Shown one piece after another: positions 1 through 64,000 of a stretch of DNA of 64,000 nt. Made by a program: the position numbers and the translations under genes. Position 1 is the stretch's first letter; each line of letters starts with the position of its first letter. The stretch comes from Fibrobacter sp. (GTDB taxonomy: Bacteria; Fibrobacterota; Fibrobacteria; Fibrobacterales; Fibrobacteraceae), in contig JAKSIG010000008.1 of NCBI GenBank assembly GCA_024398955.1, positions 1 to 64,000 of the forward strand, given 5' to 3'. The notes under the pieces were generated by a model. The model was not told the DNA's origin. It saw only the letters and a list, made by a program, of their open reading frames with translations, and did no database searches.

Positions 1-100
1 TCGGGTGACGCTTGCGGTTTTCAACCACAACCGTGATGGTCTTATCCATCTTGTCAGAAGAGACAACGCCCTGCTTAACCTTACGAAGGTTTCTATCCAT
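1..100 (-). CDS. rpsQ: 30S ribosomal protein S17 (partial, N-terminus only)
   Basis: The first 33 residues of S17 read leftward from an ATG at 98-100 and run off the window edge. The start [13 protein letters not shown] followed by [14 protein letters not shown] is the typical S17 N-terminal OB-fold beginning. S17 binds 16S rRNA in the small subunit. It follows rpmC by 18 bp, as in the standard S10 operon order. The C-terminus is outside the window. Confidence 0.93.
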
Positions 101-118
101 TTCCTTCTCCTGCCCGGC

Positions 119-310
119 TTATGCCTTGGCCTTTTCGGTGAGGATGGTCTTGATTCGTGCAATATCCTTACGGGTAGCCTGAATCAAAGAGGGTTTTTCC
201 AAGCTACCGAGCTTTGCAGCCATACGGTAGTTGAACAAATCGAGATTCAACTGAGCGAGCTTTTCCTTGAGCTGGTCAACACCCAGTTCCTTTAATTCAC
301 GTGCCTTCAT
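119..310 (-). CDS. rpmC: 50S ribosomal protein L29
   Basis: This 63-residue protein has the two-helix L29 pattern, with [20 protein letters not shown] at the start and the conserved 'R.A.I.TIL.EK' tail. L29 sits at the exit of the peptide tunnel in the large subunit. The frame is open upstream to 340, but the start at 310 matches the family and overlaps the rplP stop by one base (TAATG), which indicates translational coupling. Length is normal for the family. Confidence 0.96.
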   Translation of the reverse strand: MKARELKELGVDQLKEKLAQLNLDLFNYRMAAKLGSLEKPSLIQATRKDIARIKTILTEKAKA

Positions 311-723
311 TAGATCTCCGATTCTTCGATGATTTTGCACTTGAGGGGGAGCTTCTGAGCTGCCACGTGGAGAGCTTCCAGTGCCAGTTCGCGTTCAACA
401 CCACCCATTTCGAAAATGATGCGGCCCGGGAGGATCACGGCTGCCCAGAATTCAACAGCGCCCTTACCCTTACCCATACGAGCTTCAGCAGGATGGCGGG
501 TGATCGGCTTGTCGGGGAACACGCGGATCCAAACGCGGCCACCGCGCTTGATCTTACGGGTCATGGCGATACGAGCAGCTTCGATCTGACGTGCAGTAAG
601 CCAGCACTTTTCGAGAGCCTGAATGCCGAATTCGCCAAAGGCGATGGAGTTGCCACGAGAGGCAACGCCCTTCATACGGCCCTTCATCTGCTTACGATGT
701 AATGTTCTTTTAGGACTCAGCAT
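310..723 (-). CDS. rplP: 50S ribosomal protein L16
   Basis: The 137 residues match L16 end to end: [19 protein letters not shown] at the start, then '[21 protein letters not shown]' and '[22 protein letters not shown]'. L16 is needed for organising the A site of the large subunit. It lies 3 bp after rpsC and shares a base with rpmC, so it belongs to the S10 operon. No irregularity was seen. Confidence 0.97.
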
Positions 724-726
724 ATA

Positions 727-1386
727 TTACTTCTCTCTCTTGTTATCGGACATGACGTCCTTACCAATCTTTTCACCGTGCATGATCCACACCTTGATAC
801 CGATAGCACCGTAAACGGTCTTAGCGATAGCAGTTGCGTAATCAATGTCAGCACGCAGAGTGTGCAGAGGCACGCGGCCTTCAGCATACTTTTCAACGCG
901 AGCAATTTCGGCACCGCCGAGACGGCCACCGCACTGCACCTTGATACCTTCCACACCCATACGCATAGCGGACTGGATGGCGCGCTTCATAGCGCGGCGG
1001 AAGGAAATACGCTTTTCGAGCTGACGAGCGATATTTTCGGCAACCAGCTTAGCGTCAGTTTCGGGACGCTTGATTTCCTGGACGTTAATATAGATTTCTT
1101 TACCGGTGATGAGCTGGAGTTCGCCCTTCAGCTTCTCCAATTCTTCACCCTTACGGCCAATCACGATACCCGGACGAGCAGTAAAGAGGTTAACATTCAC
1201 CTTCTTGACGGTACGTTCGATGCCAACCTTAGACAGGGAAGCATGTTCGAAACGCTTCATCAAGTAGCGACGGAGCATGATATCTTCATACAGAAGATCT
1301 GCAAACTTGTCTTCGGCATACCACTTGGATTCCCAGCCGCGGATGACGCCAAGACGAAGACCATTCGGATGAGTTTTCTGACCCAT
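727..1386 (-). CDS. rpsC: 30S ribosomal protein S3
   Basis: The 219-residue product begins [20 protein letters not shown], the invariant S3 start. A central KH domain carries '[17 protein letters not shown]' and a C-terminal domain contains '[20 protein letters not shown]'. S3 forms part of the mRNA entry channel. Spacing to the neighbours is 5 bp to rplV and 3 bp to rplP, consistent with one operon. Confidence 0.97.
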
Positions 1387-1391
1387 TTTAA

Positions 1392-1739
1392 TTACTCCTT
1401 GTTGGCCACAACGACTGTGATGTGAGAGAGCGGCTTTTCGATACGGAAAGCACGACCCTGGGAACGCGGATGAATACGCTTCATGATAGTAGCACCGTCA
1501 GCAGTGATGGTCTTGATGACCAGTTCTTCTGCTGCAACAGCGGAAGCGGACTTCTGCTTGAAGTTAGCAACAGCGGACTTCAGTGCATTTTCTACCAGGG
1601 GAGCGCCCTTGGTCTGCGTGTGGAGGATGGAAAGCATTGCGAATGCTTCTGCAACGGACTTGCCGCGAACCAGGTCGACAACGCGACGAAGCTTGCGAAC
1701 ACCGTAACGGACGTTTTTCACTTTAGCTACAGCTTGCAT
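1392..1739 (-). CDS. rplV: 50S ribosomal protein L22
   Basis: This 115-residue L22 has the family pattern '[22 protein letters not shown]' near the N-terminus and '[20 protein letters not shown]' near the C-terminus, the part that lines the exit tunnel. The start codon overlaps the last base of rpsS. L22 binds 23S rRNA early in large-subunit assembly. Confidence 0.97.
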
Positions 1740-2020
1740 TATTTCTTGCCTCCAACAGTTTCAGTCTTGCGGTGGCCCTTGAACGTACGGGTCAGGGAGA
1801 ATTCACCGAGCTTGTGACCGACCATGTTTTCGGTTACATAAACCGGAATGAACTGCTTACCGTTGTACACGGAGAAAGTAAGTCCAACCATATCGGGGAT
1901 GATGGTAGAACGACGAGACCAGGTCTTGATAGCCTGCTTCTTGTCGGAACCGGCCATTGCCTGAGCTTTGACGAGAACGTGGGAATCCACGAACGCACCT
2001 TTCTTAAGGGATCTAGACAT
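1739..2020 (-). CDS. rpsS: 30S ribosomal protein S19
   Basis: The 93-residue product has the S19 hallmarks [16 protein letters not shown], '[19 protein letters not shown]' and '[16 protein letters not shown]'. S19 works with S13 in the head of the small subunit near the A-site tRNA. It lies 3 bp after rplB and overlaps rplV by one base. Confidence 0.97.
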
Positions 2021-2023
2021 GAA

Positions 2024-2854
2024 TTAGGCCCTCTTCTGACGACGACGTACGATGAAACGATCGGTACGCTTATTGTTACGAGTTTTTGCACCCTTAGAGT
2101 TCTTACCCCAAGGAGAGCAGGGATGACGACCACCAGAGGTACGACCTTCACCACCACCAAGGGGGTGATCGACCGGGTTCATAACGACACCGCGGACAGA
2201 CGGGCGAATGCCGAGCCAGCGAGAACGGCCTGCAGAACCCGAGGATTCATTCATGTGATCGATATTGGAAACCTGACCAACGGTAGCGAGGCAGTCTTCG
2301 GGGATGTAGCGAACTTCGCCACTCGGCAGACGAACCTGGCACAGCTTGCCGTCCTTAGCAACCAGTTCTGCACCGGCACCAGCGGAACGAGCAATCTGAG
2401 CACCCTTGCCCGGCTTCATTTCGATGTTGTGGATAATGGTGTTCAGCGGAATTTCGCGAATCGGAAGAGCATTACCAACGCGGAATTCAGCACCTTCGCC
2501 AGAATTCAAAACGTCACCGACCTTAACATCAGCAGGAGCGATGATGTAGCAGCGCTTGCCGTTTTCGTACTTGACGAGAGCGATGCGAGCAGTACGGTTC
2601 GGATCGTATTCGATAGTTTCGACAACGCAGGAGATGCCTGCGAACTGACGCTTGAAATCGATGAGACGATACAGTTTCTTGTGACCACCACCGCGACGGC
2701 GGGAAGTGATTTCACCGGCGTTGTTACGGCCAGAGCTACGCTTGATACCTTTGGTAAGCGGCTTGTACGGCTTGTCAGCAGTGATTTCCTTGCGGTCACC
2801 AATCTGCTTGTAACGAAGCGTCGGGGTAAGCGGGCGATAAGACTTCAAACCCAT
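2024..2854 (-). CDS. rplB: 50S ribosomal protein L2
   Basis: This 276-residue L2 begins '[20 protein letters not shown]' and contains the conserved peptidyl-transferase-proximal region '[19 protein letters not shown]' followed by '[19 protein letters not shown]'. L2 supports subunit association and peptide-bond formation. It is 2 bp from rplW and 3 bp from rpsS. Length is normal. Confidence 0.98.
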
Positions 2855-2856
2855 GA

Positions 2857-3162
2857 TTATACTCCTTCGAACTCAGCAATGGACTGACCGGCCTTCAAAG
2901 TAATGTAGGCCTTCTTCCAGTTGGACTTCTTGCCAGCAACCATGCCCATGCGGACACGCTTCATCTTACCACGGTTGATCAAGGTATTGACGGAGTCAAC
3001 AGAAACGTTGAAACGCTTTTCAATAGCTTCCTTGATTTCGGTCTTGGTGGCAGACTTGGCAACCTTGAAAACGTACTTCTTCACATCCTTGGATGCAGCC
3101 ATAACCTTGGCAGCGTCTTCGGTAATGTGCGGAGCAACGAGAATTTCGTGAATTTCAGCCAT
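2857..3162 (-). CDS. rplW: 50S ribosomal protein L23
   Basis: A 101-residue L23, recognisable by '[15 protein letters not shown]', '[20 protein letters not shown]' and the motif '[15 protein letters not shown]'. L23 is the docking site for trigger factor and SRP at the tunnel exit. Its start overlaps the rplD stop by one base. Confidence 0.96.
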
Positions 3163-3782
3163 TAGCGGCCTCCTTCAAGTTCTGCGAGAGCAGCCTGAGA
3201 GATGACAACGTTGTTTGCACGAACGATATCATAGGTGTTAACGTCGGCTACGCGAGCGCAACGGCACCAAGGAATGTTGTTGGAGGACAGGTAGAGGTTC
3301 TGATCCTTGTCGCTGACGAGGAAGAGAGCGTTACGCTGTTCGAGACCAGCCTTAGCGAGAACGGAAAGGAGATCCTTAGTCTTGGGAGCTGCGAAGCTGA
3401 GAGCTTCGAACACCATCACCTTGCCTTCTGCAGCCTTAGATGCGAGAGCAGAGTGGAAAGCGATCTTCTTAACCTTCTTGTTCACCTTTTCAAAGTAGTC
3501 GTGAGACTTAGGACCGTGAGCCTTAGCACCACGTACCCAAACTGCAGAGGTGTTCTGACCGGAACGTGCACGACCGGTACCCTTCTGCTTCCACGGCTTC
3601 TGACCACCACCGCTAACGGCGGACTTGTTCTTGGTCTGAGCGGTGCCCTGGCGGTTGTTGTTCAGGATAGCCTTGATATGCAAGTACATGCAAACCTTAT
3701 TGACTTCCACGTCGAACATTGCCGGGAGCTGAATATCATTCTTGAAATCGCCAGTAGCGGCGAAAAGCTTTGCATTAGCCAT
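3162..3782 (-). CDS. rplD: 50S ribosomal protein L4
   Basis: The 206 residues contain the L4 signature 'KPWKQKGTGRARSGQNTSAV' in the loop that reaches into the exit tunnel. L4 binds 23S rRNA and in some bacteria represses its own operon; no L4 control site could be identified here. It overlaps rplC and rplW by one base each, so the cluster is tightly coupled. Confidence 0.96.
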   Translation of the reverse strand: MANAKLFAATGDFKNDIQLPAMFDVEVNKVCMYLHIKAILNNNRQGTAQTKNKSAVSGGGQKPWKQKGTGRARSGQNTSAVWVRGAKAHGPKSHDYFEKVNKKVKKIAFHSALASKAAEGKVMVFEALSFAAPKTKDLLSVLAKAGLEQRNALFLVSDKDQNLYLSSNNIPWCRCARVADVNTYDIVRANNVVISQAALAELEGGR

Positions 3783-4399
3783 TAGTCTTTCCTCACCACG
3801 ATAATGCTGTTCTTTGCACCGGGGACTGCGCCGCGGACGAAGATCAGGTTGCGGTCGCCATCAACTTTGACGACCTGGAGGTGCTTCACGGTAACTTTCT
3901 TGTTGCCGTACTGACCAGGCATACGCTTACCCGGGAAAACACGACCCGGATAGGAGTGAGCGGACGTACCACCCGGTTCGCGCATATTGTGCGTACCATG
4001 GGAACGAGGACCGCTGTGGAATCCGTGGCGCTTGATAGTACCAGAGAAACCGTGACCCTTGGAAATGCCGGAGACGTTCACCATCTTAGCGTCGGCGAAG
4101 TCAGCAGCACCGAATTCCTTGCCAACCGGCCAGGATTCGAGATCAGCTACGTCAAATTCGGCGAGGTGTTCACGAACAGCAACGTCAGCCTTCTTAAAGT
4201 GGCCGATTTCAGCCTTATTGGCACGCTGTTCCTTCTTGAGACCAAAGCCGATCTGGACGGCAGTGTAACCGTCCTTTTCTTCTGTCTTGTGGCAAACGAC
4301 CACGCACGGACCGGCTTCGAGAACCGTGACAGGGACGCATTCGCCCTGTTCCGTGAACACTTGGGTCATTCCCAATTTCTTTGCGAGAATACCGTTCAT
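3782..4399 (-). CDS. rplC: 50S ribosomal protein L3
   Basis: This 205-residue L3 starts MNGILAKKLGMTQVFTEQGE and has the conserved segments 'ISKGHGFSGTIKRHGFHSGP' and 'GSRFPGKRMPGQYGNKKVTV'-like spacing, in which the GQYG loop approaches the peptidyl-transferase centre. It is 5 bp downstream of rpsJ. It binds early to 23S rRNA. Confidence 0.96.
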   Translation of the reverse strand: MNGILAKKLGMTQVFTEQGECVPVTVLEAGPCVVVCHKTEEKDGYTAVQIGFGLKKEQRANKAEIGHFKKADVAVREHLAEFDVADLESWPVGKEFGAADFADAKMVNVSGISKGHGFSGTIKRHGFHSGPRSHGTHNMREPGGTSAHSYPGRVFPGKRMPGQYGNKKVTVKHLQVVKVDGDRNLIFVRGAVPGAKNSIIVVRKD

Positions 4400-4404
4400 T
4401 GTTA

Positions 4405-4713
4405 TTAGACCTTAATTTCGACTTCAACGCCTGCGGGCAAGTCAAGTTTCATGAGGGAATCTACAGTTTGCGGCGTAGCATCAAGGATGTCGATAAGACG
4501 CTTGTGCGTACGGGATTCGAACTGTTCACGAGAAGTCTTGTCAATATGCGGAGAGCGGAGCACCGTATACTTCTGGATCTTCGTCGGGAGAGGGATGGGG
4601 CCTGCAATGCGGGCACCAGTGTTCTTAGCTGTATTCACGATGTCTTGAGCAGAGCGGTCGATCATGCGATGATCGAAGCTCTTCAAGCGAATACGAATGC
4701 GTTCACCAGCCAT
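4405..4713 (-). CDS. rpsJ: 30S ribosomal protein S10
   Basis: The 102 residues match S10: '[20 protein letters not shown]', '[19 protein letters not shown]' and '[15 protein letters not shown]'. S10 acts in the small-subunit head and, as NusE, in antitermination. It is the first ribosomal gene of the S10 operon and lies 10 bp after tuf, so tuf is probably co-transcribed with the whole cluster. Confidence 0.97.
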
Positions 4714-4723
4714 TGTAAATTCC

Positions 4724-5908
4724 TTACTTGATGATTTCGGTTACAGAACCAGCACCAACGGTACGGCCACCTTCGCGGATTGCGAAGCGGAGCTGCTTTT
4801 CCATTGCGATCGGGGCAATGAGAGTGGTGTGGATGGTCACGGTGTCACCCGGGGTCACCATTTCGACACCTTCCGGAAGCTGGATGGTACCAGTAACGTC
4901 GGTGGTGCGGAAGTAGAACTGGGGACGATAGCCGTTCATGAACGGAGTATGGCGGCCACCTTCGTCCTTGGTAAGAACGTAGATTTCAGCCTTGAATTCG
5001 GTATGCGGGGTCACAGACTTGGGAGCTGCGAGAACCATGCCACGGGAAATGTCCTTCTTTTCGGCACCGCGGAGGAGGAGACCAACGTTGTCACCTGCCT
5101 GAGCGTCGTCGAGGAGCTTGCGGAACATTTCAACACCGGTGATAACGTATTCAACGGTTTCACCGAGACCGATGCGTTCGACCTTGTCGTTCAGGTGAAC
5201 AACGCCGCGTTCGATACGGCCGGTAGCAACGGTGCCACGACCGGTGATGGTGAACACGTCTTCGATCGGCATGAGGAACGGCTTTTCGGTTTCACGAGCG
5301 GGCAGCGGAATGTATTCGTCGCATGCGTTCATGAGTTCCATGATCTTGTCCTGGTATTCTGCGTCGCCTTCGAGAGCCTTGAGTGCAGAACCGCGGATGA
5401 TGGGAGCGCCGTCGCCATCAAATTCGTACTTGGAGAGAAGATCGCGAACTTCCATTTCGACGAGGTCGAGAAGTTCAACGTCATCAACCATGTCAACCTT
5501 GTTCATGAAAACAACGATCTTGGGCACGCCAACCTGGTGGGCGAGCAGGATGTGTTCACGAGTCTGGGGCATGGGACCGTCAGTAGCAGCAACGACGAGG
5601 ATTGCGCCGTCCATCTGGGCAGCACCAGTAACCATGTTCTTAACGTAGTCAGCATGGCCCGGGCAGTCAACGTGTGCGTAGTGACGTGCAGCAGAAGTGT
5701 ATTCCACGTGAGAGGTGTTAATCGTGATACCACGTGCCTTTTCTTCGGGAGCGTTGTCGATTTCATCGAAACGCTTTGCAGCAGCCAGGCCCTTAGCGGC
5801 GAGGGTGGTGCAGATTGCAGCGGTCAGAGTGGTTTTACCGTGGTCAACGTGACCGATGGTGCCGATATTGCAGTGCGGCTTACTTCTGTCAAAATGTTCT
5901 TTTGCCAT
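4724..5908 (-). CDS. tuf: Elongation factor Tu
   Basis: This 394-residue EF-Tu delivers aminoacyl-tRNA to the ribosome. The GTPase motifs are intact: P-loop GHVDHGKT, switch II '[12 protein letters not shown]', NKVD and the GSALKA element, followed by the two beta-barrel domains ('[16 protein letters not shown]'). The start has a clear Shine-Dalgarno (AGAGGA about 7 nt before ATG). No fusA or rpsG precedes it: the next upstream gene is divergent, so the str/S10 block is split in this genome. Confidence 0.98.
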
Positions 5909-6457
5909 TTTTTCCTCTTCTTCAGCAGAAGGTTTATCGCTTCGAATTCTAGGAACGGCGCGGGTTAGAGCCTGATTCCTGTTATTTCGCAGAGCATAGG
6001 AAGCGGTACTCTACGAATTTTTGTCGCGTAAATTTAGCAATTCCAGGAAAATTTTCAAGGATTTTTCTTTGTTTTTTGCCGAAAAACCCACATTTTGGGG
6101 TTATCAACACCCCCAACCCCCTCTTTCGCACTCTATCTTTATTCTAAACAGACCGATGTTCAAAAACGGCTTTTTTATTAAAATTTAAAGGGTTGACAGG
6201 TTTGGCAAACCTTATAAAGTCAACTTATCAACAATTTAGCAACGTTCCTGTAACTCAAAAGCACTCAACGGATTAGACCTATTTCAACTCTTGTAAAAAG
6301 ATTTTTACAATCAACAAATTTACATTAGTTTACATAGCCGGGAACATCCCAGGAACGATAAAAATCACATCAAATAATTTTTACATTGATATCCATATAC
6401 ATAAATCTATCTTTCGTTCGTGTTTATGGGCTAACGAGATCAAGAAAGAGAGTTTAG
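5909..6457. promoter_or_regulatory. Divergent intergenic region between tuf and the GH45 cluster
   Basis: This 549-bp AT-rich region has no convincing gene. It must hold the promoters of the tuf/S10 operon (leftward) and of the first GH45 gene (rightward). Two palindromes stand out: an odd 15-bp inverted repeat AGGTTTG-g-CAAACCT at 6198-6212, between a TTGACA (6193-6198) and a TATAAA (6213-6218), and a 20-bp palindrome TTGTAAAA-agat-TTTTACAA at 6291-6310. The TTGACA/TATAAA spacer is only 14 bp, so promoter assignment is uncertain. No tRNA was found. Confidence 0.5.
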
Positions 6458-7909
6458 ATGAAGAATCCGTTTTTCAAGAAGATTGCCAAATCACTTATCG
6501 TGGCAGGCATGGCCATTTCCGTTTGCAACTGCGGCGACGACGCCACATCCGACGAAATGGAACCAACCGCCGAAAAGGCAAACTCCACCGTTTATATTGT
6601 TAGCGAACCGTCTTACCTCTATTCCGACGGCAATGCCAACTATCTCATTTCTATCGACGGCATCGTAAAGGATACCCTAGGCAATAAAGTTGGCCTGGCC
6701 GATATTGCCAACGGGGTTATCATGGCCGACGACCAGACGGTAATTGCTGTTGGCGTTGACTTCAACACCCTGCTCCCCGTAATGCCGACCGTAGTCAAGA
6801 GCACGGCATGGATCTTGAACGCCGACAAGGTTTATGTGATTTACACCGATGGCACCGTTACCGATGCATCCGGCATCCAGGTCGGCACCATTCAGTTTAT
6901 AGAGGGAACTTTTATAGGCGATATTACCGGCCTTGATGGCGCTCCTATTGTAAACGGAGTTGACGTAAGCACCCTGCAGTTGGCAACCGCAAACGTAAGC
7001 GATACCCCTGATGACAAGAACCAGAACGGATCTTCCCCCGACAACGGCTCCAATATCAGCAGCTCCAACTCTAACGGCAACGGCGGAAATGAAAACATCA
7101 GTTCTGCAACGCCCACTGCAAAATCTTCAAGTTCTGAAGCACGCTCCTCCAGCAGTCAGGCTAAATCCTCTAGTAGCCAGGCAAAGTCTTCTAGCAGCCA
7201 AGGCTCTACTGGCAGCAGCTACACCATTAAGTACATTCAGGGCGGCAAGAGCGGTTCCGGTTACGCAACCCGCTACTGGGACTGCTGTGAACCCCATTGC
7301 GCATGGCCCGAACATGGCGGCAAGGCTTCTACCTGTGACGCCAAGGGAAACAAGGTCGCAGGCGGCTCCCAGAGCATGTGCGACGGCGGTAACGCAGGTA
7401 TTTGCCGTAACCAGTTCCCCATCGTTGTTAGCGAAACCATGGCATTCGCCTTCGCTGCAACTCCAGGCGGAGAAAACAACTGCGGAAAGTGCTTTGATCT
7501 CGCCTTTACCGGTAAGGGTAAGTACGCCACCGACAACCACACTAAGCTGAAAGGCAAGCACCTTATCGTGATGTCCAGCAATGTCGGCTACGACGTGGCC
7601 GGCGGTCAGTTCGACGTGATGATTCCGGGCGGTGGTTTCGGCATCTTCGACGGCTGCTCTCAGAGAATGGGCTGGGGATCTCAGGGTTCTCAGTACGGCG
7701 GCCTCTTGGATGAATGCGAAAAGGAAACGGGTTACACCGCAACCAAGTATAAGAGCTGCCTCACCGAAAAGTGCAACAAGTCCTTCTCCATGGATCCCGA
7801 AGCCAAGGAAGGCTGCCTCTTCCTGGCCAACTGGATGAACGCTTCCGGCAACCCGCTTCTTGAATACAAGGAAGTGGAATGCCCCCAGGAACTCATCGAT
7901 AGGTTCTAG
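6458..7909 (+). CDS. GH45 endoglucanase lipoprotein (copy 1)
   Basis: A 483-residue cellulase, likely anchored to the outer membrane. A lipoprotein signal peptide ends at VCNC (Cys25). Residues ~45-175 hold two copies of a small unassigned module (pattern Y-x-I-x-x-DG-x-V-x-D-x-x-G). A Ser-rich linker with SSSSQAK repeats follows (~190-250), then a GH45 catalytic domain (~255-483) opening with TRYWDCC, whose Asp275 is the expected catalytic base, and containing 'GGQFDVMIPGGGFG'. GH45 enzymes cut beta-1,4-glucan with inversion. It is the first of three tandem paralogues, and its catalytic domain is nearly identical to copy 3. Confidence 0.9.
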   Translation: MKNPFFKKIAKSLIVAGMAISVCNCGDDATSDEMEPTAEKANSTVYIVSEPSYLYSDGNANYLISIDGIVKDTLGNKVGLADIANGVIMADDQTVIAVGVDFNTLLPVMPTVVKSTAWILNADKVYVIYTDGTVTDASGIQVGTIQFIEGTFIGDITGLDGAPIVNGVDVSTLQLATANVSDTPDDKNQNGSSPDNGSNISSSNSNGNGGNENISSATPTAKSSSSEARSSSSQAKSSSSQAKSSSSQGSTGSSYTIKYIQGGKSGSGYATRYWDCCEPHCAWPEHGGKASTCDAKGNKVAGGSQSMCDGGNAGICRNQFPIVVSETMAFAFAATPGGENNCGKCFDLAFTGKGKYATDNHTKLKGKHLIVMSSNVGYDVAGGQFDVMIPGGGFGIFDGCSQRMGWGSQGSQYGGLLDECEKETGYTATKYKSCLTEKCNKSFSMDPEAKEGCLFLANWMNASGNPLLEYKEVECPQELIDRF

Positions 7910-7916
7910 TAATGAC

Positions 7917-8027
7917 GCAAGGGGCTCTGCCCCTTGGAACCCCAGGCTCCAATTTGTGGAGCGATCGCAGGGATAACCGTTCGGGCGATTCTGGCGTTAG
8001 GGCTCTGCCCTTTGGAACCCCTTGCAG
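7917..8027. repeat. Cluster of four small palindromes
   Basis: Downstream of the first GH45 gene four hairpins lie in a row: AAGGGGC-TCT-GCCCCTT (7919-7935), CTCCAATTTGTGGAG (7947-7961), ATCGC...GCGAT, and a second GGGCTCTGCCC hairpin near 8000-8015. The unit GGGCTCTGCCC(C)TTTGGAACCCCTT occurs twice. Related hairpins recur at 39159-39273 and 49451-49463, so this looks like a dispersed palindromic repeat family rather than a gene. Confidence 0.6.
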
Positions 8028-8044
8028 TAGATAAAATCTAGTTT

Positions 8045-8078
8045 TTATCCCTCGGTTTTCCGGGGGATTTTTGTTTTT
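8045..8078 (+). terminator. Rho-independent terminator after GH45 copy 1
   Basis: The hairpin TCCCTCGG-tttt-CCGGGGGA, with one mismatch, is followed by a T-rich run (TTTTTGTTTTT). Confidence 0.65.
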
Positions 8079-8277
8079 GCGGGAAGCAAGGTTTCGGTCA
8101 GGGGCATGCATATTTAGATATTGCCATTTTTTGCCCTCTTAACTCCATATCTTTCAAAAATTTACGTGAAAATTCCAGATTTAATAGCTATCTTTTTGAG
8201 GGATGGAATTGGAAGAGCCTTTCAGTTGAAGGCTACGAGTTTTTTTCGTACTTTATGAAACCCTTTAAGAGGTCAAA

Positions 8278-10026
8278 ATGAAGCATCCATTCTTGAAGTC
8301 CGCTCTGATTCTGAGTGCAGCAATCGCGCTTATGAACTGCGGCGATGATTCCGGCGCTACTACCGAACCAACTCCTTCCGACATCTCCCAGATTCCCGTG
8401 ACCGATCCAAGCCTGGTCGACCCCTCCACCTCTCCGGTGACAGGCGGCAATACCGCGACCGCACCTGAGGCATGCTTCAAGTTCGATGCCGACCAGACTT
8501 ACCTGATCAATACAGACCTTACAGTGACCAACGCAAGCGGTGAAACGATCGGTACCTACGACCCCACAACCCTGTCTATCATTACCGTGGATGGCCAGGT
8601 ACTGGCACAGAACGTCAACCTGAACGAGCTTCAGGCATTGGCCGCAGGCGAAAGCTTTACCGTGCTGAAGCCCACCTCTTCTTCCGCTTCTGTGGTTCCG
8701 ACATCTTCTGCAACAGCTACTACCGAAGTTCCCGCTTCTTCTGCCGCCACCGAAACTCCCGCCCAGACCGCATCCAGTTCCTCCGTTGCAGTTCCGGCAA
8801 GTTCCTCTTCTGTGGTTGCTACCGAAATCAAGGACGGCAACGTGACCATTTCTGGCCCGCTGTCCCAGACTGTGGCCCAGAACGCCAAGACCGCCGAAAT
8901 CAAGATTACTGGACTGACCAACGAACCGACCCGCCTTTCCTGGAACGCCTACTTCCTGGAAACAAGCTACAGCAACGGCACCTACATCATTAAGGCCGTT
9001 TCTGTTCCCGAATATTTTGAACAGGGCGAAGTTTCTGAATTTTTCAAGATCGAAGGCAAGGACTACGAAATGGTGCTGAATGTTACCGGAAAGGGCAGCA
9101 GCCAGCAGCAAGCCCAGTCTTCCAGCTCTCAGCAACAGGCAAAGTCCTCTAGCTCCCAGCAGCAACAGCAGGCCCAGTCTTCTGCTAGCCAGCCCAAGTC
9201 TTCCGCTAGCCAGCAGACCCCTGCATCTTCTGCAGCTACGGTCACGCCCGCCTCTAGCGCTTCTACTACGTCGGCCCCCCTTACCGGCTCTTACAAGTAC
9301 AGCAACACCGCTGCCTACAGCCCCATCAAGAATGTTGCCGGCGGCCGTACAGGTTCCGGTTTCGCATCCCGTTACTGGGACTGCTGCAAGCCTAGCTGCG
9401 CATGGCCCGGAAAGGGCGGCAAGCAGGCTACCGCATGTAGCGTAAGCGGATCCAAGCTTTCTGATGCCAACGCAACCAGCACTTGCAACGGTGGCAGCGC
9501 AGGTACCTGCGTTAGCCAGATTCCTATGGTTGTGAACGACACCCTGGCTTACGCCTACGCTGCCGTTCCGGCAAAGGACGGCGGTCAGTGCGGCAAGTGC
9601 TTCGCCTTGGCCTTTACCGGCAAGGGCAAGTACGAAACCAAGGCAAACCACAAGGCACTGGCAGGCAAGACCCTTATCGTGATGGCATCCAACATTGGCG
9701 AAGACGTGGCCCAGGGCCAGTTCGACATCATGATCCCCGGTGGTGGCGTTGGCCTGTTCAACGGTTGCGCCGCTTATGGCTGGGGCAATATGGGCGCCCA
9801 GTATGGCGGACTCTTGACTGAATGCGAAAAGTCTGCCGGTACCGCAGGCGACATTAAGACTAAGCGTAAGGAATGTCTCGCCGAAAAGTGCGCTAGCACC
9901 TTCAAGAACGATGCCACCGCCAAGGAAGGCTGCATGTTCCTTGCCACATGGTACGAAGCCGCAGGCAACCCCACCCACAACTACAGAGAAGTGGAATGCC
10001 CGCCGGAACTTTCTGCAAAGTTCTAA
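8278..10026 (+). CDS. GH45 endoglucanase lipoprotein (copy 2)
   Basis: A 582-residue cellulase with lipobox LMNC (Cys21) and Shine-Dalgarno AAGAGG 7 nt before ATG. Order of parts: one copy of the small N-terminal module (~62-120, 'TYLINTDLTVTNASG'), a Ser/Thr/Ala linker, an extra ~85-residue beta-rich domain (~185-270) not seen in copies 1 and 3, a SSSQQQ-rich linker, then the GH45 domain (~345-582) with SRYWDCCKPSCAW and 'QFDIMIPGGGVG'. Many Cys residues suggest disulphides. It is more divergent than copies 1 and 3. The extra domain may bind a ligand or substrate, but I do not recognise it. Confidence 0.88.
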   Translation: MKHPFLKSALILSAAIALMNCGDDSGATTEPTPSDISQIPVTDPSLVDPSTSPVTGGNTATAPEACFKFDADQTYLINTDLTVTNASGETIGTYDPTTLSIITVDGQVLAQNVNLNELQALAAGESFTVLKPTSSSASVVPTSSATATTEVPASSAATETPAQTASSSSVAVPASSSSVVATEIKDGNVTISGPLSQTVAQNAKTAEIKITGLTNEPTRLSWNAYFLETSYSNGTYIIKAVSVPEYFEQGEVSEFFKIEGKDYEMVLNVTGKGSSQQQAQSSSSQQQAKSSSSQQQQQAQSSASQPKSSASQQTPASSAATVTPASSASTTSAPLTGSYKYSNTAAYSPIKNVAGGRTGSGFASRYWDCCKPSCAWPGKGGKQATACSVSGSKLSDANATSTCNGGSAGTCVSQIPMVVNDTLAYAYAAVPAKDGGQCGKCFALAFTGKGKYETKANHKALAGKTLIVMASNIGEDVAQGQFDIMIPGGGVGLFNGCAAYGWGNMGAQYGGLLTECEKSAGTAGDIKTKRKECLAEKCASTFKNDATAKEGCMFLATWYEAAGNPTHNYREVECPPELSAKF

Positions 10027-10078
10027 CAGGCCAAGCCTAACAATAGAAGGGGCTTAGGCCCCCAAATTCAAAAAATCG

Positions 10079-10107
10079 CTCCTGACATAAGTCGGGAGCT
10101 TTTTACA
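10079..10107 (+). terminator. Rho-independent terminator after GH45 copy 2
   Basis: GCTCCTGAC-ataa-GTCGGGAGC (8 of 9 pairs plus a wobble) is followed by TTTTTAC. Confidence 0.75.
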
Positions 10108-10242
10108 TAAATGGTTTGCAAAAGTGTGAGTAAAGTCTCATAAATCAAGGACTTACAAAATTTTACACCTATTTTTGTTTTAGAAAATTATTTTTAGTTT
10201 CGGGATTAGATTGGGTAGAGTTACTCTTTTTAGGATATGCAT

Positions 10243-11847
10243 ATGAAATACCCTTTTTTCGTTAAGTCCGCCCTGATTGTTGGTTCAGCGCTGGCGCTTA
10301 TGAACTGCGGTGACGAGGCCGCAAATATCGCAAACCAGATTCCCAATGCTGATGCAATCGGCCAGATTTCTTCCGATTCCAGCAATGGTGTTGTTGTAAA
10401 CGAAGCATGCTGGGTTCTGGACGCAGACAAGACTTACTTGATTAACACGAACTTCATCGTGACCGACGCTAATGGCGCCCCCATCGGTACTTACGACCCT
10501 GCAACACAGACCATCAAGGATGCTGCAGGCACTCCCATTGTGAACAGTGTTGACCTGAACGCCCTTCCCGTGAAGGCTGAAGGCGAAACAATTGTTCCCG
10601 TGAACCCGCCTTCTGTCGGACTTTCTAGCGCAAGCATTGGTGGCGTGAACACCACTCCGACTACACCCATTACAGGCCTTTCTTCTGCAGTCGCAACACC
10701 TGCACTCTCTTCTGCGGTTACGACTACCACAAGTTCCCCCAGCGCACAGCCTGGTGTTTCTAGTGCAAATGTGGAACAGCCCAAGTCTTCTAACTCCCAG
10801 CAGCAGCCAAAGTCTTCCTCTAGCCAGCAGCAGCAACAGCAGCAGGGCGGAAATGACGGCACCTGCTTTGACAAGGCCAGCAACAAGAACGTTAAGCCAT
10901 ACGAAAACCTCAATGTGAATGGCGCCTCCTACGCTTACAAGGAAGACTGCACCATCAACTGCTATTACGATCCGCAGGGCAAGAACTGCGCTTCACTCGG
11001 TTCTAGCACTGGTTCCAACAACAACCAGCAGCAGGCATCTTCCTCTAGCCAGCAGCAGCAACAGCAGGCAAAGTCCTCTAGCTCTCAGCAGCAGCCAAAG
11101 TCTTCTTCTAGCCAGGGAACTACTGGCGGATCTACTGGCGGAACGATAAGCAGTAACTATACCATCAAGTATATTGCCGGCGGCAAGAGCGGTTCCGGTT
11201 ATGCAACCCGTTACTGGGACTGCTGCGAACCTCACTGCGCATGGCCTGAACATGGCGGCAAGGCTTCTACCTGTGATGCCAAGGGAAACAAGGTCGCAGG
11301 TGGTTCCCAAAGCATGTGCGACGGCGGTAACGCCGGTATCTGCCGTAACCAGTTCCCCATCGTCGTCAACGAAAAGCTGGCATTCGCATTTGCAGCCACC
11401 CCGGGTGGTGAAAATAACTGCGGAAAGTGCTTCGACCTTGCCTTCACCGGTAAGGGCAAGTATGCAACCGACAACCACTCCAAGCTGGTGGGAAAGCACC
11501 TGATCGTGATGTCCAGCAACGTGGGTTATGACGTGGCTGGCGGTCAGTTCGACGTGATGATTCCGGGCGGTGGTTTCGGTATCTTTGACGGATGCTCTGC
11601 CAAGATGGGCTGGGGTTCCCAGGGTTCTCAGTACGGCGGCCTCTTGGACGAATGTGAAAAGGAAACGGGTTACGCCGCAGCCAAGTACAAGAGCTGCCTG
11701 ACCGAAAAGTGCAACAGGTCCTTCTCTATGGACCCCCAAGCCAAGGAAGGCTGCCTCTTCATGGCTAACTGGATGGAAGCAGCAGGCAATCCGCTTCTTG
11801 AATATAAGGAAGTGGAATGTCCTCAGGAACTCATTAGCAGATTCTAA
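10243..11847 (+). CDS. GH45 endoglucanase lipoprotein (copy 3)
   Basis: A 534-residue GH45 lipoprotein (lipobox LMNC, Cys22). The in-frame ATG at 10237 is rejected: AGGA at 10232-10235 is correctly spaced only for 10243, and this start gives the MK(H/Y)PF beginning of its paralogues. Parts: one N-terminal module ('TYLINTNFIVTDANG'), linker, SSSQQQ repeat, a ~45-residue insert with four Cys ('CFDKASNKNVKPYENLN' region) between two Gln/Ser linkers, then a GH45 domain with TRYWDCC. The catalytic domain differs from copy 1 at about 16 of 228 positions, pointing to recent duplication or gene conversion. Confidence 0.9.
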   Translation: MKYPFFVKSALIVGSALALMNCGDEAANIANQIPNADAIGQISSDSSNGVVVNEACWVLDADKTYLINTNFIVTDANGAPIGTYDPATQTIKDAAGTPIVNSVDLNALPVKAEGETIVPVNPPSVGLSSASIGGVNTTPTTPITGLSSAVATPALSSAVTTTTSSPSAQPGVSSANVEQPKSSNSQQQPKSSSSQQQQQQQGGNDGTCFDKASNKNVKPYENLNVNGASYAYKEDCTINCYYDPQGKNCASLGSSTGSNNNQQQASSSSQQQQQQAKSSSSQQQPKSSSSQGTTGGSTGGTISSNYTIKYIAGGKSGSGYATRYWDCCEPHCAWPEHGGKASTCDAKGNKVAGGSQSMCDGGNAGICRNQFPIVVNEKLAFAFAATPGGENNCGKCFDLAFTGKGKYATDNHSKLVGKHLIVMSSNVGYDVAGGQFDVMIPGGGFGIFDGCSAKMGWGSQGSQYGGLLDECEKETGYAAAKYKSCLTEKCNRSFSMDPQAKEGCLFMANWMEAAGNPLLEYKEVECPQELISRF

Positions 11848-11868
11848 CCCTATTCACAAAAGTATGCA

Positions 11869-11902
11869 AATAACCCCGGCCAATCGGTCGGGGTTATTTC
11901 TT
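11869..11902 (+). terminator. Rho-independent terminator after GH45 copy 3
   Basis: AACCCCG...CGGGGTT hairpin followed by ATTTCTTTT. It lies between convergent genes and may serve both. Confidence 0.75.
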
Positions 11903-11979
11903 TTAACCTTTCTAAAAAAACTGCATTGGAATCCTGCAGGCTGAATTAGGCCGCCGGAAAGCCATTCTGCAAGGCAGGC

Positions 11980-13092
11980 CTACTTGGAAGCAAACAGGTC
12001 ATCCAGGAACTTGAGGGTCACCTGGTAGGCGTTGTCGCGGACGTCCTTGCGGGAAAGGTACAGGTCGTGAAGCCCGTCCTGAATCTGCACCAGACGGACA
12101 TCGGACCCTAGGTGGGCGCCATAGCTACGGATGTCGTCTACATCCAGTACCACGTCGCAGCGCGTGACGTCGTCGCTCCACTCCTTATCCTTGATGCTGC
12201 AATTGCTATGCATTACAAGAATGGGAGGCACAAGATTCATGCCTTCTTGCACGACCACCTGGCCATTATGAATGGCGGCGCCCCAGCCAAAATCGACAGG
12301 TATGCTTCCTGGAACTTTGAGGGAAGTATTGAAATCCCACTCACCCTTGAGATCCTTATGGAGGCTGATACTGTAATTGTCGTTACTGCCTCTGGGAATT
12401 GGAATGTTCGGGAAGGCCTCGCCCACCATAGTCAAAACCGGCATCAGGAACCTGACAATCCAAGGCTGATTCATTTCTAGGAAGGGACTGTTCAATATGA
12501 TGGCGTCTAGGTTATTGCCGTTACCGCGGGCGCCTGCATAAAGCAGCGAAATGAGGCCGCCAGTACTGTGGCCCAGTAGGACCTTGGGAACCGAGTCGCC
12601 CACGGTCGCATTGATTTTTGCCAGGGCCGTATCCAGTTCCGGATAGTAATCCGCAATATCCCGAAGTTCTCCGATGACTTCACCTTCGCGAAGGGAACGG
12701 CCATAATTATGCAGGTCGATGGCAAAAAAGGCATAGCCCGCAGAATCCAGCTTTTCGGCAGAAAGCTTCTGGAAATAATAGTCGTTAAATCCGTGGACGT
12801 AAAGGATGGCGGCCTTCGGGCGCTTTACTCCCCCACCGTTTTCCAAAAGGGCTGCAGGTGTAGAATCCGAATTTTGGATCCTAACAGAATCAGTGGATGC
12901 GGAATCCAGCTTTGCAGCCTTTGTCTGAAACGTTCCAAAGGGATAGCTGATCAATGTGGCATGGAACCTTCCATTTTCGCCTGCATCGTATTGGGATATG
13001 CGAAAGGGATCGCCCAGGAGGGGATCTACGGTATCTTGCGCTGCAGAGAATGCGGCAAGACCCAATACGCACATGCAAGCAGAAAACTTCAT
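11980..13092 (-). CDS. Secreted alpha/beta hydrolase (lysophospholipase/esterase type)
   Basis: 370 residues with a Sec signal peptide ending near AFSAAQD. The hydrolase fold shows the oxyanion region 'YVHGFNDYYF', nucleophile elbow GHSTGG, and a late His in 'QDGLHDLYLS'; the family is the serine aminopeptidase S33/lysophospholipase group. A periplasmic or surface role on esters is likely but the substrate is unknown. Upstream, a TATATTTG element ends 5 nt before the ATG with no Shine-Dalgarno, so the mRNA may be leaderless. It is divergent from the macro-domain gene. Confidence 0.85.
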   Translation of the reverse strand: MKFSACMCVLGLAAFSAAQDTVDPLLGDPFRISQYDAGENGRFHATLISYPFGTFQTKAAKLDSASTDSVRIQNSDSTPAALLENGGGVKRPKAAILYVHGFNDYYFQKLSAEKLDSAGYAFFAIDLHNYGRSLREGEVIGELRDIADYYPELDTALAKINATVGDSVPKVLLGHSTGGLISLLYAGARGNGNNLDAIILNSPFLEMNQPWIVRFLMPVLTMVGEAFPNIPIPRGSNDNYSISLHKDLKGEWDFNTSLKVPGSIPVDFGWGAAIHNGQVVVQEGMNLVPPILVMHSNCSIKDKEWSDDVTRCDVVLDVDDIRSYGAHLGSDVRLVQIQDGLHDLYLSRKDVRDNAYQVTLKFLDDLFASK

Positions 13093-13157
13093 GGGTACAA
13101 ATATACAAAGAAGTCATACGGGAAAATAAGCTAGATTAAAAACAAGGAGCAAAGCCC

Positions 13158-14342
13158 ATGCCATTAAAAATCATACACAGCGATATTACCCTGGTTCAAG
13201 CCGATGTAATTGTAAATTCGGCAAACCCCTATCCCATTTGCGGAGGCAGTACAGAAGGCTGCATTTACGAGGCAGCCGGGTATGACGATCTTTTAGAGGC
13301 CCGCAAAGGTGTAGACTATCTGGAGGTCTGTGACATAGGCTTGACTCCGGCCTTTAAGCTTGACGCCATGTACATTATCCACGTTTCAGCACCCCGTTGG
13401 AACAACGGACACTCCGGCGAAAAGGTCGCTCTTAAACTATGCTACCAGAAGGTCCTTAGGCAGGTTCAGGAACTGGGATGTCGTTCCGTAGCATTTTCGC
13501 TCCTTTCTAGCGGAGCCTACAGATTCCCGAAGGATGTGGCCTTGACCATCGCCAAGGACGCCATCGAGGAATATCTAAAGGTAAATGCGCCTGACGATAG
13601 CGAAGAAAGCATCAACGTGATGCTGGTTCTTTACGATGACGAAGCCATCAAGGTTTCGGAGCTGCTGTTCAGCCAGATCCAGGAATATATCAACGCTCAT
13701 TATGTTCCAGAGGAACATGTGCGAAATGAACAGTCCTATCAATGTCAACAGGACTATTTCCGGGACAACGTTTTTTTTGAGAATTCATATACCGACAAAG
13801 AAGCCTGTTCTGAACAGGAAGAAGACTATAGCAAGGAACTGTTTGTCGTATGCGAGGAAAACCATTCAAAGCTTGAGTCGAAAGCCACTCAAGTCAAGAG
13901 CAAGGCTGACTTCGACAAAAGCATCAAGGAACTTCTTGATGACCCCAGGCACCTGAAACTTTTCCGCGACAGAATGAACGAACTGATGCAGGAGCGAAAC
14001 ATTTCCGCGGCGACGATCGAGAAGGACGGCAACATCGACCGCAAGCATTTCTCAAAAATCAATAGCAACAAGGTGAAACCATCCAAGGGGGCAGTCATCG
14101 CCATTGCCATTGGCCTCAAGCTAAATTATTTGGAAGCGGTCGATTTCCTCGCCTACGCAGGCTATGCGCTGTCGCCTTCCAGCAAGACCGATCTGATTGT
14201 TCAGTTCTTTATGGAAAACAAGGCTCTGTTCTACCACGAGAATCCAGACAGGAACCAGTACAAGGTGTTGAACCTGAACGACATTCTAATGCTGCACGGA
14301 GAAAACACTCTTGGTGCTGGCAAGGACATTAAGCCGATTTAG
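13158..14342 (+). CDS. Macro-domain protein with C-terminal HTH-like domain
   Basis: 394 residues. The N-terminal ~165 form a macro domain ('SDITLVQADVIVNSANPY', 'GGSTEGCIYEAAG', 'FSLLSSGAYRFPKD'), a fold that binds or removes ADP-ribose. An acidic variable linker (~180-255) follows. The C-terminal ~130 residues look like a repressor-type HTH: 'NIDRKHFSKINSNKVKPSKG' then 'FLAYAGYALSPSSKTDLIV'. I recognise this C-terminal pattern from other bacterial stress or conflict proteins but cannot name it. The VWA gene follows 110 bp downstream with its own promoter. A role in ADP-ribose signalling is inference. Confidence 0.8.
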   Translation: MPLKIIHSDITLVQADVIVNSANPYPICGGSTEGCIYEAAGYDDLLEARKGVDYLEVCDIGLTPAFKLDAMYIIHVSAPRWNNGHSGEKVALKLCYQKVLRQVQELGCRSVAFSLLSSGAYRFPKDVALTIAKDAIEEYLKVNAPDDSEESINVMLVLYDDEAIKVSELLFSQIQEYINAHYVPEEHVRNEQSYQCQQDYFRDNVFFENSYTDKEACSEQEEDYSKELFVVCEENHSKLESKATQVKSKADFDKSIKELLDDPRHLKLFRDRMNELMQERNISAATIEKDGNIDRKHFSKINSNKVKPSKGAVIAIAIGLKLNYLEAVDFLAYAGYALSPSSKTDLIVQFFMENKALFYHENPDRNQYKVLNLNDILMLHGENTLGAGKDIKPI

Positions 14343-14354
14343 CCTTCTGAAAAT

Positions 14355-14371
14355 GTCGCCTGACAGGCGAC
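14355..14371 (+). terminator. Perfect hairpin after the macro-domain gene
   Basis: GTCGCCTG-a-CAGGCGAC is a perfect inverted repeat 12 bp after the stop codon. The following CTTATGTAATTCCTTT is only weakly T-rich, so termination may be partial. Confidence 0.45.
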
Positions 14372-14396
14372 CTTATGTAATTCCTTTCCAGCTATA

Positions 14397-14426
14397 TTGA
14401 TCATATCAAAAGGGCAATGTTATAGA
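14397..14426 (+). promoter_or_regulatory. Probable promoter of the VWA gene
   Basis: TTGATC (14397-14402), an 18-bp spacer, then TATAGA (14421-14426), about 26 bp before an ATG with a strong AGGAGAGG ribosome-binding site. Confidence 0.5.
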
Positions 14427-14452
14427 GTGCACCTTACCAGGAGAGGATCAAT

Positions 14453-15100
14453 ATGAAAAAGGGACTGACAGAAATCGTATTCATTTTAGATCGTAGCGGA
14501 TCCATGAGAGGATTGGAATCCGATACCATCGGCGGCTTCAACGGAACCATCGAAAAACAGAAAAAGGAAGAAGGCGAAGCATACGTTTCCACCATCTTGT
14601 TCGATAACGAAAGCGAAGTGCTTCATGACCGCGTGCCGCTGGACAAGATTGTGCCCATGACACCGGAACAGTATTTTGTTCGCGGGAGCACCGCATTGAT
14701 AGACGCCATGGGAGGTGCCATCCACCACATTGGAAACGTGCATAAATACGCCCGTGACGAAGACCGTCCCGAAAAGACCATCTTCATCATTACTACCGAC
14801 GGTTACGAAAACTCAAGCCATAAATACACCGCCGAAAAAGTCCGCGAGATGGTTACACGCCAAAAGGAAAAATACGGCTGGGAATTCATATTCCTAGGCG
14901 CCAACATTGACGCCATCGAAACTGCCAAGGCTTATGGTATCAGTGAAGACCGTGCCTCCAATTATGTAAACGACGAAAGGGGCATCAGCATGATGTGTTG
15001 CGCCCAGGCCGCATTCGTGAGCGACATCCGCAAAGGAAAAAAGGTAGACCGTCATTGGAAAGAGCTGGTAGAAGGAGACCATTTGGCACGTTCCAGATAA
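14453..15100 (+). CDS. VWA-domain protein (TerY-like)
   Basis: A single von Willebrand factor A domain of 215 residues with no signal peptide. The metal-site motif DRSGSM is near the N-terminus (~12-17), a conserved Thr lies in 'RGSTALIDAMG', and the Asp in 'FIITTDGYENSS' completes the MIDAS site. Such cytoplasmic VWA proteins act as metal-dependent assembly or chaperone factors, for example TerY next to tellurite/stress kinases. The neighbouring macro-domain/HTH gene suggests a shared stress or conflict role, which is inference. The Shine-Dalgarno is strong. Confidence 0.82.
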   Translation: MKKGLTEIVFILDRSGSMRGLESDTIGGFNGTIEKQKKEEGEAYVSTILFDNESEVLHDRVPLDKIVPMTPEQYFVRGSTALIDAMGGAIHHIGNVHKYARDEDRPEKTIFIITTDGYENSSHKYTAEKVREMVTRQKEKYGWEFIFLGANIDAIETAKAYGISEDRASNYVNDERGISMMCCAQAAFVSDIRKGKKVDRHWKELVEGDHLARSR

Positions 15101-15190
15101 ACAATGGCAGTGCGCCAGGGGAGCGGCGTACTGCCGCAAATAAAAATGCTGGGGAGCAAGGGAATCATTGAAAAAGATTCCAGATAGAGA

Positions 15191-15221
15191 AAGGGTGGTC
15201 CGTATTTTGCGGGCCACCCTT
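15191..15221. terminator. Bidirectional terminator between convergent genes
   Basis: A 12-bp stem AAGGGTGGTCCG / CGGGCCACCCTT with a 7-nt loop lies between the VWA gene (plus) and the small secreted-protein gene (minus). T-rich sequence follows on the plus strand (AATCTTTTA) and TTCTCT on the minus strand. Confidence 0.7.
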
Positions 15222-15227
15222 AATCTT

Positions 15228-15668
15228 TTAGTTTTCACCGTTTCGCATTTCGGTCTGCTCACGGTCGATGGTGTATGTCAGATACTCTCTGAAGTCACGG
15301 TTGATTTCCACCCCCTCGAAATCCTCGATGTTGTTTTCTAACACAAAGGTTGCAGACGGGTTATCAATCCAGTTTTGCACATTGACTTCGCCCATGTCAA
15401 AGGATCTGTTGCCAGCAGCCTGAGCCACGTACTCGATCTTTGATTTTTGAACCCAGCCAGTGCAATCACCCTTGACGAGAGCTTCGGTTTCTGCCTCACG
15501 GAGCAGCGCCAGTTCCGCGTTGAACCCCATGGTGCAAAGAACCTTGCTACTGCCCTGAGCGGCCATAATATCCAGGTCCCCAATTTTGGACTTGACCATC
15601 TTGGAAGCGAAGGATGAAGATACCATCAGAGCAAGTGCAATGATCAGAGTGATTTTCAGCGTTTTCAT
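15228..15668 (-). CDS. Small secreted protein of unknown function
   Basis: 146 residues with a clear Sec signal peptide (MKTLKITLIIALALMVSSSFAS). The mature part is acidic, has two Cys ('VLCTMGFN', 'KGDCTGW') and no motif I recognise. A strong AGGAGG lies 8 nt before the ATG, so it is a real and well-translated gene. A periplasmic location is likely. The two Cys could form a disulphide. Confidence 0.75.
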   Translation of the reverse strand: MKTLKITLIIALALMVSSSFASKMVKSKIGDLDIMAAQGSSKVLCTMGFNAELALLREAETEALVKGDCTGWVQKSKIEYVAQAAGNRSFDMGEVNVQNWIDNPSATFVLENNIEDFEGVEINRDFREYLTYTIDREQTEMRNGEN

Positions 15669-15985
15669 GATGAGCCTCCTTTTCGGCCGCAGGGCCTGTT
15701 TAAAAGCGGCAACCCCGTCGCTTCATTTTCAAGGTACAAAACGCGATTTTCGTAAACCAGAATTTACGCGAAAAGTTTTGAAATTTACATTCCATCTTGG
15801 AACTGACAGCCGCTACTCTTGAAACTTGAAATTTTGTAGCGGATTTTCGCTTTGCGCAAAATTTTCAATTTCTAAATTTTATGCCCGAAAAATAGTGCGG
15901 AACGGTCCATCTTATTTTTATAAGGATTGCATTTTGGTTCTGCAGTTTTTATAAAAAATTTTGGACACGCAAAAAAGGATTCACA
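15669..15985. other. Intergenic region, no gene seen
   Basis: 317 bp between divergent genes, very AT-rich from 15720 onward. It should contain both promoters, but none is clear enough to call. AAGGA at 15974-15978 is the ribosome-binding site for the deaminase gene. Confidence 0.4.
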
Positions 15986-17305
15986 ATGGGTATCGTTATC
16001 AAGAACACGCTGGCAATTGTACCAGTCGCAGCAACCGCTGGTGCGAACGGCAACAAGGACGAAGTCAGGGAAACCTCCATCTATATCGAAGGCGACAAGA
16101 TCGTGGCCATTGGCGCAGAGCCCGCAGGTTTCAAGGCCGACAAGGTCATCGACGGAACTGACAAACTGGCTATTCCTGGTCTCGTGAATTGCCATACCCA
16201 TTCCTACATGAGCTTTATGCGCAACGTGGCCGACGACCTTTCCTTTATGGATTGGCTGTTCGGGACCATCGATCCCATCGAACAGAAGATGACCGACGAG
16301 GACACCTACTGGGGCGCTTGCCTTGCCATCATCGAAATGATGAAGAGCGGCACCACCTGCTTTAACGACATGATGATGAACATCAAGCAGACTACCAGGG
16401 CCATCAAGGAATCGGGCATGCGTGCCGTCATGTGCCGCGGCCTCGTTGGCAGCGCCGAAGACGACGGCGGACGTATCCAACAGACTTACGACGAAATGGA
16501 ATTCTGCAAGGACTGCGACCGCATTACCTTCAAGTTCGGCCCCCACGCTCCCTACACCTGCACCGAGGATTATTTCCGTCGCGTTTCCGACGAAGCCAAG
16601 AAGGCGGGCATCGGCATTCACGTGCATCTTTCCGAAAGCGTTGCCGAAATCCAGGGCACCCAGGAGAAGTACGGCTACTCCCCCATCGTCATGGCCGACA
16701 AGAACGGACTCTTCGACGTTCCCTGCATTGCCGCCCACTGCGTCCAGGTGGATGACGCCGACATGGAAATCATGGCAAAGAAGAACGTTTCCGTTGTCTC
16801 TAACCCGGCAAGCAATATGAAGCTGGGTAACGGCTTCGCCCCTGTTCCCGAAATGATGGCCAAGGGCATCAACGTGTGCCTGGGTACCGACGGCGCCGCA
16901 AGCAACAACTCCCTGAACATGTTCCACGAAATGAGCCTCATGGCCTTGATCCACAAGGGTACCCACAAGAGCCCCCAGTGCGTAAGCGCCCGCGACGTGT
17001 TCCGCATGGCCACCCTCAATGGCGCCAAGGCCCTCTGCCTGGAAGACAAGATCGGTTCCCTGGAAGTAGGCAAGAAGGCAGACATCGCTATCCTTGATTT
17101 GAACAATCCTTCCCTGATGCCCAAGAACAACCTGATCGCAGGCCTCTCCTATTCCGCCAACGGTTCCGAAGTGGACACCGTGATTATCGACGGTAAGGTG
17201 ACCATGGAAGGCCGCAAGGTTCTGACCCTCGATGAAAAGCTTGTCTACCAGAAGGTGAACGAAATCATCAAGCGCATGGGCCTGGAAAATAAGGATTACG
17301 TTTAA
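15986..17305 (+). CDS. 5-methylthioadenosine/S-adenosylhomocysteine deaminase
   Basis: A 439-residue amidohydrolase. The metal-binding HxH is in 'GLVNCHTHSYMSF' (His70, His72), further ligands in 'IHVHLSES' and 'AAHCVQVDD', and the catalytic Asp in 'CLGTDGAASNNSLNMF', which is the pattern of the MTA/SAH deaminase (MtaD/DadD) family. It would convert S-adenosylhomocysteine to S-inosylhomocysteine plus ammonia in the cytoplasm. The next gene encodes an AhcY-family hydrolase with an altered substrate motif, which makes a two-step deaminate-then-hydrolyse route likely. Chlorohydrolase-like activity on other purines cannot be excluded. Confidence 0.88.
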   Translation: MGIVIKNTLAIVPVAATAGANGNKDEVRETSIYIEGDKIVAIGAEPAGFKADKVIDGTDKLAIPGLVNCHTHSYMSFMRNVADDLSFMDWLFGTIDPIEQKMTDEDTYWGACLAIIEMMKSGTTCFNDMMMNIKQTTRAIKESGMRAVMCRGLVGSAEDDGGRIQQTYDEMEFCKDCDRITFKFGPHAPYTCTEDYFRRVSDEAKKAGIGIHVHLSESVAEIQGTQEKYGYSPIVMADKNGLFDVPCIAAHCVQVDDADMEIMAKKNVSVVSNPASNMKLGNGFAPVPEMMAKGINVCLGTDGAASNNSLNMFHEMSLMALIHKGTHKSPQCVSARDVFRMATLNGAKALCLEDKIGSLEVGKKADIAILDLNNPSLMPKNNLIAGLSYSANGSEVDTVIIDGKVTMEGRKVLTLDEKLVYQKVNEIIKRMGLENKDYV

Positions 17306-17325
17306 ATTTTTATTTTTGAAAAAAC

Positions 17326-17424
17326 GGATGATAGGACAGACGACCATCCCTAAAAATTCGGCTGGCCCGTGGCGTAGTGCCGCGGTGATAACACAAACCA
17401 AATAGGGTTCCGCACGGAACTCTA
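17326..17424 (+). promoter_or_regulatory. Structured 5' leader / candidate riboswitch before the AhcY-family gene
   Basis: Three hairpins lie between the deaminase stop and the next start. Hairpin 1 is GGATG...CATCC (17326-17349). Hairpin 2 is CCGTGGC-gtagt-GCCGCGG (17367-17385). Hairpin 3 is a 9-bp stem TAGGGTTCC-gcac-GGAACTCTA (17403-17424), ending 6 nt before the AAAGGAAAA ribosome-binding site. The sequence does not match the SAM or SAH riboswitch consensus patterns I know. Its position upstream of a methyl-cycle gene suggests ligand or translational control. Confidence 0.5.
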
Positions 17425-17441
17425 CCTTAAAGGAAAATAAT

Positions 17442-18695
17442 ATGGCAAGTGAAATCAGAGACATTAGCCTGGCCGAATCTGGCGAACGTAAACTGGAATG
17501 GGTTCACCGTAACTGCAGCCTTCTTGGCATGCTGAAGGAAGAATTCGAAAAGACCAAGCCCTTCGCCGGCAAGAAGATTGCACTCTCCGTCCATCTGGAA
17601 GCAAAGACTGGTTACCTGTGCCAGGTGCTGAAGGCCGGCGGTGCAGAAATGTACGTAACCGGATCCAACCCGCTTTCTACCCAGGATGACGTTGCTGCCG
17701 CCCTCGTGAAGGAAGGCATGGAAGTTCACGCCTGGTACGATGCTACCAACGAAGAATATGAAAGCCACATCCGTCACACTCTGCAGTGCGGCCCCAACAT
17801 CATTATCGATGACGGTGGCGACCTGGTGAACATGGTCCACAACGAAATGCCGGAACTCATCCCCAACATTATCGGCGGCTGCGAAGAAACCACCACCGGT
17901 ATCATCCGCCTGGAAGCCATGAACAAGGCCGGCAAGCTGATGTTCCCCATGGTTCGCGTGAACAACGCCGACTGTAAGCATCTCTTTGATAACCGCTACG
18001 GTACCGGTCAGTCCGTATGGGACGGCATCAACCGTACTACCAACCTGATCGTGGCTGGCAAGCAGGTTGTTGTAGCTGGCTACGGCTGGTGCGGTAAGGG
18101 TACCGCCATGCGCGCCAAGGGCCTCGGCGCCCGCGTCATCGTCACCGAAGTGGATCCGGTGAAGGCTATCGAAGCCGTAATGGACGGCTTTGACGTAATG
18201 CCCATGCGCGAAGCTGCAAAGATCGGCGACTTCTTCGTGACCGTTACCGGTTGCGACGGCGTTATCGACGCAGAAGATCTTTCTGTAATGAAGGACGGCG
18301 CCATCCTCGCCAACGCCGGTCACTTCGACTGCGAAATTGACGTGGCATGGCTGAAGAAGAACGCCGTGGAAATCCGTGAACAGCGCAAGAACATCATGGG
18401 CTACAAGCTGCCCACCGGCCAGTGGGTATTCGTCCTGGGCGAAGGCCGCCTGGTGAACCTTGCCTGCGGCGACGGCCATCCGGCAGAAATCATGGACATG
18501 AGCTTTGCCATCCAGGCCCTTTCCGCAAAGTACCTGGTGGAACACGCCGGCGAACTGAAGGAAAAGATCATCGACGTTCCTCGCGAAGTGGACCACGAAG
18601 TGGCCCTCAAGAAGCTGAAATTCCTAGGCAAGGAAATCGACGTCTTGACTGCCGAGCAGGAAAAGTACCTGCACTCCTACAACCTGGACGTGTAA
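17442..18695 (+). CDS. AhcY-family hydrolase, probable S-inosylhomocysteine hydrolase
   Basis: This 417-residue protein aligns with adenosylhomocysteinase throughout. It has the NAD-binding 'GYGWCGKGTAMRAKGLGARV', the substrate region 'NRYGTGQSVWDGINRTTN', and the C-terminal 'DHEVALKKLKFLG' and 'KYLHSYNLDV'. In true SAH hydrolases the adenine-recognition motif is HxTxE/Q. Here it is HLEAK (His51, Glu53, Lys55), the HxExK form I recall from the archaeal S-inosylhomocysteine hydrolase (M. jannaschii MJ1388). With the SAH deaminase directly upstream, S-inosylhomocysteine is the likelier substrate. Most pipelines would call it ahcY. Confidence 0.85.
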   Translation: MASEIRDISLAESGERKLEWVHRNCSLLGMLKEEFEKTKPFAGKKIALSVHLEAKTGYLCQVLKAGGAEMYVTGSNPLSTQDDVAAALVKEGMEVHAWYDATNEEYESHIRHTLQCGPNIIIDDGGDLVNMVHNEMPELIPNIIGGCEETTTGIIRLEAMNKAGKLMFPMVRVNNADCKHLFDNRYGTGQSVWDGINRTTNLIVAGKQVVVAGYGWCGKGTAMRAKGLGARVIVTEVDPVKAIEAVMDGFDVMPMREAAKIGDFFVTVTGCDGVIDAEDLSVMKDGAILANAGHFDCEIDVAWLKKNAVEIREQRKNIMGYKLPTGQWVFVLGEGRLVNLACGDGHPAEIMDMSFAIQALSAKYLVEHAGELKEKIIDVPREVDHEVALKKLKFLGKEIDVLTAEQEKYLHSYNLDV

Positions 18696-18707
18696 TATCG
18701 CGTTTGA

Positions 18708-18736
18708 AAGGCGGGGCCTACGCCTCGCCTTTTTGC
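18708..18736 (+). terminator. Rho-independent terminator
   Basis: AAGGCGGGGC-ctac-GCCTCGCCTT followed by TTTGCTTTC. The stem sequence is the same as in the terminator at 20239-20268. Confidence 0.8.
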
Positions 18737-18767
18737 TTTCAATCCAAAAATTAACACTGGAGATTAG

Positions 18768-20192
18768 ATGTTCGATTTCCTCCACTCCATCATTACGACA
18801 CTGAATGACTTCCTGTATCAGCCTTTCATTGTCCCCCTGTTCCTGCTGGTAGCGGGTATCTACCTTTCCATTCGCATGGGATTCCCCCAGCTGCGATTGC
18901 TGATCGAAACATTGCGCGTGGCTCGTGAAAAGCCTCTGCAGGAAAGCGGGATTTCATCCTTTGGCGCATTGATGGTTTCTACCGCTTCTCGCGTTGGTAC
19001 AGGAAACATCGTTGGCGTTTCTTCGGCCATTTGCCTTGGCGGCCCCGGCGCCGTTTTCTGGATGTGGCTTATCGCCATTCTTGGTGCAGCCTCCGCATTT
19101 GTGGAATCCACCCTGGCACAGATTTACAAGCGCGAAGATTTAGTGACGGGACATTCCTACGGTGGCCCCTCCTACTACATTCAGACTGCATTGGGACAGC
19201 GCTGGCTGGGCATCATCTTCTCGGGCTTTGTTCTGCTGACTTATGTGGTGGGCTACAACCTGCTTGCTTCCTACAACATCCAGACCTCCCTTTCCAACTA
19301 CAATTTCTATAGCGAATCCTCCACGCCCATCATCGTGGGCATTGTGATGGCGGCCCTTTTTGGTGTCTGCATTTTCGGTGGCGCCAAGAAGCTCACCAGC
19401 ATCACCAGCTACATGGTTCCCACCATGGGCGTTATCTATGTGCTGGTAGCCCTTGGCATTATTCTCTTTAACATCGCCAATGTTCCCGCCATGTTTATGA
19501 TGATCTTCAAGGATGCCTTCAGCTTTGACGCAGGAGCAGGTGGCATTGCAGGAAGCTGCATCATGTATGGTATCAAGCGCGGTCTTTATTCCAACGAAGC
19601 GGGCATGGGTTCTGCACCTAACGCCAGCGCCAGTGCCAGCGTCTCTCACCCGGTAAAGCAGGGTCTGATGCAGTCCTTCTCCGTATTCCTGGATACACTC
19701 ATCATCTGCTCTGCAACGGCATTGATGTGCCTTTCCTGCGGCGTAACACCCACTGCAGAACGTTCCGGAATCCTTTATGTCCAGGAATCCCTGAAGGCTG
19801 TGATGGGCAATGGTGGCGCCGTTTTCATTACCCTTTCCATTATGCTGTTCGGCTTTACCACACTGATCGGTAACTACTACTACACCGAAGGCTGCCTCCG
19901 CTTTATCATGAACCGTCGCCCCGGCAAGACCTCCATTACGGTGTTCCGCATCATCGCGGTAATTATCGTTTTCATCGGAGCGATTTCCAGTGCCGCCTTC
20001 GCCTGGGATACAGCTGACCTTTGCCAGGCCCTGATGGTCATCGTGAACATTCCTGTAATCATGATTCTTTCTCCCATCGCCATCAAGGCCCTCAAGAATT
20101 ATACGGACCAGAAGAAGAAGGGAGTGGAGCCTGTCTACATCGCCAAGGAATGTGGCGTAAAGCAGCCCACCGATTTCTGGAACGCCGATTAA
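18768..20192 (+). CDS. Sodium:amino acid symporter, AGCS family
   Basis: A 474-residue inner-membrane protein with about ten or eleven hydrophobic helices. The family signatures are present: 'SRVGTGNIVGVSSAICLGGP' and the later 'YSNEAGMGSAPNASASA'. AGCS proteins import alanine, glycine or related amino acids with Na+. It follows the methyl-cycle genes but has a terminator before it, so co-regulation is uncertain. Length is normal. The exact substrate cannot be read from sequence. Confidence 0.9.
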   Translation: MFDFLHSIITTLNDFLYQPFIVPLFLLVAGIYLSIRMGFPQLRLLIETLRVAREKPLQESGISSFGALMVSTASRVGTGNIVGVSSAICLGGPGAVFWMWLIAILGAASAFVESTLAQIYKREDLVTGHSYGGPSYYIQTALGQRWLGIIFSGFVLLTYVVGYNLLASYNIQTSLSNYNFYSESSTPIIVGIVMAALFGVCIFGGAKKLTSITSYMVPTMGVIYVLVALGIILFNIANVPAMFMMIFKDAFSFDAGAGGIAGSCIMYGIKRGLYSNEAGMGSAPNASASASVSHPVKQGLMQSFSVFLDTLIICSATALMCLSCGVTPTAERSGILYVQESLKAVMGNGGAVFITLSIMLFGFTTLIGNYYYTEGCLRFIMNRRPGKTSITVFRIIAVIIVFIGAISSAAFAWDTADLCQALMVIVNIPVIMILSPIAIKALKNYTDQKKKGVEPVYIAKECGVKQPTDFWNAD

Positions 20193-20238
20193 TCACATTT
20201 TTAGGAATTGGCGCGTAGCGCAATAAAAATTGCATTTG

Positions 20239-20268
20239 AAAGGCGGGGCGCAGGCCTCGCCTTTTTTT
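20239..20268 (+). terminator. Rho-independent terminator
   Basis: AAGGCGGGGC-gcag-GCCTCGCCTT followed by TTTTTTG. It has the same stem, with a different loop, as 18708-18736. Confidence 0.82.
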
Positions 20269-20310
20269 GTACAAAATTCCAATGGCACAGATTCATATTA
20301 TATTTATGTT

Positions 20311-21258
20311 ATGCGTAACCTAAAGTTCTTGACAATCGTACCCCTGCTTGCAGCATCCGCTTTTGCCCAGTGGGACTTTTCGCTAACCACAAACGGGGCC
20401 TACTACATCAAGAACAAGGTCAAGACCGGCGACGAGCACTTTTCGCAGCCGACAGGGCCCTACGATGGCGTTGAAGCCCTGACCCAGTTTAACGCAAGGT
20501 ATACCATTCCTACGCCTCTTGGCGAAAGCTGGCTTTTGAAGGGTGCCAACGTAAAGTTGACGGGATCCTTCGAACTTTCGCCAGTAACAGCGCTCCCGAA
20601 GATCAAGGCGGAATTTACGCCTGTCCCCTTTTTGGTTTTTAGCGCAGGAGCCATGATTGGCAGCGGCTGGAACGTTCTTGTTTTTGAGGGACTGACCGAA
20701 TACGACTTTAACACGGCGGATTACGAAAGCCTGACGCCCTTTACCCACTACTACTACGACCTGTGGGCATCGGCAACGTTCCAGTTCGACACGGGAGCCC
20801 TTATAGAAGGGGACTGGTCCCATGTGGTGATGGTCGCAAACTATGAAGTTTTTTACGAGGCCATGACTGGCGTTGACGATGGCGAAATCTGGCAGTGGAA
20901 GGAAACGGCGCGAATGGCAAACGGCCTGCAGTACTACTTTACGGGAGTACTTGGCTACCAGATGCCCATCGCCCTGAACATGGTCGGCCTCATGACCGAA
21001 ATCACCGGACATTTCGACAAGGAAGACTACGGCATCGTGGCGAATCGTTTTGACGGCGACTTTACCACGGTCAGCCTTAGCGGTCTTTTCAGCTTTACCT
21101 TAAGCGAAAGGGACAACCTGACGACGCTCCTTACCTTTAGACGCAACCGCAGTTACAACCAAAAGCATGACGACGAGGATCAGGAGCCACTGCTAGTCGT
21201 AAAGGGTGGCGAGTGGTCATTCTATCGCATTGCCTTAAGCTGGGCGCACAAGTTCTAA
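20311..21258 (+). CDS. Predicted outer-membrane beta-barrel protein
   Basis: 315 residues. The frame is open back to 20230, but the upstream part overlaps the terminator; ATG 20311 gives a clean signal peptide (MRNLKFLTIVPLLAASAFAQ). The mature protein alternates polar and aromatic residues in barrel-like strands and ends in 'RIALSWAHKF', with the terminal Phe typical of BAM substrates. A TATATTTA element lies 4 nt before the ATG without a Shine-Dalgarno. Function is unknown; I place it in the outer membrane by architecture only. Confidence 0.75.
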   Translation: MRNLKFLTIVPLLAASAFAQWDFSLTTNGAYYIKNKVKTGDEHFSQPTGPYDGVEALTQFNARYTIPTPLGESWLLKGANVKLTGSFELSPVTALPKIKAEFTPVPFLVFSAGAMIGSGWNVLVFEGLTEYDFNTADYESLTPFTHYYYDLWASATFQFDTGALIEGDWSHVVMVANYEVFYEAMTGVDDGEIWQWKETARMANGLQYYFTGVLGYQMPIALNMVGLMTEITGHFDKEDYGIVANRFDGDFTTVSLSGLFSFTLSERDNLTTLLTFRRNRSYNQKHDDEDQEPLLVVKGGEWSFYRIALSWAHKF

Positions 21259-21265
21259 AAAACAG

Positions 21266-21293
21266 AAAGCAGGTCCAGGACCTGCTTTTTCTA
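21266..21293. terminator. Terminator between convergent genes
   Basis: A perfect stem AAAGCAGGTCC-a-GGACCTGCTTT followed by TTCTATA lies between two convergent envelope-protein genes. Confidence 0.8.
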
Positions 21294-21324
21294 TAAAAAT
21301 TGAATATCGCTTCTGCGAACTTGA

Positions 21325-21966
21325 TTAGTAATTAATGGCCAGGTAGAAACTAAAGCTACCAAAATGCCGGCCAAAATCAAAACCATCTAGCAGCATGTCG
21401 TAGGCGGCACCCAGTTCCAACTGAGTCGTAGAAGTACGGAAGATGATAAGGCCACCTTCTACGCCACCTGCGGGGCCAATGGCAAAACCGTGAGTAAAGT
21501 CATCGAAGTGGCCATCAGACTCAATACCGATACCAAGACCCATACCTACGAAGGGAGAGAAAACCTTATCGGCAAAAAAGTAGCGTCCGCCGATCAGCAA
21601 AGTTTCGTGCCACTGCCAACTTGTTTCATAAGAGAAGTTGGTATTGTTCACCAAGGAAATTGCACCATGGGTTGTCATTTCCCAAATGCGGGCATAGTGG
21701 AACACGACACCCTGATCCCAGTCCATTTTAGGATTACTACTGGAATTCTCGTAGTTGTGCCAAACACTGATACCAAGACCATAGCTGGTAAAGTTGTAGG
21801 TAGGACGCTTAGGAGCCGGCAAAGGATCGTCATCGGTATTCTTGGCCTGAGTAACTTCGCGGGCGACCGGTTCGTAGGGCCCGGTGGTTACATTTTCGGC
21901 GGAATCATCCTGGGCAAAGACGACACCAGCCAATGCAAAAGCGAGAACGGTAAAAATCTTCTTCAT
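21325..21966 (-). CDS. Predicted outer-membrane protein (porin-like)
   Basis: 213 residues with signal peptide MKKIFTVLAFALAGVVFAQ and a mature part with barrel-like strands ending in 'SFSFYLAINY' (terminal aromatic). ATG 21972 would also be in frame but overlaps the TATATTTA promoter element at 21972-21979, so 21966 is chosen, leaving a 5-nt gap and no Shine-Dalgarno. No specific function recognised; the Gly-rich 'GGRYFFADKVFSPFVGMGLG' is reminiscent of small OmpW/OmpA-like barrels. Confidence 0.7.
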   Translation of the reverse strand: MKKIFTVLAFALAGVVFAQDDSAENVTTGPYEPVAREVTQAKNTDDDPLPAPKRPTYNFTSYGLGISVWHNYENSSSNPKMDWDQGVVFHYARIWEMTTHGAISLVNNTNFSYETSWQWHETLLIGGRYFFADKVFSPFVGMGLGIGIESDGHFDDFTHGFAIGPAGGVEGGLIIFRTSTTQLELGAAYDMLLDGFDFGRHFGSFSFYLAINY

Positions 21967-22083
21967 GCTCATAAATATACAAACATTAAAACAACGTGAA
22001 CTTTCTTCGCCAAGGCAACTTTCTATTTTTTATTGCACAAAATATCCGCATTTTTTATAACTGCGCAAGGCGCGAAATTTAAG

Positions 22084-23667
22084 ATGAACAAAGCTGCCAT
22101 TATTGTTGCTGTAAGTATGCTGCTCAGCCGCGTGCTGGGGATTTTCCGTGAAATGCTTCTGGCCCATGCCGCCGGCGTCTCTCTCGAAAAGAACGCCCTG
22201 GATCTGGCCTTCATGATTCCCGACATTCTGAATCATGTGGTAAGTACCGGATTTTTGAGCATTATCTTTATCCCGATCTTTACCGGATATAAAGTTGCCG
22301 GCGACGAGGAAAAGAGCTGGAAGTTCTTTAGCAATGTGCTGAACACCTTCGGCATGATCTTGCTGGTGCTTGTGGTGCCCGCATTCATCTTTATGCCGGA
22401 ACTATTGACGCTCCTTACTACAAGCGGAGCAAGCGCAGAACTTCTTGAACGCGCCACCTACTACGGCCGCATTATTCTACCTGGCCAGATTTTCATCTTT
22501 GTAGGAAGCATTCTCGTTGCCGTGCAGCACACACGAAAGCAGTTCCTCATTCCTTCCCTCACCGGCCTGATTTACAACGTGGCAATCGTTGGCGGCGGCC
22601 TGCTTGGAATTCTTCTCGGTAAGTACAGCGGCGTAAACTACGGCCTGGAAGGTTTTGCCTGGGGTGTTCCTGTAGGCGCCTTCATCGGATTCTTCGCCCT
22701 GCAGATCTTTGGCGCAAAGCGTGGCGGCGTAAAGTACGAACTGATCATGCAGCCAACCCATCCCGACATCGTTCGCTATTTCAAGATGATGTTGCCCATG
22801 TCTCTAGGCGTTGGCTCCATGTTCGGTCTTGAATTCATCATCCGTAGTTTTGGAAGTAGCTTTGGCGGCAGCGGCATTTCCAGCCTGAACTACGCCTACC
22901 GCGTGATGTACACGCTGGTAGCTGTCTTCGGTTTCTCTGTTTCCGTCACCAGCTACCCCGACATGGCCCGCCTGGTAAAGGAAGGCCAGATCAAGGAACT
23001 GAACGAAAAAATCTGGAAGAGCCTTTCTCGCATGTTCTGCATCCTGATTCCCGCAGTTGTGGCCGTGTGGGCACTCTCCTTCCCTGCCGTGCGAATCCTC
23101 TTTGAACGCGGCGCCTTCCAACGCGAAACTACTGAAGCCATTACCGAGATTTTACGCTGGTATTTGCCCGTAAGCTTGGGGCTTTGCCTGCAGGCGGTTC
23201 TAGTACGGAGCTTCTACGCCGCAGAACGCATGTGGCTGCCCACCCTCTTGAACACCGGAATCTTTGCGGCCACCATCCCCGCCTACATCCTGCTCTCTGA
23301 ACCCCTCGGCATCAAGAGCGTGCCTATCGTAGGCGCCACCGGAGCCCTTCTGCAGGTGATTTCCATGATCTTCATGTGGGCCCGCAAGAACGGCACCGAC
23401 GGTATGAAAAATGCACTCCTAAACATGGCACGCGCTCTTGTAGCCTTCGGCATCATGATCGGGGCGGCCTTGGGATTAGACCATGTGACAGGAGAATTCG
23501 TCCGCAGTACAAGCCTTGTGGTACTGGTCATCTACAGCTGTGCCGCAGGCGTCGTATTGCTTTGCGTCACCCTGTTCATCCAGAAACTCCTGGGAAGCAA
23601 GGACGCTGGCGATATCCTCAACGAGCTCCTTGGAAAAGTGCTGAGAAAGCTGAAGTTGAAGAAGTAA
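22084..23667 (+). CDS. murJ: Lipid II flippase MurJ
   Basis: A 527-residue MATE/MOP-superfamily membrane protein with about 13-14 helices. It has the MurJ start 'MLLSRVLGIFREMLLAHAAG' and 'LDLAFMIPDILNHVVSTG', and later 'SSLNYAYRVM'-like and 'ILFERGAFQRETT' segments. It moves lipid II across the inner membrane for peptidoglycan synthesis. The frame extends upstream to 22033, but ATG 22084 gives the normal N-terminus. No Shine-Dalgarno is obvious. A terminator follows. Confidence 0.92.
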   Translation: MNKAAIIVAVSMLLSRVLGIFREMLLAHAAGVSLEKNALDLAFMIPDILNHVVSTGFLSIIFIPIFTGYKVAGDEEKSWKFFSNVLNTFGMILLVLVVPAFIFMPELLTLLTTSGASAELLERATYYGRIILPGQIFIFVGSILVAVQHTRKQFLIPSLTGLIYNVAIVGGGLLGILLGKYSGVNYGLEGFAWGVPVGAFIGFFALQIFGAKRGGVKYELIMQPTHPDIVRYFKMMLPMSLGVGSMFGLEFIIRSFGSSFGGSGISSLNYAYRVMYTLVAVFGFSVSVTSYPDMARLVKEGQIKELNEKIWKSLSRMFCILIPAVVAVWALSFPAVRILFERGAFQRETTEAITEILRWYLPVSLGLCLQAVLVRSFYAAERMWLPTLLNTGIFAATIPAYILLSEPLGIKSVPIVGATGALLQVISMIFMWARKNGTDGMKNALLNMARALVAFGIMIGAALGLDHVTGEFVRSTSLVVLVIYSCAAGVVLLCVTLFIQKLLGSKDAGDILNELLGKVLRKLKLKK

Positions 23668-23690
23668 ATCTCCGCAATTTATTTTCACGA

Positions 23691-23729
23691 AAAAGGCAGC
23701 CTCGAAAAAAGGCTGCTTTTTATTTTTTG
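23691..23729 (+). terminator. Rho-independent terminator of murJ
   Basis: AAAAGGCAGCC...GGCTGC-TTTTTATTTTTT, with one bulge. Confidence 0.8.
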
Positions 23730-23742
23730 GTAAGGTTTAAGA

Positions 23743-23793
23743 AAAAACGCAAGGTATTTAACCCCTTATTTTTGCTAAAAACGCAGAGTATTT
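23743..23793. repeat. Two direct repeats, 34-bp period (distal copies)
   Basis: Two 17-bp copies of AAAAACGCARRGTATTT (23743-23759 and 23777-23793) lie exactly 34 bp apart. They match the three copies at 26632-26716 in sequence, orientation and spacing. Together the two sets bracket the LlaJI-type endonuclease and DUF4143 ATPase genes. Confidence 0.85.
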
Positions 23794-23867
23794 TGAAATC
23801 AAAGGGAGACTACTCCAGTTATACAATCTTTTGTTGGCAACCTATGAATTAATGCAAACAGTTGTTC

Positions 23868-23896
23868 TTGACGCATTTTTTTCATTTATGTATACT
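23868..23896 (+). promoter_or_regulatory. Promoter of a short RNA
   Basis: TTGACG (23868-23873), a 17-bp spacer, then TATACT (23891-23896): a near-consensus sigma-70-type promoter that points at no open reading frame. The -35 overlaps the pentamer GACGC, which I recall as the LlaJI recognition site. Confidence 0.65.
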
Positions 23897-23902
23897 TTGA
23901 GT

Positions 23903-23967
23903 ATAAACAGGCCTGTAACGAAGTTGTCCCACCATAGGGGAACCAACGATGTTACGGGCCTTTTTTA
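23903..23967 (+). ncRNA. Candidate ~65-nt small RNA antisense to the 3' end of the endonuclease gene
   Basis: Predicted from a near-consensus promoter just upstream and a long hairpin ending in six Ts. The outer stem GGCCTGTAAC/GTTACGGGCC (23910-23960) contains an inner stem GTTG.CCC/GGGG..CAAC. The last bases overlap the stop codon and final codons of the endonuclease gene on the other strand. The same hairpin may also end that gene's transcript. Function unknown; antisense control or simply a shared terminator are both possible. Confidence 0.5.
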
Positions 23968-25217
23968 TTTGCGGTCGTAATCACATTCGCAAACTGCTTC
24001 TGCGCAGCATTGCTCTTGCTATAATTTTGCATCACAGTTTTTATATCAAGCAGGACGCCGTGAATTTTGTGGTAAGGTTTTACAAGACCTTTTGCCACAT
24101 CCGTATTTTTCCAATCACTATAGGCGTAGCCTAGATATTTCATTTTAAATGGGTACAAAAAATTCTCTGCAGTTACCGCACCCGCACAGTAAGGCATCAG
24201 GAAAACGTTATAAACCGTTTTGCCAGTTTTTTGTTCAGCAAATTCAGCATAGGCAAGCTGCTTGGTGATAGATTCTGACTGCGGCAACGTTCCACCATCA
24301 ATGCCGTAAGTATAATACTTGGAATCCAGAACAAAGATTTTGTCATCCACTTTCATGATGGTATCAGGACGCATTTCAACACGACCCGCATTTTTACCAT
24401 CAATAACCCAGCCGCAATTTGGATAATAATCTTCTCGATGTTCTGTTCCGAAAATGCGCTCAATCATCGCTTCCCAAACAGGAGCAAATGAATTTACCCC
24501 AAAATAAAATTCATCGGGAATTACATTTTCATCAGACACATTTTTCCCGAGATATTCCACAATCCGCTGCATATCCTGGAAAAGTGTAAGTGTGCGATCA
24601 TGGAATGTTTTAGAAGCCTTCGTCATCAAGACGGAAGAAAAAATCTCGTAATCAAAATCAAGCGTCGGTGGTTCCTGGATATCAATGCCAAAAACGAAGC
24701 CGATTCTCTTTGAAGCATCCCACACGCAATATTTATGAATAAGCGAAATCAGTTCCCGTTCATTATTATCCGTTTGCCGCGTAACAGGATCCAGATAGAC
24801 CACACTATCGTTAACGACATCCGGTTTCAAAGTCTTTATAGTTCGATTCCAGTCGACCTTGCCGCTTCCACCTTGCCTAAAGACAACTTCCTGCTCGGAG
24901 TAATAGCCATGCTCCATAAAATTCCGAAGCAGATTGACATAAGCCCGCATTGGAAAATCCGACGATGACTTTTCCACATCCTTTCCGATAATATTTGAAT
25001 TCTCACGAACCTCAAACAACTCCGAATCGGAAAGCACATCGAACAACTGCATAATATCCTGACGAAGCTCATCTTCATCAAGTTCCGCAATAGCGTCATC
25101 ATTCTTAAAGTATCCAGCAGGAAAACAAATTTCAAGACAACCGTCATTACGGATGCCGACAAATTCATCGCCACGCAATTTCGCTTCGCAAGTGCAGTAA
25201 TCGTTTAGCTTTTGCAT
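23952..25217 (-). CDS. LlaJI-family restriction endonuclease subunit
   Basis: A 421-residue protein matching the LlaJI restriction endonuclease family (R2 type), with 'GSGKVDWNRTIKTLKPDVV' in the middle and a PD-(D/E)XK nuclease core seen as 'MRPDTIMKVDDKIFVLDSKYY'. It would cut DNA together with the McrB-like NTPase encoded at 26733-28538. The frame is open to 25259, but ATG 25217 lies 8 nt after the ATPase stop and avoids overlap. Between it and its partner sits a DUF4143 ATPase gene, an unusual interruption of this operon. Confidence 0.82.
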   Translation of the reverse strand: MQKLNDYCTCEAKLRGDEFVGIRNDGCLEICFPAGYFKNDDAIAELDEDELRQDIMQLFDVLSDSELFEVRENSNIIGKDVEKSSSDFPMRAYVNLLRNFMEHGYYSEQEVVFRQGGSGKVDWNRTIKTLKPDVVNDSVVYLDPVTRQTDNNERELISLIHKYCVWDASKRIGFVFGIDIQEPPTLDFDYEIFSSVLMTKASKTFHDRTLTLFQDMQRIVEYLGKNVSDENVIPDEFYFGVNSFAPVWEAMIERIFGTEHREDYYPNCGWVIDGKNAGRVEMRPDTIMKVDDKIFVLDSKYYTYGIDGGTLPQSESITKQLAYAEFAEQKTGKTVYNVFLMPYCAGAVTAENFLYPFKMKYLGYAYSDWKNTDVAKGLVKPYHKIHGVLLDIKTVMQNYSKSNAAQKQFANVITTANKKGP

Positions 25218-25225
25218 TTGTGATC

Positions 25226-26590
25226 TCACAAGCAGATTGCCATATAAGGCGGAATGCAAACAGTATCATCGTTCCGAATGGCAAAATTCTTCGGATGGAT
25301 TATATAAGAAGTCTTAATACGCTTTTTGAATTTCTTCTTAAACGATTCAAGCGATGTGGTTGTGTAATTTTTTGAAGACTTGACTTCGATTGGAATGATT
25401 CTTGAACCTACCGAATCAGATTCGCTAATCATAAAATCAATTTCAATATCGTTGCGATGTTTTTCCTGATTGAAATGGGTATAAAAATAAAGCTTATGTC
25501 CTTGAGATACAAGCATCTGCGCAATGACATTTTCAAAGAGCATACCCTTATTGATCGCAAGCTTTTCGTTCATGATTTCCTTGTACAAGGATTCCTTTGA
25601 AATCTGATTTTCGCCAAAAGCCATAGAGAACAAAAGGCCTGTATCGCCCATATAGCACTTGACTGCGGAATCGTCCGCGTTCAAGCCAAAGCCAATATTT
25701 GGATCGGAGCACTTGAAACAGTTGTTTGCAATCATGGAATTGGAAAGCCACAGGAAGGTATTCTCATAGCTATTTTCACTACCGAGCCCCCCAGCGATCT
25801 TTGAAAATACAACTCGCTTTTCGTGCTTAGACAAAAATGCAGGAATCTGTTCAAATGTCGAAAGGACTTTCCCCTTATACGAGCCCTTGATTTTTTGAAC
25901 ATCCTTTTTGTAGAGTTCAATAATCTTGCGCTTTGCCTTGTCGCTATAGTCAAAGCTGTAAGTATTTTCCAGGAACGCGGCAATGGATTGAGGCATGCCC
26001 CCTATCAAAATATACTGCTTGAATAGACGCATGCACTCCTTATGGAGTGGTTCATCCAACGCCTTCTTTCTTGAAAAAGCATCGCGGATAAAGTCACATA
26101 TATTCGGCTTATCCATCGCCCAGCAAAATTCCTCAAAATCCATAGGGAACATCTGGATTGATGTTTCTTCCGAGGGGATGGTAATATCCTTGACATTTTC
26201 GTAAATGGAAATAAGTGAGCCGGTTTCTATATAATCAAACCTGCCGTCTTTCACCAATTTTTTGATGGATTGCCTTGCCTTCGGAAATTTTTGTACCTCA
26301 TCAAAAATAATCAGGGATTCCCTGGGATGAAGATTCACTCCGTACACATAGGAAAGCGTATTGAAGAAGGCAGAGAGATCGCTCATTCTGTTAAAGGCAT
26401 CAAGTACAGCCTTTTCGCAGTCATTAAAATCAATCAGAATATAGGAACGGTATTCGTTCTTCGCGAATTCTTCTACGATGGTACTTTTTCCAATACGACG
26501 CGCGCCCTCTATAAGAAGGGCTTCTCGACCTTTGGATTCTTCCTTCCAGTTCAGAAGTTCTTGATAAATCTTGCGTCTAAAAGTAATCAT
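25226..26590 (-). CDS. AAA ATPase with DUF4143 domain (ATPase 1)
   Basis: 454 residues. N-terminal AAA_14-type ATPase with Walker A GARRIGKST (29-37) and Walker B 'SLIIFDEVQKFPKA'. The C-terminal DUF4143 region ends in a PD-(D/E)XK-like core 'IEIDFMISES...IPIEVKSS'. Family members are common, multicopy and of unknown function. The gene lies between the two restriction subunits and is only 8 nt from the endonuclease, suggesting coupling. Three 17-bp repeats with a 34-bp period lie just upstream, and the nearest covers the predicted -35. Confidence 0.87.
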   Translation of the reverse strand: MITFRRKIYQELLNWKEESKGREALLIEGARRIGKSTIVEEFAKNEYRSYILIDFNDCEKAVLDAFNRMSDLSAFFNTLSYVYGVNLHPRESLIIFDEVQKFPKARQSIKKLVKDGRFDYIETGSLISIYENVKDITIPSEETSIQMFPMDFEEFCWAMDKPNICDFIRDAFSRKKALDEPLHKECMRLFKQYILIGGMPQSIAAFLENTYSFDYSDKAKRKIIELYKKDVQKIKGSYKGKVLSTFEQIPAFLSKHEKRVVFSKIAGGLGSENSYENTFLWLSNSMIANNCFKCSDPNIGFGLNADDSAVKCYMGDTGLLFSMAFGENQISKESLYKEIMNEKLAINKGMLFENVIAQMLVSQGHKLYFYTHFNQEKHRNDIEIDFMISESDSVGSRIIPIEVKSSKNYTTTSLESFKKKFKKRIKTSYIIHPKNFAIRNDDTVCIPPYMAICL

Positions 26591-26612
26591 GAGATCAGTC
26601 CCGGATGCTCAT

Positions 26613-26641
26613 AATATACTTAATAAACATAAAAAACGCAA
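26613..26641 (-). promoter_or_regulatory. Predicted promoter of ATPase 1
   Basis: On the minus strand: TTGCGT (26641-26636), a 17-bp spacer, and TATATT (26618-26613). The -35 lies inside the repeat at 26632-26648, so a protein bound to the repeat would block or recruit polymerase. GGGA 8 nt before the ATG is a plausible ribosome-binding site. Confidence 0.55.
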
Positions 26642-26716
26642 GGTATTCTACTGCTTATTCATGTTAAAAACGCAAAGTATTTTATATCAAAATAACGGCA
26701 AAAACGCAGAGTATTT
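26632..26716. repeat. Three direct repeats, exact 34-bp period, upstream of ATPase 1
   Basis: Copies of AAAAACGCARRGTATTY at 26632-26648, 26666-26682 and 26700-26716 start exactly 34 bp apart, with non-conserved spacers. They fill the gap between the McrB-like gene and ATPase 1 and match two more copies beyond the endonuclease gene. The layout suggests an operator or iteron array on one face of the helix. Confidence 0.88.
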
Positions 26717-26732
26717 TTAATTTTTGTAGCTA

Positions 26733-28538
26733 TCACGCCCCAAAACTCTTAAACACCCCAAATTTGAGTTCATGGAATTTTGAAATCAGGGTTTCTAGCG
26801 TATCACAACCTTCGGCAAAAATCTGCGTGCGCTTGAACTTGAATGCATCATCCCATAAATATTTCAGAACCTTTTCGGCAAAGACCTTTTCTGAAATTTC
26901 GCCATTCACATTGCATACAAACCAGACTCCAAGGCGCTTGTCTTCGGTACTGGATAGGCCCTTGAGCACCTGCGTAATCTTGCTGTTGGCCCATTCCCAG
27001 AATTCGCCCCAGGTGGTTTCTGTCCCAACAATTTTTGCATTGTGCTGATTGCGGATAGCTTCGGTTTTAAAACCGTCAACTTCACCTTTTGCAAATTCAT
27101 TACGGACCAGCTCCATGCCGAAGCGACGCTGGAAAGCGTTATCCAAAGTGAACACGTTTTGGTCGCTTGTGTTCATGGTTGCAAAAATGGACAGGTTGGG
27201 CGGCAAGCGGATTGCTGTATTTTCGGTGAAACGAAGTTTTCCATTTTCACCAAAACCCAGCCAGTTAATGTCTATCGATTTATAGGCAGAAACTTCGCCC
27301 CTTCCGTCTTCTTCAGAAAATTCTACCGGAGTGTCACAACCGTCGTGAGATTCATTTGCAAAGCTCTTGATATCGCGAATGTAGTCGTTCAAATCTTCAT
27401 GGTCAACGCCGTAAACACTCCAGCCGGGGCCGTAGCCAAACTCGTCCTTTTCATCATTCGGCTTTATACGGTCGCACAGCTGGAAAACTTCGCCAAGAAT
27501 TGCCGAAGCCTTTCCGCGATTGATTTCATCAATGACCAAGTAAAATTCCTGATTCGGGTTCAGGTAAGCACGGCGCAAAATTTTTGCAAAAGGGCCTGCC
27601 ACAAATTCATAAGTTACGGAATGGTTTCTCACCTTTGGGCGAATCTGGCCAATAAATTCTGAATTTGTATAATCCGGATGGAAGACAACGCAGACCTTGT
27701 TGAAGTCAGGGACACTCTTCAACTTTTCCTTGATGGTGTTTGATTTTCCACAGCCAGGAACGCCATAGTAAATGATCTGGGAGGGGGGGAATACTGGGTA
27801 AGCAGGCTGTTTGCTTGACGACGAATCTATCGCATTTGATTCTTTAAGAAAATTTGAATAGTGATTTAAAGCTGTGAGAGGACGACCGTTTTGATCTTTT
27901 TCATTTACATCATTCCATGTCGAGAGATTTAAAATACGATTCTTTTCGACTTCGTAACTAGTACTTTTCGCGAATCGAAAAAGATTTCCGATATTGGCAT
28001 TTGGAATTTTTTCGTCTAACCATTTTTCAATTATATCGACAACATGCTTTTGAAATTCAACTTTTCCCTTGCAATTTTGAGAAAGCCATATTATAAAATC
28101 GGTCTTTCTGTCCTCAATAGACTCTTCAGTAAAATTTTCAGTTAATGTCTTATCTTTTAAAAACTCATCAAAAAAAACATGCAAAGAAATGTGTTCATGA
28201 ATTTTTTTAGGGATACTCGGACTATTGCCTTGATACACATTCCACAATTCACTTTCTTGTTTTTCGTGCACAAGAACAAATTGTTCCCGCCGAAGTAAAG
28301 ACACACCTGAAAAAATATCATCTGTTAAATTCTGTCCATTCAAGGAATCTAACAAAAGTATGAATTGATTCCTGAGAATGCCACTATTTAGTCTGTTCCT
28401 TCCATTACCACTACCGGCAACAGTGTATTCAGACCTAACAAATGCCTTTGCAGTATTTAAACTAGTTTCATCATTTTTTGTGTCTTGGTTAAATCCATAT
28501 TTCGCAAACAACTGATTCGCATCATTTTTTCCAAACAT
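26733..28538 (-). CDS. McrB-like AAA+ restriction subunit (LlaJI R1 type)
   Basis: 601 residues. A poorly conserved N-terminal ~255 residues, perhaps a DNA-recognition part, precedes a McrB-type AAA+ domain. It has Walker A 'YGVPGCGKSNTI', Walker B 'YLVIDEINRGKASAILGEVF', the GTP-specificity-like NTSD in 'FATMNTSDQNVFTLDNAFQR' and an arginine pair in QRRF. A GTG at 28550 is possible, but ATG 28538 overlaps the methyltransferase stop as TGATG, the expected coupling. It would power DNA translocation for the LlaJI-type nuclease. The region is AT-rich. Confidence 0.85.
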   Translation of the reverse strand: MFGKNDANQLFAKYGFNQDTKNDETSLNTAKAFVRSEYTVAGSGNGRNRLNSGILRNQFILLLDSLNGQNLTDDIFSGVSLLRREQFVLVHEKQESELWNVYQGNSPSIPKKIHEHISLHVFFDEFLKDKTLTENFTEESIEDRKTDFIIWLSQNCKGKVEFQKHVVDIIEKWLDEKIPNANIGNLFRFAKSTSYEVEKNRILNLSTWNDVNEKDQNGRPLTALNHYSNFLKESNAIDSSSSKQPAYPVFPPSQIIYYGVPGCGKSNTIKEKLKSVPDFNKVCVVFHPDYTNSEFIGQIRPKVRNHSVTYEFVAGPFAKILRRAYLNPNQEFYLVIDEINRGKASAILGEVFQLCDRIKPNDEKDEFGYGPGWSVYGVDHEDLNDYIRDIKSFANESHDGCDTPVEFSEEDGRGEVSAYKSIDINWLGFGENGKLRFTENTAIRLPPNLSIFATMNTSDQNVFTLDNAFQRRFGMELVRNEFAKGEVDGFKTEAIRNQHNAKIVGTETTWGEFWEWANSKITQVLKGLSSTEDKRLGVWFVCNVNGEISEKVFAEKVLKYLWDDAFKFKRTQIFAEGCDTLETLISKFHELKFGVFKSFGA

Positions 28539-29545
28539 CACGCACCCCACTTTTTCAAATTTGTCTTACCCTGGGGTTCTGGAGAACTTGCACCAAGCGG
28601 AAAGCCCATAAGATATTCAGCATTCTTTGGCGACGGTTTATCAAAAACCTTTTTGAAATTTCTACAGCCCTGATGTTTCATCATAGATGGTGCTGAATAA
28701 TTCGCCATAGTGGTAGGAGTATGAACCAAGCCCATATCCTCACCAAAAGTTTCTTTAATCCATGTTTTTTGAATTTCAAAAACCTTTGCAATTTCCTCAT
28801 CAGATACAACTTCCGTATAATCCCCACCTTCAACATGGCGATTCACTAAGATTCTAAATGCAGATGCAGCAACAAAGGGTGACTGCGCATTACCAACACC
28901 TTTCAATTGTTCACGACGATCAGTCGCAGCTACATCATTTCCCAATAGATCAGGATTTTTACTCCAATACTTTCCTTTAAAAACGGGCAAAGAAAGAATA
29001 TGTTCCTTTACTTTTCCAAAAACTTTTTCGTTCTTTACAGCCAATAACCAAAAGCGATTTCTTTGATGATCGGCACCTAAATCTGAGCAGCTTAATCTAC
29101 AGAACTTAACCTTATATCCAATTGATTCTAGGTCAGACTTAGCTTTGCTTATCGCACGTAAAACAACATTTTCGCCAAAAACTACAGGAGCATCGGATTC
29201 TTTCACGAATCTGAACATTTCATCCCAAAGATTTTTTTCGGCAATATTCTTACCATGCGCCGCCGTACTGAATGCCTGACACGGAAACCCTCCACAAAGG
29301 ACATCAAACTTTCCTTTAAAGTCTTTGCCATCTAAAGCACGAAGATCACCATAAATTTCAAATTCATTCATCCAGCCATCTTTCTGACGCTGTTTTAAAA
29401 CCTTCTGGCAAAACTCACTGATTTCAACACCAGCACAGCACTGATGTCCAAGAAGTTCACCTCCATAAATTCCACCGCCGATTCCAGCGAATAAATGAAA
29501 CTCTTTTACTTGCGATTCATTCGCAACATCCTTTGTAGACGCCAT
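28538..29545 (-). CDS. DNA (cytosine-5) methyltransferase
   Basis: A 335-residue C5 methyltransferase with motif I 'LFAGIGGGIYG', motif IV with catalytic Cys 'GGFPCQAFS', motif VI ENV, motif VIII 'DHQRNRFW', and the C-terminal 'GNAQSPFVAASAFRILVN'. It protects host DNA from the restriction subunits encoded just downstream. The target-recognition region is short. LlaJI itself has two C5 methyltransferases, while only one is present here, so the recognition site may be palindromic or the second enzyme may lie elsewhere. Confidence 0.92.
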   Translation of the reverse strand: MASTKDVANESQVKEFHLFAGIGGGIYGGELLGHQCCAGVEISEFCQKVLKQRQKDGWMNEFEIYGDLRALDGKDFKGKFDVLCGGFPCQAFSTAAHGKNIAEKNLWDEMFRFVKESDAPVVFGENVVLRAISKAKSDLESIGYKVKFCRLSCSDLGADHQRNRFWLLAVKNEKVFGKVKEHILSLPVFKGKYWSKNPDLLGNDVAATDRREQLKGVGNAQSPFVAASAFRILVNRHVEGGDYTEVVSDEEIAKVFEIQKTWIKETFGEDMGLVHTPTTMANYSAPSMMKHQGCRNFKKVFDKPSPKNAEYLMGFPLGASSPEPQGKTNLKKWGA

Positions 29546-29561
29546 CTACTCGCTCCAATCA

Positions 29562-29592
29562 AAAAGGGTTGAACCTGAGTTCAGCCCTTTGT
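29562..29592 (-). terminator. Hairpin upstream of the methyltransferase gene
   Basis: AAAGGGTTGAAC / GTTCAGCCCTTT (11 of 12 pairs plus a wobble). On the minus strand it is followed by TTGATTGG, ~17 bp before the methyltransferase ATG. It may end transcripts coming from the structured region on the right, or act as a leader hairpin. Confidence 0.5.
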
Positions 29593-29921
29593 TCGGAGCA
29601 ATTCACTAAGACACTGTATATTTCAAAAACAAATCGGCCATACACCAAAAACGCCTTGGCGCGCATGCACAAAAGCGAAGGTCGAGACCGCTGGGTACAC
29701 GACCCCCAGGGTACAATGCGCCCATGGCATTCATGGGCATCCGAGATTTGTCCTGTTCCTTGTGCGTAAAGAGTGTCGAAGTTCCTAGCCGAGAACGAGA
29801 GCAAAACTCACATTGCGAGAGTCATAGAAAAACTTGTCTACATGGTTTATTCATGTCCGAGCATCAAGAGTTTCTACAAAACTCACCGAGCGCCCTCATC
29901 CAGCTCGGACCAACGAAAAAA
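29593..29921. other. Non-coding, hairpin-rich region with a truncated repeat copy
   Basis: No gene is seen. Hairpins include GCCCATG-gcatt-CATGGGC (29720-29738), GAGTTT...AAACTC (near 29868-29884) and a longer pair GTCCGAGC/GCTCGGAC (~29856 to ~29910). 29772-29827 matches the right end of the structured element found complete at 29922-30181 and 31664-31945 (TGTCGAAGTT.CTAG and CAAAACTCACATT), so it is a truncated third copy. Confidence 0.55.
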
Positions 29922-30181
29922 GGCGCCAGACCGAACGCATTTATCAGCTAGAGGCCTTCGACAACCTGACACAAATAAATACGACGATCCGCGCCCAATT
30001 GCACAATCTAGCGTACATTCATCCAGAATGCACACAACGCAAAACATGGCCGTCCGGTAAACCGGGCGGCAAGCACGTCGTTTCGTCTTACTCACCGTGT
30101 CTTGAAATGTCGAAGTTTCTAGCTGTGAATAAGAGAACTCTTATGGAGATGAATATAGAATAAAATCACTTTTACAGTCAA
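29922..30181. repeat. Structured repeat element, copy 1
   Basis: This ~260-bp element recurs at 31664-31945. Its ends pair with each other: AGCTAGA/TCTAGCT, CTTCGACA/TGTCGAAG and GACAC/GTGTC (29946-30124). The interior differs between copies but keeps its pairing: ACGACG/CGTCGT here, a hairpin GCCGTCCGG-taaa-CCGGGCGGC (30049-30070), and GTACATTC/GAATGCAC. A U-G wobble in the hairpin favours plus-strand RNA. It may be a structured RNA gene or a palindromic mobile element. No open reading frame of note. Confidence 0.7.
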
Positions 30182-30234
30182 CCAAGGCCATATTTATTTG
30201 ACCCGTTTTGACCGTACGGGGGAACACCCAAGTT

Positions 30235-31545
30235 TCAAAGTCCTTCCGAGGCTATCCACTTCAAATAGAATTCCACCAGGTAGAGCGGCACATTGACCAT
30301 CTGCTCCTGCTCGCGGTAATCCGACATGGAAAATCGGATGCCCTTTAGCTGCGCGTTTGTTTTCAGCACCGTCGAAAGGGATTTCGCCTTGAGGTTTTCT
30401 TCGGCCTTGACTTCGGTGGGGTAAACGGCTCCACGCTGAAAGACAAAATCAATTTCCGAAGTTGAATTTTCGTTCGTGTAATAATACAGGGGCTGCCTCA
30501 TGGTCGCAATGTATTGCTGGGCGACATATTGCTCGGTAAAAGCCCCCTTGTATTCCGTTATCATCTTGGACTCGGCCAAAATTTCCTTGGCGGGAATGTC
30601 CGACATGGCACCGAGAAGCCCGAGATCGTTTACAAAGAGCTTGAAGCACCCCATGTCTTCGTAAAACTTGACGGGCATTTCGACCTTATTGATTCGACAA
30701 ACCTTATGGACGAGCCCTGCGTTGATGAGCCATTGGACTGCGTTTTCGTACTCCTTCGCCCTACCGCCCTTGCGGAGCGCTCCCCATATAAATTTCTTGT
30801 TCTCTTTAGCCAATTGGCTTGGGATCGAGTTCCATACGGCGGAAACTTTCGCAAGTTCGTTGGAGGGAATGTGCTTGGAGAAATCATCCCGATAATCGTC
30901 GAGAATCCGTTTCTGGATTTCACGGACTTCAAGGATGTTCTTGCGATCCACATAAGCGAGTACCGCCTCGGGCATTCCACCCACATAATAATACTGTCTT
31001 AAAAGTTCTATCAGTTTGGCCTTCAGGACGGCATATTCGTCGAACCTGAACGCGTTTAGGTGCATAAGCAGATTTTTTTCGCCAAGGGCATCTAGAAATT
31101 CGCTAAATGATAGCGGGCTCAATTTAAGCCTATCCACTTTTCCTACAGGGAACCCTGAGCCAGAATGGACCTGAAGCCCGAGCAGGGAACCCGCGACAAC
31201 AACGTGGTATCCGGGCGCATTCTCGCAAAAATACTTTAACGCAGTCAGACCCTGGGGCTGCTGCTGGATTTCGTCAAAAATGATAAGCGTTTTGCCAGGT
31301 TCCACGACCTGTGAAGTAATGGCGGAAACAGCTCGCAAAATCCTGTCGATGTTGAAGTCCGCGAACAGGAACTTGGAGGAATCGTCCGTATCGCAGTTTA
31401 TATAGGCGACATTCTCGAATTCGTTCTTTCCGAATTCCTTGAGCAGCCATGTTTTGCCGACCTGCCTTGCCCCCTCCAAAATGAGGGGTTTACGGTGCGC
31501 GCCGTTTTTCCATTTCAGTAGATCTTCATAAAGAAAACGCTTCAT
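30235..31545 (-). CDS. AAA ATPase with DUF4143 domain (ATPase 2)
   Basis: 436 residues, same architecture as ATPase 1 but strongly diverged. Walker A GARQVGKT (25-32), Walker B 'TLIIFDEIQQQPQGL', sensor-like 'VVVAGSLLGLQ', and a C-terminal PD-(D/E)XK-like 'TSEIDFVFQRGAVYPTEVKA'. The gene stands alone between two direct copies of a structured ~260-bp element. Three 15-bp repeats with a 32-bp period lie directly upstream, and TATATA lies a few nt before the ATG, so the mRNA is probably leaderless. Family function is unknown. Confidence 0.87.
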   Translation of the reverse strand: MKRFLYEDLLKWKNGAHRKPLILEGARQVGKTWLLKEFGKNEFENVAYINCDTDDSSKFLFADFNIDRILRAVSAITSQVVEPGKTLIIFDEIQQQPQGLTALKYFCENAPGYHVVVAGSLLGLQVHSGSGFPVGKVDRLKLSPLSFSEFLDALGEKNLLMHLNAFRFDEYAVLKAKLIELLRQYYYVGGMPEAVLAYVDRKNILEVREIQKRILDDYRDDFSKHIPSNELAKVSAVWNSIPSQLAKENKKFIWGALRKGGRAKEYENAVQWLINAGLVHKVCRINKVEMPVKFYEDMGCFKLFVNDLGLLGAMSDIPAKEILAESKMITEYKGAFTEQYVAQQYIATMRQPLYYYTNENSTSEIDFVFQRGAVYPTEVKAEENLKAKSLSTVLKTNAQLKGIRFSMSDYREQEQMVNVPLYLVEFYLKWIASEGL

Positions 31546-31556
31546 ACTCTATATAT

Positions 31557-31635
31557 ACATTTTTCTTGACGAATTTTTAGCGCTATTTACATTTTTCTAG
31601 GCGTAATTTAAACACTGCGCACATTTTTCTAGGCG
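31557..31635. repeat. Three direct repeats, exact 32-bp period, upstream of ATPase 2
   Basis: ACATTTTTCTTGACG (31557-31571) and two copies of ACATTTTTCTAGGCG (31589-31603, 31621-31635) start exactly 32 bp apart. The nearest abuts the predicted -10 of ATPase 2. The sequence is unrelated to the ATPase 1 repeats, but number, spacing and position are the same. Confidence 0.87.
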
Positions 31636-31663
31636 AAACAACAATTTCCCACAAAAAAGCCAT

Positions 31664-31945
31664 AGAAAAAAGGCGCGGAATCGCAGGCATTTGTCAGCTA
31701 GAGGCCTTCGACAGCCCGACACAAACAAACACGAACGACCCGCGCCCCATATTCTGGTCACCCAGCAAATGCACATTCAAAAAATTGAAGACGCATTACG
31801 CCAAGCGATGGCGCCAAGGTTAACCTGGCGGCAGACGCGTTCGTTTCGTCTTACTCACCGTGTCTTGAAATGTCGAAGTTTCTAGCTGTGAATAAGAGAA
31901 ATGCTAATGACTTGAATATAGAACAAAATTCACATTCAAGTCAAT
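31664..31945. repeat. Structured repeat element, copy 2
   Basis: Direct copy of the element at 29922-30181, with near-identical ends and a different interior. Pairing is kept with changed bases: ACGAACG/CGTTCGT (31731-31737 with 31838-31844), hairpin GCGCCAAGG-ttaa-CCTGGCGGC (31811-31832, one bulge) and AATGC..TTCAA/TTGAA..GCATT. The outer stem spans 31696-31887. Compensatory changes between the two copies argue for a selected fold. It brackets ATPase 2 together with copy 1. Confidence 0.7.
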
Positions 31946-31983
31946 AGATTCGTGTTTGTTTTACGGACTTTAAAGTACCTCAC

Positions 31984-32718
31984 CTACACTCTCTCGCCTT
32001 TCAGCAAATCGCTTTTTTCCATGAAGTCCAGCAGCTGGTGCTTGGTAGGCAATTTCGGTTTATAGACAGAGGCAAAATCGCTCTTGGCGACACAGGTGGC
32101 AAACTCCACCATTTTGGGTCCGCGGCTCGTAGTGAGCAGGATTCCTACCGGAGGATTATCGCCAGCCTGCATGACCTTATCCCGGTAATGCCTAATGCAG
32201 ATTCCCAACTGATCCAGATCGGCCTTCCGGAATTCGCCATCCTTAAGGTTCACCAGCACATGGCAATGAAGCATGCGGTTGTAAAAGACCCAATCCACGC
32301 ATAGGTCGGGGCCATTCACGGGCAGCTGCTTTGCCCGAGCCTCAAGGCAAAAGCCCAGCCCTAGCGAAAGAAAGAAATTCGCCATACGATCCTGGGACTC
32401 GTAAGGTTCCACATTGTAGGACGACCGCTTTTCGGCAGCGAAGCTGCCCATGAGAAATTCAGCGGCCGACAGCTCCTGCGCCAGGGAGCGTTCCACAGAC
32501 GCCACCTGCAATTCCACCAGCCTTTGCTGTAACCCCTTGCGTTCGGCAATCTGCGCAGAAAGCCCAGGCAGCTCACCCTCCTTGACATAGCGGGATCTGA
32601 CCTTGTCGCCCTCGCGCCACTGCAGGTAATAACGATCCTTACCCTGAATGACCTTCTTGGTGATAGAACCCTTGGGCAAAAGGGCAATTCGATTTTCTAT
32701 ACTTTCAATTTCATTCAT
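31984..32718 (-). CDS. YhcG/DUF1016-like PD-(D/E)XK protein with altered active site
   Basis: 244 residues. The N-terminal ~60 resemble the DUF6788-type domain ('RYYLQWREGDKVRSRYVKEG'), followed by a coiled stretch and a DUF1016 C-terminal-like nuclease fold: 'DLCVDWVFYNRMLHCHVLVN' then 'DGEFRKADLDQLGICIRHYR'. In active relatives the second motif reads ELK; here it is NLK, so the catalytic Glu is missing and it may bind rather than cut DNA. The promoter overlaps TGTAGTTTAT repeats. A restriction-linked or regulatory role is inference. Confidence 0.7.
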   Translation of the reverse strand: MNEIESIENRIALLPKGSITKKVIQGKDRYYLQWREGDKVRSRYVKEGELPGLSAQIAERKGLQQRLVELQVASVERSLAQELSAAEFLMGSFAAEKRSSYNVEPYESQDRMANFFLSLGLGFCLEARAKQLPVNGPDLCVDWVFYNRMLHCHVLVNLKDGEFRKADLDQLGICIRHYRDKVMQAGDNPPVGILLTTSRGPKMVEFATCVAKSDFASVYKPKLPTKHQLLDFMEKSDLLKGERV

Positions 32719-32725
32719 ATACTAC

Positions 32726-32754
32726 AATATAAACTACATAAACTACATTGTCAA
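32726..32754 (-). promoter_or_regulatory. Consensus promoter with TGTAGTTTAT operator repeats
   Basis: On the minus strand TTGACA (32754-32749), a 17-bp spacer and TATATT (32731-32726), only 7 nt before the ATG at 32718: a leaderless transcript is predicted. TGTAGTTTAT occurs twice in the spacer and -10 region. An inverted copy ATAAACTACA lies upstream of the -35, so the -35 is bracketed by an inverted repeat. Confidence 0.75.
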
Positions 32755-32788
32755 GAGGTGTAGTTTATATTTTTTGCATAATCCGGTA

Positions 32789-32821
32789 AAAAAAAAACGG
32801 TCCCTTTAGGGGACCGTTCTT
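32789..32821 (-). terminator. Terminator of the FISUMP lipoprotein gene
   Basis: A 9-bp stem AACGGTCCC/GGGACCGTT; on the minus strand it is followed by a long T run. Confidence 0.85.
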
Positions 32822-34273
32822 TTAATCCATTACGCAGCGAACACTAGAACTACCGGACTTGAATAATCCATGCATCCAAGTATCGTCATAGTTGTGCTGC
32901 ATACTCAACGCATAGGCGGCACTACTAGGATTTAACCCCCCGCTATTATCGTCATACTGAGTAGAAGACCAGAACGACGCAATATCACCTATTTTTCCAG
33001 AAGACGCAGGAAGTGCGTTAAAGCCAACTGCATCATTGCCGTTCTTTTCTCTCCAGCTACATACAGATTTCAGCCTGTAACCCGCATACGAGCGGTTAAG
33101 AAATTCTGGATCAACAATACTATCCACCTCAGCCAGCAATTCCTTATACTCGTCCTTGCTAGGCAAGTGCCACCCCTTGGGACATACACCGCGAACATTC
33201 CCTTGCGGCTTACAAGTGTTCGGGCGACTAGACCCCGGTCCCGCGGTTTCGTACGTTCCACAGCCAGCGCTATTCTTTTCAAAGACCTCTGCGCTATCCA
33301 TGGCAGCACTCCAAGTATAGAATCGTCCAAATTTCTTACAATTCGCAACTACGTTATTGAGGCAAAAACTGGTGGAATCATACGAATATTCTGATATGTC
33401 TCCCCAAGCGTTATAAGTGATTGAGTTCTGCAAATATGCATAGTTCAAGTTCTCAGCCATCCACACCTGCTTCCCGATTTTCGTAGTCTTGTAGACCTGA
33501 TTGTCGCGAAGATCCGTGAGAGTATTCTTATCGGCATCGTACTTGCTACCGGCTTCAACATCGTCAAGGGGCCACTCAGGCAACAGCATTACCCTATCAA
33601 CCAATATAGAGTCCTTGGTACATACCTTCACCCTGTGAATATTGCCTTTACCGTCAATGCAAGTAGACTTGACTGCGCTGAAAGCCATAGTTTTTCCAGA
33701 TTCCTTGTCCATATTGTAGAAGCTGTAGGAATCACTATCGACATCCTTGGTTCCATCGGCATAGACAATGGTCAGAGTCAATTTGGAACCGCTGACGGAA
33801 TAAGTGTATTCCGCATCGTCACCAAAGTTGTCTTCGCGGACAAAATGCCAAGTCGAGACATCGTCAACATCCATGGCATTACAAGCACCCACCTCTTCGC
33901 AGGTTTCTTCAATCTTGTACACAGGTGCAGCAGGTTCATCGGAGACAGGCTCTCCCGCAATAGGTTCATAAACCTTACAGGCATCTTCGCTGGAACTGGA
34001 TTCTTCCACGGTATCAGAACTGGAATCCGCTTCTTCTGCTATTTTTGAACTGGAACTGGACTCCTCTGCCGTTTCCGAATTGGAACCCATATCGACAGAG
34101 GAAGACGACTCTACATTAGAATCGGAATTTCCGTCCGCACTCATGGAGGACATAGATTCATCGTCATACTTTGAAGAATCTGTACCGCTGTCGCTATCGC
34201 CACATGCAGAAAGTCCAAAAGCCAAAACGCAACCTACTACGGCTGCACGTACTCTATTCAAATTGATGTTCAT
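32822..34273 (-). CDS. FISUMP-domain lipoprotein
   Basis: 483 residues. Lipoprotein signal peptide with lipobox LSAC (Cys24), an acidic Ser/Glu-rich linker with repeated ESSSS motifs (~30-100), an unassigned middle domain (~120-245), then the Fibrobacter succinogenes major paralogous domain. That domain is recognised by 'GKQVWMAENLNYAY', 'GRFYTWSAAMDSA', 'CPKGWHLPSKDEYKELL', 'SFWSSTQYDDNSG' and the terminal 'SSSVRCVMD'. This surface-protein family is strongly expanded in Fibrobacter. Its function is unclear; the fold resembles C-type-lectin-like formylglycine-enzyme relatives. Confidence 0.88.
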   Translation of the reverse strand: MNINLNRVRAAVVGCVLAFGLSACGDSDSGTDSSKYDDESMSSMSADGNSDSNVESSSSVDMGSNSETAEESSSSSKIAEEADSSSDTVEESSSSEDACKVYEPIAGEPVSDEPAAPVYKIEETCEEVGACNAMDVDDVSTWHFVREDNFGDDAEYTYSVSGSKLTLTIVYADGTKDVDSDSYSFYNMDKESGKTMAFSAVKSTCIDGKGNIHRVKVCTKDSILVDRVMLLPEWPLDDVEAGSKYDADKNTLTDLRDNQVYKTTKIGKQVWMAENLNYAYLQNSITYNAWGDISEYSYDSTSFCLNNVVANCKKFGRFYTWSAAMDSAEVFEKNSAGCGTYETAGPGSSRPNTCKPQGNVRGVCPKGWHLPSKDEYKELLAEVDSIVDPEFLNRSYAGYRLKSVCSWREKNGNDAVGFNALPASSGKIGDIASFWSSTQYDDNSGGLNPSSAAYALSMQHNYDDTWMHGLFKSGSSSVRCVMD

Positions 34274-34353
34274 GGTTGTCTCCTAGCTTAATAACCCGGA
34301 CAAAATTTAACACAATCTGTACGTACTGTCAAACCAGAAGGAAATAAGCTAAA

Positions 34354-34389
34354 TAAGTAAAGTCCCGCAATTCTGCAGGACCTCACTTA
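34354..34389 (-). terminator. Hairpin upstream of the FISUMP gene / after the esterase region
   Basis: AAGTGAGGTCCTGC...GCGGGACTTTACTT, about 14 pairs with wobbles. On the minus strand ATTTAGC follows, so the T tract is weak. Confidence 0.4.
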
Positions 34390-34418
34390 TAAAAAACGCG
34401 GAATCAAATTCACATTTT

Positions 34419-35849
34419 TTATTTAATCATGACCTTGCTGCGATAAGAAATGTTCTTGCTGCGAACTAGAACAACATAATTGCCGGCGGGAAGTTCCGCG
34501 GATACCTGAGTATCCCCATTTACCGGCCGATAGCCCACCATATGCCCCATGGCATCCATAATCATTACCTTCGCAGATTCTGCACCGGACACAAGAATGG
34601 ATTTTCCGCTGACGCTGATCTGAGGCACAGCAAAACGTACATTGCGGGAAGCTAACGCCTGGGCATCTCCAACGCAGTTCGTCATCTCGCCGCCAATGCA
34701 ATTCGTTTCATTTCCGGAGCCCTCTTCTACAGAGCCTTCACTTGATTCGCCGCCCTTATCGCCGGCTTCGTAAAGAGGCGCCATGGCCTCTGCCCACAGG
34801 CGGTGCATGCTGGCTGCACCCTTTTCCGCCGGGTGGACGCCATCCTGTGCGGAAAGTTCCTCGGGATGCTTGGAAAAGTAGCCGAAGAAGTCAGGACCCT
34901 TGGGCAACTTGTTCTTCTCGGTCAGTTCGTCAATGGCATCAAGATAACCCTGGTGCACCTGCCACTTGGCCACATCGGGATTGGTCGCGATCATTCGGGC
35001 AATAATGGGAGTGACGCCATTGCGCTTTGCCACGTCAATAATGTCTTGCATATTGCTCTTGAAATGTTCCACGTTCCAGCCAGTCTCATCACCCCAGGCA
35101 TCGTTAGTGCCCATTTCGATGGCCCAGTACTTTACGTTGCCCACGTACTCGCTGTAGAACTGCAGTCCATCGATTACGCCGTCGGTATTTACACATCCGA
35201 TACCGCCACGAAGCATCACGGGGTAGTAATCCGGATAGCGGGCGTGGATCAATTGGGCAAAGTTGGAGTCCACCTCGATGGACTTGATACCCATCTGGCT
35301 AATGCTGGTTCCCATGAAGAACCAAGTGTCGTCGCCGCCCTTGCTCATGTCGTAGGCCCCCACTTCCTCAAGGTTAGAAACAGGGGAATCCGCCACAATG
35401 CGGAACCAGGACTTGCCCGCAAAATCAATGGCGAGACCTCTGCTCATGGCACCGCTCTCGCCCACTTCGGCCACCGTCTCCCAGTCGCCATCTGCACCGT
35501 TGGTAGAATTTGCAGACGTCATGACCTTGAAATTCTGGAGACTTGCATCTGCCTTGGGATTATGCTGGCAGGATGCGGCATGCACGTACTGGTCACCGAT
35601 CCAGGCCTCGTCACCGCGGGTTTCCCAGGTAATGAAAAGCTTGGTCGGGCCTTCCCCTACGTTCAACGCGAAGTCGCTTGCAGAAGCCACCTGGTTAAAA
35701 TCCAGATGGCCGTCGGTAAACACTTCCGGCTTCCAGTTGGAATTGACAGCACCATCTACATAAAGATTCTTGCCGATGCTCAAATTCGGATTAGGGGTAA
35801 TTGCAAATGCTGCAACAGCGGCAGCCAGCCCAAACATCATTTTTTTCAT
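34419..35849 (-). CDS. Secreted SGNH/GDSL carbohydrate esterase with C-terminal sorting domain
   Basis: 476 residues. Start chosen at 35849 (MKKMMFGLAAAVAAFA, GGAG 8 nt upstream) rather than 35888. An N-terminal beta domain (~30-190) resembles a carbohydrate-binding or discoidin-like module. The SGNH hydrolase follows with block I 'FFMGTSISQMG' (Ser nucleophile), block II 'RGGIGCVN', block III 'EMGTNDAWG' and block V 'DGVHPAEKG'. After a Ser/Glu linker the last ~75 residues ('KVMIMDAMGHMVGY', 'ELPAGNYVVLV') look like a type IX secretion sorting domain. Acetyl-xylan or similar esterase activity is likely. Confidence 0.85.
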   Translation of the reverse strand: MKKMMFGLAAAVAAFAITPNPNLSIGKNLYVDGAVNSNWKPEVFTDGHLDFNQVASASDFALNVGEGPTKLFITWETRGDEAWIGDQYVHAASCQHNPKADASLQNFKVMTSANSTNGADGDWETVAEVGESGAMSRGLAIDFAGKSWFRIVADSPVSNLEEVGAYDMSKGGDDTWFFMGTSISQMGIKSIEVDSNFAQLIHARYPDYYPVMLRGGIGCVNTDGVIDGLQFYSEYVGNVKYWAIEMGTNDAWGDETGWNVEHFKSNMQDIIDVAKRNGVTPIIARMIATNPDVAKWQVHQGYLDAIDELTEKNKLPKGPDFFGYFSKHPEELSAQDGVHPAEKGAASMHRLWAEAMAPLYEAGDKGGESSEGSVEEGSGNETNCIGGEMTNCVGDAQALASRNVRFAVPQISVSGKSILVSGAESAKVMIMDAMGHMVGYRPVNGDTQVSAELPAGNYVVLVRSKNISYRSKVMIK

Positions 35850-35983
35850 AAACCAATCTCCAAAACAGCGACGCCTACATCCAAACACTCCGGCATCGCC
35901 CCCTTAAAATTATTTTCATCTTCCCTGTCTGGCAAACTTTTTAAACATTATTTGTAGACTCCGTTGACCACATCACAATGAAA

Positions 35984-36018
35984 TAAAAAAGGCCCCGCAG
36001 CCATGCCACGGAACCTTA
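35984..36018 (-). terminator. Terminator of the GH45 copy 4/5 operon
   Basis: AAGGTTCCG...CGGGGCCTT stem followed on the minus strand by TTTTTATTTC. Confidence 0.8.
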
Positions 36019-36048
36019 AAATTTTAGAACCTCAGTCGCTATTGGAAA

Positions 36049-37440
36049 TTACTCACTGGCTTCGCAACCACGACCAGGGTTGTAAGGGTCAGGGCCTTCG
36101 CCAGGTCCCCAGCAATGCAAGGTATCCAGCACATCCCCTTCCTTATAGGTGGACCAGTCATCATGTTTCTTGATGTTGGTTTCAACGGTGGTGTTGATGC
36201 GGCTCATGTAGTGATCCACCAGGTACTGGGGGCATTCCACTTCCTCGATGTAGTAGGTGGGATTGTCCGCTGCCATGTACCAGTCGGCAAACCAGCGGCA
36301 GCCGCGCAGCAAGTTAGGCAGGCCGGAGTTACCGAAGGCAGCGTCACACATGTCCCTGATACAGGTCTGGTAGGCTTCAAGAGTGCTGTCGTAGCCCAGC
36401 TGGTTCTGGCATTCCGTGAGGAAGCCGCCAAAGCCTGCGCCCCAATTGATGCCAGCACCGTTTACCTGAGTAGAAAGAGCGTCAAAGGCGCCAACGCCAC
36501 CACCCGGCACCATCAGGTCGAACTGGCCTGCAGGCAGGTTAGGATTACCGCCAGCCACGTCCATACCGATATTAGAAGCCATCACCACCAGATGCTTACC
36601 CTTAAGGGCCTTGTGAGTGTCCCTGGGCGGATTCATTTCGAATTCATCCTTGAAATGGCCGTCGTACTGCAGGTGATAGCACTTACCGCACTTGCTGTCG
36701 GCGGTGCCAGCAACGTAAGCGTAAGAAAGAGTGTCGTTCACTGCGATAGGAGCCATGTCGGTACAGGTGAATACGCCAGCAGACTTTTCATCACCGCAAG
36801 CGCTACGGGTACCTACGTAGTTGAACGCATAAGGGTTCACATTGCCAAGCGTAAAGGCAGGAACTTCCACATCGTGGATATTGCAATTACGGGCAATGCC
36901 ATGGTTTGCCACAAAAGCCTCGTTGGAAGAAGTATCCGCACGAGTGATGTCGTTTGGGCTTTCTCTAAGCCAGGAGCAGTGAGGCTTGCAGGCGTCCCAG
37001 TAACGGGTATTCCAGCCACGCTTTGCAGTGGCAGAAATATCCTTGGTGTACTCCGGAGAAGGAGCGCCATAGGATTCGATAGTCGGGAAGCCATTGGCGT
37101 CAAGCTCGGGAGTAGAGGGCTGGCTTTCGGAACTACCAGGAACCATAGGATCAGTTCCCGGATCATCCGGAGTTACCTCAGCGCTGGATCCCGGCACAAC
37201 AGTACCGGCATTGCTAGAATCGGCTACAGCCGCAGAACTATTCGGGCCAGGAAGCTCCTGATCAGGAATAGAACCAGACGAAGCGGGAACCTGATTGTCA
37301 CCAGGAGCAATGGTTGCGCTACTTGTCGGATCAGGAATTACCTGAGGAGAACTGGTGGAGGAATCGTCACCACAGGCAACGAAGCAAGCTACAGCCAGCG
37401 AGCTAATCGCGATAAAGCCTTTCTTAAACGGATGTTTCAT
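36049..37440 (-). CDS. GH45 endoglucanase lipoprotein (copy 4)
   Basis: 463 residues. Lipobox FVAC (Cys23), then a Pro/Ser linker, then a GH45 domain: 'TRYWDACKPHCSW' with the catalytic Asp, 'CGKCYHLQYDG', 'MASNIGMDVAGG' and 'AGQFDLMVPGGGVGAFD'. Unlike copies 1-3 it lacks the N-terminal small module and Gln-rich linker, and it carries a ~50-residue C-terminal extension after 'VECPQYLVDHY' with two Cys. The start is 1 bp after the stop of copy 5, so the two are one operon. Confidence 0.9.
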   Translation of the reverse strand: MKHPFKKGFIAISSLAVACFVACGDDSSTSSPQVIPDPTSSATIAPGDNQVPASSGSIPDQELPGPNSSAAVADSSNAGTVVPGSSAEVTPDDPGTDPMVPGSSESQPSTPELDANGFPTIESYGAPSPEYTKDISATAKRGWNTRYWDACKPHCSWLRESPNDITRADTSSNEAFVANHGIARNCNIHDVEVPAFTLGNVNPYAFNYVGTRSACGDEKSAGVFTCTDMAPIAVNDTLSYAYVAGTADSKCGKCYHLQYDGHFKDEFEMNPPRDTHKALKGKHLVVMASNIGMDVAGGNPNLPAGQFDLMVPGGGVGAFDALSTQVNGAGINWGAGFGGFLTECQNQLGYDSTLEAYQTCIRDMCDAAFGNSGLPNLLRGCRWFADWYMAADNPTYYIEEVECPQYLVDHYMSRINTTVETNIKKHDDWSTYKEGDVLDTLHCWGPGEGPDPYNPGRGCEASE

Positions 37441-37441
37441 A

Positions 37442-38899
37442 CTAGTAGGTCTTAGCCTTGTCTGCAGCTAACTGATCGGGGTCGCAGTATTCGCCTGTTG
37501 CATTGGGAGTCTTGCTGCAGGCATCGGTTTCGATAAAGTCGCCACCATTGTACTTGGACCAGTCGGACTGATACAAAATCTTAGTTTCAATAGAAGTACT
37601 GATGGTGGTGGAGTACTTGTCAACCAGGTACTGGGGGCATTCCACTTCTTCCCACTGGTAGGTGGGATTATCTGCAGTCATGTACCAGTCGGCAAACCAA
37701 TGGCAACCACGGAGCAAGTTCGGGTACTTGGAATCGCCAAAGGCTGCATCGCACAAGTTCTTTACGCACTTCTGGTAATCAGCCAGGGAACCGTCGTAGC
37801 CAACCTGTTCGCCATTCTGGCAATAGGTCAGGAAGCCGCCATAGGTAGCACCCCATTCAATACCCGGCTTAGTAATCTGGAGCTGCAGGGCATTGAAGAT
37901 GCCGGGACCACCACCAGGAACCATCAGGTCGAACTGACCAGGCTTCACATCGTGACCAATGTTGGAGGCCATAACGATGATGTGCTTACCCTTAAGGGCC
38001 TTGTGAGTTTCCTTAGGGGCGTTGTTGCCGTCGGCATCCTTGAAGCTACCATCGTACTGCAAGTGGAAGCACTTACCGCAAGAAGTAGTTGCATCGCTAC
38101 CGGCAACGAAGGCGTATGCCAAGGTATCGTTTACAGCCACCGGAGCCATATCGGTACAGGTGAAGCCGCCACCGCTTGCAGGATCAGCTTCCTGACAGGC
38201 GTTAGGAGTATTCTGGATACCTACCCAGTAACGTTCCAGGCCCTTGCTGTAGGTAAAGGTCGGAATTTCAATGTCGTTGATGTTGCAGACGCGAGCAGTA
38301 TAATGGCTGGCAGCGTATTCTTCCTGGGTATTAATCTTGGGCTTGCCTTCGGCACCATCGAGACTGGTCTGGGAGCAGTGAGCCTTGCAGGCATCCCAGT
38401 AACGAGTGTTCCAGCCAGAGGTCCCGTTACCAAGAATGTTCTTGAGCGTAGGCACCGGATACTTCTTGATATCTTCTTCGGGATTGCCGGTGGTCTTTAC
38501 AGGTTCTGCGCTGCTGGAGCTAAGGCTAGGATCTGTACCGGGAACCACAGGGTCGGTTCCAGGAACAGAAGCGCTAGAACCCAGAACAGGGTCTGTACCA
38601 GGAATCACTTCGCCGTTACCCGGATCAACAACACCGGGATTGGTCGGATCAGTGATAGGATTGGACGGATTGCTGGGATCTGTAGTAACGTCGCCAACGC
38701 CAGGATTTGTGGCCCCCGGATCGGAAGGATCGACCACAGGATTGGACGGATCATTCGGCAGGGGATTTTCAATTCCGCCATTAGGATCGCTTGGAATCTG
38801 CGGGACGGACGGAGTAGAGGAGTCGTCACCGCATGCAACGAGACCTGCTACGGTCAGTGCACTAATCGCAATAAAACTTTTCGTAAAAGGATGTTTCAT
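37442..38899 (-). CDS. GH45 endoglucanase lipoprotein (copy 5)
   Basis: 485 residues, first gene of the two-gene operon. Lipobox LVAC (Cys23), then a ~110-residue linker of DPSNP/DPTNPG-type Pro-Asp-Asn repeats, then a GH45 domain with 'NTRYWDACKAHCSQ', 'CGKCFHLQYDG' and 'PGQFDLMVPGGGPGIFN', and a C-terminal extension like that of copy 4. The different linker chemistry (Pro/Asp here, Ser/Gln in copies 1-3) separates the two GH45 subfamilies in this window. Confidence 0.9.
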   Translation of the reverse strand: MKHPFTKSFIAISALTVAGLVACGDDSSTPSVPQIPSDPNGGIENPLPNDPSNPVVDPSDPGATNPGVGDVTTDPSNPSNPITDPTNPGVVDPGNGEVIPGTDPVLGSSASVPGTDPVVPGTDPSLSSSSAEPVKTTGNPEEDIKKYPVPTLKNILGNGTSGWNTRYWDACKAHCSQTSLDGAEGKPKINTQEEYAASHYTARVCNINDIEIPTFTYSKGLERYWVGIQNTPNACQEADPASGGGFTCTDMAPVAVNDTLAYAFVAGSDATTSCGKCFHLQYDGSFKDADGNNAPKETHKALKGKHIIVMASNIGHDVKPGQFDLMVPGGGPGIFNALQLQITKPGIEWGATYGGFLTYCQNGEQVGYDGSLADYQKCVKNLCDAAFGDSKYPNLLRGCHWFADWYMTADNPTYQWEEVECPQYLVDKYSTTISTSIETKILYQSDWSKYNGGDFIETDACSKTPNATGEYCDPDQLAADKAKTY

Positions 38900-39068
38900 A
38901 ATACCTCTTTTGCGCCACTACACCAAACACGGCGCTCAAATTACAGAGGTAAAAATATATTCATAAGGCCAAAATTCAAACAACTATAAGTTAAATGAAA
39001 GCGGAAAACGTTCCCGAAGTGTGCCCAAAAACAGCAACCCCTCCCCCTTACATTTCAAACAACATAAC

Positions 39069-39101
39069 AAAAAGCCCGCGATTCTCTCGCGAGCCCTTTT
39101 A
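39069..39101 (-). terminator. Terminator downstream of purM
   Basis: On the minus strand AAGGGCTCGCGA-gagaa-TCGCGGGCTTTT forms a 12-bp stem with wobbles followed by TTTTTGTT. It lies ~200 bp after the purM stop, beyond the palindrome cluster. Confidence 0.7.
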
Positions 39102-39158
39102 AGAGTAAATGCACCCTTCTCTCAGTTTGGGAAAGGGGTCCAGGGTAAATGAACACTT

Positions 39159-39273
39159 AGGGCTTTAGCCCTTAATGAGAATTATCCACTTTGTGGACGT
39201 GCGGAGCCCCCTGCATCTTAATTGCAACTTTGTTGCATTGATAATCGGTTCGGAAATGTCCGTGCAAGCACGG
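39159..39273. repeat. Cluster of four small palindromes
   Basis: Tandem hairpins AGGGCTTTAGCCCT (39159-39172), TCCACTTTGTGGA (39185-39197), TGCAACTTTGTTGCA (39223-39237) and CCGTGC-aa-GCACGG (39260-39273) lie between purM and its terminator. The second hairpin reappears inverted at 49451-49463, and related units lie at 7917-8027. Confidence 0.6.
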
Positions 39274-39296
39274 CCGCTTCTCTCACCTCATATCAA

Positions 39297-40322
39297 TTAA
39301 TCCTTGAACTTAACGGTCTTGGAGCCTTCGACAACTTCGCCGACCTGCACCCACTTTTCGCCCTTGGCTTCGAGATGAGCAACAACTTCAGCCTTGTCAG
39401 CCGGGTCGATGAAGATCAGCATACCCATGCCCATGTTGAAGGTAGAGTACATTTCGTCCTTTTCGACAGAACCTTCGCGCTGGATGACCTGGAAGATTTC
39501 AGGCGGAACCCAGGAGGTACGGTCGATAACAACGTCAACGTTATCCGGGAGGATACGGGGAATATTGCCCTGGTAGCCAGAACCGGTAATGTGAGCGAGA
39601 CCCTGGATGATCTTCTTGTTGCAGAGATCGATAAGGCTCGGGTAGTAGCTACGGTGCGGCATGGTGAGAGCTTCGCCGATGGTCATGTTGGTGCCTTCAA
39701 GCGGGGTATCCACCTTGTAGCCGGCAACGTCGAAGAGAACCTTACGGGCGAGAGAATAGCCGTTGGTGTGAAGACCGGTAGAGGGGAGACCGAGAATGAT
39801 GGTACCCGGCTTGATCTTCTTACCGTCAATGATGTTTTCGCGTTCTACGACACCCACGATGGTACCGGAAATATCGTAGTCGCCCGGACCGTAGAAGCCC
39901 GGCATTTCAGCAGTTTCGCCACCGATAAGGACGAGACCGTTTTCGCGGCAGGCCTTTGCCATACCGGCAACCAGCTGGTCCATGACCCCCGGTTCCAGAC
40001 GGCCGGTAGCCACATAGTCCAGGAAGAACAGCGGACGGGCGCCCTGCACGAGAATATCGTCGCAGCAGTGGTTCACGATGTCCTGGCCAGGCAGGGTATG
40101 AGTACCCATTTCAATATCGACCTTGAGCTTGGTACCAACGCCATCGACGGAGCTGACCAGCACGGGGTCCTTCATGCCCAGGTGGTTCAGAGTGAAAAGG
40201 CCACCAAAGTTGCCAACGTCACCGAGAACGCCTTCGTTAAAGGTGGTACGGACGGACTTCTTGACTCCGACCATAGCTTCGTCTGCACGGGCCAGAGATA
40301 CACCAGCGTCTGCGTAATTCAT
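39297..40322 (-). CDS. purM: Phosphoribosylformylglycinamidine cyclo-ligase
   Basis: A 341-residue AIR synthetase, fifth step of purine synthesis (FGAM plus ATP to AIR). Conserved parts: 'NYADAGVSLARADEAM', 'LVSSVDGVGTKLKV', 'GQDIVNHCCDDILVQGARPLF', 'GGETAEMPGFYGPGDYD' and 'GLPSTGLHTNGYSLARKVLF'. It is the last gene of a three-gene minus-strand run behind a cyclic-nucleotide-binding protein (43 bp gap). Length is normal. Confidence 0.97.
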   Translation of the reverse strand: MNYADAGVSLARADEAMVGVKKSVRTTFNEGVLGDVGNFGGLFTLNHLGMKDPVLVSSVDGVGTKLKVDIEMGTHTLPGQDIVNHCCDDILVQGARPLFFLDYVATGRLEPGVMDQLVAGMAKACRENGLVLIGGETAEMPGFYGPGDYDISGTIVGVVERENIIDGKKIKPGTIILGLPSTGLHTNGYSLARKVLFDVAGYKVDTPLEGTNMTIGEALTMPHRSYYPSLIDLCNKKIIQGLAHITGSGYQGNIPRILPDNVDVVIDRTSWVPPEIFQVIQREGSVEKDEMYSTFNMGMGMLIFIDPADKAEVVAHLEAKGEKWVQVGEVVEGSKTVKFKD

Positions 40323-40365
40323 TATTTAATCCTTTGCCCAAACACGGGGCAGGGTTGTTGCCCAG

Positions 40366-41169
40366 CTAGTGCTGAGCGCTTTGTTTCTCATCAATATTTC
40401 TTAAGGCATCCAGAATGAGACTGGTAGTGTCGGTCATCTGGTTGATATTCACGATGCCAGGCATCAAGTGAGTATCCAGCTTGTAAAGCGTTTCGTCGCC
40501 CCAGGAGAGCATTTTTTCGAAAGCGTCTGGACCTGCCAGTTTGCCACATTTGGCACAGCAGATACGACCATCCTGGAAGGCGATAAAGCCCTTTTCGCCA
40601 TTGCACTCGAAAATCACGGTGCCAGTGACGCGGCTCTTTTCCATAGTCTGGGCAAAATCAATAAACGGGAGCACCTTTGCAGAAGCAAGCAAGGACAAGC
40701 GTTCGAACTCATCGAAGGCCTGGTTCTTGGCGCGAAGGCGGTCTGCGACTACCTTGTACAGGTAAACCATGATGTTAGGATTCTTGTCCAGGAACTTAAC
40801 GAACTCATCCCTAGGAATATGAAGGACAGTACAGCCGTCTTCGGCAGCAATCACCGTATTGCTGGTGGGTTCGTTACAGATGATGGACATTTCACCAAAG
40901 CAAGTGCCGGCTTCGACAGCGGCCAAGGTGTTGTAATGACCATCGGGCAGAATCTGGCCGCAAATAAAGGCACGACCACTCTGGAGCACGCAGAAGGAAT
41001 CACCTACTGTGCCACCATTAATGATAATCTCGCCATTGTCGTATTCACGAATCTGGGCGTTCAAGAGCAAATAGTCAGCGCAATCGCGGGGCACCTGCTG
41101 CAAGAACGGTGTTCCTAACTCGTAATTGGCTGCAATCCAGTCACCAATGCCTGTATGGGGTTTCATCAT
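40366..41169 (-). CDS. Cyclic-nucleotide-binding domain protein with DUF4388-like C-terminus
   Basis: 267 residues. The N-terminal cNMP-binding beta-roll (~20-145) has the cradle motif 'EAGTCFGEMSIICNEPTSNT'. The C-terminal part (~170-267) has 'VTGTVIFECNGEKGFIAFQD' and 'GRICCAKCGK', typical of DUF4388/PatA-N-like modules, and no DNA-binding HTH. So it is a signalling or scaffold protein, not a CRP regulator. It starts 10 bp after the binding-protein gene and precedes purM. Confidence 0.78.
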   Translation of the reverse strand: MMKPHTGIGDWIAANYELGTPFLQQVPRDCADYLLLNAQIREYDNGEIIINGGTVGDSFCVLQSGRAFICGQILPDGHYNTLAAVEAGTCFGEMSIICNEPTSNTVIAAEDGCTVLHIPRDEFVKFLDKNPNIMVYLYKVVADRLRAKNQAFDEFERLSLLASAKVLPFIDFAQTMEKSRVTGTVIFECNGEKGFIAFQDGRICCAKCGKLAGPDAFEKMLSWGDETLYKLDTHLMPGIVNINQMTDTTSLILDALRNIDEKQSAQH

Positions 41170-41179
41170 GCTTTAAATA

Positions 41180-42370
41180 TTAGAAAATGTTTCGATACCA
41201 AATGGAATGTTCATCCGACATATTACCCCCAGAAAGGCACTTAGAAAGGCCCCATTGTACATTGAGAAGCATTTCATCAGGCCTGGCTACCCCACTCTCG
41301 TAAAAATCGTTACCGCCTCCCGGGCCCTTTCGCTTATCGTTCTGGAATACCCTCCTATCCTTGAAGGCCTTGATATAGGCGGCCCTAGGCTCTGCAGCCA
41401 GGATTTCCTCGGGGGTAGAAAACATGCCAGGATTAAACCACACGTCGGCCTGGTCCGCAACAAGCATTACATCTTCAAGGGACAGTTTCAGCTCGCGGCT
41501 GGTACTGTCCCTCCACAGGTAGCAGCCGCCAGCTTCCGCGATTAGACTGCCCGTATAGCTGTTGGCCCCGGGAGCGTACCACACCCCGCCATAGCTCATG
41601 CCCGCAAGAACCTTTGGGCCATTGCATGAATCGCGGTTCCATTCCTTATCCCTGAGCACCGAATGTTCGTTTTCGTAACGCGCGGCTTCAACAGCAAAAT
41701 CCAAGTACGCAGAATCCTTTAGCTTATTGAAGCCATCGTCAAAGAGCATTGCATACAACTTAATCCACTCCGCCTTGGCCAGGGGGCTTTCGTCCTGCCA
41801 TTCCGAAGTAAGCATCAGGGGCAGCCCCAAAGCCTCTAGGCGGGCATAGTCGTCCTGGGAACCGCCCGTGGCAAAGGTCATGACCAGGTCCGGCTTCAGG
41901 GCCATCAGCTTTTCGAAGTCCATGGAGTTGCCGTAACCGATTTCAGCAATTTCGCCTGCGGCGGCCCTGGCGTAAAGGGCGGAGTCCGCGACATACTTAC
42001 CTTCACCGACGGCGACAATGCAGTCTGCCACGCCTAGCCTGAGCATATAGCCGATCTGGGCGGAGGAAAGAACAACCACACGCTTCAGCGGAATCTGGAG
42101 TACCGAAGCCCCCTCGAGTTCCTTCGGCAGGGGCTTCTTGCCGGCGAAGGCCACGGAGTCCCTCAGCACGAAACGCTTCACCAGGGTGTCCGCCCCAACA
42201 ATGGAACGTATTTCCACTACACTCTCCCCCTGCACCATACCCGAAGCCAGCAGCCGGCTGTACTTCATGGGCTCCAGGTCCACCCTGACCTCAGGTTTTT
42301 CCTCCCCGCAAGCCGCCAAAAGGAGGGTTAACGCAATAATTGTCCCAATTTTTCCACAAAAAGTCAACAT
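41180..42370 (-). CDS. Periplasmic binding lipoprotein (BtuF/FecB type)
   Basis: 396 residues. Lipobox LAAC, then a periplasmic-binding fold of the cobalamin/iron-complex class (Peripla_BP_2): 'RVVVLSSAQIGYMLRLGVAD', 'EIGYGNSMDFEKLMALKPDLV', and a C-terminal 'FKDRRVFQNDKRKGPGGGND'. It should present a metal chelate or corrinoid to an ABC importer, but no permease or ATPase gene is next to it. Instead it heads a run with the cNMP-binding gene and purM. Confidence 0.82.
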   Translation of the reverse strand: MLTFCGKIGTIIALTLLLAACGEEKPEVRVDLEPMKYSRLLASGMVQGESVVEIRSIVGADTLVKRFVLRDSVAFAGKKPLPKELEGASVLQIPLKRVVVLSSAQIGYMLRLGVADCIVAVGEGKYVADSALYARAAAGEIAEIGYGNSMDFEKLMALKPDLVMTFATGGSQDDYARLEALGLPLMLTSEWQDESPLAKAEWIKLYAMLFDDGFNKLKDSAYLDFAVEAARYENEHSVLRDKEWNRDSCNGPKVLAGMSYGGVWYAPGANSYTGSLIAEAGGCYLWRDSTSRELKLSLEDVMLVADQADVWFNPGMFSTPEEILAAEPRAAYIKAFKDRRVFQNDKRKGPGGGNDFYESGVARPDEMLLNVQWGLSKCLSGGNMSDEHSIWYRNIF

Positions 42371-42489
42371 TCAAAAGCCTCAAAATACTCGTAAATCATT
42401 GATTTTTAACGATTTATGAAATTTCTCTCTGCAAAATTTTCAAACATAATGTATTTTATATGCTCGGAAATTATCAACGGGAATCTTTT

Positions 42490-43356
42490 ATGAAGACAAA
42501 GATAGCCTCTTTCTTGACTGCTGCAGTTTTTAGTGTGCTGGCTTTGGCCAACACTTCTTTTGCCGACGGTGAAACCGGTTTCTACGAAAAGGACCACATC
42601 CGCGGGTTCATTTCTATTGGCGGCGACTACCGTGGCATGCGTACCGCTTTCCAGGACTATGTGAACAACCTGGCGTTTGTCAAAGGCGTACACGTAGTAC
42701 ATGTTGACTCTGTTGATAGAGAGTTCTCTGCAAACAAGTCAAATAGATACAGTATGTTTGATGATTACTACCTGGGTCTCCATGTGAACTTCGGTGCCCA
42801 GTACAAGCAGTTCCAGACCTGGATCGACGTGAACTTCATGCCTACCCAGATTTCCGAACGCCCTAGTGATAGCTACACTGCCTTAACTGTAGACGATGGC
42901 GACCCCCTCTCTATGAAGTTCCCCCTGTACGACGTCAAGTGGTATAGCTACGGCGCCGACTGGATGTTTGGCTGGAAAATATTCGGTGAAAATACATTCT
43001 TCAACCTGATACCCGCAGTCGGTTTTGGCTTCAACCTAATTAACATCCACTTCGCATCTGACTTCGATGTTGACGAAGGCGTTACCCTGCGTAACCGCTA
43101 CTACAGCACCATGGCAACCACGGTGAACAGCGAAATCGAAGCACGTCTGGAATTTGACCACCTGGCAATCGGCCTTTATGGCGGTTACCGCTTCGTTCGC
43201 TACAACGAACTGAGCGTCGAAGGTACCGACCTCCTCAAGACCAAGATCAGCGACTACGACGACACCGACAATAGCGGCGACACCTACTTCCTGGGCCTGC
43301 GTCTTACCTGGATTTTCCACAGCGACTGGCAGACCAAGCAAGAGAACAAGCTTTAG
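42490..43356 (+). CDS. Predicted outer-membrane beta-barrel protein
   Basis: 288 residues. ATG 42490 gives signal peptide MKTKIASFLTAAVFSVLALA; the upstream in-frame ATG at 42460 would add a polar stretch and is rejected. The mature protein has regularly spaced aromatic strands ('VKWYSYGADWMFGWKIFGEN', 'GLRLTWIFHSDW') as in porin-like barrels. Function is unknown. Its last 53 bases overlap the 3' end of the convergent NYN gene. Confidence 0.7.
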   Translation: MKTKIASFLTAAVFSVLALANTSFADGETGFYEKDHIRGFISIGGDYRGMRTAFQDYVNNLAFVKGVHVVHVDSVDREFSANKSNRYSMFDDYYLGLHVNFGAQYKQFQTWIDVNFMPTQISERPSDSYTALTVDDGDPLSMKFPLYDVKWYSYGADWMFGWKIFGENTFFNLIPAVGFGFNLINIHFASDFDVDEGVTLRNRYYSTMATTVNSEIEARLEFDHLAIGLYGGYRFVRYNELSVEGTDLLKTKISDYDDTDNSGDTYFLGLRLTWIFHSDWQTKQENKL

Positions 43357-43987
43357 TCTTGGCCTCGGGCCTAACGAAGAACCCCACCGGGGGAACGTCA
43401 ACCTTAGGATCCCGATCGATTACCTTTTCCATAGCGACGTAATGAGCGCAGTTATCCCTAAGGCAGGTATCTGTCTTCCAATGGATACTGCGCTCTTCTT
43501 TTGGGTACTCGAAACTCCATCCCAGAAGAAGCACCGGAATCCCCATGATCCGCAACTTGTCGGCTAATGGAGCGTATTGCCCCTGGGTACTTAACAGCAC
43601 CACGGCTTCCATCTTGCAATACACCGCGAACATGAGGGCGTCCTCAATTAGCGAAAGGTTCGGCCCCAGGTGACCATCGTCTTCGAGGCGGTCGCTGTAA
43701 TGCACCTGGTAGCCGGCATTGCGCAGTTCGAACTCAAGCTTAAAGACGCCATTGGCAGAACTGCTATAAATGTGCGGATTGCGCTGCGGATGGTAGTAAT
43801 GGGACTCCAGCTCCACCACCCGACGGGACTTATTGAAGTACCTGTTAATCTGAAGCTGAACCCAGCTCTTGAGTCCCCTGAAGTCAAGATTAGCATGAAA
43901 GCGGTGATGGACCCTGTAGTATTCATTTACTTTCTTGAGAGTGTATCCGTCAAGAAAGAAGCCAACACGCAATAGGGATTCTGACAT
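43304..43987 (-). CDS. NYN-domain protein (LabA/DUF88-like)
   Basis: 227 residues. An N-terminal PIN-like NYN domain opens with 'LRVGFFLDGYTLKKVNEYYR' (first acidic residue Asp14) and continues with 'GPNLSLIEDALMFAVYCKME' and 'VVLLSTQGQYAPLADKLRIM', the acidic and Ser/Thr-rich elements of the fold. Relatives are RNases or nuclease-like regulators. After 'GFFVRPEAKTK' the C-terminus runs into the 3' end of the convergent outer-membrane gene. GGAG lies ~8 nt before the ATG. An 18-bp palindrome lies upstream at 44003-44020. Confidence 0.78.
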   Translation of the reverse strand: MSESLLRVGFFLDGYTLKKVNEYYRVHHRFHANLDFRGLKSWVQLQINRYFNKSRRVVELESHYYHPQRNPHIYSSSANGVFKLEFELRNAGYQVHYSDRLEDDGHLGPNLSLIEDALMFAVYCKMEAVVLLSTQGQYAPLADKLRIMGIPVLLLGWSFEYPKEERSIHWKTDTCLRDNCAHYVAMEKVIDRDPKVDVPPVGFFVRPEAKTKACSLAWSASRCGKSR

Positions 43988-44002
43988 AGATTCTCCTGGT
44001 TT

Positions 44003-44020
44003 TTATAGTGATGACTATAA
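44003..44020. promoter_or_regulatory. Perfect palindrome upstream of the NYN gene
   Basis: TTATAGT-gatg-ACTATAA, 16 bp upstream of the start codon. It contains a TATAGT -10-like hexamer on both strands, so it could be an operator overlapping the promoter. Confidence 0.5.
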
Positions 44021-44078
44021 ACACGCAGAAAAATCAAAAAGGTCTAAAATGAACCCGTTAAATTTTATTTAAAGAATA

Positions 44079-44103
44079 GCAGTCCTTTCTTGAGGACTGT
44101 TAG
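44079..44103 (-). terminator. Terminator of the TPR protein gene
   Basis: CAGTCCT-ttcttg-AGGACTG hairpin just after the stop. On the minus strand CTATTCTTT follows. Confidence 0.6.
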
Positions 44104-44106
44104 AAC

Positions 44107-45078
44107 CTAAAGAAGATCTCGCTTCTTCAGGTCATTCATCAGGGAGCCGGGCATCCACTTTTCCAGGGACCTGTACTTGGGATCGTCTAGCTTCTTGCGC
44201 CATTCCGCGGCCTTTTCCTTATGGCCGGCATCGTTATGGATTCGGATCAGGTTAAGTACAGAACACCAGTAACGAATGGAGGAGCCCGTACGGTCCAGAT
44301 AGCTGGCGGCGCTTTCTTCGTAAATTTTTGCAGCCTCGTCGTAACGCTTGAGGCGATAGAGCATGTCCGCCTTAATCTGCAGCATTACCGGGTTCCCCGG
44401 AGCACGAGCAAGTCCGCGCTCCGCAAGCTTTAGACCTGTAGCGAAGTCTTCCTTGTCGTAATACATCCAAACTAACGGAGTCAGGAAGAGCGGCCAGAAA
44501 CGCTTGGAGTTGATGGAAGCGCTATCCAGTACGGCAAGGTACTGGCTGCGATTATCGGACTTGAAGGGCACCCAGCTGAAGCTCTTGTCGATGTAGTAGG
44601 CGTAAATGGCAAAGAAGGCCCGGGCTTCCTGCTCCTGGGATTCCTCAAAGGCCTTGGCGGCAGAACGGGTTGTCATGGCACCCTTTACAGAATGGCCAGT
44701 CTCGCCCTGCACGTATCCAATTTCAAAACGTCGCAGAGCATCCCATAAGCCAGTAGCCTCGCACTTTTCGAGACTGCGACCCGCCTGAAACAGCGATGCC
44801 GTATCGCCCTTGTCATCATAAATGCTGATACGAACCACACCCTCCAAAATGCATCCCAGGCCCTTGTTCTCGTTACGGAGAGTCTTGGCGATCTTCAGGG
44901 CTTCGTCATAGCGCAGGGCCATGGTGGCGGCAGTCGCCCTTTCCCAGAGGGAAGCCTGGCTTTCGCTTAAGGACAGGGTCAAGTCGCCGCCCTTGCCACC
45001 TTCGGAAGATTCCGCGGCAAAAGCCCCTGCAACCATGGCAAGGGTAAAGGTCAGCGCAAAGAAAATTCTAAAAAACAT
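44107..45078 (-). CDS. Secreted TPR-like protein
   Basis: 323 residues with a signal peptide ending at AFAAES. Helical repeats of TPR type are visible: 'ALRYDEALKIAKTLRNENKG', 'DFATGLKLAERGLARAPGNP' and 'LYRLKRYDEAAKIYEESAAS'. It is probably a periplasmic scaffold. No catalytic motif. The function is unknown and the gene stands alone with its own terminator. Confidence 0.75.
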   Translation of the reverse strand: MFFRIFFALTFTLAMVAGAFAAESSEGGKGGDLTLSLSESQASLWERATAATMALRYDEALKIAKTLRNENKGLGCILEGVVRISIYDDKGDTASLFQAGRSLEKCEATGLWDALRRFEIGYVQGETGHSVKGAMTTRSAAKAFEESQEQEARAFFAIYAYYIDKSFSWVPFKSDNRSQYLAVLDSASINSKRFWPLFLTPLVWMYYDKEDFATGLKLAERGLARAPGNPVMLQIKADMLYRLKRYDEAAKIYEESAASYLDRTGSSIRYWCSVLNLIRIHNDAGHKEKAAEWRKKLDDPKYRSLEKWMPGSLMNDLKKRDLL

Positions 45079-45542
45079 TGGTTACAATGTAGAAAAAGGA
45101 ACAGCCCAGAAAAAGGCTCACGCTCGGTCGGCTGTTGATAAATTGTGAGTTGCACCAATCAATAAACATTTTATTCACACCAATGATGTACGAGCCTCCC
45201 TTTCGGGAATAAAATGAAGAAGAGCAAATTTTTAATCCAAAGTGGAATATGGACGCATTTTCAGATTTTTCTATAAAAAAATGCGGCAAAAAACCGCTAA
45301 CTCCATGAAAATCAAGATATTAACAAGTCAAAATCGTACAAATTAAGGATAAAACAGGGGTACGTCCGAAAAATACCAAATACTTACTTATTATTTACGA
45401 AACGTAAAGCCTATTGTCTGCAAATCAAAAAAAATCTATAAGTATACAAGAAATTCAACAACTTTTCAACAATCCACAAACTAGTTAACATGTAGCATTT
45501 ACAAACTTTGAAATTCAGGCGATATGCTTAGTGGAGGTTCAC
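45079..45542. other. Long AT-rich intergenic region
   Basis: About 460 bp between divergent genes, with no supported gene or recognised RNA. It contains a small CTCCCTTTCGGGAA hairpin near 45195-45210 and long A/T runs. It should hold two divergent promoters. GGAGG just before 45543 is the ribosome-binding site for the small protein gene. Confidence 0.4.
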
Positions 45543-45758
45543 ATGAAGCTTTTCCGCAAACCATCGGCACTTTCCTTCTACCTGCTAAAATCAGGTTTCC
45601 AGGCCTTCAAGGCCAGAGTCAAGGAAGAACTGGACGCCACCGGCAGTGTAAACCTGGACGATGTCATCGATGACGAAGGGCTAAGGACCTTCTACCGCAA
45701 TGGGGACTCCCCCGCCTTCGTGGTGGCAGCCCTCTGCCCCGCCGGTTACGACGACTAG
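45543..45758 (+). CDS. Small hypothetical protein (71 aa)
   Basis: Start chosen at 45543 because GTGGAGG lies 7 nt upstream; the ATG at 45531 precedes that site. The product is basic at the N-terminus ('MKLFRKPSALSFYLLKSGF') and acidic at the C-terminus, with no signal peptide or motif I recognise. A strong ribosome-binding site and a bidirectional terminator support a real gene. Confidence 0.6.
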   Translation: MKLFRKPSALSFYLLKSGFQAFKARVKEELDATGSVNLDDVIDDEGLRTFYRNGDSPAFVVAALCPAGYDD

Positions 45759-45794
45759 AAGTCAGAAGATCTTATTTCTCTCCTCCTAGAAACA

Positions 45795-45832
45795 AAGAGC
45801 CCCGCAGTTTATGCTGCGGGGTCTCTTTATTT
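45795..45832. terminator. Bidirectional terminator
   Basis: AGAG-CCCCGCAG...CTGCGGGG-TCTCT followed by TTATTTTTG, between convergent genes. Confidence 0.85.
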
Positions 45833-45859
45833 TTGCACTGGCCCTAGAGCCTAGGCAAG

Positions 45860-47656
45860 TTACTTGGCAGGGCAGCCGTCCAGGGTTTCGAACTTGCCCT
45901 TAACGACAGTCACGATCTTGGTATTGGTATTGGCGCCACGCTTGAACTTGATTTCGCCATACACACCCTTGAAGTTTGCAGTGTTGTTGATGGCATTGGT
46001 CAGGCTGCCGGGTTTCTTGGCCAGGGTAGAAAAGACGATGTTTGCGGCATCGTAGCTGAGACCGCTGACCTTGTCTTCGCCAGGTTCGTCGCCCCAACGT
46101 TCCTTGAAGTCGCCCACAAACTTCTTGAGGTCGGCATTGTCGCCACCCATGTCGAGGGCAGGAACGCTAAAGTAGGAGCTGTCCACCAGACGCTTACCCT
46201 GAACCAGCAGTTCGCGGCCGTACCAGCCGGACGCGCCCAGGAAAGTACCGGAAATCTTGTTGAAGGCGGCCTGGCTAACCATGGAACCTGCATCTGCCGG
46301 ATTGGTTGCCGGAATGAACACGCCAGGAATTTCGAAGGTGGAGTCTGCCATGTAGGACTTGCGTTCCTTGGCATTGATGGCATCCAGGTCGGAAGCGCCG
46401 CGGGCAATGTTCTTGCGGCGGTTCAGCTGCTTGTAACGCACATCGCGAAGCAGGTCGAATTCGGTCTTGTAGTCGGGGCGGCCCTCTTCGTAATTACGGA
46501 AGGCGACAACGTTACCGCCGCGACGTTCGACAGCCTGAGTAAAGCTCTGGCTCATGGATGCGCCATAATCGCCCAGCGGGCTAAGAACGGCGTATTCCTT
46601 GATGTTCAGGCAGTTGGTAGCAAAGTCAGCAATGCTCCTTGCCAAGTTGTCCATGGTGATGTTCACCTGGAAGATGTTCGGTCCCATCTTGGCAATGCCG
46701 TCGTCGGTAGCCGTAGGAGTGAGCATGGGAATATTCTGGAAGTTGCTGCCAAGCCAGGCACCGACGGTAGCCGCAGGAGCACTCATGATGGGGCCGATCA
46801 CGGCAACGACGCTATCCTGATTGATGGCCTGCTGAGTACGCAGAAGGGCCTGGGCGGCATCGGCGCGGGTATCGGCCGTACGGATATTCACCTTGCCCTG
46901 GAGGCCAGCCTGTTCATGGGCAAGAATAACGCCCTGGATGGCAGCGGCGCCGAATTCGGCAAAGTCACCAGACAAGGGAGCCAACACCAGAACCGTGGGC
47001 ATGCCGGCACCAAAGTTTTCAAGGGATTCGATACCCTTCTGGGCTGTGCTCGAAAGCTTTTCGGAAATGTCGGCGGTAGAAACCACCTTCTTGTACCAGT
47101 AGCGTGCGGCACGGAAACGCTTGGCGTTCTGGCATTCGCGGCCGATCTGCAGCTGCATCCAGCCAATGACGTCCTTGTCGACAGGGTACTTTTCCAGGAG
47201 GGCCTGAAGCTGGTCGGCGTTCAGGAGGGATGCCGCCAGAGTCTGGATTACGACATCCTTGGTGCGGCTGCGGGCAGCCGGATTCTTGGAATAAGCCAGG
47301 ATGCGGAGCATGGATTCTACGCCTTCGTATACGTTACCCTTTTCTACCTGCAGGATGGCATTGGCCAGCTCTACGCGTTCGCGGTAGACGGTGTTCACAT
47401 AGTATTCCAGGAAGCGGGAAGAAACCTTTTCGGCCTCGTCGCGGTTATGGGCACGCATGTAGCATTCAGTCAGCATTACTGCGGCCTTTTCGCCAGCAGA
47501 TTTGCGGAAGCTGGACTTGTAGACCTTCTGGAGAGGGGCAATAGCCTCGGCGCACTGGCCGTTCTGAATCAGGGACTTGGCCTGAGCAATTTCGTCCTGG
47601 GCAAACAGGGAGGTTGCGAGGGATGCAACCAGAACAAGGGGAAGAAGACGTTTCAT
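45860..47656 (-). CDS. Periplasmic TPR plus leucine-binding-type domain protein (LpoA-like)
   Basis: 598 residues. Signal peptide (MKRLLPLVLVASLATSLFAQ), an N-terminal helical-repeat half (~20-215), then a type I periplasmic binding domain (~220-598) opening with 'TVLVLAPLSGDFAEFGAAAI' and containing 'VVAVIGPIMSAPAATVGAWL'. The TPR plus Peripla_BP_6 order is that of the penicillin-binding-protein activator LpoA and similar lipoproteins, though there is no lipobox here. It could be a cell-wall activator or an orphan binding protein. The upstream gene ends 1 bp before its start. Confidence 0.78.
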   Translation of the reverse strand: MKRLLPLVLVASLATSLFAQDEIAQAKSLIQNGQCAEAIAPLQKVYKSSFRKSAGEKAAVMLTECYMRAHNRDEAEKVSSRFLEYYVNTVYRERVELANAILQVEKGNVYEGVESMLRILAYSKNPAARSRTKDVVIQTLAASLLNADQLQALLEKYPVDKDVIGWMQLQIGRECQNAKRFRAARYWYKKVVSTADISEKLSSTAQKGIESLENFGAGMPTVLVLAPLSGDFAEFGAAAIQGVILAHEQAGLQGKVNIRTADTRADAAQALLRTQQAINQDSVVAVIGPIMSAPAATVGAWLGSNFQNIPMLTPTATDDGIAKMGPNIFQVNITMDNLARSIADFATNCLNIKEYAVLSPLGDYGASMSQSFTQAVERRGGNVVAFRNYEEGRPDYKTEFDLLRDVRYKQLNRRKNIARGASDLDAINAKERKSYMADSTFEIPGVFIPATNPADAGSMVSQAAFNKISGTFLGASGWYGRELLVQGKRLVDSSYFSVPALDMGGDNADLKKFVGDFKERWGDEPGEDKVSGLSYDAANIVFSTLAKKPGSLTNAINNTANFKGVYGEIKFKRGANTNTKIVTVVKGKFETLDGCPAK

Positions 47657-47657
47657 A

Positions 47658-47972
47658 CTAGGATTCTTCGACGGACTGAACCACGTCGTGTTCTTTCTTG
47701 ATTTGTTTCTGGAGGGACTCAGGAAGCTTAGCCCAGTCCATAATATCTACGCGGAAAGGCAGGTCGCTATCGACAAAAGCCTTTTCTGCAGTAGTCATGA
47801 CCTCGAAGGAAAGGGGACTTTCGGCAATTACCACCAGTTCCAGTTCTGTACTGGGCGTAAGGTCTACGCCCGTTACACGAGCACCATGAGCCCAGACTTC
47901 CAGACCTTCAAAATGAAGGGCAAGGATTCGCTGGACCGTTTCCAAATGATCAGATTCAATGCATAAAGCCAT
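47658..47972 (-). CDS. MNT-type nucleotidyltransferase-fold protein with altered active site
   Basis: 104 residues resembling minimal nucleotidyltransferases (MntA type): 'LEVWAHGARVTG' for the usual GSRARG loop and 'LPFRVDIMDWAKLPESLQKQ' for the C-terminal element with the third Asp. The catalytic DxD is replaced by ELE in 'STELELVV', so activity is doubtful. No HEPN partner is nearby. TATATTTG lies 8 nt before the ATG. It sits 1 bp before the LpoA-like gene and probably shares its transcript. Confidence 0.7.
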   Translation of the reverse strand: MALCIESDHLETVQRILALHFEGLEVWAHGARVTGVDLTPSTELELVVIAESPLSFEVMTTAEKAFVDSDLPFRVDIMDWAKLPESLQKQIKKEHDVVQSVEES

Positions 47973-48084
47973 ATGTGCCCCAAATATAGTTAATGGCCTT
48001 CGGCTCGCCTACCTACCAAAGGGAGACGTTAACACCGTCAGGCCACTCCTTTAGGAGAAATTTACTGCACAAATGTATAAATTT

Positions 48085-49404
48085 TTACTTTTCAAACTGG
48101 GTTACCTTAAAATTGATAACCCATATTTCGGTGTCAGAGCCTGCGCGGACTGGCGGCCCCCAGGAATCAACGCCCGCACTGACCAGCCAGTGAATGCCGC
48201 TCAAGAAGCCTTCTCCATAGGCCAGAGGCCAGATCCAGTTGATTAGGATATTACCCGGAAAGAACTGCCCATCGTGCGTGTGGCCGGAAAGGGCGAAGTC
48301 AGGGCGGAATTCGCCAAAGTCTTCTTCGACACCCTTAGGCTGATGATCCAGAACAATCCAGGGAACAAAATGCCTATTTGTGGTGAGATGGGCTGCCATG
48401 GAATTTTCGACCGTCAATTCCTTCAAGCTCTTGCGATCTTCTTCAAAGACGCGAGCCTTCTGAAAATCGCGACGGCCAGTAAAGCAGGCTATAGGAGCAT
48501 TCGCCGGAACACAGGCGGTAGAATCATCCAGGAAAATCCAGCCAGCCTTGCGGAGGAATCCTTCGGGATCGGATCCGGACCTTTCCATATAGGCCTCGTG
48601 ATTTCCATTGATGCCCACGGCGGCAACCTTTGCGGTGGCGGACAGGCGCTGCATCAGCTTGTCGTAACCTAGCGCTGTCAGGACAGAATCGTGAACGTCT
48701 GCCATGTCGCCGCCGAACAAGATAAAGTCCGGCCTGATAGAATCGCACTGGGCGATGAGGCGTTCCAGCTTTTCCTGCCTGAAGAGCGGGTCGATGTGAA
48801 GGTCGCTAAAAAATACAGCATTGAAATCCCGACGGGTATCGACCATGGCTTTGGCTACGGAATCCACGACGGCCTGGGTTTCAGGAGAGTTGAGTGACTC
48901 CACGAAAGCCTTTTCATCAGGATTCATGGAATCCTTCACCTCGAACTTTATGGGAGACAGGTCAGAGAATTTACCATAAATGGTTACGGGGACATCAATA
49001 GTGCGAGTCTTGTAATCATAATGATTCGGAATGCCATAAGCAAGGAGACCTGCGGTCAACAGCACCGTTGCGGCAAGAATGACACGCGCACCATTGCGGA
49101 CGAAATTGGTCTTGTATTGAGGACGCCCCGGCTTTTTTCCAAGTGTCTTGCGGTAAATGGCACGACCCCCCAGGAAAAGGCTCCATAGAATATACATCCA
49201 TAGGGCCTGACAAAGCCAGATGACCATAAAGCATTGGACCCAGGAAAAGAAGGCGGAATTATGCCTAGCCAAAAAGAAGCTGCAAAAAGTAAGGATAATG
49301 GGAAGACCAGCACAAAGAACACCTTTGGAGCCCTCGGCAACCTTACGAATGTTCAGGTACAGAACGAGAACTGCCACGACGGGGATAATCATAAAAGCTA
49401 TCAT
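48085..49404 (-). CDS. Membrane-anchored metallophosphoesterase
   Basis: 439 residues. About four transmembrane segments occupy the first ~140 residues. A calcineurin-like phosphoesterase domain (~190-439) follows with all metal motifs: 'FFSDLHID', 'LFGGDMADVH', 'GINGNHEAY', 'VLDHQPKG' and 'LSGHTHDGQFFPG'. Similar YkuE/YaeI-type proteins act at the membrane on lipid-linked or extracellular phosphoesters. The substrate is unknown. Confidence 0.85.
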   Translation of the reverse strand: MIAFMIIPVVAVLVLYLNIRKVAEGSKGVLCAGLPIILTFCSFFLARHNSAFFSWVQCFMVIWLCQALWMYILWSLFLGGRAIYRKTLGKKPGRPQYKTNFVRNGARVILAATVLLTAGLLAYGIPNHYDYKTRTIDVPVTIYGKFSDLSPIKFEVKDSMNPDEKAFVESLNSPETQAVVDSVAKAMVDTRRDFNAVFFSDLHIDPLFRQEKLERLIAQCDSIRPDFILFGGDMADVHDSVLTALGYDKLMQRLSATAKVAAVGINGNHEAYMERSGSDPEGFLRKAGWIFLDDSTACVPANAPIACFTGRRDFQKARVFEEDRKSLKELTVENSMAAHLTTNRHFVPWIVLDHQPKGVEEDFGEFRPDFALSGHTHDGQFFPGNILINWIWPLAYGEGFLSGIHWLVSAGVDSWGPPVRAGSDTEIWVINFKVTQFEK

Positions 49405-49577
49405 ATTCCCAATTTACTAAAATTTTATCCGTTAAAATTCACTGGATTCTTCCACAAAGTGGATAAGAATTGTAAGAAGCAAAAGCTTCAACAATTCTAT
49501 ATCGCTTCGCTCGGAATGACAATGGGATTGCGTTTAGGATGACACGCTGAAAAAAAAATGCGCAGTTTTATAGAAAA
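49405..49577. repeat. Intergenic palindromes and a dispersed-repeat-like stretch
   Basis: TCCACAAAGTGGA (49451-49463) is the inverse of the hairpin at 39185-39197. GAATTGT...ACAATTC encloses AGCAAAAGCTT. The stretch TCGCTTCGCTCGGAATGACA (49502-49521) looks like a dispersed intergenic repeat. No gene was seen. Confidence 0.5.
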
Positions 49578-50801
49578 ATGTTATACGCACTTTTAGCCAT
49601 ATTGACTGCCTTGTTGATTTACGGATTGGTCCGCGGGTTTGGCCTGCGGGAACTTTTCCGCATGGGGCTTTCGGGCGTTGGCGTCGCGAAGAATGTTTTT
49701 CTGGTGATGCTGATGGTTGGCATCATGACGGCCCTGTGGCGAGCCTCGGGAACGGTAGCCTATATCGTGAGCGTTACTTCCGGGGCGCTGCAGCCTGTCA
49801 TTTTCCTGCCGGCGGCATTCGTACTGAATTCCTTGCTTTCGGCCCTGACGGGAACGTCTGTGGGAACCGCGGCCACCATGGGTTCCATCTGCATGAGCGT
49901 GGGAACTGCAATGGGGATTTCGCCTGCGGTGTGCGGCGGGGCAGTCCTTTCGGGAGCGTTTTTCGGGGACCGATGTTCTCCGGTTTCTACCAGTGCCCTC
50001 CTGGTGGCCCAGGTGACGGGAACGAACATCTACGACAACATCCGCGGGATGCTGAAGACCAGCATTTTGCCCTTTGTACTTTCTCTAGGGATTTTTTCGG
50101 CTCTTGGCTACCTGATGGAAGGCGCCCCTGCGGAAACCGACGTGATTCAAATTTTCGGCCAGTTCTACGAACTCCACTGGATATTGCTGGCCCCTGCCGC
50201 CACCATCCTGATTCTTGCATCCCTTCGGGTAGATATCAAGCTGAACATGGCCATAAGCATTCTGATATCCGCGGTTCTTGTCTGGAAATTGCAGGGTGTC
50301 ACCCCGCAGGCGATTTGCGAGACTATGGTTTTCGGCTATTCCGCTCCCGAAGAAATCTCAAGGATGCTCTCCGGTGGCGGGCTTCTCGGGATGGTCAAGA
50401 TGTGCGGAACCATTCTTGTCTCCCTGACCTTCGTAGGACTCATCAAGGGAACCGGCCTGATGGAAAAGGTGAAGGCACTCATATCCCGCATGAGCTACCG
50501 CGTTTCACCTTTTGGCTGCGTGCTGCTTACCGCCATCCTTACAGTCATGACCAGCTGCAATCAGACCATGAGCATCGTACTCACCAATGAAATGTGCGAA
50601 AGCGTTGTTCCCGACAAAAATAAAAGAGCCCTCTTCATGGAGAACTCTTCCGTAGTTGTTGCAGGCATTATCCCCTGGAGCATGGCGAGCCTTGTCCCCC
50701 TGGGAGCCATGGGCGCACCTACCCTAAGCGTAATCTTTGCGGCCTATCTATTTTTTATTCCCATTGTGCAATGGATTACAAAAAAAAGCGTCTTGGCGTA
50801 A
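49578..50801 (+). CDS. NhaC-family Na+/H+ antiporter
   Basis: A 407-residue polytopic membrane protein with the NhaC patterns 'LTGTSVGTAATMGSICMSVG', 'SGAFFGDRCSPVSTSALLVA' and 'MTSCNQTMSIVLTNEM'. It exchanges Na+ for H+ (some relatives exchange malate/lactate) across the inner membrane. TATAGA lies only 3 nt before the ATG, with no Shine-Dalgarno. The stop is 7 bp from the stop of the convergent phosphatase gene. Confidence 0.88.
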   Translation: MLYALLAILTALLIYGLVRGFGLRELFRMGLSGVGVAKNVFLVMLMVGIMTALWRASGTVAYIVSVTSGALQPVIFLPAAFVLNSLLSALTGTSVGTAATMGSICMSVGTAMGISPAVCGGAVLSGAFFGDRCSPVSTSALLVAQVTGTNIYDNIRGMLKTSILPFVLSLGIFSALGYLMEGAPAETDVIQIFGQFYELHWILLAPAATILILASLRVDIKLNMAISILISAVLVWKLQGVTPQAICETMVFGYSAPEEISRMLSGGGLLGMVKMCGTILVSLTFVGLIKGTGLMEKVKALISRMSYRVSPFGCVLLTAILTVMTSCNQTMSIVLTNEMCESVVPDKNKRALFMENSSVVVAGIIPWSMASLVPLGAMGAPTLSVIFAAYLFFIPIVQWITKKSVLA

Positions 50802-50808
50802 GTCAGGA

Positions 50809-51333
50809 TTACCGATCCCGAGCTGAACTCAGAATAAAATCCAATAGTCCATCACAGCCTTCATTTACATCACGCCAGGTAGCTTCGAAATTTCCGGTGT
50901 ACCAGGGGTCCGCCACATCGCCGGGGCGGTTTGTCCAGTCCATCATGAGGGAAACCTTCTTTCGCTCCTGCGTGTCGCGGCAGGTTTCGCGAGCATAGTC
51001 TGCCGCACTAATGTTCCAGCGGAGATTCCGCAGGTTATTATGATCCATCAGGATGATGTAATCATAATAGTCGTAATCCCGCTGGGTCATCTGGCGGGCC
51101 GCATGGCCACTGCAGTCTATGCCCTTGGAATTCAGCAGGCGTCGTGCCGGCGGATAAACCGGATTGCCAATTTCCTCTGTGGAGGTGGCCGCGGAAGCAA
51201 TTTCAAAATCGTCTGATGTAAGGCCCGCCCTGCGAAGGTCTTCTTCACGATCCTTCACCAGCTTCTTCATGACGAATTCCGCCATAGGACTGCGGCAGAT
51301 ATTGCCGTGGCAAACAAAAATTACACTTGGCAT
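50809..51333 (-). CDS. Low-molecular-weight protein tyrosine phosphatase
   Basis: 174 residues with the catalytic P-loop 'VCHGNICRSPMAEF' (C-x5-R-S) at the N-terminus and the general acid Asp in 'DVADPWYTGNFE'. It removes phosphate from tyrosine on proteins. It starts 12 bp after the hybrid kinase gene, so the two are probably co-transcribed. Length is at the upper end for the family. Confidence 0.9.
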   Translation of the reverse strand: MPSVIFVCHGNICRSPMAEFVMKKLVKDREEDLRRAGLTSDDFEIASAATSTEEIGNPVYPPARRLLNSKGIDCSGHAARQMTQRDYDYYDYIILMDHNNLRNLRWNISAADYARETCRDTQERKKVSLMMDWTNRPGDVADPWYTGNFEATWRDVNEGCDGLLDFILSSARDR

Positions 51334-51345
51334 CCAGAATATTCC

Positions 51346-54300
51346 CTAAACAAGCTTTTTCATAATTTCCATAAGTTCCAGCACAGAAATAGGCTTTGAT
51401 ACATGGCCGTTCATGCCAGCATCAAAGGCCTTCTGGCGATCTTCCTCAAATGCGTTGGCAGTGAGGGCCACAATGGGAATCAGGGCCTTTGCAGAATCAG
51501 CCATCCCGCGGATAATACGTGTCGCGGCGTAACCATCCATATTGGGCATCTGTATATCCATCAGGACGATATCATAAGTACCTGCGACAGAATTACGGAT
51601 TTTTTCTACAGCAAGGCATCCATCTGCGGCAACATCTACAACGCAGCCCAGCTCCTGCAAAATGGAAACTGCAATTTCCTGGTTCAGCAGGTTGTCCTCT
51701 ACCAGCAGGACCTTTGTACCTCCAAAATTAGAGGATGTATTCTGAATCGGGTTTTCCACAGGTTCCTCTTCCAGGATATTAGCCATGACAACCTTGGAGG
51801 ATTCCTTTCCAAACTTGAATGAAAGCAGTATGGTAATTTTTGTGCCCACGTTGGGTGTACTTTCAACAACGATATTGCCACCCATCATGTCTACGATATT
51901 TTTTGTAATGGCCATTCCCAGGCCGGTTCCCTGAATTCCGCTAACGGTAGAAGTCTTTTCGCGACTGAAGGCCTCGAATAGATGACTACGGAACTCGGTA
52001 CTCATGCCTATACCAGTATCCGCAACAGTAAACTGGTAGCTGGCATAACCTTCGGGAGCATCTCCGCGTTCAACGACAGACACGGATACCTTTCCTCCGG
52101 GCAACGTAAACTTAATGGCATTTCCAACAACATTCAGCAGTACCTGCTTCAACTTAAGATCATCAGCCAGCACCACCTCATTGGCCAGGGCATCATAAAA
52201 ACTGATGCCCACTCCTTTGGACTGAGCGCTATTCTGCACCATATCCTGTATTTCACGAATCATCGATGGCAGGTGGACCCGTTCTTCTGCCAGCTTGACC
52301 TTGCCGCTTTCAATGCGACTCATATCAAGAACGTTGTTGATCAGGGAAAGCAGATGGGAGCTGGAAATGGAAATCTTGTTCAGGTAACCGCGAACCGCTT
52401 CAGAATCGTCAATATGATTCTTGGCCAGATTGGTAAAGCCGATAATAGCATTCATAGGCGTACGAATGTCGTGGCTCATATTATTCAAAAAGATTGTCTT
52501 TGACTGGCTGGAATGTTCCGCCACGGCCAGGGCATTGGCCATCAACTCCTGGCGTTCCCTTTCCTTGGCAACAATATCGTCCACAGTCTTGCAACCTACA
52601 ATGACTACATCCTTGTTAAAGGTAGAGGAATGGACCTTGGTAAAGGTTGTCTGGGTGTAATGTTCCTTTCCATCCCATTCGGCACGATAGGTGCATACGT
52701 ATTCCGGCTGCTTCTTCAGGTTTTCTAGAACAACATCCAGCGACGATGCTCGCAGCACTTCATCGCGGTCATTCTCAATCACATGCCTATTGACAAAGTA
52801 CTTCCAGGACGCATCATAACTTTCATGATAGATACGATCCTTCTCCTTAAGAACCTTTCCCTCCATCTTGATAGTAATGGAACAGCCCTTTTCAATATCC
52901 ACCATCACGGCATAAGGATAGTCCAGGCTCAAGGCTTCTGCCACTTCAACCTGATTCTGCGTTTCACGCTGGGCACTCTTTATGCCAGAAACATAGAGAA
53001 TGAAGAAAGCAATAATGATTAGCACCACAAGAACAGACATCAGGATAACAACCACAAAGTTATCCCGAATAAAATCGCTCAGGCTATAGCGGCTGCGATA
53101 TTCAGTATAGCTATACAGTGCATTGTTAATTGCGGAATAGTCCATCATGGCAAAGCCGCGATTCAATAGCCCCTGAAGGGCGATATTCCCCTTTCGAATC
53201 CCCATGGCATAAAGTGCATTGTCACCGATGGGTAAAATTTTCAGCTGAGAATATTCGGCCTCACGAATCAAGGAATTGGCCTTGAAAGTTGTCATTACGG
53301 CACTGGTAGCCCGGCCATCTATTACAGCCTTAGCACACTCCTCTACATCGTCTAAGGGCACCCAGGTACTATTCGGGAACATTTCCTGCATAAACAGGGA
53401 CTGCTTCGGACGTGTAGTCAAGGCAACTCTGCTACGGGTAGAGTCATTGTATTCGCCCTTAAAAATAATGGACATCGGAACTTCCACCAGTCCCGAAGTC
53501 AGCATTACGCCATTCTGTTCGGCATACCACCTGCTATGAGGCATAGGAAAAAAGATATCCACATCACCATTGTGCAATTCCGAAATAGCCCTGGTGTAGT
53601 CGGTACTGGTCACATACTGAACCTGGAGTTTATCCTTCAAGTTCATTTTTTCAAGCCACAGGTCCACAATATCCTTAAGAATACCTTTTACCTGGCCATT
53701 CTCGTCTTTGGCACAATAAGGCAGGTGGTCGGGCGCATAGCTGATACGAAGCGTCTTGTGAGTACTCAGCCAGTCCACTTCGGCATCTGACAGTTTCGTA
53801 TTTGAAGAAATATTCCTGTAGTATTTTCTCTTGAGATTTTCGATACTTGTCGCATCATTGGCCTTAATATCCGAAAGGGCATCGTTTAACTCCTGAAGCA
53901 ATCGAGTCGCCCCCTTGCGAACACAGATATAGGATTTCGGAGCCGCATAAAGCACCAGAGGCTTCACATTCATGCTCATGTCAATGCTCTTGTCAGCACC
54001 GGTGAACCCTTCCACTTCGCCACGGCTTAATGCCTTCGGCAAATCTTCCATGTCATCGTAGTAAACCAATTCCAGCTTGATATGGTGTTCAGAAGCCCAT
54101 TTCTTTAGGCCGGTAGTCATATTGTTGTTACGAAGACAGCCTACTCGCTTGCCATTAATTGTGGCAACATTGTCTTCTGACATGACAGTGTCATTCTGAC
54201 TTATAAAAATGTAGTGGTGTGCAATGTCTATAAAGTAATCAGGATATTCCATCAAGTTCTTTCGATCATCACGGTAGGCAAGGCCCGCCATCACATCGAT

Positions 54301-54576
54301 CTCACCCTTCAGGAACATATCATATATGGTGGACCATTCACCATAGATATACTTGTACTGCCACCCTGTGTAATCTGAAATTTTCTGCAGATATTCGTAA
54401 GCAAATCCCGACTTTATGGAACTATCGGAATCACCTTCCTGAAAATTCTTGCTTGCAAAATAACCCAGGGTAACAACTTTGTCGGCCCCTTTTGCTGTAG
54501 ACACTCCAAAAAACAGAAGGACAAAAAGAGCACTGAGTAAAAATACCCTAGAAAAAGTACCGGAAAAAAATTTCAC
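51346..54576 (-). CDS. Hybrid sensor histidine kinase with two periplasmic binding domains
   Basis: 1076 residues, of BvgS/EvgS-like layout. Signal anchor (~8-28); two SBP_bac_3 domains (~33-255 and ~275-485); a transmembrane helix (~507-530); a PAS-like region (~545-665); HisKA with phospho-acceptor His702 in 'NNMSHDIRTPMNAIIGF'; HATPase ('NVVGNAIKF', 'VADTGIGM', 'GTGLGMAI'); and a C-terminal receiver with 'LLVEDNLLNQEIAVSILQEL' and 'DIVLMDIQMPNMDG'. It senses small molecules, probably amino acids, in the periplasm. No separate output regulator lies next to it. Confidence 0.92.
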   Translation of the reverse strand: MKFFSGTFSRVFLLSALFVLLFFGVSTAKGADKVVTLGYFASKNFQEGDSDSSIKSGFAYEYLQKISDYTGWQYKYIYGEWSTIYDMFLKGEIDVMAGLAYRDDRKNLMEYPDYFIDIAHHYIFISQNDTVMSEDNVATINGKRVGCLRNNNMTTGLKKWASEHHIKLELVYYDDMEDLPKALSRGEVEGFTGADKSIDMSMNVKPLVLYAAPKSYICVRKGATRLLQELNDALSDIKANDATSIENLKRKYYRNISSNTKLSDAEVDWLSTHKTLRISYAPDHLPYCAKDENGQVKGILKDIVDLWLEKMNLKDKLQVQYVTSTDYTRAISELHNGDVDIFFPMPHSRWYAEQNGVMLTSGLVEVPMSIIFKGEYNDSTRSRVALTTRPKQSLFMQEMFPNSTWVPLDDVEECAKAVIDGRATSAVMTTFKANSLIREAEYSQLKILPIGDNALYAMGIRKGNIALQGLLNRGFAMMDYSAINNALYSYTEYRSRYSLSDFIRDNFVVVILMSVLVVLIIIAFFILYVSGIKSAQRETQNQVEVAEALSLDYPYAVMVDIEKGCSITIKMEGKVLKEKDRIYHESYDASWKYFVNRHVIENDRDEVLRASSLDVVLENLKKQPEYVCTYRAEWDGKEHYTQTTFTKVHSSTFNKDVVIVGCKTVDDIVAKERERQELMANALAVAEHSSQSKTIFLNNMSHDIRTPMNAIIGFTNLAKNHIDDSEAVRGYLNKISISSSHLLSLINNVLDMSRIESGKVKLAEERVHLPSMIREIQDMVQNSAQSKGVGISFYDALANEVVLADDLKLKQVLLNVVGNAIKFTLPGGKVSVSVVERGDAPEGYASYQFTVADTGIGMSTEFRSHLFEAFSREKTSTVSGIQGTGLGMAITKNIVDMMGGNIVVESTPNVGTKITILLSFKFGKESSKVVMANILEEEPVENPIQNTSSNFGGTKVLLVEDNLLNQEIAVSILQELGCVVDVAADGCLAVEKIRNSVAGTYDIVLMDIQMPNMDGYAATRIIRGMADSAKALIPIVALTANAFEEDRQKAFDAGMNGHVSKPISVLELMEIMKKLV

Positions 54577-54669
54577 AATTAAAACCTTACAGTATCATTA
54601 CCTACAGGAATATATAATAAGATTTTTCTTTCAGCGAATCCTCCCTGCAGTTTTTGTTACATTCTTCAA

Positions 54670-54924
54670 ATGAAGAAAATTATCATTACGCTGCTTATTT
54701 CTATCGCCCTCTGCACAGGATCAGCCATTGCAGCAGGCGACCGCCATATTTCTGCCAAACTTACCATATACCTGGCAGGAATCAACAAGCCCATCGCAGA
54801 ATACACCAACGTGTACTACACCATCGAAAATGGCTGCATCCATATTTTTGACAGACTTGGTCCCGGCGCCCACATGACCACTTACAGTCTCGGCGCATTC
54901 GGATTCAAAAGCGAAAGAGAGTAA
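54670..54924 (+). CDS. Small secreted protein (84 aa)
   Basis: A Sec signal peptide (MKKIIITLLISIALCTGSAIAAG) is followed by ~60 residues with 'TVYYTIENGCIHIF'-like beta strands and one Cys. No family recognised. It is divergent from the hybrid kinase, and its start is 93 bp from the kinase start, so shared control is possible. Confidence 0.6.
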   Translation: MKKIIITLLISIALCTGSAIAAGDRHISAKLTIYLAGINKPIAEYTNVYYTIENGCIHIFDRLGPGAHMTTYSLGAFGFKSERE

Positions 54925-54956
54925 AAACGTCGTTCCCGTTTCTGCGACATCTGCCG

Positions 54957-55505
54957 TTACAGTTCTATAGTCTCTTCATCGCCCCTTATAAAATTCATGA
55001 GGCGTTCGAGAGTGAGTGCGGCTCCCATCTTGTTTTCAGCCTGAGGCTCTCGGCGGACTTCATCAGGAGTTGTGGAAACATCGCGGCAGCCATGGCGGAT
55101 ATCATTGCGAAGGGAACATTCCCAGACAACAGCAACGCGAATACCCATTAACGAAAGCTGATGCTGGGTCCTGATGTCGCGAACAATGTTGTTGTCGAAC
55201 TTGTTGTTCCAGAAGGCCGCATTGGACTTAGGGCGCGTTGTAAGCTTGCAGCCATGCTGGTGCCAGAAGCAGCCGTTGACGAAAATGGCCACTCCGTACT
55301 TCTGAACGAAAATGTCTGGAGTACCCGGCAGGTCGCGACGGTGAAGACGGTAGCGGAAACCAGCCTGGAAAAGCGCCCGACGTACAACTATCTCGGGCTT
55401 CGTATCCTCTGAGTGTACAGCACCCATCATCTGGGAACGGGTCATAGGTTTACGCCTTCTCGCCTTACGCCTGGCACCGCAAGATTTGCCTTTTACTTCC
55501 GTCAT
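54957..55505 (-). CDS. vsr: Very short patch repair endonuclease
   Basis: 182 residues. The Vsr core is complete: 'MTRSQMMGAVHSEDTKPEIV' with the catalytic-region Asp/Glu, 'LPGTPDIFVQKYGVAIFVNG', 'CFWHQHGCKLTTRPKSN', and 'RTQHQLSLMGIRVAVVWECS'. Vsr nicks T:G mismatches produced by 5-methylcytosine deamination, so it normally accompanies a C5 methyltransferase; the only one in the window is ~25 kb away. Start 55505 is preferred over 55544 but is not certain. A ~35-residue C-terminal tail is extra. Confidence 0.88.
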   Translation of the reverse strand: MTEVKGKSCGARRKARRRKPMTRSQMMGAVHSEDTKPEIVVRRALFQAGFRYRLHRRDLPGTPDIFVQKYGVAIFVNGCFWHQHGCKLTTRPKSNAAFWNNKFDNNIVRDIRTQHQLSLMGIRVAVVWECSLRNDIRHGCRDVSTTPDEVRREPQAENKMGAALTLERLMNFIRGDEETIEL

Positions 55506-55609
55506 CTCTAATAAAGATAAACTTTTAATGCCCCAAAGTTCCACCTTTGGACCTAAACGTGCTAATTTTTATAGTCAGGTAAACAACCGCTGTTTTTATA
55601 GGTTTCATT

Positions 55610-56995
55610 ATGAAGGTACAGGATCGTTTTTTAAAGTACGTCAGCTTCCACACCACTTCCGACGAGAATTGCGAAAGCTGCCCCAGTTCGGAACACCAGT
55701 TTGCATTAGGCAAGTTCCTTGCCCAGGAGCTCTCGGAAATCGGCCTTCAGCAGGTGAAGATGGACGAGCACTGCTACGTGTATGGCCTGCTGCCTGCAAC
55801 GCCTGGCCACGAAAATGATGACGCCATTGCATTCATTAGCCATATGGACACTTCGCCAGACTTTTCCGGCGCGAACGTAAAGCCGCAGATTATTGAAAAT
55901 TATGACGGAAACGATGTGGAACTTTTGGGCGCCGGTCGTGATGAACAGGGCCATGCAAAAATGGTGCTGAAGGTCGCCGATTTCCCAACGCTGAAAACTT
56001 TGAAGGGCCGCACTCTCATTACCACCGACGGCACCACATTGCTGGGCGCCGACGACAAGGCAGGCATTGCAGAAATCGTTACCGCCATGGAAGAGTTGGC
56101 AGCAACCGACCGACACGCCGAAAGCCGCGGCTACGAGAATCTTTCTGGCCATGGCGACATCTGGGTTTGCTTTACGCCCGACGAAGAAATTGGACGAGGC
56201 GCCGACCTTGTGGATCTTAACTACATGAAGGCAAAATACGCCTACACCGTAGACGGCGGCTACGAAGGTGACATCGCCTACGAAAACTTCAACGCGGCAA
56301 GCGCAAAGTTCACGGTCCATGGCAAGGGCGTGCATCCCGGCGAAGCCAAGGGCATCATGAAGAATGCAAGCCTCATGGCCGCAGAAATCGCCATGGCGCT
56401 CCCCGCCGATGAAACTCCCGCCATGACCGAAGGCCACCAGGGATTCTACCACCTGACCGACATGCAAGGCGACGTTAGCGAGGCTACCCTCTGCTACATC
56501 GTCCGCGACCACGATCAGAAAAAGTTTGAGGAACGTCAGGAATTCCTGCGCCAGGTTGCAGCGAAGTACAACGCAAAATTTGGCGGTACCTCTTTTGCAG
56601 ACGATAGTGCGGACAAGAACCTCATAGAAAATTCTGGTGTGAGCCGCGCCGGCGGCAGCGTGGTTGAACTTCAGCTCAAGCATTCCTACAGCAACATGCT
56701 GCAAGTCATCGAAAAATGCCCCGAAGTTCTGGAGCGCGCCCGCGCCGCCATCGAAGTCGTTGGCGATGAACTGGCCCGCACAAAACCTGAAATCTTCGGC
56801 AAGGCGGAAAACTGCCTGCAACCCGTCAGCGAACCTGTCCGCGGCGGCACCGACGGCGCCAAGCTCAGCTTCATGGGGCTACCCTGCCCCAACCTGGGTA
56901 CCGGCGGCTACGGCTATCACGGCCCCTTCGAGCACGTTTCCGTAGAAGCCATGGAAGCCGTGGTAAAAATCATCAAGAAAATTGCCTGCGGGTAA
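55610..56995 (+). CDS. pepT: Peptidase T (tripeptide aminopeptidase)
   Basis: 461 residues of the M20B family. Metal and catalytic motifs: 'FISHMDTSPDFSGANVKP', 'LLGADDKAGIAEI', 'CFTPDEEIGRGADLVDL', 'YTVDGGYEGDIAYENFNAAS', and 'EPVRGGTDGAKLSFMGLPCP'. It is about 50 residues longer than typical PepT, with extra residues near 'DRHAESRGYENLSGHGD' and around 'AADDSADK'-like segments. It releases the N-terminal residue of tripeptides in the cytoplasm. TATAGG lies 7 nt before the ATG. Confidence 0.92.
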   Translation: MKVQDRFLKYVSFHTTSDENCESCPSSEHQFALGKFLAQELSEIGLQQVKMDEHCYVYGLLPATPGHENDDAIAFISHMDTSPDFSGANVKPQIIENYDGNDVELLGAGRDEQGHAKMVLKVADFPTLKTLKGRTLITTDGTTLLGADDKAGIAEIVTAMEELAATDRHAESRGYENLSGHGDIWVCFTPDEEIGRGADLVDLNYMKAKYAYTVDGGYEGDIAYENFNAASAKFTVHGKGVHPGEAKGIMKNASLMAAEIAMALPADETPAMTEGHQGFYHLTDMQGDVSEATLCYIVRDHDQKKFEERQEFLRQVAAKYNAKFGGTSFADDSADKNLIENSGVSRAGGSVVELQLKHSYSNMLQVIEKCPEVLERARAAIEVVGDELARTKPEIFGKAENCLQPVSEPVRGGTDGAKLSFMGLPCPNLGTGGYGYHGPFEHVSVEAMEAVVKIIKKIACG

Positions 56996-57010
56996 AACAG
57001 CTGTATAAAG

Positions 57011-57031
57011 GAAGGCAGCAAAGCCTTTTTT
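57011..57031 (+). terminator. Terminator of pepT
   Basis: AAGGC-agcaaa-GCCTT followed by TTTT. Confidence 0.65.
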
Positions 57032-57041
57032 GAAAAAAAAT

Positions 57042-57245
57042 GGACTCCAAGTGCGGATAACGCGAACAATTGGAGTCCTTATTTTTAGTTTATTCGCAAC
57101 TTCTAGGCAAGTTTTCGTTAAAAATGATTGTAAATTCGCAAAAAAAAGTTCTATGAGACAAAATATACAGTATTTTGAGCTCGTAGCAATTACTTTGTTC
57201 TAAAAAATAGACTCCAAACAACAATTATGTTGTCATTTGGAGTCC
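57042..57245. repeat. Twin hairpins sharing a GACTCCAA stem
   Basis: Two hairpins about 160 bp apart use the same stem: GGACTCCAA...TTGGAGTCC (57042-57078) and GACTCCAAA...TTTGGAGTC (57210-57244). The loops are unrelated, but the second has an inner stem CAACA/TGTTG. Both are flanked by A and T runs and could terminate in either direction. Nothing else is recognised in 56996-57294. Confidence 0.65.
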
Positions 57246-57294
57246 ATTTTTCACCTTTTCAGCGTTTTCGTACTTCTACATTTCGCACGCTACG

Positions 57295-58050
57295 TCAGAA
57301 CAGTTGTCCTGGCAGCACTTTCTTTTCCTTAGGCGGGAACAGCCTATCGAATGCGTCTACGTCACGATCGTCAACGAAATAGGGCGCAGGGTCCCGATAG
57401 GTTCCGCAAACCCCATCCAGAAAGCCAGGCGTCAATTCCCGAATCAGGAAGTAGGGCGCGTCGCCATCGGGATCGTCGGCGTAACGTATTCCCTTGGAGG
57501 TGGCCGTCACGAAACCGCACTTGCCGTAGAACTGGATGTTCCCGCACATGGCGATACATCCGGCACCCATCTGGCGGGCACGTTCCAGGGCATAGTCCAG
57601 CAGCATCTTGCCAAGGCCCTTGCGTTGCATGTCGGGGCGAACGCTGATAGGCCCGAAGGTCATCATGCGAAGGCGGCGCGGTTCCTGCGCGGAACACGCC
57701 TGCGACTCATCCGCGTCCACCAGAATTTCGCTCCAGGCGAACATCACATGGGCGAGAATTTCGCGACGCGATTCCACACCCGCGGCAGACACACCATGCG
57801 CAGAACTAACCGACATTCCACCCGCAAGCTCACTGCAATCGCCTGCAGAACCCCCGCTATTGGCAGGACCTTCCAGCACAAGACTCAACTCAGGAATAAA
57901 ATCCGGATGGTTCCTGTAGCAGTGCAGCACGTAATGCTCGGAACATCCAGGACGGTAAACGTTCCAGAAGGCTTCACGGGTTAAATTTTCTACAGCGTAA
58001 AAATCGGCAGGCTGTTCCTGTCGGATAGTGTATTCAGAATTTTTAGACAT
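57295..58050 (-). CDS. GNAT family N-acetyltransferase
   Basis: 251 residues. The N-terminal 'YTIRQEQPADFYAVENLTRE' is typical of YhbS-like GNAT enzymes. The acetyl-CoA loop is 'FGPISVRPDMQRKGLGKMLL', followed by 'CIAMCGNIQFYGKCGFVTA'. A Gly/Ser-rich insert (~62-95) is unusual for the family. The substrate is unknown. It stands alone with a hairpin downstream. Confidence 0.83.
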   Translation of the reverse strand: MSKNSEYTIRQEQPADFYAVENLTREAFWNVYRPGCSEHYVLHCYRNHPDFIPELSLVLEGPANSGGSAGDCSELAGGMSVSSAHGVSAAGVESRREILAHVMFAWSEILVDADESQACSAQEPRRLRMMTFGPISVRPDMQRKGLGKMLLDYALERARQMGAGCIAMCGNIQFYGKCGFVTATSKGIRYADDPDGDAPYFLIRELTPGFLDGVCGTYRDPAPYFVDDRDVDAFDRLFPPKEKKVLPGQLF

Positions 58051-58281
58051 TGTTTATTTCCTTTTTTTGCGGCAGCCCCATCACGAAGGCAATGCCGCAG
58101 GTTCATGAAAAAGAGCAAGTCACGCCACCCGGCGTAACCCGCGCTAAACAATGTCCCAGTTTTGAGTTCGGCCGAAACCGAAATTATGGATTAAGAACAT
58201 CCAACTCCGAAATAAAGGTTCAACAGAAATATAGCATAAAAAATTATATATTGGGCAAAAAAAATTCAGCAGGATGTTCAA

Positions 58282-58848
58282 ATGACGGAACAGGAAAAAA
58301 TGCTGGCCGGCGAACTTTACGACGCCAACTACAATCCAGACCTAATCAAGCAGCGAACCCAGTGCAAGGAACTTTGCTTCGACTACAACCACATCCGCCC
58401 CAGCGATTTTGAAAAGCGCGAGGCGACCCTACGAAAAATTTTCGGCAAACTGGGCAGGAACCCCGTCATCGAGCAACCCTTCGTCTGCGACTACGGATAC
58501 AATATCTCTGCAGGGGATTCTCTCTACATCAACCACAACTGCGTCATCCTGGATCCGGCCCAGGTGACTTTTGGCGACCATGTCTTTATCGCACCCAACT
58601 GCTGCTTCTCTACGGCAACCCACCCCATCGACCCCGCACAACGGAACAGGGGGCTGGAAAGGGCCTTGCCAATCCGCATCGGAAACAACGTCTGGATAGG
58701 CGCAAACGTCACGGTTCTCCCTGGCGTGACCATCGGCGACAACTGCGTCATTGGAGCAGGTTCCGTGGTGACTAGGGACATTCCCGCAAACACAATAGCC
58801 TTCGGCAATCCCTGCAGGCCCCACCGCAAAATCGATGAGAAAAAATAG
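58282..58848 (+). CDS. Sugar O-acetyltransferase (Maa/LacA family)
   Basis: 188 residues. The N-terminal Maa helix domain ('EKMLAGELYDANYNPDLIKQ') precedes a left-handed beta-helix with hexapeptide repeats ('VWIGANVTVLPGVTIGDNCV') and the catalytic His in 'STATHPIDPAQRN'. It transfers acetyl from acetyl-CoA to maltose, galactosides or similar sugars. In a plant-polymer degrader it may detoxify or modify uptake sugars, which is inference. Confidence 0.9.
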   Translation: MTEQEKMLAGELYDANYNPDLIKQRTQCKELCFDYNHIRPSDFEKREATLRKIFGKLGRNPVIEQPFVCDYGYNISAGDSLYINHNCVILDPAQVTFGDHVFIAPNCCFSTATHPIDPAQRNRGLERALPIRIGNNVWIGANVTVLPGVTIGDNCVIGAGSVVTRDIPANTIAFGNPCRPHRKIDEKK

Positions 58849-58937
58849 GGGCTAAATCCGCCATTTAGGCAATCCTATCTTTTGAAACATTGTATATTGA
58901 ATACCGCAAACTTTTAACTTTATAGCAAGGAGACATT

Positions 58938-59477
58938 ATGGCAAACAAGTACGCTGGTACCCAGACCGAAAAGAATCTCGAAGCCGCCTTCGCAGGCGAA
59001 TCCCAGGCACGTAACAAGTACACCTACTTTGCATCCAAGGCAAAGAAGGACGGTTTTGAACAGATCGCCGCAATGTTCCTGAAGACTGCAGAAAACGAAA
59101 AGGAACATGCCAAGATGTGGTTCAAGGAACTGAACGGCATCGGCGACACCGCAGAAAACCTGAAGGCTGCCGCCGACGGTGAAAACTACGAATGGACCGA
59201 CATGTACGAAGAGTTTGCAAAGACCGCCGAAGCCGAAGGTTTCGCTGCACTTGCAAAGAAGTTCCGCCTGGTAGGCGCCATCGAAAAGCACCACGAAGAA
59301 CGCTACCGCGCACTCCTCAAGAACGTGGAAACTGCAGCCGTGTTCGAAAAGAGCGAAGTCAAGGTTTGGGAATGCCGCAACTGCGGTCACATCGTGGTCG
59401 GCACCAAGGCTCCCGAAGTCTGCCCCACCTGCGCACACCCCCAGTCCTACTTCGAAGTGAATGCCGAAAACTATTAA
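58938..59477 (+). CDS. Rubrerythrin
   Basis: 179 residues. The N-terminal ferritin-like diiron domain carries '[20 protein letters not shown]' and '[20 protein letters not shown]' plus the later '[12 protein letters not shown]'. The C-terminal rubredoxin-like iron site is CRNC...CPTC. It reduces hydrogen peroxide in anaerobes. Strong AAGGAG upstream. TATATTGAATA 40 bp upstream resembles the promoter element seen elsewhere in the window. Confidence 0.95.
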
Positions 59478-59485
59478 GAGCCGAG

Positions 59486-59550
59486 AGTCGCGTCCCCGCG
59501 ACTTTCCAAAATTAGGGAGCGACTCCTCTGGAGCCGCCCTTTTTATTTTT
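59486..59550 (+). terminator. Two tandem hairpins after rubrerythrin
   Basis: AGTCGCG-tccc-CGCGACT (59486-59503), then AGGG.GCG.CTCC-tct-GGAG.CGC.CCT (59514-59540) followed by TTTTTATTTTTG. Confidence 0.75.
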
Positions 59551-59563
59551 GTATATTTGCACC

Positions 59564-59809
59564 ATGCAGACAAAAGAATTCAGAACCAGCGGCACTTGCG
59601 CCCAACTCATTACCTTCGACTACGAAGACGGCAAGATGTACAATCTCAAGTTTGTAGGTGGCTGTAACGGCAATCTCAAGGCCATCGGCAAACTCTGTGA
59701 AGGCAAGGACATGGCAGAAATTGCAGCCATCCTGGATGGCAATACCTGCAACGGCAAGTCCACCTCCTGCGCAGACCAGCTGGCAAAGGCCATCAAGGAA
59801 GTTCTGTAA
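59564..59809 (+). CDS. TSCPD-domain protein (TIGR03905 type)
   Basis: 81 residues. 'EFRTSGTCAQLITFD' and 'GGCNGNLKAIGKLCEGKD', then 'CNGKSTSCADQLAKAI', match the stand-alone TSCPD family related to the C-terminus of B12-dependent ribonucleotide reductase. Four Cys may bind metal. Start 59564 is preferred over 59549 because TATATTTG ends 4 nt before it, predicting a leaderless mRNA. The function of stand-alone members is unknown. Confidence 0.82.
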   Translation: MQTKEFRTSGTCAQLITFDYEDGKMYNLKFVGGCNGNLKAIGKLCEGKDMAEIAAILDGNTCNGKSTSCADQLAKAIKEVL

Positions 59810-59908
59810 TCTGTCCCGGAGTCGCGTAAGCCACACGCGCCCTTATTTTTAACTATATTTGACTTCCCGCGACAATAGCCCCGACAAAAGCCGGGCAGTG
59901 GGAAAACT

Positions 59909-59988
59909 GCGAGAGTGGCGGAATTGGCAGACGCGCCAGACTTAGGATCTGGTACCTCGGTGTGTGGGTTCGACTCCCACCCCTCGCA
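59909..59988 (+). tRNA. tRNA-Leu (anticodon TAG)
   Basis: Cloverleaf read by eye: acceptor GCGAGAG/CCCTCGC with one A-C mismatch, D arm around GGCGGAATTGGCAGACGC, anticodon stem CCAGA/TCTGG with loop CTTAGGA (anticodon TAG), variable arm TACCTCGGTGT, and T arm GTGGG-TTCGACT-CCCAC. CCA is not encoded. A strong terminator follows within 5 bp. Confidence 0.93.
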
Positions 59989-59990
59989 TA

Positions 59991-60030
59991 AAAAAGACCG
60001 TGCAGCATGACGTTGCACGGTCTTTATTTT
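59991..60030 (+). terminator. Terminator after tRNA-Leu
   Basis: AAAGACCGTGCA...TGCACGGTCTTT, a 12-bp stem, followed by ATTTTATG. Confidence 0.88.
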
Positions 60031-60070
60031 ATGAACTAGGATGTTCTACGCGACTCGATAGCCGCAATCC

Positions 60071-61306
60071 CTATACGTAGAACTTTCCGCTGCAGGCCAG
60101 CAGGCCCAGCATATAGAGAAGGCCATCGTAATAGCGCCAGGTTCCCGTGGGGACTTCCGCATTCCAGAGGTCTTCTGCAAAGGGCTTGATCAGCGGATCG
60201 CCTTCGGGCAATGCAATAGTCGCAGCACCGTTCATGCCAATGAGGCCGGTAGTCGCAAGGCGAGGCTCGCGGAAGAATCCGGAACCGTCGATATAGGAGT
60301 CAGCCACATAGGGGCGGTTGCTGTTGAAGTAGTTCAACGTACGGCGGATTTCCTCAAGTTCCCATTCACGGACAGCGGCAACATCGTCAGGCTGGGTACC
60401 CGCAACGCCAACTGCGGCGCCATTCCCGGCAGCGGCCAGCTGGGCGCGTTCCAGGTTCTTTGCGTCAAGGGCGATATTCCACAGCACACGCCAGGCGTCA
60501 CCGCAGAAACAATGGCTTGCGTCGTGCCAGGGAGTGGCGCGGGGAGTGCCATCATATTCGCTGTAGTCGGCAGCCATGCCCGTCACCGGATGGCAAGCCT
60601 TCTTCAGATACTCAAGGCTATTGGCTGCAATCTTCTTCCAGAAGGCCACATCCTCTTCGGCGCTTACGCCAGCGCCGCAGTCACCCTCCAGGGCTCCAAG
60701 ATTTTTCGCCACCCTGCAGGCCTCGCCATACATGCGGTAGAAAGCCAGCGTGTTGTAGCTGGGGTCCGTATAGTCGTTGCCTTTCATGGGAGAGAAACGC
60801 ACAAGGCCCGCCTTGCGGTCCATCATGGTAAACACGTCGCCAGATTCCGCCTTGTAGGACATGTCATGAATCAGCTTTGCCGCTTCCTGCAGGTACTCGT
60901 CGCAGTTAAACTTCTTTGCACCATAAATCAATGCGGCCGCAAAGTATTCCTCACCGTCGGGAGCCGGACCCGGATCCATCATGGTAAAGTCCTTCACCGA
61001 AACCTGCCAGGAATAATAGCCTTCCAGGTCGCCGCTGTTGTTACGCATGTAGCGCTTGGCAAAATTCCAAAGCTTTTTGAACAAGTCATGATTTCCCATA
61101 AGGGCGGCAATGGTCATGCCATAGCTCATGCCTTCGGAGCGGATGTCGGTATGGCCGATATCCACAATGTAGGCCAGGTCGTCGCCGTGGGTGTAGCACA
61201 CACGCTCGTTGTCGGCGTCGCCTTCAAAGAGCTGCCTGAACGACGCCTGAACCTTGGCCTCGATTTCTGCGGGAGACTTCCCGATCTGTTCAAAAACGCT
61301 TTTCAT
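60071..61306 (-). CDS. GH8 enzyme, reducing-end xylose-releasing type
   Basis: 411 residues, all catalytic domain and no signal peptide when started at 61306 (the frame is open to 61357). GH8 motifs: 'DIRSEGMSYGMTIAALMGNH' with the catalytic Glu, 'DPGPAPDGEEYFAAALIYGA', and 'DYTDPSYNTLAFYRMYGEAC' with an Asp. The domain order and cytoplasmic location fit the reducing-end xylose-releasing exo-oligoxylanase (Rex) branch rather than a secreted cellulase. It would trim xylo-oligosaccharides taken up by the cell and follows the secreted GH10 xylanase gene by 117 bp. Confidence 0.85.
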   Translation of the reverse strand: MKSVFEQIGKSPAEIEAKVQASFRQLFEGDADNERVCYTHGDDLAYIVDIGHTDIRSEGMSYGMTIAALMGNHDLFKKLWNFAKRYMRNNSGDLEGYYSWQVSVKDFTMMDPGPAPDGEEYFAAALIYGAKKFNCDEYLQEAAKLIHDMSYKAESGDVFTMMDRKAGLVRFSPMKGNDYTDPSYNTLAFYRMYGEACRVAKNLGALEGDCGAGVSAEEDVAFWKKIAANSLEYLKKACHPVTGMAADYSEYDGTPRATPWHDASHCFCGDAWRVLWNIALDAKNLERAQLAAAGNGAAVGVAGTQPDDVAAVREWELEEIRRTLNYFNSNRPYVADSYIDGSGFFREPRLATTGLIGMNGAATIALPEGDPLIKPFAEDLWNAEVPTGTWRYYDGLLYMLGLLACSGKFYV

Positions 61307-61423
61307 ATCCAATCCCGTTTTTTGCAGGATGCACTCCCCATAGACCGATCTTACCAATCGATTCTATAAGGATTGCGGAGTGTTACTGCAATTTTTATTT
61401 CCGCCTCTACGGCGGCGTTTATA

Positions 61424-63091
61424 TTACTTCAGTTCGATGACTGCGGACTTGCCGTTTGCAGTTACCTTGTACTTGCCCGGATAGCCACGGAACTTGACCG
61501 TATCGTTTTCAGCCTTGAAAGTTCCGTTGGTGGTCCACACCTTGTGCCACAAGTCATAAATCAGCTTGGCTGCCGGCTTTTCGCGACCGTCGGAAGCGAT
61601 GATACCGCCGTTCTGGACCCAGTGACGATTGTCCCAGAAGCCCCACAGCAGAATTCCTTCGATGGCGGGGTGGCTGAAGAAGGAACGGAGCACGATTTCG
61701 TAGCGGCGTGCCTGTTCTTCTTCGCCAAAATAAAGACCCTTCTGCCAGTCGCCAAAGTCAAGTTCGGTCACCTTGATGGGCAGGCCGAGTTCGGCAAGGC
61801 GGTCGAGACGGGCACGGATAAAGGCAGGATTGATGGCGCGGTCGCCAAAGTGGCACTGTACACCGATACCATGTACAGGAATCTTACGGTCAAGCATGCC
61901 CTTCACCAGGTCATAGAGACGTTCAGTTTCGCCGGCAGAGACCACCTGATATTCGTTGACAAACAGACGGGCATCGGGGTCGGCGCGATGAGCCCACACA
62001 TGGGCGCTATCCAAAAGATCCCAGCCGCACTTGTTAAAGAGGAACGGTTCATGGAAGGCTTCGTTCCAAACGTCATATTCCTTGATGCGGCCCTTGTATT
62101 CCTTAAGGTCGCGATCGATACGGGCCTTCAGCTTCTGGCCGATTTCCTTACAGCTGCCCTTCATGCTGAAGTGCTTGTCGTAACCGTAACCCTGAATACC
62201 CCACATAAGGGTGTGGGCGCGGAAGCCCCACTTGTAAGCGTCTACATAATCCAGATACTGCTTGAATTCGTCGCGACGGATCTTGCCCTTCTTGGGTTCG
62301 TATTCCGGCCACTTGAACTGGTTTTCGGGAACGCCGTACCAGAAATACTTATTGGCAGTCTTGCGGTACCAGGTTTCGATACTGTCCTTGGAGGGGTACA
62401 GCGCAAGTGCAGTTCCGAAGGGGAAAGCATGGCGAATCAGTTCCACCTTTACATCGGCAGCGCCCTTCATGGAATCCGGCAGTGTCAAGGTGAAGTCCTT
62501 CTTGCGGAGACTATCGATACGGGCGGCATTGTTTGCATACCAGGTGGTATCGTTCATATTGTCGGCCCTGGTAATTTCCACGTCATCCATCTGGAGCCAG
62601 CCCTTGGCAAGACCCACATGGAAAGTAATGTTGTTGACGCCGTAGCCCTTCTGGTCGGCAAGGAATGTCATGGAATATTCCTTCCATTCGTTGGTCAGCA
62701 TAAAGGAAGCGCTTTCCTTCTGACGCCAGTCGGGAGCACCGCCCTGAACGATGGCGTTGATAGGCACATTGCCCTTGGCCTTGAAGGTCAGGGTATAGTA
62801 GGCGGAATCGGCAAGCCACTTGGGCGGCTGAAGCTGCAGGCCCCAGGCCGGGTTGGGCAAGTCGGTCACATCCATGCGGACGCCTTCGCTGGCTACACCG
62901 TCACCGGCGTCGGTACCAAAGCCAGCTTCGCACAGCTTGCTAGTATACTTCGCAGGACCATCAGGATTGTTCCAGATATACCAGCCACCGTCGCCATAGC
63001 TGCAGTCACCGTTGGTCAGCAGTGGGGCTGCAAAGGAAGAAGCTGCGCCAGCGGCAGCGAAAGCAGAAATTGCCAGAAACTTTTTCAGCAT
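61424..63091 (-). CDS. Secreted GH10 endo-xylanase with N-terminal carbohydrate-binding module
   Basis: 555 residues. Start at 63091 gives signal peptide MLKKFLAISAFAAAGAASSF; the frame is open to 63142. A CBM4/9-like beta-sandwich (~22-175) precedes a GH10 barrel (~205-500) with acid/base Glu344 in 'EYDVWNEAFHEPF' and nucleophile Glu443 in 'KVTELDFGDW'. A short beta domain at the end ('KYKVTANGKSAVIELK') may be a sorting tail. It cleaves internal beta-1,4-xylan bonds. The GH8 oligoxylanase gene is next downstream on the same strand. Confidence 0.9.
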   Translation of the reverse strand: MLKKFLAISAFAAAGAASSFAAPLLTNGDCSYGDGGWYIWNNPDGPAKYTSKLCEAGFGTDAGDGVASEGVRMDVTDLPNPAWGLQLQPPKWLADSAYYTLTFKAKGNVPINAIVQGGAPDWRQKESASFMLTNEWKEYSMTFLADQKGYGVNNITFHVGLAKGWLQMDDVEITRADNMNDTTWYANNAARIDSLRKKDFTLTLPDSMKGAADVKVELIRHAFPFGTALALYPSKDSIETWYRKTANKYFWYGVPENQFKWPEYEPKKGKIRRDEFKQYLDYVDAYKWGFRAHTLMWGIQGYGYDKHFSMKGSCKEIGQKLKARIDRDLKEYKGRIKEYDVWNEAFHEPFLFNKCGWDLLDSAHVWAHRADPDARLFVNEYQVVSAGETERLYDLVKGMLDRKIPVHGIGVQCHFGDRAINPAFIRARLDRLAELGLPIKVTELDFGDWQKGLYFGEEEQARRYEIVLRSFFSHPAIEGILLWGFWDNRHWVQNGGIIASDGREKPAAKLIYDLWHKVWTTNGTFKAENDTVKFRGYPGKYKVTANGKSAVIELK

Positions 63092-63299
63092 GTCTCGTTC
63101 CAGAGTTAAAAAGTGAGAGCCAAGGGCCCGTTCCATAATCATCTAAAAATTACTTTGTTTTCCAAATGTAATATATGAAACCGACACTAAAAATGCGAAC
63201 AGTGTAATAAGTGTTTTCCTAAGAAAACATGCCAGCTTTTTTTAAATTTGCCACTACAAAATTGCATTATCCAAATGCAGTTCTTATAAGATCCATTTT

Positions 63300-64000
63300 A
63301 TGAAGAACGGTTCCCTTCAAAACAATTTAAACCTGAACGCACACCTCTGCATGTTCGGTGCCGCAGCCATCTGGGGACTGATGGCGCCCATCGGCAAGGA
63401 AGCCATGGCCCACGGCATTACGGGGCTAGACATGGTGTTCTTCAGGGTGGCAGGCGCCGCCATCAGTTTCTGGATCGCCTCGCTGGTGCAAAAGGCCTTC
63501 TTCTCTGCCACAGAGGCCGTACAGCCCAAGCCGCCCAAAAAGGACATCTTCAAGTTCGCGGGAGCGGGATTCTTTGCCATCGTCTGCAACCAGTGCTGCT
63601 TTACGGTAGGACTTTCCATTACCTCCCCCATCAACGCCTCCATCGTGGCTACCAGCCTTCCCATCTTCGCACTGCTTTCATCGGCCATATTTCTGCGTGA
63701 ACGTATTACCCTCATGAAGGTGCAGGGAATCACCCTCGGGCTTTCAGGCGCCCTCATGCTTGTCCTCGGAAGCGCCACCGCCAACAACGCCAAGGCGGGC
63801 AACATCCTGGGAGACCTGCTCTGCATGACATCCCAGTGCTGCTTCGCCATCTACCTCGGGCTCTTCAAGAATCTTATCGGCAAGTACAGCGTAATCACCT
63901 GCATGAAATGGATGTTCTCCTTCTCTACGCTGCTGGTCGCTCCCTTCACATTGGGCGGCGTTATAGAAATACCCTTTGCTGAAATCGCCCCTGTCACCTG
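63300..64000 (+). CDS. EamA/DMT-family transporter (partial)
   Basis: The first 233 codons of a polytopic membrane protein run off the right edge. The EamA repeat pattern is visible: 'FGAAAIWGLMAPIGKEAMAH', 'FFRVAGAAISFWIASLVQKA', 'TSPINASIVATSLPIFALLS' and 'FLRERITLMKVQGITLGLSG'. Such proteins export amino acids or other metabolites; the substrate is unknown. TATAAG lies ~9 nt before the ATG and there is no Shine-Dalgarno. Confidence 0.88.
   Translation, partial: MKNGSLQNNLNLNAHLCMFGAAAIWGLMAPIGKEAMAHGITGLDMVFFRVAGAAISFWIASLVQKAFFSATEAVQPKPPKKDIFKFAGAGFFAIVCNQCCFTVGLSITSPINASIVATSLPIFALLSSAIFLRERITLMKVQGITLGLSGALMLVLGSATANNAKAGNILGDLLCMTSQCCFAIYLGLFKNLIGKYSVITCMKWMFSFSTLLVAPFTLGGVIEIPFAEIAPVT

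Follow-up and report, generated by a model that had tools for sequence, protein, structure and literature searches.

The deaminase-ahcY locus and its leader

The window, meaning the whole 64,000-nucleotide stretch that was analysed, carries a pair of forward-strand genes, a deaminase and an adenosylhomocysteinase (ahcY). A gap of 136 nt (17306-17441) separates the stop of the deaminase ORF (15986-17305) from the ahcY ORF (17442-18695). Upstream of this pair lies a protein gene (13158-14342), the N-terminus of whose product presumably resembles a macro domain. Between ahcY and a downstream gene for an AgcS-type amino acid carrier (18768-20192) there is a terminator-like hairpin (18709-18725). 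An antisense open frame of 530 aa (15872-17464, - strand) spans the deaminase gene and the entire leader, which is probably an effect of codon usage. The features discussed below are:

15986-17305, + strand: deaminase of the MTA/SAH (5'-deoxyadenosine) deaminase type, first gene of the pair
17326-17349, + strand: P1, in which 17326-17330 pairs with 17345-17349 around loop 17331-17344, AUAGGACAGACGAC
17337-17343, + strand: hypothetical P2 segment CAGACGA of the P1 loop, which could pair with the tail at 17358-17364
17352-17365, + strand: conserved tail AAAAAUUCGGCUGG, of which 17356-17365 is the 5' strand of P3
17367-17385, + strand: hairpin 2, a non-conserved insertion, missing in genomes G036 and G076 of the same genus
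17386-17399, + strand: spacer UGAUAACACAAACC, conserved in all four element-carrying genomes of the genus
17403-17424, + strand: hairpin 3 (9 bp), a non-conserved insertion, missing in G076 and of other sequence in G036
17429-17434, + strand: ribosome-binding site AAAGGA, inside the loop closed by P3
17442-18695, + strand: ahcY, adenosylhomocysteinase family, HxExK type with the motif HLEAK in the ORF
17448-17465, + strand: codons 3-8, AGUGAAAUCAGAGACAUU, with synonymous-site constraint in element-bearing genes
17469-17478, + strand: 3' strand of P3 in codons 10-13, pairing with 17356-17365

The best solved relatives of the deaminase were 4f0r, an MTA/SAH deaminase, and TM0936, and related NCBIfam models matched it with scores below their cut-offs. 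For the ahcY product, the best solved match was 7r3a, an SIH hydrolase. Hydrolases of the HxExK type are described as preferring S-inosylhomocysteine, and the HxExK signature together with a deaminase in the genome is given as the criterion for an SIH-preferring hydrolase (PMC10978960). Both are found here, as HLEAK in the ahcY ORF and as the adjoining deaminase gene, and the window's enzyme is expected to prefer S-inosylhomocysteine.

The original prediction described the gap as a structured leader of three hairpins, and all three can indeed be read in the 136 nt: hairpin 1 as GGAUG/CAUCC (17326-17330/17345-17349), hairpin 2 as CCGUGGC/GCCGCGG (17367-17373/17379-17385), and hairpin 3 as a 9-bp stem (17403-17411/17416-17424) a few nucleotides 5' of the ribosome-binding site. 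The minimum free energy fold of the gap alone contained hairpins 2 and 3 and lacked hairpin 1, and was mildly better than chance (z -1.78, with 10 of 200 shuffles as good). Including 49 nt of coding sequence gave a z of -3.10, with none of 200 shuffles as good, and a fold with three hairpins and a long-range helix into the coding sequence.

The three-hairpin architecture did not hold up among relatives. Besides the window's genome, three genomes of the genus carry the element, and two of these lack hairpin 2 and have hairpin 3 either absent or replaced. The spacer block GTGAYAACACWAACC and everything from AAAGGAAAAT to codon 13 are, like the element itself, near-identical in the four genomes. 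Across relatives, TTCGGC and the ATG lie 27 to 148 nt apart, and this spacer is variable, with hairpins 2 and 3 as insertions in it. The third stem, absent in G076 and different in G036, is therefore not the conserved control device.

An element that spans the ahcY start codon

The conserved element consists of the P1 hairpin with an almost fixed loop of 14 nt, followed by AAAAAUUCGGCUG. In the window, an outer pair (A17324-U17351) extends P1 beyond the unpaired C17325 and C17350. The upstream regions of many relatives share the pattern AGTGATG-ATAGGACAGACGAC-CATCACT-ATAATAAAAAT-TCGGCTG, of which the window version is ACGGATG-ATAGGACAGACGAC-CATCCCT-AAAAATTCGGCTG. While the loop is almost invariant, the arms vary with compensatory changes: one pair occurs as T-A, G-C and C-G, and another changes from A-T to T-A. 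The P1 covariation score in alignment A3 was 0.150 versus 0.036 in shuffles, none of 500 being as high. In the wider alignment A5, four of seven P1 pairs had changes on both sides, and the covariation score was 0.169 versus 0.052 in shuffles (0 of 500 as high) and at most 0.055 in slid controls. Three P2 pairs were one column off in the A5 run and enter its whole-structure scores; only its P1 and CGA/UCG lines count, and the A3 run has the correct brackets on a smaller alignment.

Collecting the upstream regions of HxExK hydrolase genes, as the original prediction had proposed, revealed a conserved RNA structure with covariation. Hairpin 1 of the prediction is conserved in related species and hairpins 2 and 3 are not. 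A covarying, conserved RNA structure in a leader, which is a general criterion for riboswitches, is present here. Rfam searches of the window, of six loci and of two short leaders, run at the gathering threshold and at looser ones, returned no family for the element, and elsewhere matched one tRNA in the window and gave unrelated weak matches. We found no description of the element in the literature consulted; the 224 candidate RNAs listed in 2017 were covered as far as Rfam includes them.

We compared ahcY genes with and without the element. Genes were included at 70% identity or more, with a match that began no later than residue 5 and ended no earlier than residue 400, and identical coding sequences were merged. 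Genes were called element-bearing if AAAAATTCGGC occurred within 200, 220 or 250 nt upstream, in three successive sets, which gave 33 genes with and 62 without the element at 200 nt, 33 and 61 at 220 nt, and 46 and 61 at 250 nt. The truncated locus L097 was counted in the 33/62 set and left out of the other two. Thirteen of the 46 element-bearing genes were added by the covariance model itself after the first test. The element-less genes are not an unbiased sample because they were taken from the best 80 of at least 587 confirmed loci.

The original prediction overlooked that the conserved part runs into the coding sequence. Codons 11-13 contain GCCGAAU, the complement of AUUCGGC in the tail, and the resulting helix, P3, encloses the ribosome-binding site and the start codon. 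Pairs 1-7 of P3 are kept in all 46 element-bearing genes, with 11 G-U wobble cells and none broken; among the element-less genes (from the best 80 of at least 587 loci), the sequence class that permits P3 is found in 18 of 61. The duplex energy had a median of -14.6 (range -17.2 to -8.6) in element-bearing genes, compared with -6.7 in element-less genes and -5.1 in 598 other windows of the element-bearing genes. The weakest of the P3 energies was reached by 24 of the 61 element-less genes, again from the best 80 of at least 587 loci, and by 39 of the 598 other windows. Mean pair probability of P3 exceeded 0.5 in 41 of 46 genes (0.99 in the window), and in the other five P3 was not the dominant fold.

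Classical compensatory changes in P3 were few. In locus L153 a tail base changes from U to G and codon 10 has C opposite, and pair 10 alternates between A-U and G-C, but pairs 8 and 10 did not beat shuffles (p 0.17 and 0.07; 33 genes). Counted on the tree, 4.3 of 11 independent pairs were with P3 and 0.0 against it (median p 0.125, not significant). The case for P3 therefore draws less on classical covariation than on three other features: the pairing is conserved, it changes only by wobbles, and most element-less genes lack it.

Codons 3-8 (AGT GAA ATC AGA GAC ATT) and 11-12 (GCC GAA) are unusually constant in element-bearing genes. Synonymous changes were counted on a tree built without the codons under test. 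In the 46 element-bearing genes, synonymous changes at codons 3-12 amounted to 0.40 of the number expected from the amino acids encoded there. Of 383 windows scored, those with the six lowest values all begin at codons 2-7, and the lowest window without overlap reached 0.74. The corresponding value in the 61 element-less genes (from the best 80 of at least 587 loci) was 0.87, with a lowest window of 0.78. An earlier run with 33 element-bearing genes gave a like picture. Within the element-bearing genes, Glu4 had no synonymous changes where 11.2 were expected, and Ala11 had 2 where 16.6 were expected. In element-less genes, too, Arg6 and Ile5 rank with the least changed residues of their kind, so part of the constancy of the start region is not specific to the element. 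Selection at synonymous sites of the coding half is confined to genes that have the leader element. The continuation of the element into the ahcY coding sequence is new here.

Locus L037 (2960-3001) has a truncated element, in which the 5' arm of P1 and the loop up to ACAGACG directly join GGAGG. Its coding sequence retains codons of the conserved kind, which would fit a recent loss of the element.

Two further pairings were considered. P2 would join the loop segment CAGACGA to the tail UCGGCUG, which is complementary at six of seven positions, and would exclude P3; it is a possible competing state. Its CGA/UCG core is retained in the divergent loci L153 and L154, and its energy was not better than that of shuffled loops, 34% of which were as good. 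Among the mutually exclusive folds expected of a riboswitch, P3 has support here and P2 does not. Linker length tracks the length of P1, with 7 bp and 11 nt in 38 of 46 genes and 5-6 bp and 7-9 nt in the remaining 8, a relation that fits a linker crossing P1 and that rests on few lineages. P4 may form in a lineage-specific way between the spacer at 17386-17399 and codons 2-5. Taken as the spacer with codons 2-9, it had a mean z of -1.19 over the 46 genes against mononucleotide shuffles. Since one clade has a strong P4 and others lack it, we do not claim it as general.

Distribution and probable horizontal transfer

We searched for the element with covariance models R1 and R2 and took matches of 33 bits or more as strong. 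The genome sets behind the following counts overlap. Within the window's genus, 4 of 61 genomes had strong matches, as did 17 of 50 genomes holding relatives (18 with one weak match). A draw from the family Lachnospiraceae gave 12 of 397 genomes at 33 bits or more, or 21 when nine weaker matches are included. At the level of the order the motif was present in 3 of 392 genomes, none additional to the members found otherwise, and two single genera had it in 1 of 1 and 2 of 6 genomes. Near relatives carried the element in 21 of 324 and 6 of 325 genomes. A draw of 259 genomes from other Bacillota contained the motif once, namely in the centre genome itself.

Every strong match whose flanks we examined lies directly upstream of ahcY, and no other gene was found in this position. 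There is one element per genome, except in G867, which has a second identical copy on another contig. Matches of the models below 28 bits (L119-L124, L142, L143 and L155-L163) were dismissed as noise, all 17 being without an adjoining ahcY. Two weak matches in element-carrying genomes, at G000:C93:5535-5584 (20.7 bits) and G009:C18:4496-4547 (22 bits), are possibly due to chance. A pattern scan of viral contigs yielded a single match (L165), which lacks the P1 partner and was taken as chance.

The HxExK hydrolase of the window was found in 3 of 37 genomes of the genus (G000 included) at 98-100% identity, and most of the other genomes have a different hydrolase type that is about 44% identical. 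This usual hydrolase was not found in G000, G009 and G036, which suggests that it was replaced there by a horizontally acquired HxExK enzyme. The nearest hydrolase relatives outside the genus, among the matches listed, were mostly from Lachnospiraceae (73-87% identity). Placed on a 94-gene ahcY tree, the element has a scattered distribution, with 15 changes, of which 11 are forced by supported branches. The same four of 61 genomes that carry the element also have the deaminase form at 95-100% identity, so that enzyme, deaminase and leader appear to have been acquired together by horizontal transfer. The source was most likely Lachnospiraceae-like bacteria. In the ahcY tree, the four genes of the genus stand beside one gene labelled Oscillospiraceae that has no element.

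Related RNA classes and possible function

The element resembles the SAM/SAH riboswitch (RF01727) in its small P1 hairpin, conserved loop and 3' tail, and in its presumed translational control of the methyl cycle. In that riboswitch the loop is described as pairing with the 3' tail in an H-type pseudoknot (PMC7367207). Unlike RF01727, which belongs to Rhodobacterales, our element is found in Lachnospiraceae and the window's genus, lies upstream of ahcY rather than metK, and has a tail that pairs with codons 10-13 rather than with the loop through a Shine-Dalgarno sequence. A pseudoknot of that kind is not supported, as UCGGCUG is no Shine-Dalgarno sequence and loop-tail pairing is at the level of shuffles. 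Searches at E ≤10 did not list the RF01727 model for the leader of the window, for L040 or for L153, and searches at E ≤1 did not list it for any of six loci.

With the SAH riboswitch, whose accession we take to be RF01057, the element shares its position upstream of ahcY. The covariance model of that class gave no match in the window leader or the relatives' loci, and its architecture and consensus presumably differ from those of the element. The SAH riboswitch controls ahcY, and the regulons described are proteobacterial (PMC4239095). The SAM-Chlorobi motif (RF01724) is an orphan candidate leader of metK and ahcY operons in one phylum, for which preliminary in-line probing is reported to have shown no SAM or SAH binding (PMC2864571). 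Our element differs from it in having no Rfam match to it, in occurring in another phylum and in not having metK as a target. Compact pseudoknots such as SAM-II and preQ1-I likewise combine one hairpin, an A-rich linker and a short 3' strand; in the element, linker length follows P1 length, as it would if the linker crossed P1. Unlike them, the element has a pseudoknot strand without energy support and a conserved segment inside the coding sequence; Rfam matched it to neither class, and its sequence is, we assume, unrelated to theirs. The original statement that the leader resembles no known SAM or SAH class thus agrees with the Rfam results.

We conclude that the element is a real structured RNA, without an Rfam family, that straddles the start of ahcY. 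It is shared with unrelated gut bacteria and probably switches ahcY translation on or off. At a probability of roughly 0.55, we read it as an RNA that regulates the translation of ahcY in cis, and most likely as a riboswitch of the SAH deaminase/SIH hydrolase route; a riboswitch function is plausible. Of the methyl-cycle riboswitch originally proposed, the conserved, covarying RNA outside Rfam at HxExK hydrolase genes survives, and the three-hairpin anatomy does not. P3 would lower translation initiation of ahcY, and a small molecule bound at the P1 loop, the linker and the region of codons 3-8 would decide whether P3 forms, the pseudoknot between P1 loop and tail being the natural state to compete with it. 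The likeliest ligands would be SAH or SIH, switching ahcY on as its substrate accumulates, a first guess based on the HxExK type, the match to the SIH hydrolase 7r3a and the adjoining MTA/SAH-type deaminase.

More tentatively, the element could be a new riboswitch class of this route, possibly the first for S-inosylhomocysteine or inosine, with conserved parts on both sides of the start codon, about ten codons serving in sensor or switch, and a history of moving between phyla with its enzyme. If the main reading is right, the methyl cycle of gut bacteria would have a regulatory RNA family that is in no catalogue and belongs to the little-studied S-inosylhomocysteine route. The conserved leader recruits coding sequence as a partner, which is seen as synonymous constraint and which searches of intergenic regions only would partly miss. 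Since the element is short and nearly fixed in sequence, ligand tests would be simple.

The same RNA could instead be bound by a protein without any small molecule, either an RNA-binding regulator or the enzyme as its own regulator. We consider this unlikely but worth weighing: one element per genome at one gene, with a near-invariant loop, fits a protein-binding operator, and its co-occurrence with ahcY in a second phylum would be consistent with the ahcY product itself as the ligand, but no partner gene was identified and we know of no SAHH that regulates itself by binding RNA. Less likely still is a fixed translational brake or stability structure, in which P1 and P3 hold expression at a constant level or act as a temperature-responsive structure, with no specific ligand. 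P3 alone encloses the start region, and with a TTCGGC-to-ATG spacing of 27 to 148 nt only the pairing seems to matter; such a brake, however, would not need the near-invariant 14-nt loop, the AAAAAU linker or the conserved codons 3-8.

Two further readings fare worse. The arms of P1 form an inverted repeat, and L039 has a promoter-like site just upstream of the element, as might be expected of a DNA operator for a transcription factor. We rejected this as very improbable, since the arms vary with compensation around a nearly fixed spacer, whereas an operator would be expected to show the opposite, and the constraint extends past the start codon as P3. A leader peptide (MIGQTT...) encoded by an upstream ORF starting inside P1 is hardly credible, even though the P1 position is ATG in 44 of 46 genes and TTG in 2, and MIGQTT or MTGQTT is common. 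There is no evident Shine-Dalgarno sequence upstream, the frame relative to ahcY is spread 13/17/16, and the frame stops before the ahcY ATG in 25 genes, after it in 12 and not at all in 9. The peptides of L153 and L154 differ, and indels in the loop and linker are not multiples of 3. With neither frame nor stop conserved in relatives, this candidate was also rejected. The short ORF of the window, MIGQTTIPKNSAGPWRSAAVITQTK, lies at 17328-17405 and has its start inside P1.

Follow-up and report, generated by a model that had tools for sequence, protein, structure and literature searches.

How bacteria control several restriction-modification (R-M) systems in one cell, which can be lethal if mistimed, is a long-standing question, and the known R-M controls are C proteins, methylated promoters, methyltransferase repressors and antisense promoters. 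Outside the R-M field, the trp-type attenuators of amino-acid operons place a four-strand leader with an anti-antiterminator, an antiterminator and an intrinsic terminator, all mutually exclusive, upstream of an operon. The Fibrobacter leader described here shares this layout. It differs from trp-type attenuators in that it has no leader peptide, that the sequence of its antiterminator (2:3, strand 2 with strand 3) varies by locus, that many copies occur per genome, that a second strand 2 can follow the terminator, and that R-M and surface genes would be controlled. A further likeness is to CopA/CopT and RNAI/RNAII, since complementary hairpin loops may start an extended duplex and the specificity is private to each copy. 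In contrast to CopA/CopT, however, both Fibrobacter strands belong to one locus with a single direction of transcription and do not serve plasmid copy control, and any action in trans is putative.

Type III toxin-antitoxin systems and AbiF also combine a structured RNA with a terminator before a defence gene (PMC12373285), but the Fibrobacter RNA has no repeats and its evidence concerns RNA-RNA and not RNA-protein contacts; since the proteins behind the leader are unrelated to each other, it is not taken for a type III antitoxin. RNA-level regulation of an R-M operon is represented by EcoRI and Eco29kI, for which antisense RNA control from reverse promoters inside the R-M genes is described (PMC3874152), whereas the Fibrobacter RNA is a same-strand 5' leader common to many unrelated R-M systems. 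The parts of two reviews of R-M regulation that were covered by a term search (PMC3874152, PMC12707154) deal with promoters, C proteins, methyltransferase repressors, antisense RNAs and hairpins near start sites, and no leader attenuation came up in this search.

No earlier description of the leader family was found in the open-licence literature, and the leader RNAs are a real, previously undescribed family without an Rfam entry. With its four strands, three competing helices, locus-private pairing and, in part of the family, second strand 2, the family is, as far as sequences can tell, a new form of transcription attenuation tied to R-M systems. Our best reading is that of a putative new attenuator family controlling R-M and accessory genes, in which the element probably works in cis as a 5' leader RNA and regulates the genes behind it through transcription attenuation, as judged from covariation and model folding.

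Units in the window and their relatives

The original prediction described a structured element in two direct copies, and both were found again, as copy A at 29922-30181 and copy B at 31664-31945 of the window, by which we mean the whole 64-kb stretch of Fibrobacter DNA analysed here. The compensatory changes reported between them are present as well: the inner helix ACGACG/CGTCGT of one copy becomes ACGAACG/CGTTCGT in the other, and the hairpin GCCGTCCGG becomes GCGCCAAGG. The outer helices occur in both copies, but they had been called constant, and elsewhere in the family they are the most variable part and covary. The element itself is real, but the reported block includes the promoter; the outer pairing is real, too, but it is one of two competing states, the other being a hairpin of the intrinsic-terminator type, built with the same 3' strand. 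Both copies fold better than dinucleotide shuffles (z of -4.4 for A and -4.1 for B; 0/200 shuffles as good).

The element had been read on the plus strand, whereas promoter-like sites, T-runs and an excess of G-U pairs identify the minus strand as the functional one. On the minus strand, the helices comprise 96 G-U cells versus 4 A-C cells. The best promoter-like sites (TTGACT-18-TATATT) are located at 30181-30152 for A and 31944-31915 for B, a T-run lies at the minus-strand 3' end of both, and both lead into minus-strand genes; the orientation of leader to gene is constant across the units of the family. A plus-strand RNA or a single-stranded DNA element was rejected on account of the G-U excess and the orientation of promoter and U-run. 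The earlier suggestion of an RNA or single-stranded DNA fold is thereby narrowed to RNA by the one-strand G-U excess, the promoter, the terminator and the gene orientation. Units A (30181-29916) and B (31944-31666) are by sequence minus-strand RNAs, each with a promoter-like site, an RNA of about 225-240 nt and a 3' end resembling an intrinsic terminator.

All parts of units A to C and the genes behind them are on the minus strand. In unit A, the promoter-like site (30152-30181, from a promoter scan) is followed by a type I leader RNA of about 225 nt with a U-run end (29916-30140; covariance-model E-value 4e-16, and fold). Strand 1 (CTCTTATTC, 30127-30135), supported by pairing counts, is the 5' side of hairpin P0. 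Strand 2 (30085-30124) consists of X (AGCTAGAAACTTCGACA), Y (AAGACAC) and GAGTAAGAC and has strand 1 (in P0) or strand 3 as its partner, while strand 3 (29946-29996) consists of GGGCGCGGATCGTCGT, TTTATT and Y'X' (TTTGTGTCAGGTTGTCGAAGGCCTCTAGCT) and has strand 2 or strand 4 as its partner; both are supported by covariation and pairing counts. Between them lie a 5' side of the antiterminator (ACGACGTGCTTG, 30070-30081, by covariation) and the variable hairpin P1 (30049-30070). Strand 4 and the U-run (29916-29938) make up the 3' half of the terminator, the stem of which is imperfect in this unit. Unit B has the same order, with its promoter-like site (31915-31944, promoter scan), a type I leader RNA of about 235 nt without a type II copy behind it (31666-31903; E-value 1.5e-18, and fold), strand 1 (31898-31890), strand 2 with X, Y and GAGTAAGAC (31848-31887), strand 3 from GGGGCGCGGGTCGTTCGT to Y'X' (31696-31748) and strand 4 (GCGATTCCGCGCC) with the U-run (31666-31684).

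A third, partial unit C (about 29819-29640) lies between unit A and the gene of a C5-cytosine methyltransferase and repeats the 5' part only. It is a type II unit, that is, a second copy of strands 1 and 2, with strand 2' at 29750-29791 and hairpins at 29738-29720 and 29710-29691. Type II units (e.g. window 29691-29738) contain conserved near-repeats GGGCGTATTGTAYCC that are similar to the start of strand 3 and are possibly a degenerate strand 3 or a protein site. The original prediction had missed the strand, the terminator/antiterminator switch, this third unit and the role as an R-M leader.

Its statement that no known RNA family shows this pattern agrees with Rfam, which yielded only a tRNA over the window at the gathering score and nothing credible over the element at E-values up to 10. 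A first DNA search of 101 genomes detected relatives in 20, including the genome of the window, and behind many of these relatives came first a partial copy of this type and next an R-M gene. The search of Fibrobacter genomes with a covariance model, proposed with the original prediction, was performed with model R1, built on the 90-nt 3' domain, and placed the family in 79/80 genomes of the genus, including 40/40 of high quality. The 1 to ~18 matches per genome are approximate copy counts, because the palindromic terminator stem yields echoes on the reverse strand (25-46 bits); the source genome of the window has four units. Within the phylum, matches occurred in 4/41 genera, all belonging to one family (Fibrobacter and three sister genera). 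Those in Bacteroidales, Bacilli and Lachnospiraceae metagenome-assembled genomes (MAGs) are mostly located on short contigs and probably misbinned. Among the named carriers are Fibrobacter intestinalis ATCC 43854 and numerous F. succinogenes MAGs; the Fibrobacter concerned are bacteria of the gut and rumen. The viral, phage and plasmid collections searched contained no family members, and an origin from these sources was rejected.

Competing helices and the proposed switch

From a sample of units weighted to the best-scoring copies, 131 were extracted, and covariation was ranked over all column pairs of the 126 distinct ones without an assumed structure. Nearly all of the top 16 column pairs fell on the antiparallel diagonals X:X' and Y:Y', which connect the 5' arm with the 3' arm, and the top 60 also held the P0 pairs 20-66, 25-61 and 26-60, the terminator-stem pairs 121-163 and 124-160 and the antiterminator pair 82-107; given an effective number of sequences of ~13, this is a ranking and not a formal significance test. 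Three competing helices are recovered by covariation, namely a 5' hairpin (1:2), an antiterminator (2:3) and a terminator (3:4). P0 joins strand 1 (consensus CUCUURUUC) to the GAAUAAG end of strand 2, strand 2 (X-Y-GAAUAAG-CUCACG) pairs with strand 3 (GGGCGUGAG-UUUAUUU-Y'X') to form the antiterminator, and strand 3 alternatively pairs with strand 4 (CAACUCCACGCC-U6) to form the intrinsic terminator. As in attenuators of the intrinsic-terminator type, a hairpin with a U-run lies between promoter and gene, its stem and T-run being conserved among the aligned units, and the alternative 2:3 helix excludes it by sharing strand 3. The conserved bases lie mostly inside the switching helices. A minimal subtype lacks the P1/P2 region altogether, and the core therefore comprises P0, antiterminator and terminator.

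In an alignment of 21 full units (A1), 96.5% of the cells of state 2:3 were paired, 17 of its 27 pairs carried double-sided changes and 0/500 shuffles reached as high a value, compared to 26-41% paired cells in slid controls. The fold under selection with compensatory change that had been postulated is strongly supported by these numbers, with which the structure-free covariation agrees. For the state combining 1:2 and 3:4, 96.8% of the cells were paired with 10 double-changed pairs, and slid controls reached at most 52%. The two states are mutually exclusive, because both use strand 3, and their mean energies, calculated without kissing loops and kinetics, are close (-84.9 kcal/mol for 2:3 versus -89.8 kcal/mol for 1:2 plus 3:4). 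When the RNA was cut before strand 4, strand 3 paired upstream in 131/131 units in model folding, while in the full-length RNA it paired upstream in 56 and downstream in 75 units. Two exclusive states of similar predicted energy are what a transcription attenuator needs.

A leader peptide at strand 1 is ruled out, as 0/131 units combine a Shine-Dalgarno sequence with an open reading frame of at least seven codons; in this respect the leader departs from the trp type. An apparent short open reading frame in type II units (MGVLYP...) was rejected, too, since its ATG is missing in several loci.

We propose that, as long as P0 holds strand 2, strand 3 would be free to enter the terminator, with the operon off. 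Once a protein, a ligand, another RNA or pausing of RNA polymerase opens or delays P0, 2:3 would form and the polymerase would read through into the R-M or surface-protein operon. This scheme supposes that the terminator works in vivo and that the opening of P0 is the regulated step, for which the simplest trigger would be a protein or RNA that targets strand 1 or P0, and no leader peptide would take part in the switch. Its likely purpose would be to hold down accessory genes that may be toxic or costly until the cell state or an infection releases them.

Locus-private pairing and the second strand 2

Within a locus, the pairing of strand 2 with strand 3 has an energy of -36.3 kcal/mol, against -21.7 with foreign strands 3 and -21.0 kcal/mol with foreign ones of the same genome. 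Five or six units were sampled from each of three genomes, and there the matrix of strand 2 against strand 3 is essentially diagonal. By these calculated energies, strands 2 and 3 match within a locus and not between loci, and such private codes would prevent cross-talk among the several copies of a genome.

The 131 units fall into 95 doubles, with a second strand 2 (2') downstream, and 36 singles, with no intermediate scores. The type II copy has no strands 3 and 4, and there is one type I unit per promoter. The first gene starts at a median of 293 nt after the U-run in doubles and 59 nt in singles, which leaves little room for another promoter in the single class. Strand 2' pairs with its own strand 3 at -35.0 and with foreign ones at -24.9 kcal/mol. 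Where 2' differs from 2, pairing with strand 3 is kept in 63/87 positions for X1 and 106/137 for Y, against a foreign-copy baseline of ~43% and ~35%, respectively, and the 2':3 pairing is therefore under selection of its own. In the double class, 2' (unit C in the window) is situated beyond the terminator and, with strand 1' preferentially bound by an upstream complement, would be free to capture strand 3. This would be a second locus-private pairing, of the short terminated RNA with the read-through mRNA, in trans or in cis. The Shine-Dalgarno sequence may often be hidden as well (98/114 units, a count without shuffle control); in the window, a hairpin GCTCC...GGAGC at 29552-29599 would mask that of the methyltransferase gene.

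The same anatomy could also suit a constitutively terminated small RNA with some leaky read-through. Type I would then be mainly a stable terminated RNA acting in trans on the mRNA leader in a CopA/CopT-like way, with attenuation at a fixed ratio and no regulated switch; its terminator loop (Y'X') would kiss and then pair with the 2' of the same locus and thereby tune translation or decay. X2 and X2' lie in small apical loops (GAAA/TTTC, GGGC/GCC), as kissing hairpins would have, and the double class shares with CopA/CopT the locus-specific complementarity to a second RNA segment, the independently selected 2':3 pairing. Moreover, strand 1' of the type II copy prefers its upstream complement in 77/93 units and is thus tied up, leaving 2' free, and private codes would be sensible if the RNAs meet in trans. 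However, the type II partner is absent in 36/131 units, strand 2 of the same molecule competes for Y'X', and a plain small RNA has no need of an antiterminator that covaries and competes exactly with the terminator. We regard this account as possible but rather doubtful.

Genes behind the leader and their exchange

A link of the copies to defence genes, another check suggested with the original prediction, holds far beyond the 64-kb window. Units A and C lead into a LlaJI-like R-M operon composed, in this order, of a C5-cytosine DNA methyltransferase (28538-29545; relatives PF00145), an AAA_5 (McrB-like) subunit (26733-28550) and a DUF4143/AAA_14 ATPase (25226-26590), both from a domain search, and a LlaJI-type restriction endonuclease (23952-25259; PF09563, E 5e-34). 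Unit B leads into another DUF4143/AAA_14 ATPase (30235-31545), whose family matches the PADLOC defence candidate PDC-S01 through two members of set A6, taken to be L002 and L115. Upstream of unit B, the window encodes a short YhcG-type PDDEXK nuclease of 244 aa (31984-32718), which is conserved in the corresponding position of two further genomes. A 53-nt direct repeat (AAAAAACGCAAGGTATT...) at 23742-23794, 26631-26683 and 26665-26717 brackets the block with the second DUF4143 ATPase and the LlaJI-type endonuclease and may mark a module boundary.

Among the 89 first genes scanned in the double class, 56 encode C5 methyltransferases, 10 EcoRI-type methyltransferases and 6 Tsp45I restriction enzymes, besides D12, N6/N4, HsdM and MmeI types; R-M proteins account for ~80 of the 89 by our own count. 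The remainder is one hydrolase and, for the most part, one family without Pfam or NCBIfam assignment. This family of ~313 aa (MKNIAADTPVRQIFDVY...), present in L057, L021, L118 and related loci, stands behind R-M-type leaders. The single class is mixed and includes FISUMP and collagen-like surface proteins, EcoRI-type, HsdM, type ISP and IIG R-M genes, an OLD-like ATPase, zinc-ribbon proteins and the window's DUF4143 ATPase. One subfamily of single-type leaders precedes genes for exported FISUMP/collagen-like or lipoprotein-like products (L068, L073, L075, L076, L080, L081, L136 and L148), and such leaders suggest a shared control of surface proteins and defence. Upstream of an EndoU-type nuclease gene, possibly a toxin, L064 (660-1596) has a unit whose 5' half is atypical.

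The prevalence of SAM-dependent methyltransferases behind double leaders would fit a ligand-binding riboswitch, in which P0 or the conserved joining segments bind a metabolite such as SAM or SAH and set the terminator, as would the terminator/antiterminator logic and the conserved segments CUCUURUUC, CGCUCACGUCUG and GGGGCGUGAG. We consider this unlikely, however, as the downstream genes also comprise operon-first restriction enzymes, collagen-like/FISUMP surface proteins, zinc-ribbon proteins and AAA ATPases, the minimal subtype dispenses with the P1/P2 region, conservation is concentrated in helices with no invariant unpaired pocket identified among the aligned units, and no Rfam riboswitch matched. 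It is very unlikely that the terminated RNA is an antitoxin or protein-binding RNA, as in type III toxin-antitoxin systems or AbiF, that inhibits the downstream protein. A structured RNA, a terminator and then a defence gene are indeed the type III layout, and the 3' terminator of the AbiF RNA limits read-through into the toxin gene (PMC12373285), but the Fibrobacter pairing code is free to drift, its changes being compensated, no tandem repeats like those of type III are present, and a protein-specific fit is implausible because many proteins without any relation to each other stand behind this one RNA family.

Several sites combine an upstream flank and leader of 76-98% identity between genomes with unrelated R-M genes, and in the pairs L055/L057, L054/L055, L031/L033 and L048/L051 homology ends at or within tens of bases of the first start codon. 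The window and L115 (genome G106) have units B and A, the intervening ATPase and most of C in common at 95%, but different C5 methyltransferases follow the common leader, with the break near the start codon (window 29541-29637). In these alignments the leader behaves like a constant expression platform, with one R-M module replaced by another behind it. That the element is a DNA site for recombination or transposition, or a REP-like sequence, is highly improbable despite its direct copies in the window, the multi-copy genomes and its position at sites of module exchange, given the one-strand G-U excess, the promoter and U-run oriented towards the gene on the G-U-rich strand and its absence from phage, plasmid and viral collections.

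Under the preferred reading as an attenuator, a common RNA leader before dozens of unrelated R-M enzymes across a bacterial family would add a layer to the control of these systems. This is testable in cultured strains, as F. intestinalis ATCC 43854 carries copies, and the natural orthogonal pairs may serve as insulated RNA switches. The occurrence of the same leader before adhesin-like proteins hints at a joint control of anti-phage defence and surface proteins. Tentatively, the family might even be a genus-wide, peptide-free attenuator in which every locus has its private code of three strands (2, 2' and 3), so that its short terminated RNA and its read-through mRNA recognise only each other, and in which the leader is at the same time a docking platform for exchanged R-M modules. 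If this is true, every R-M operon in a Fibrobacter cell would have its own orthogonal feedback switch.
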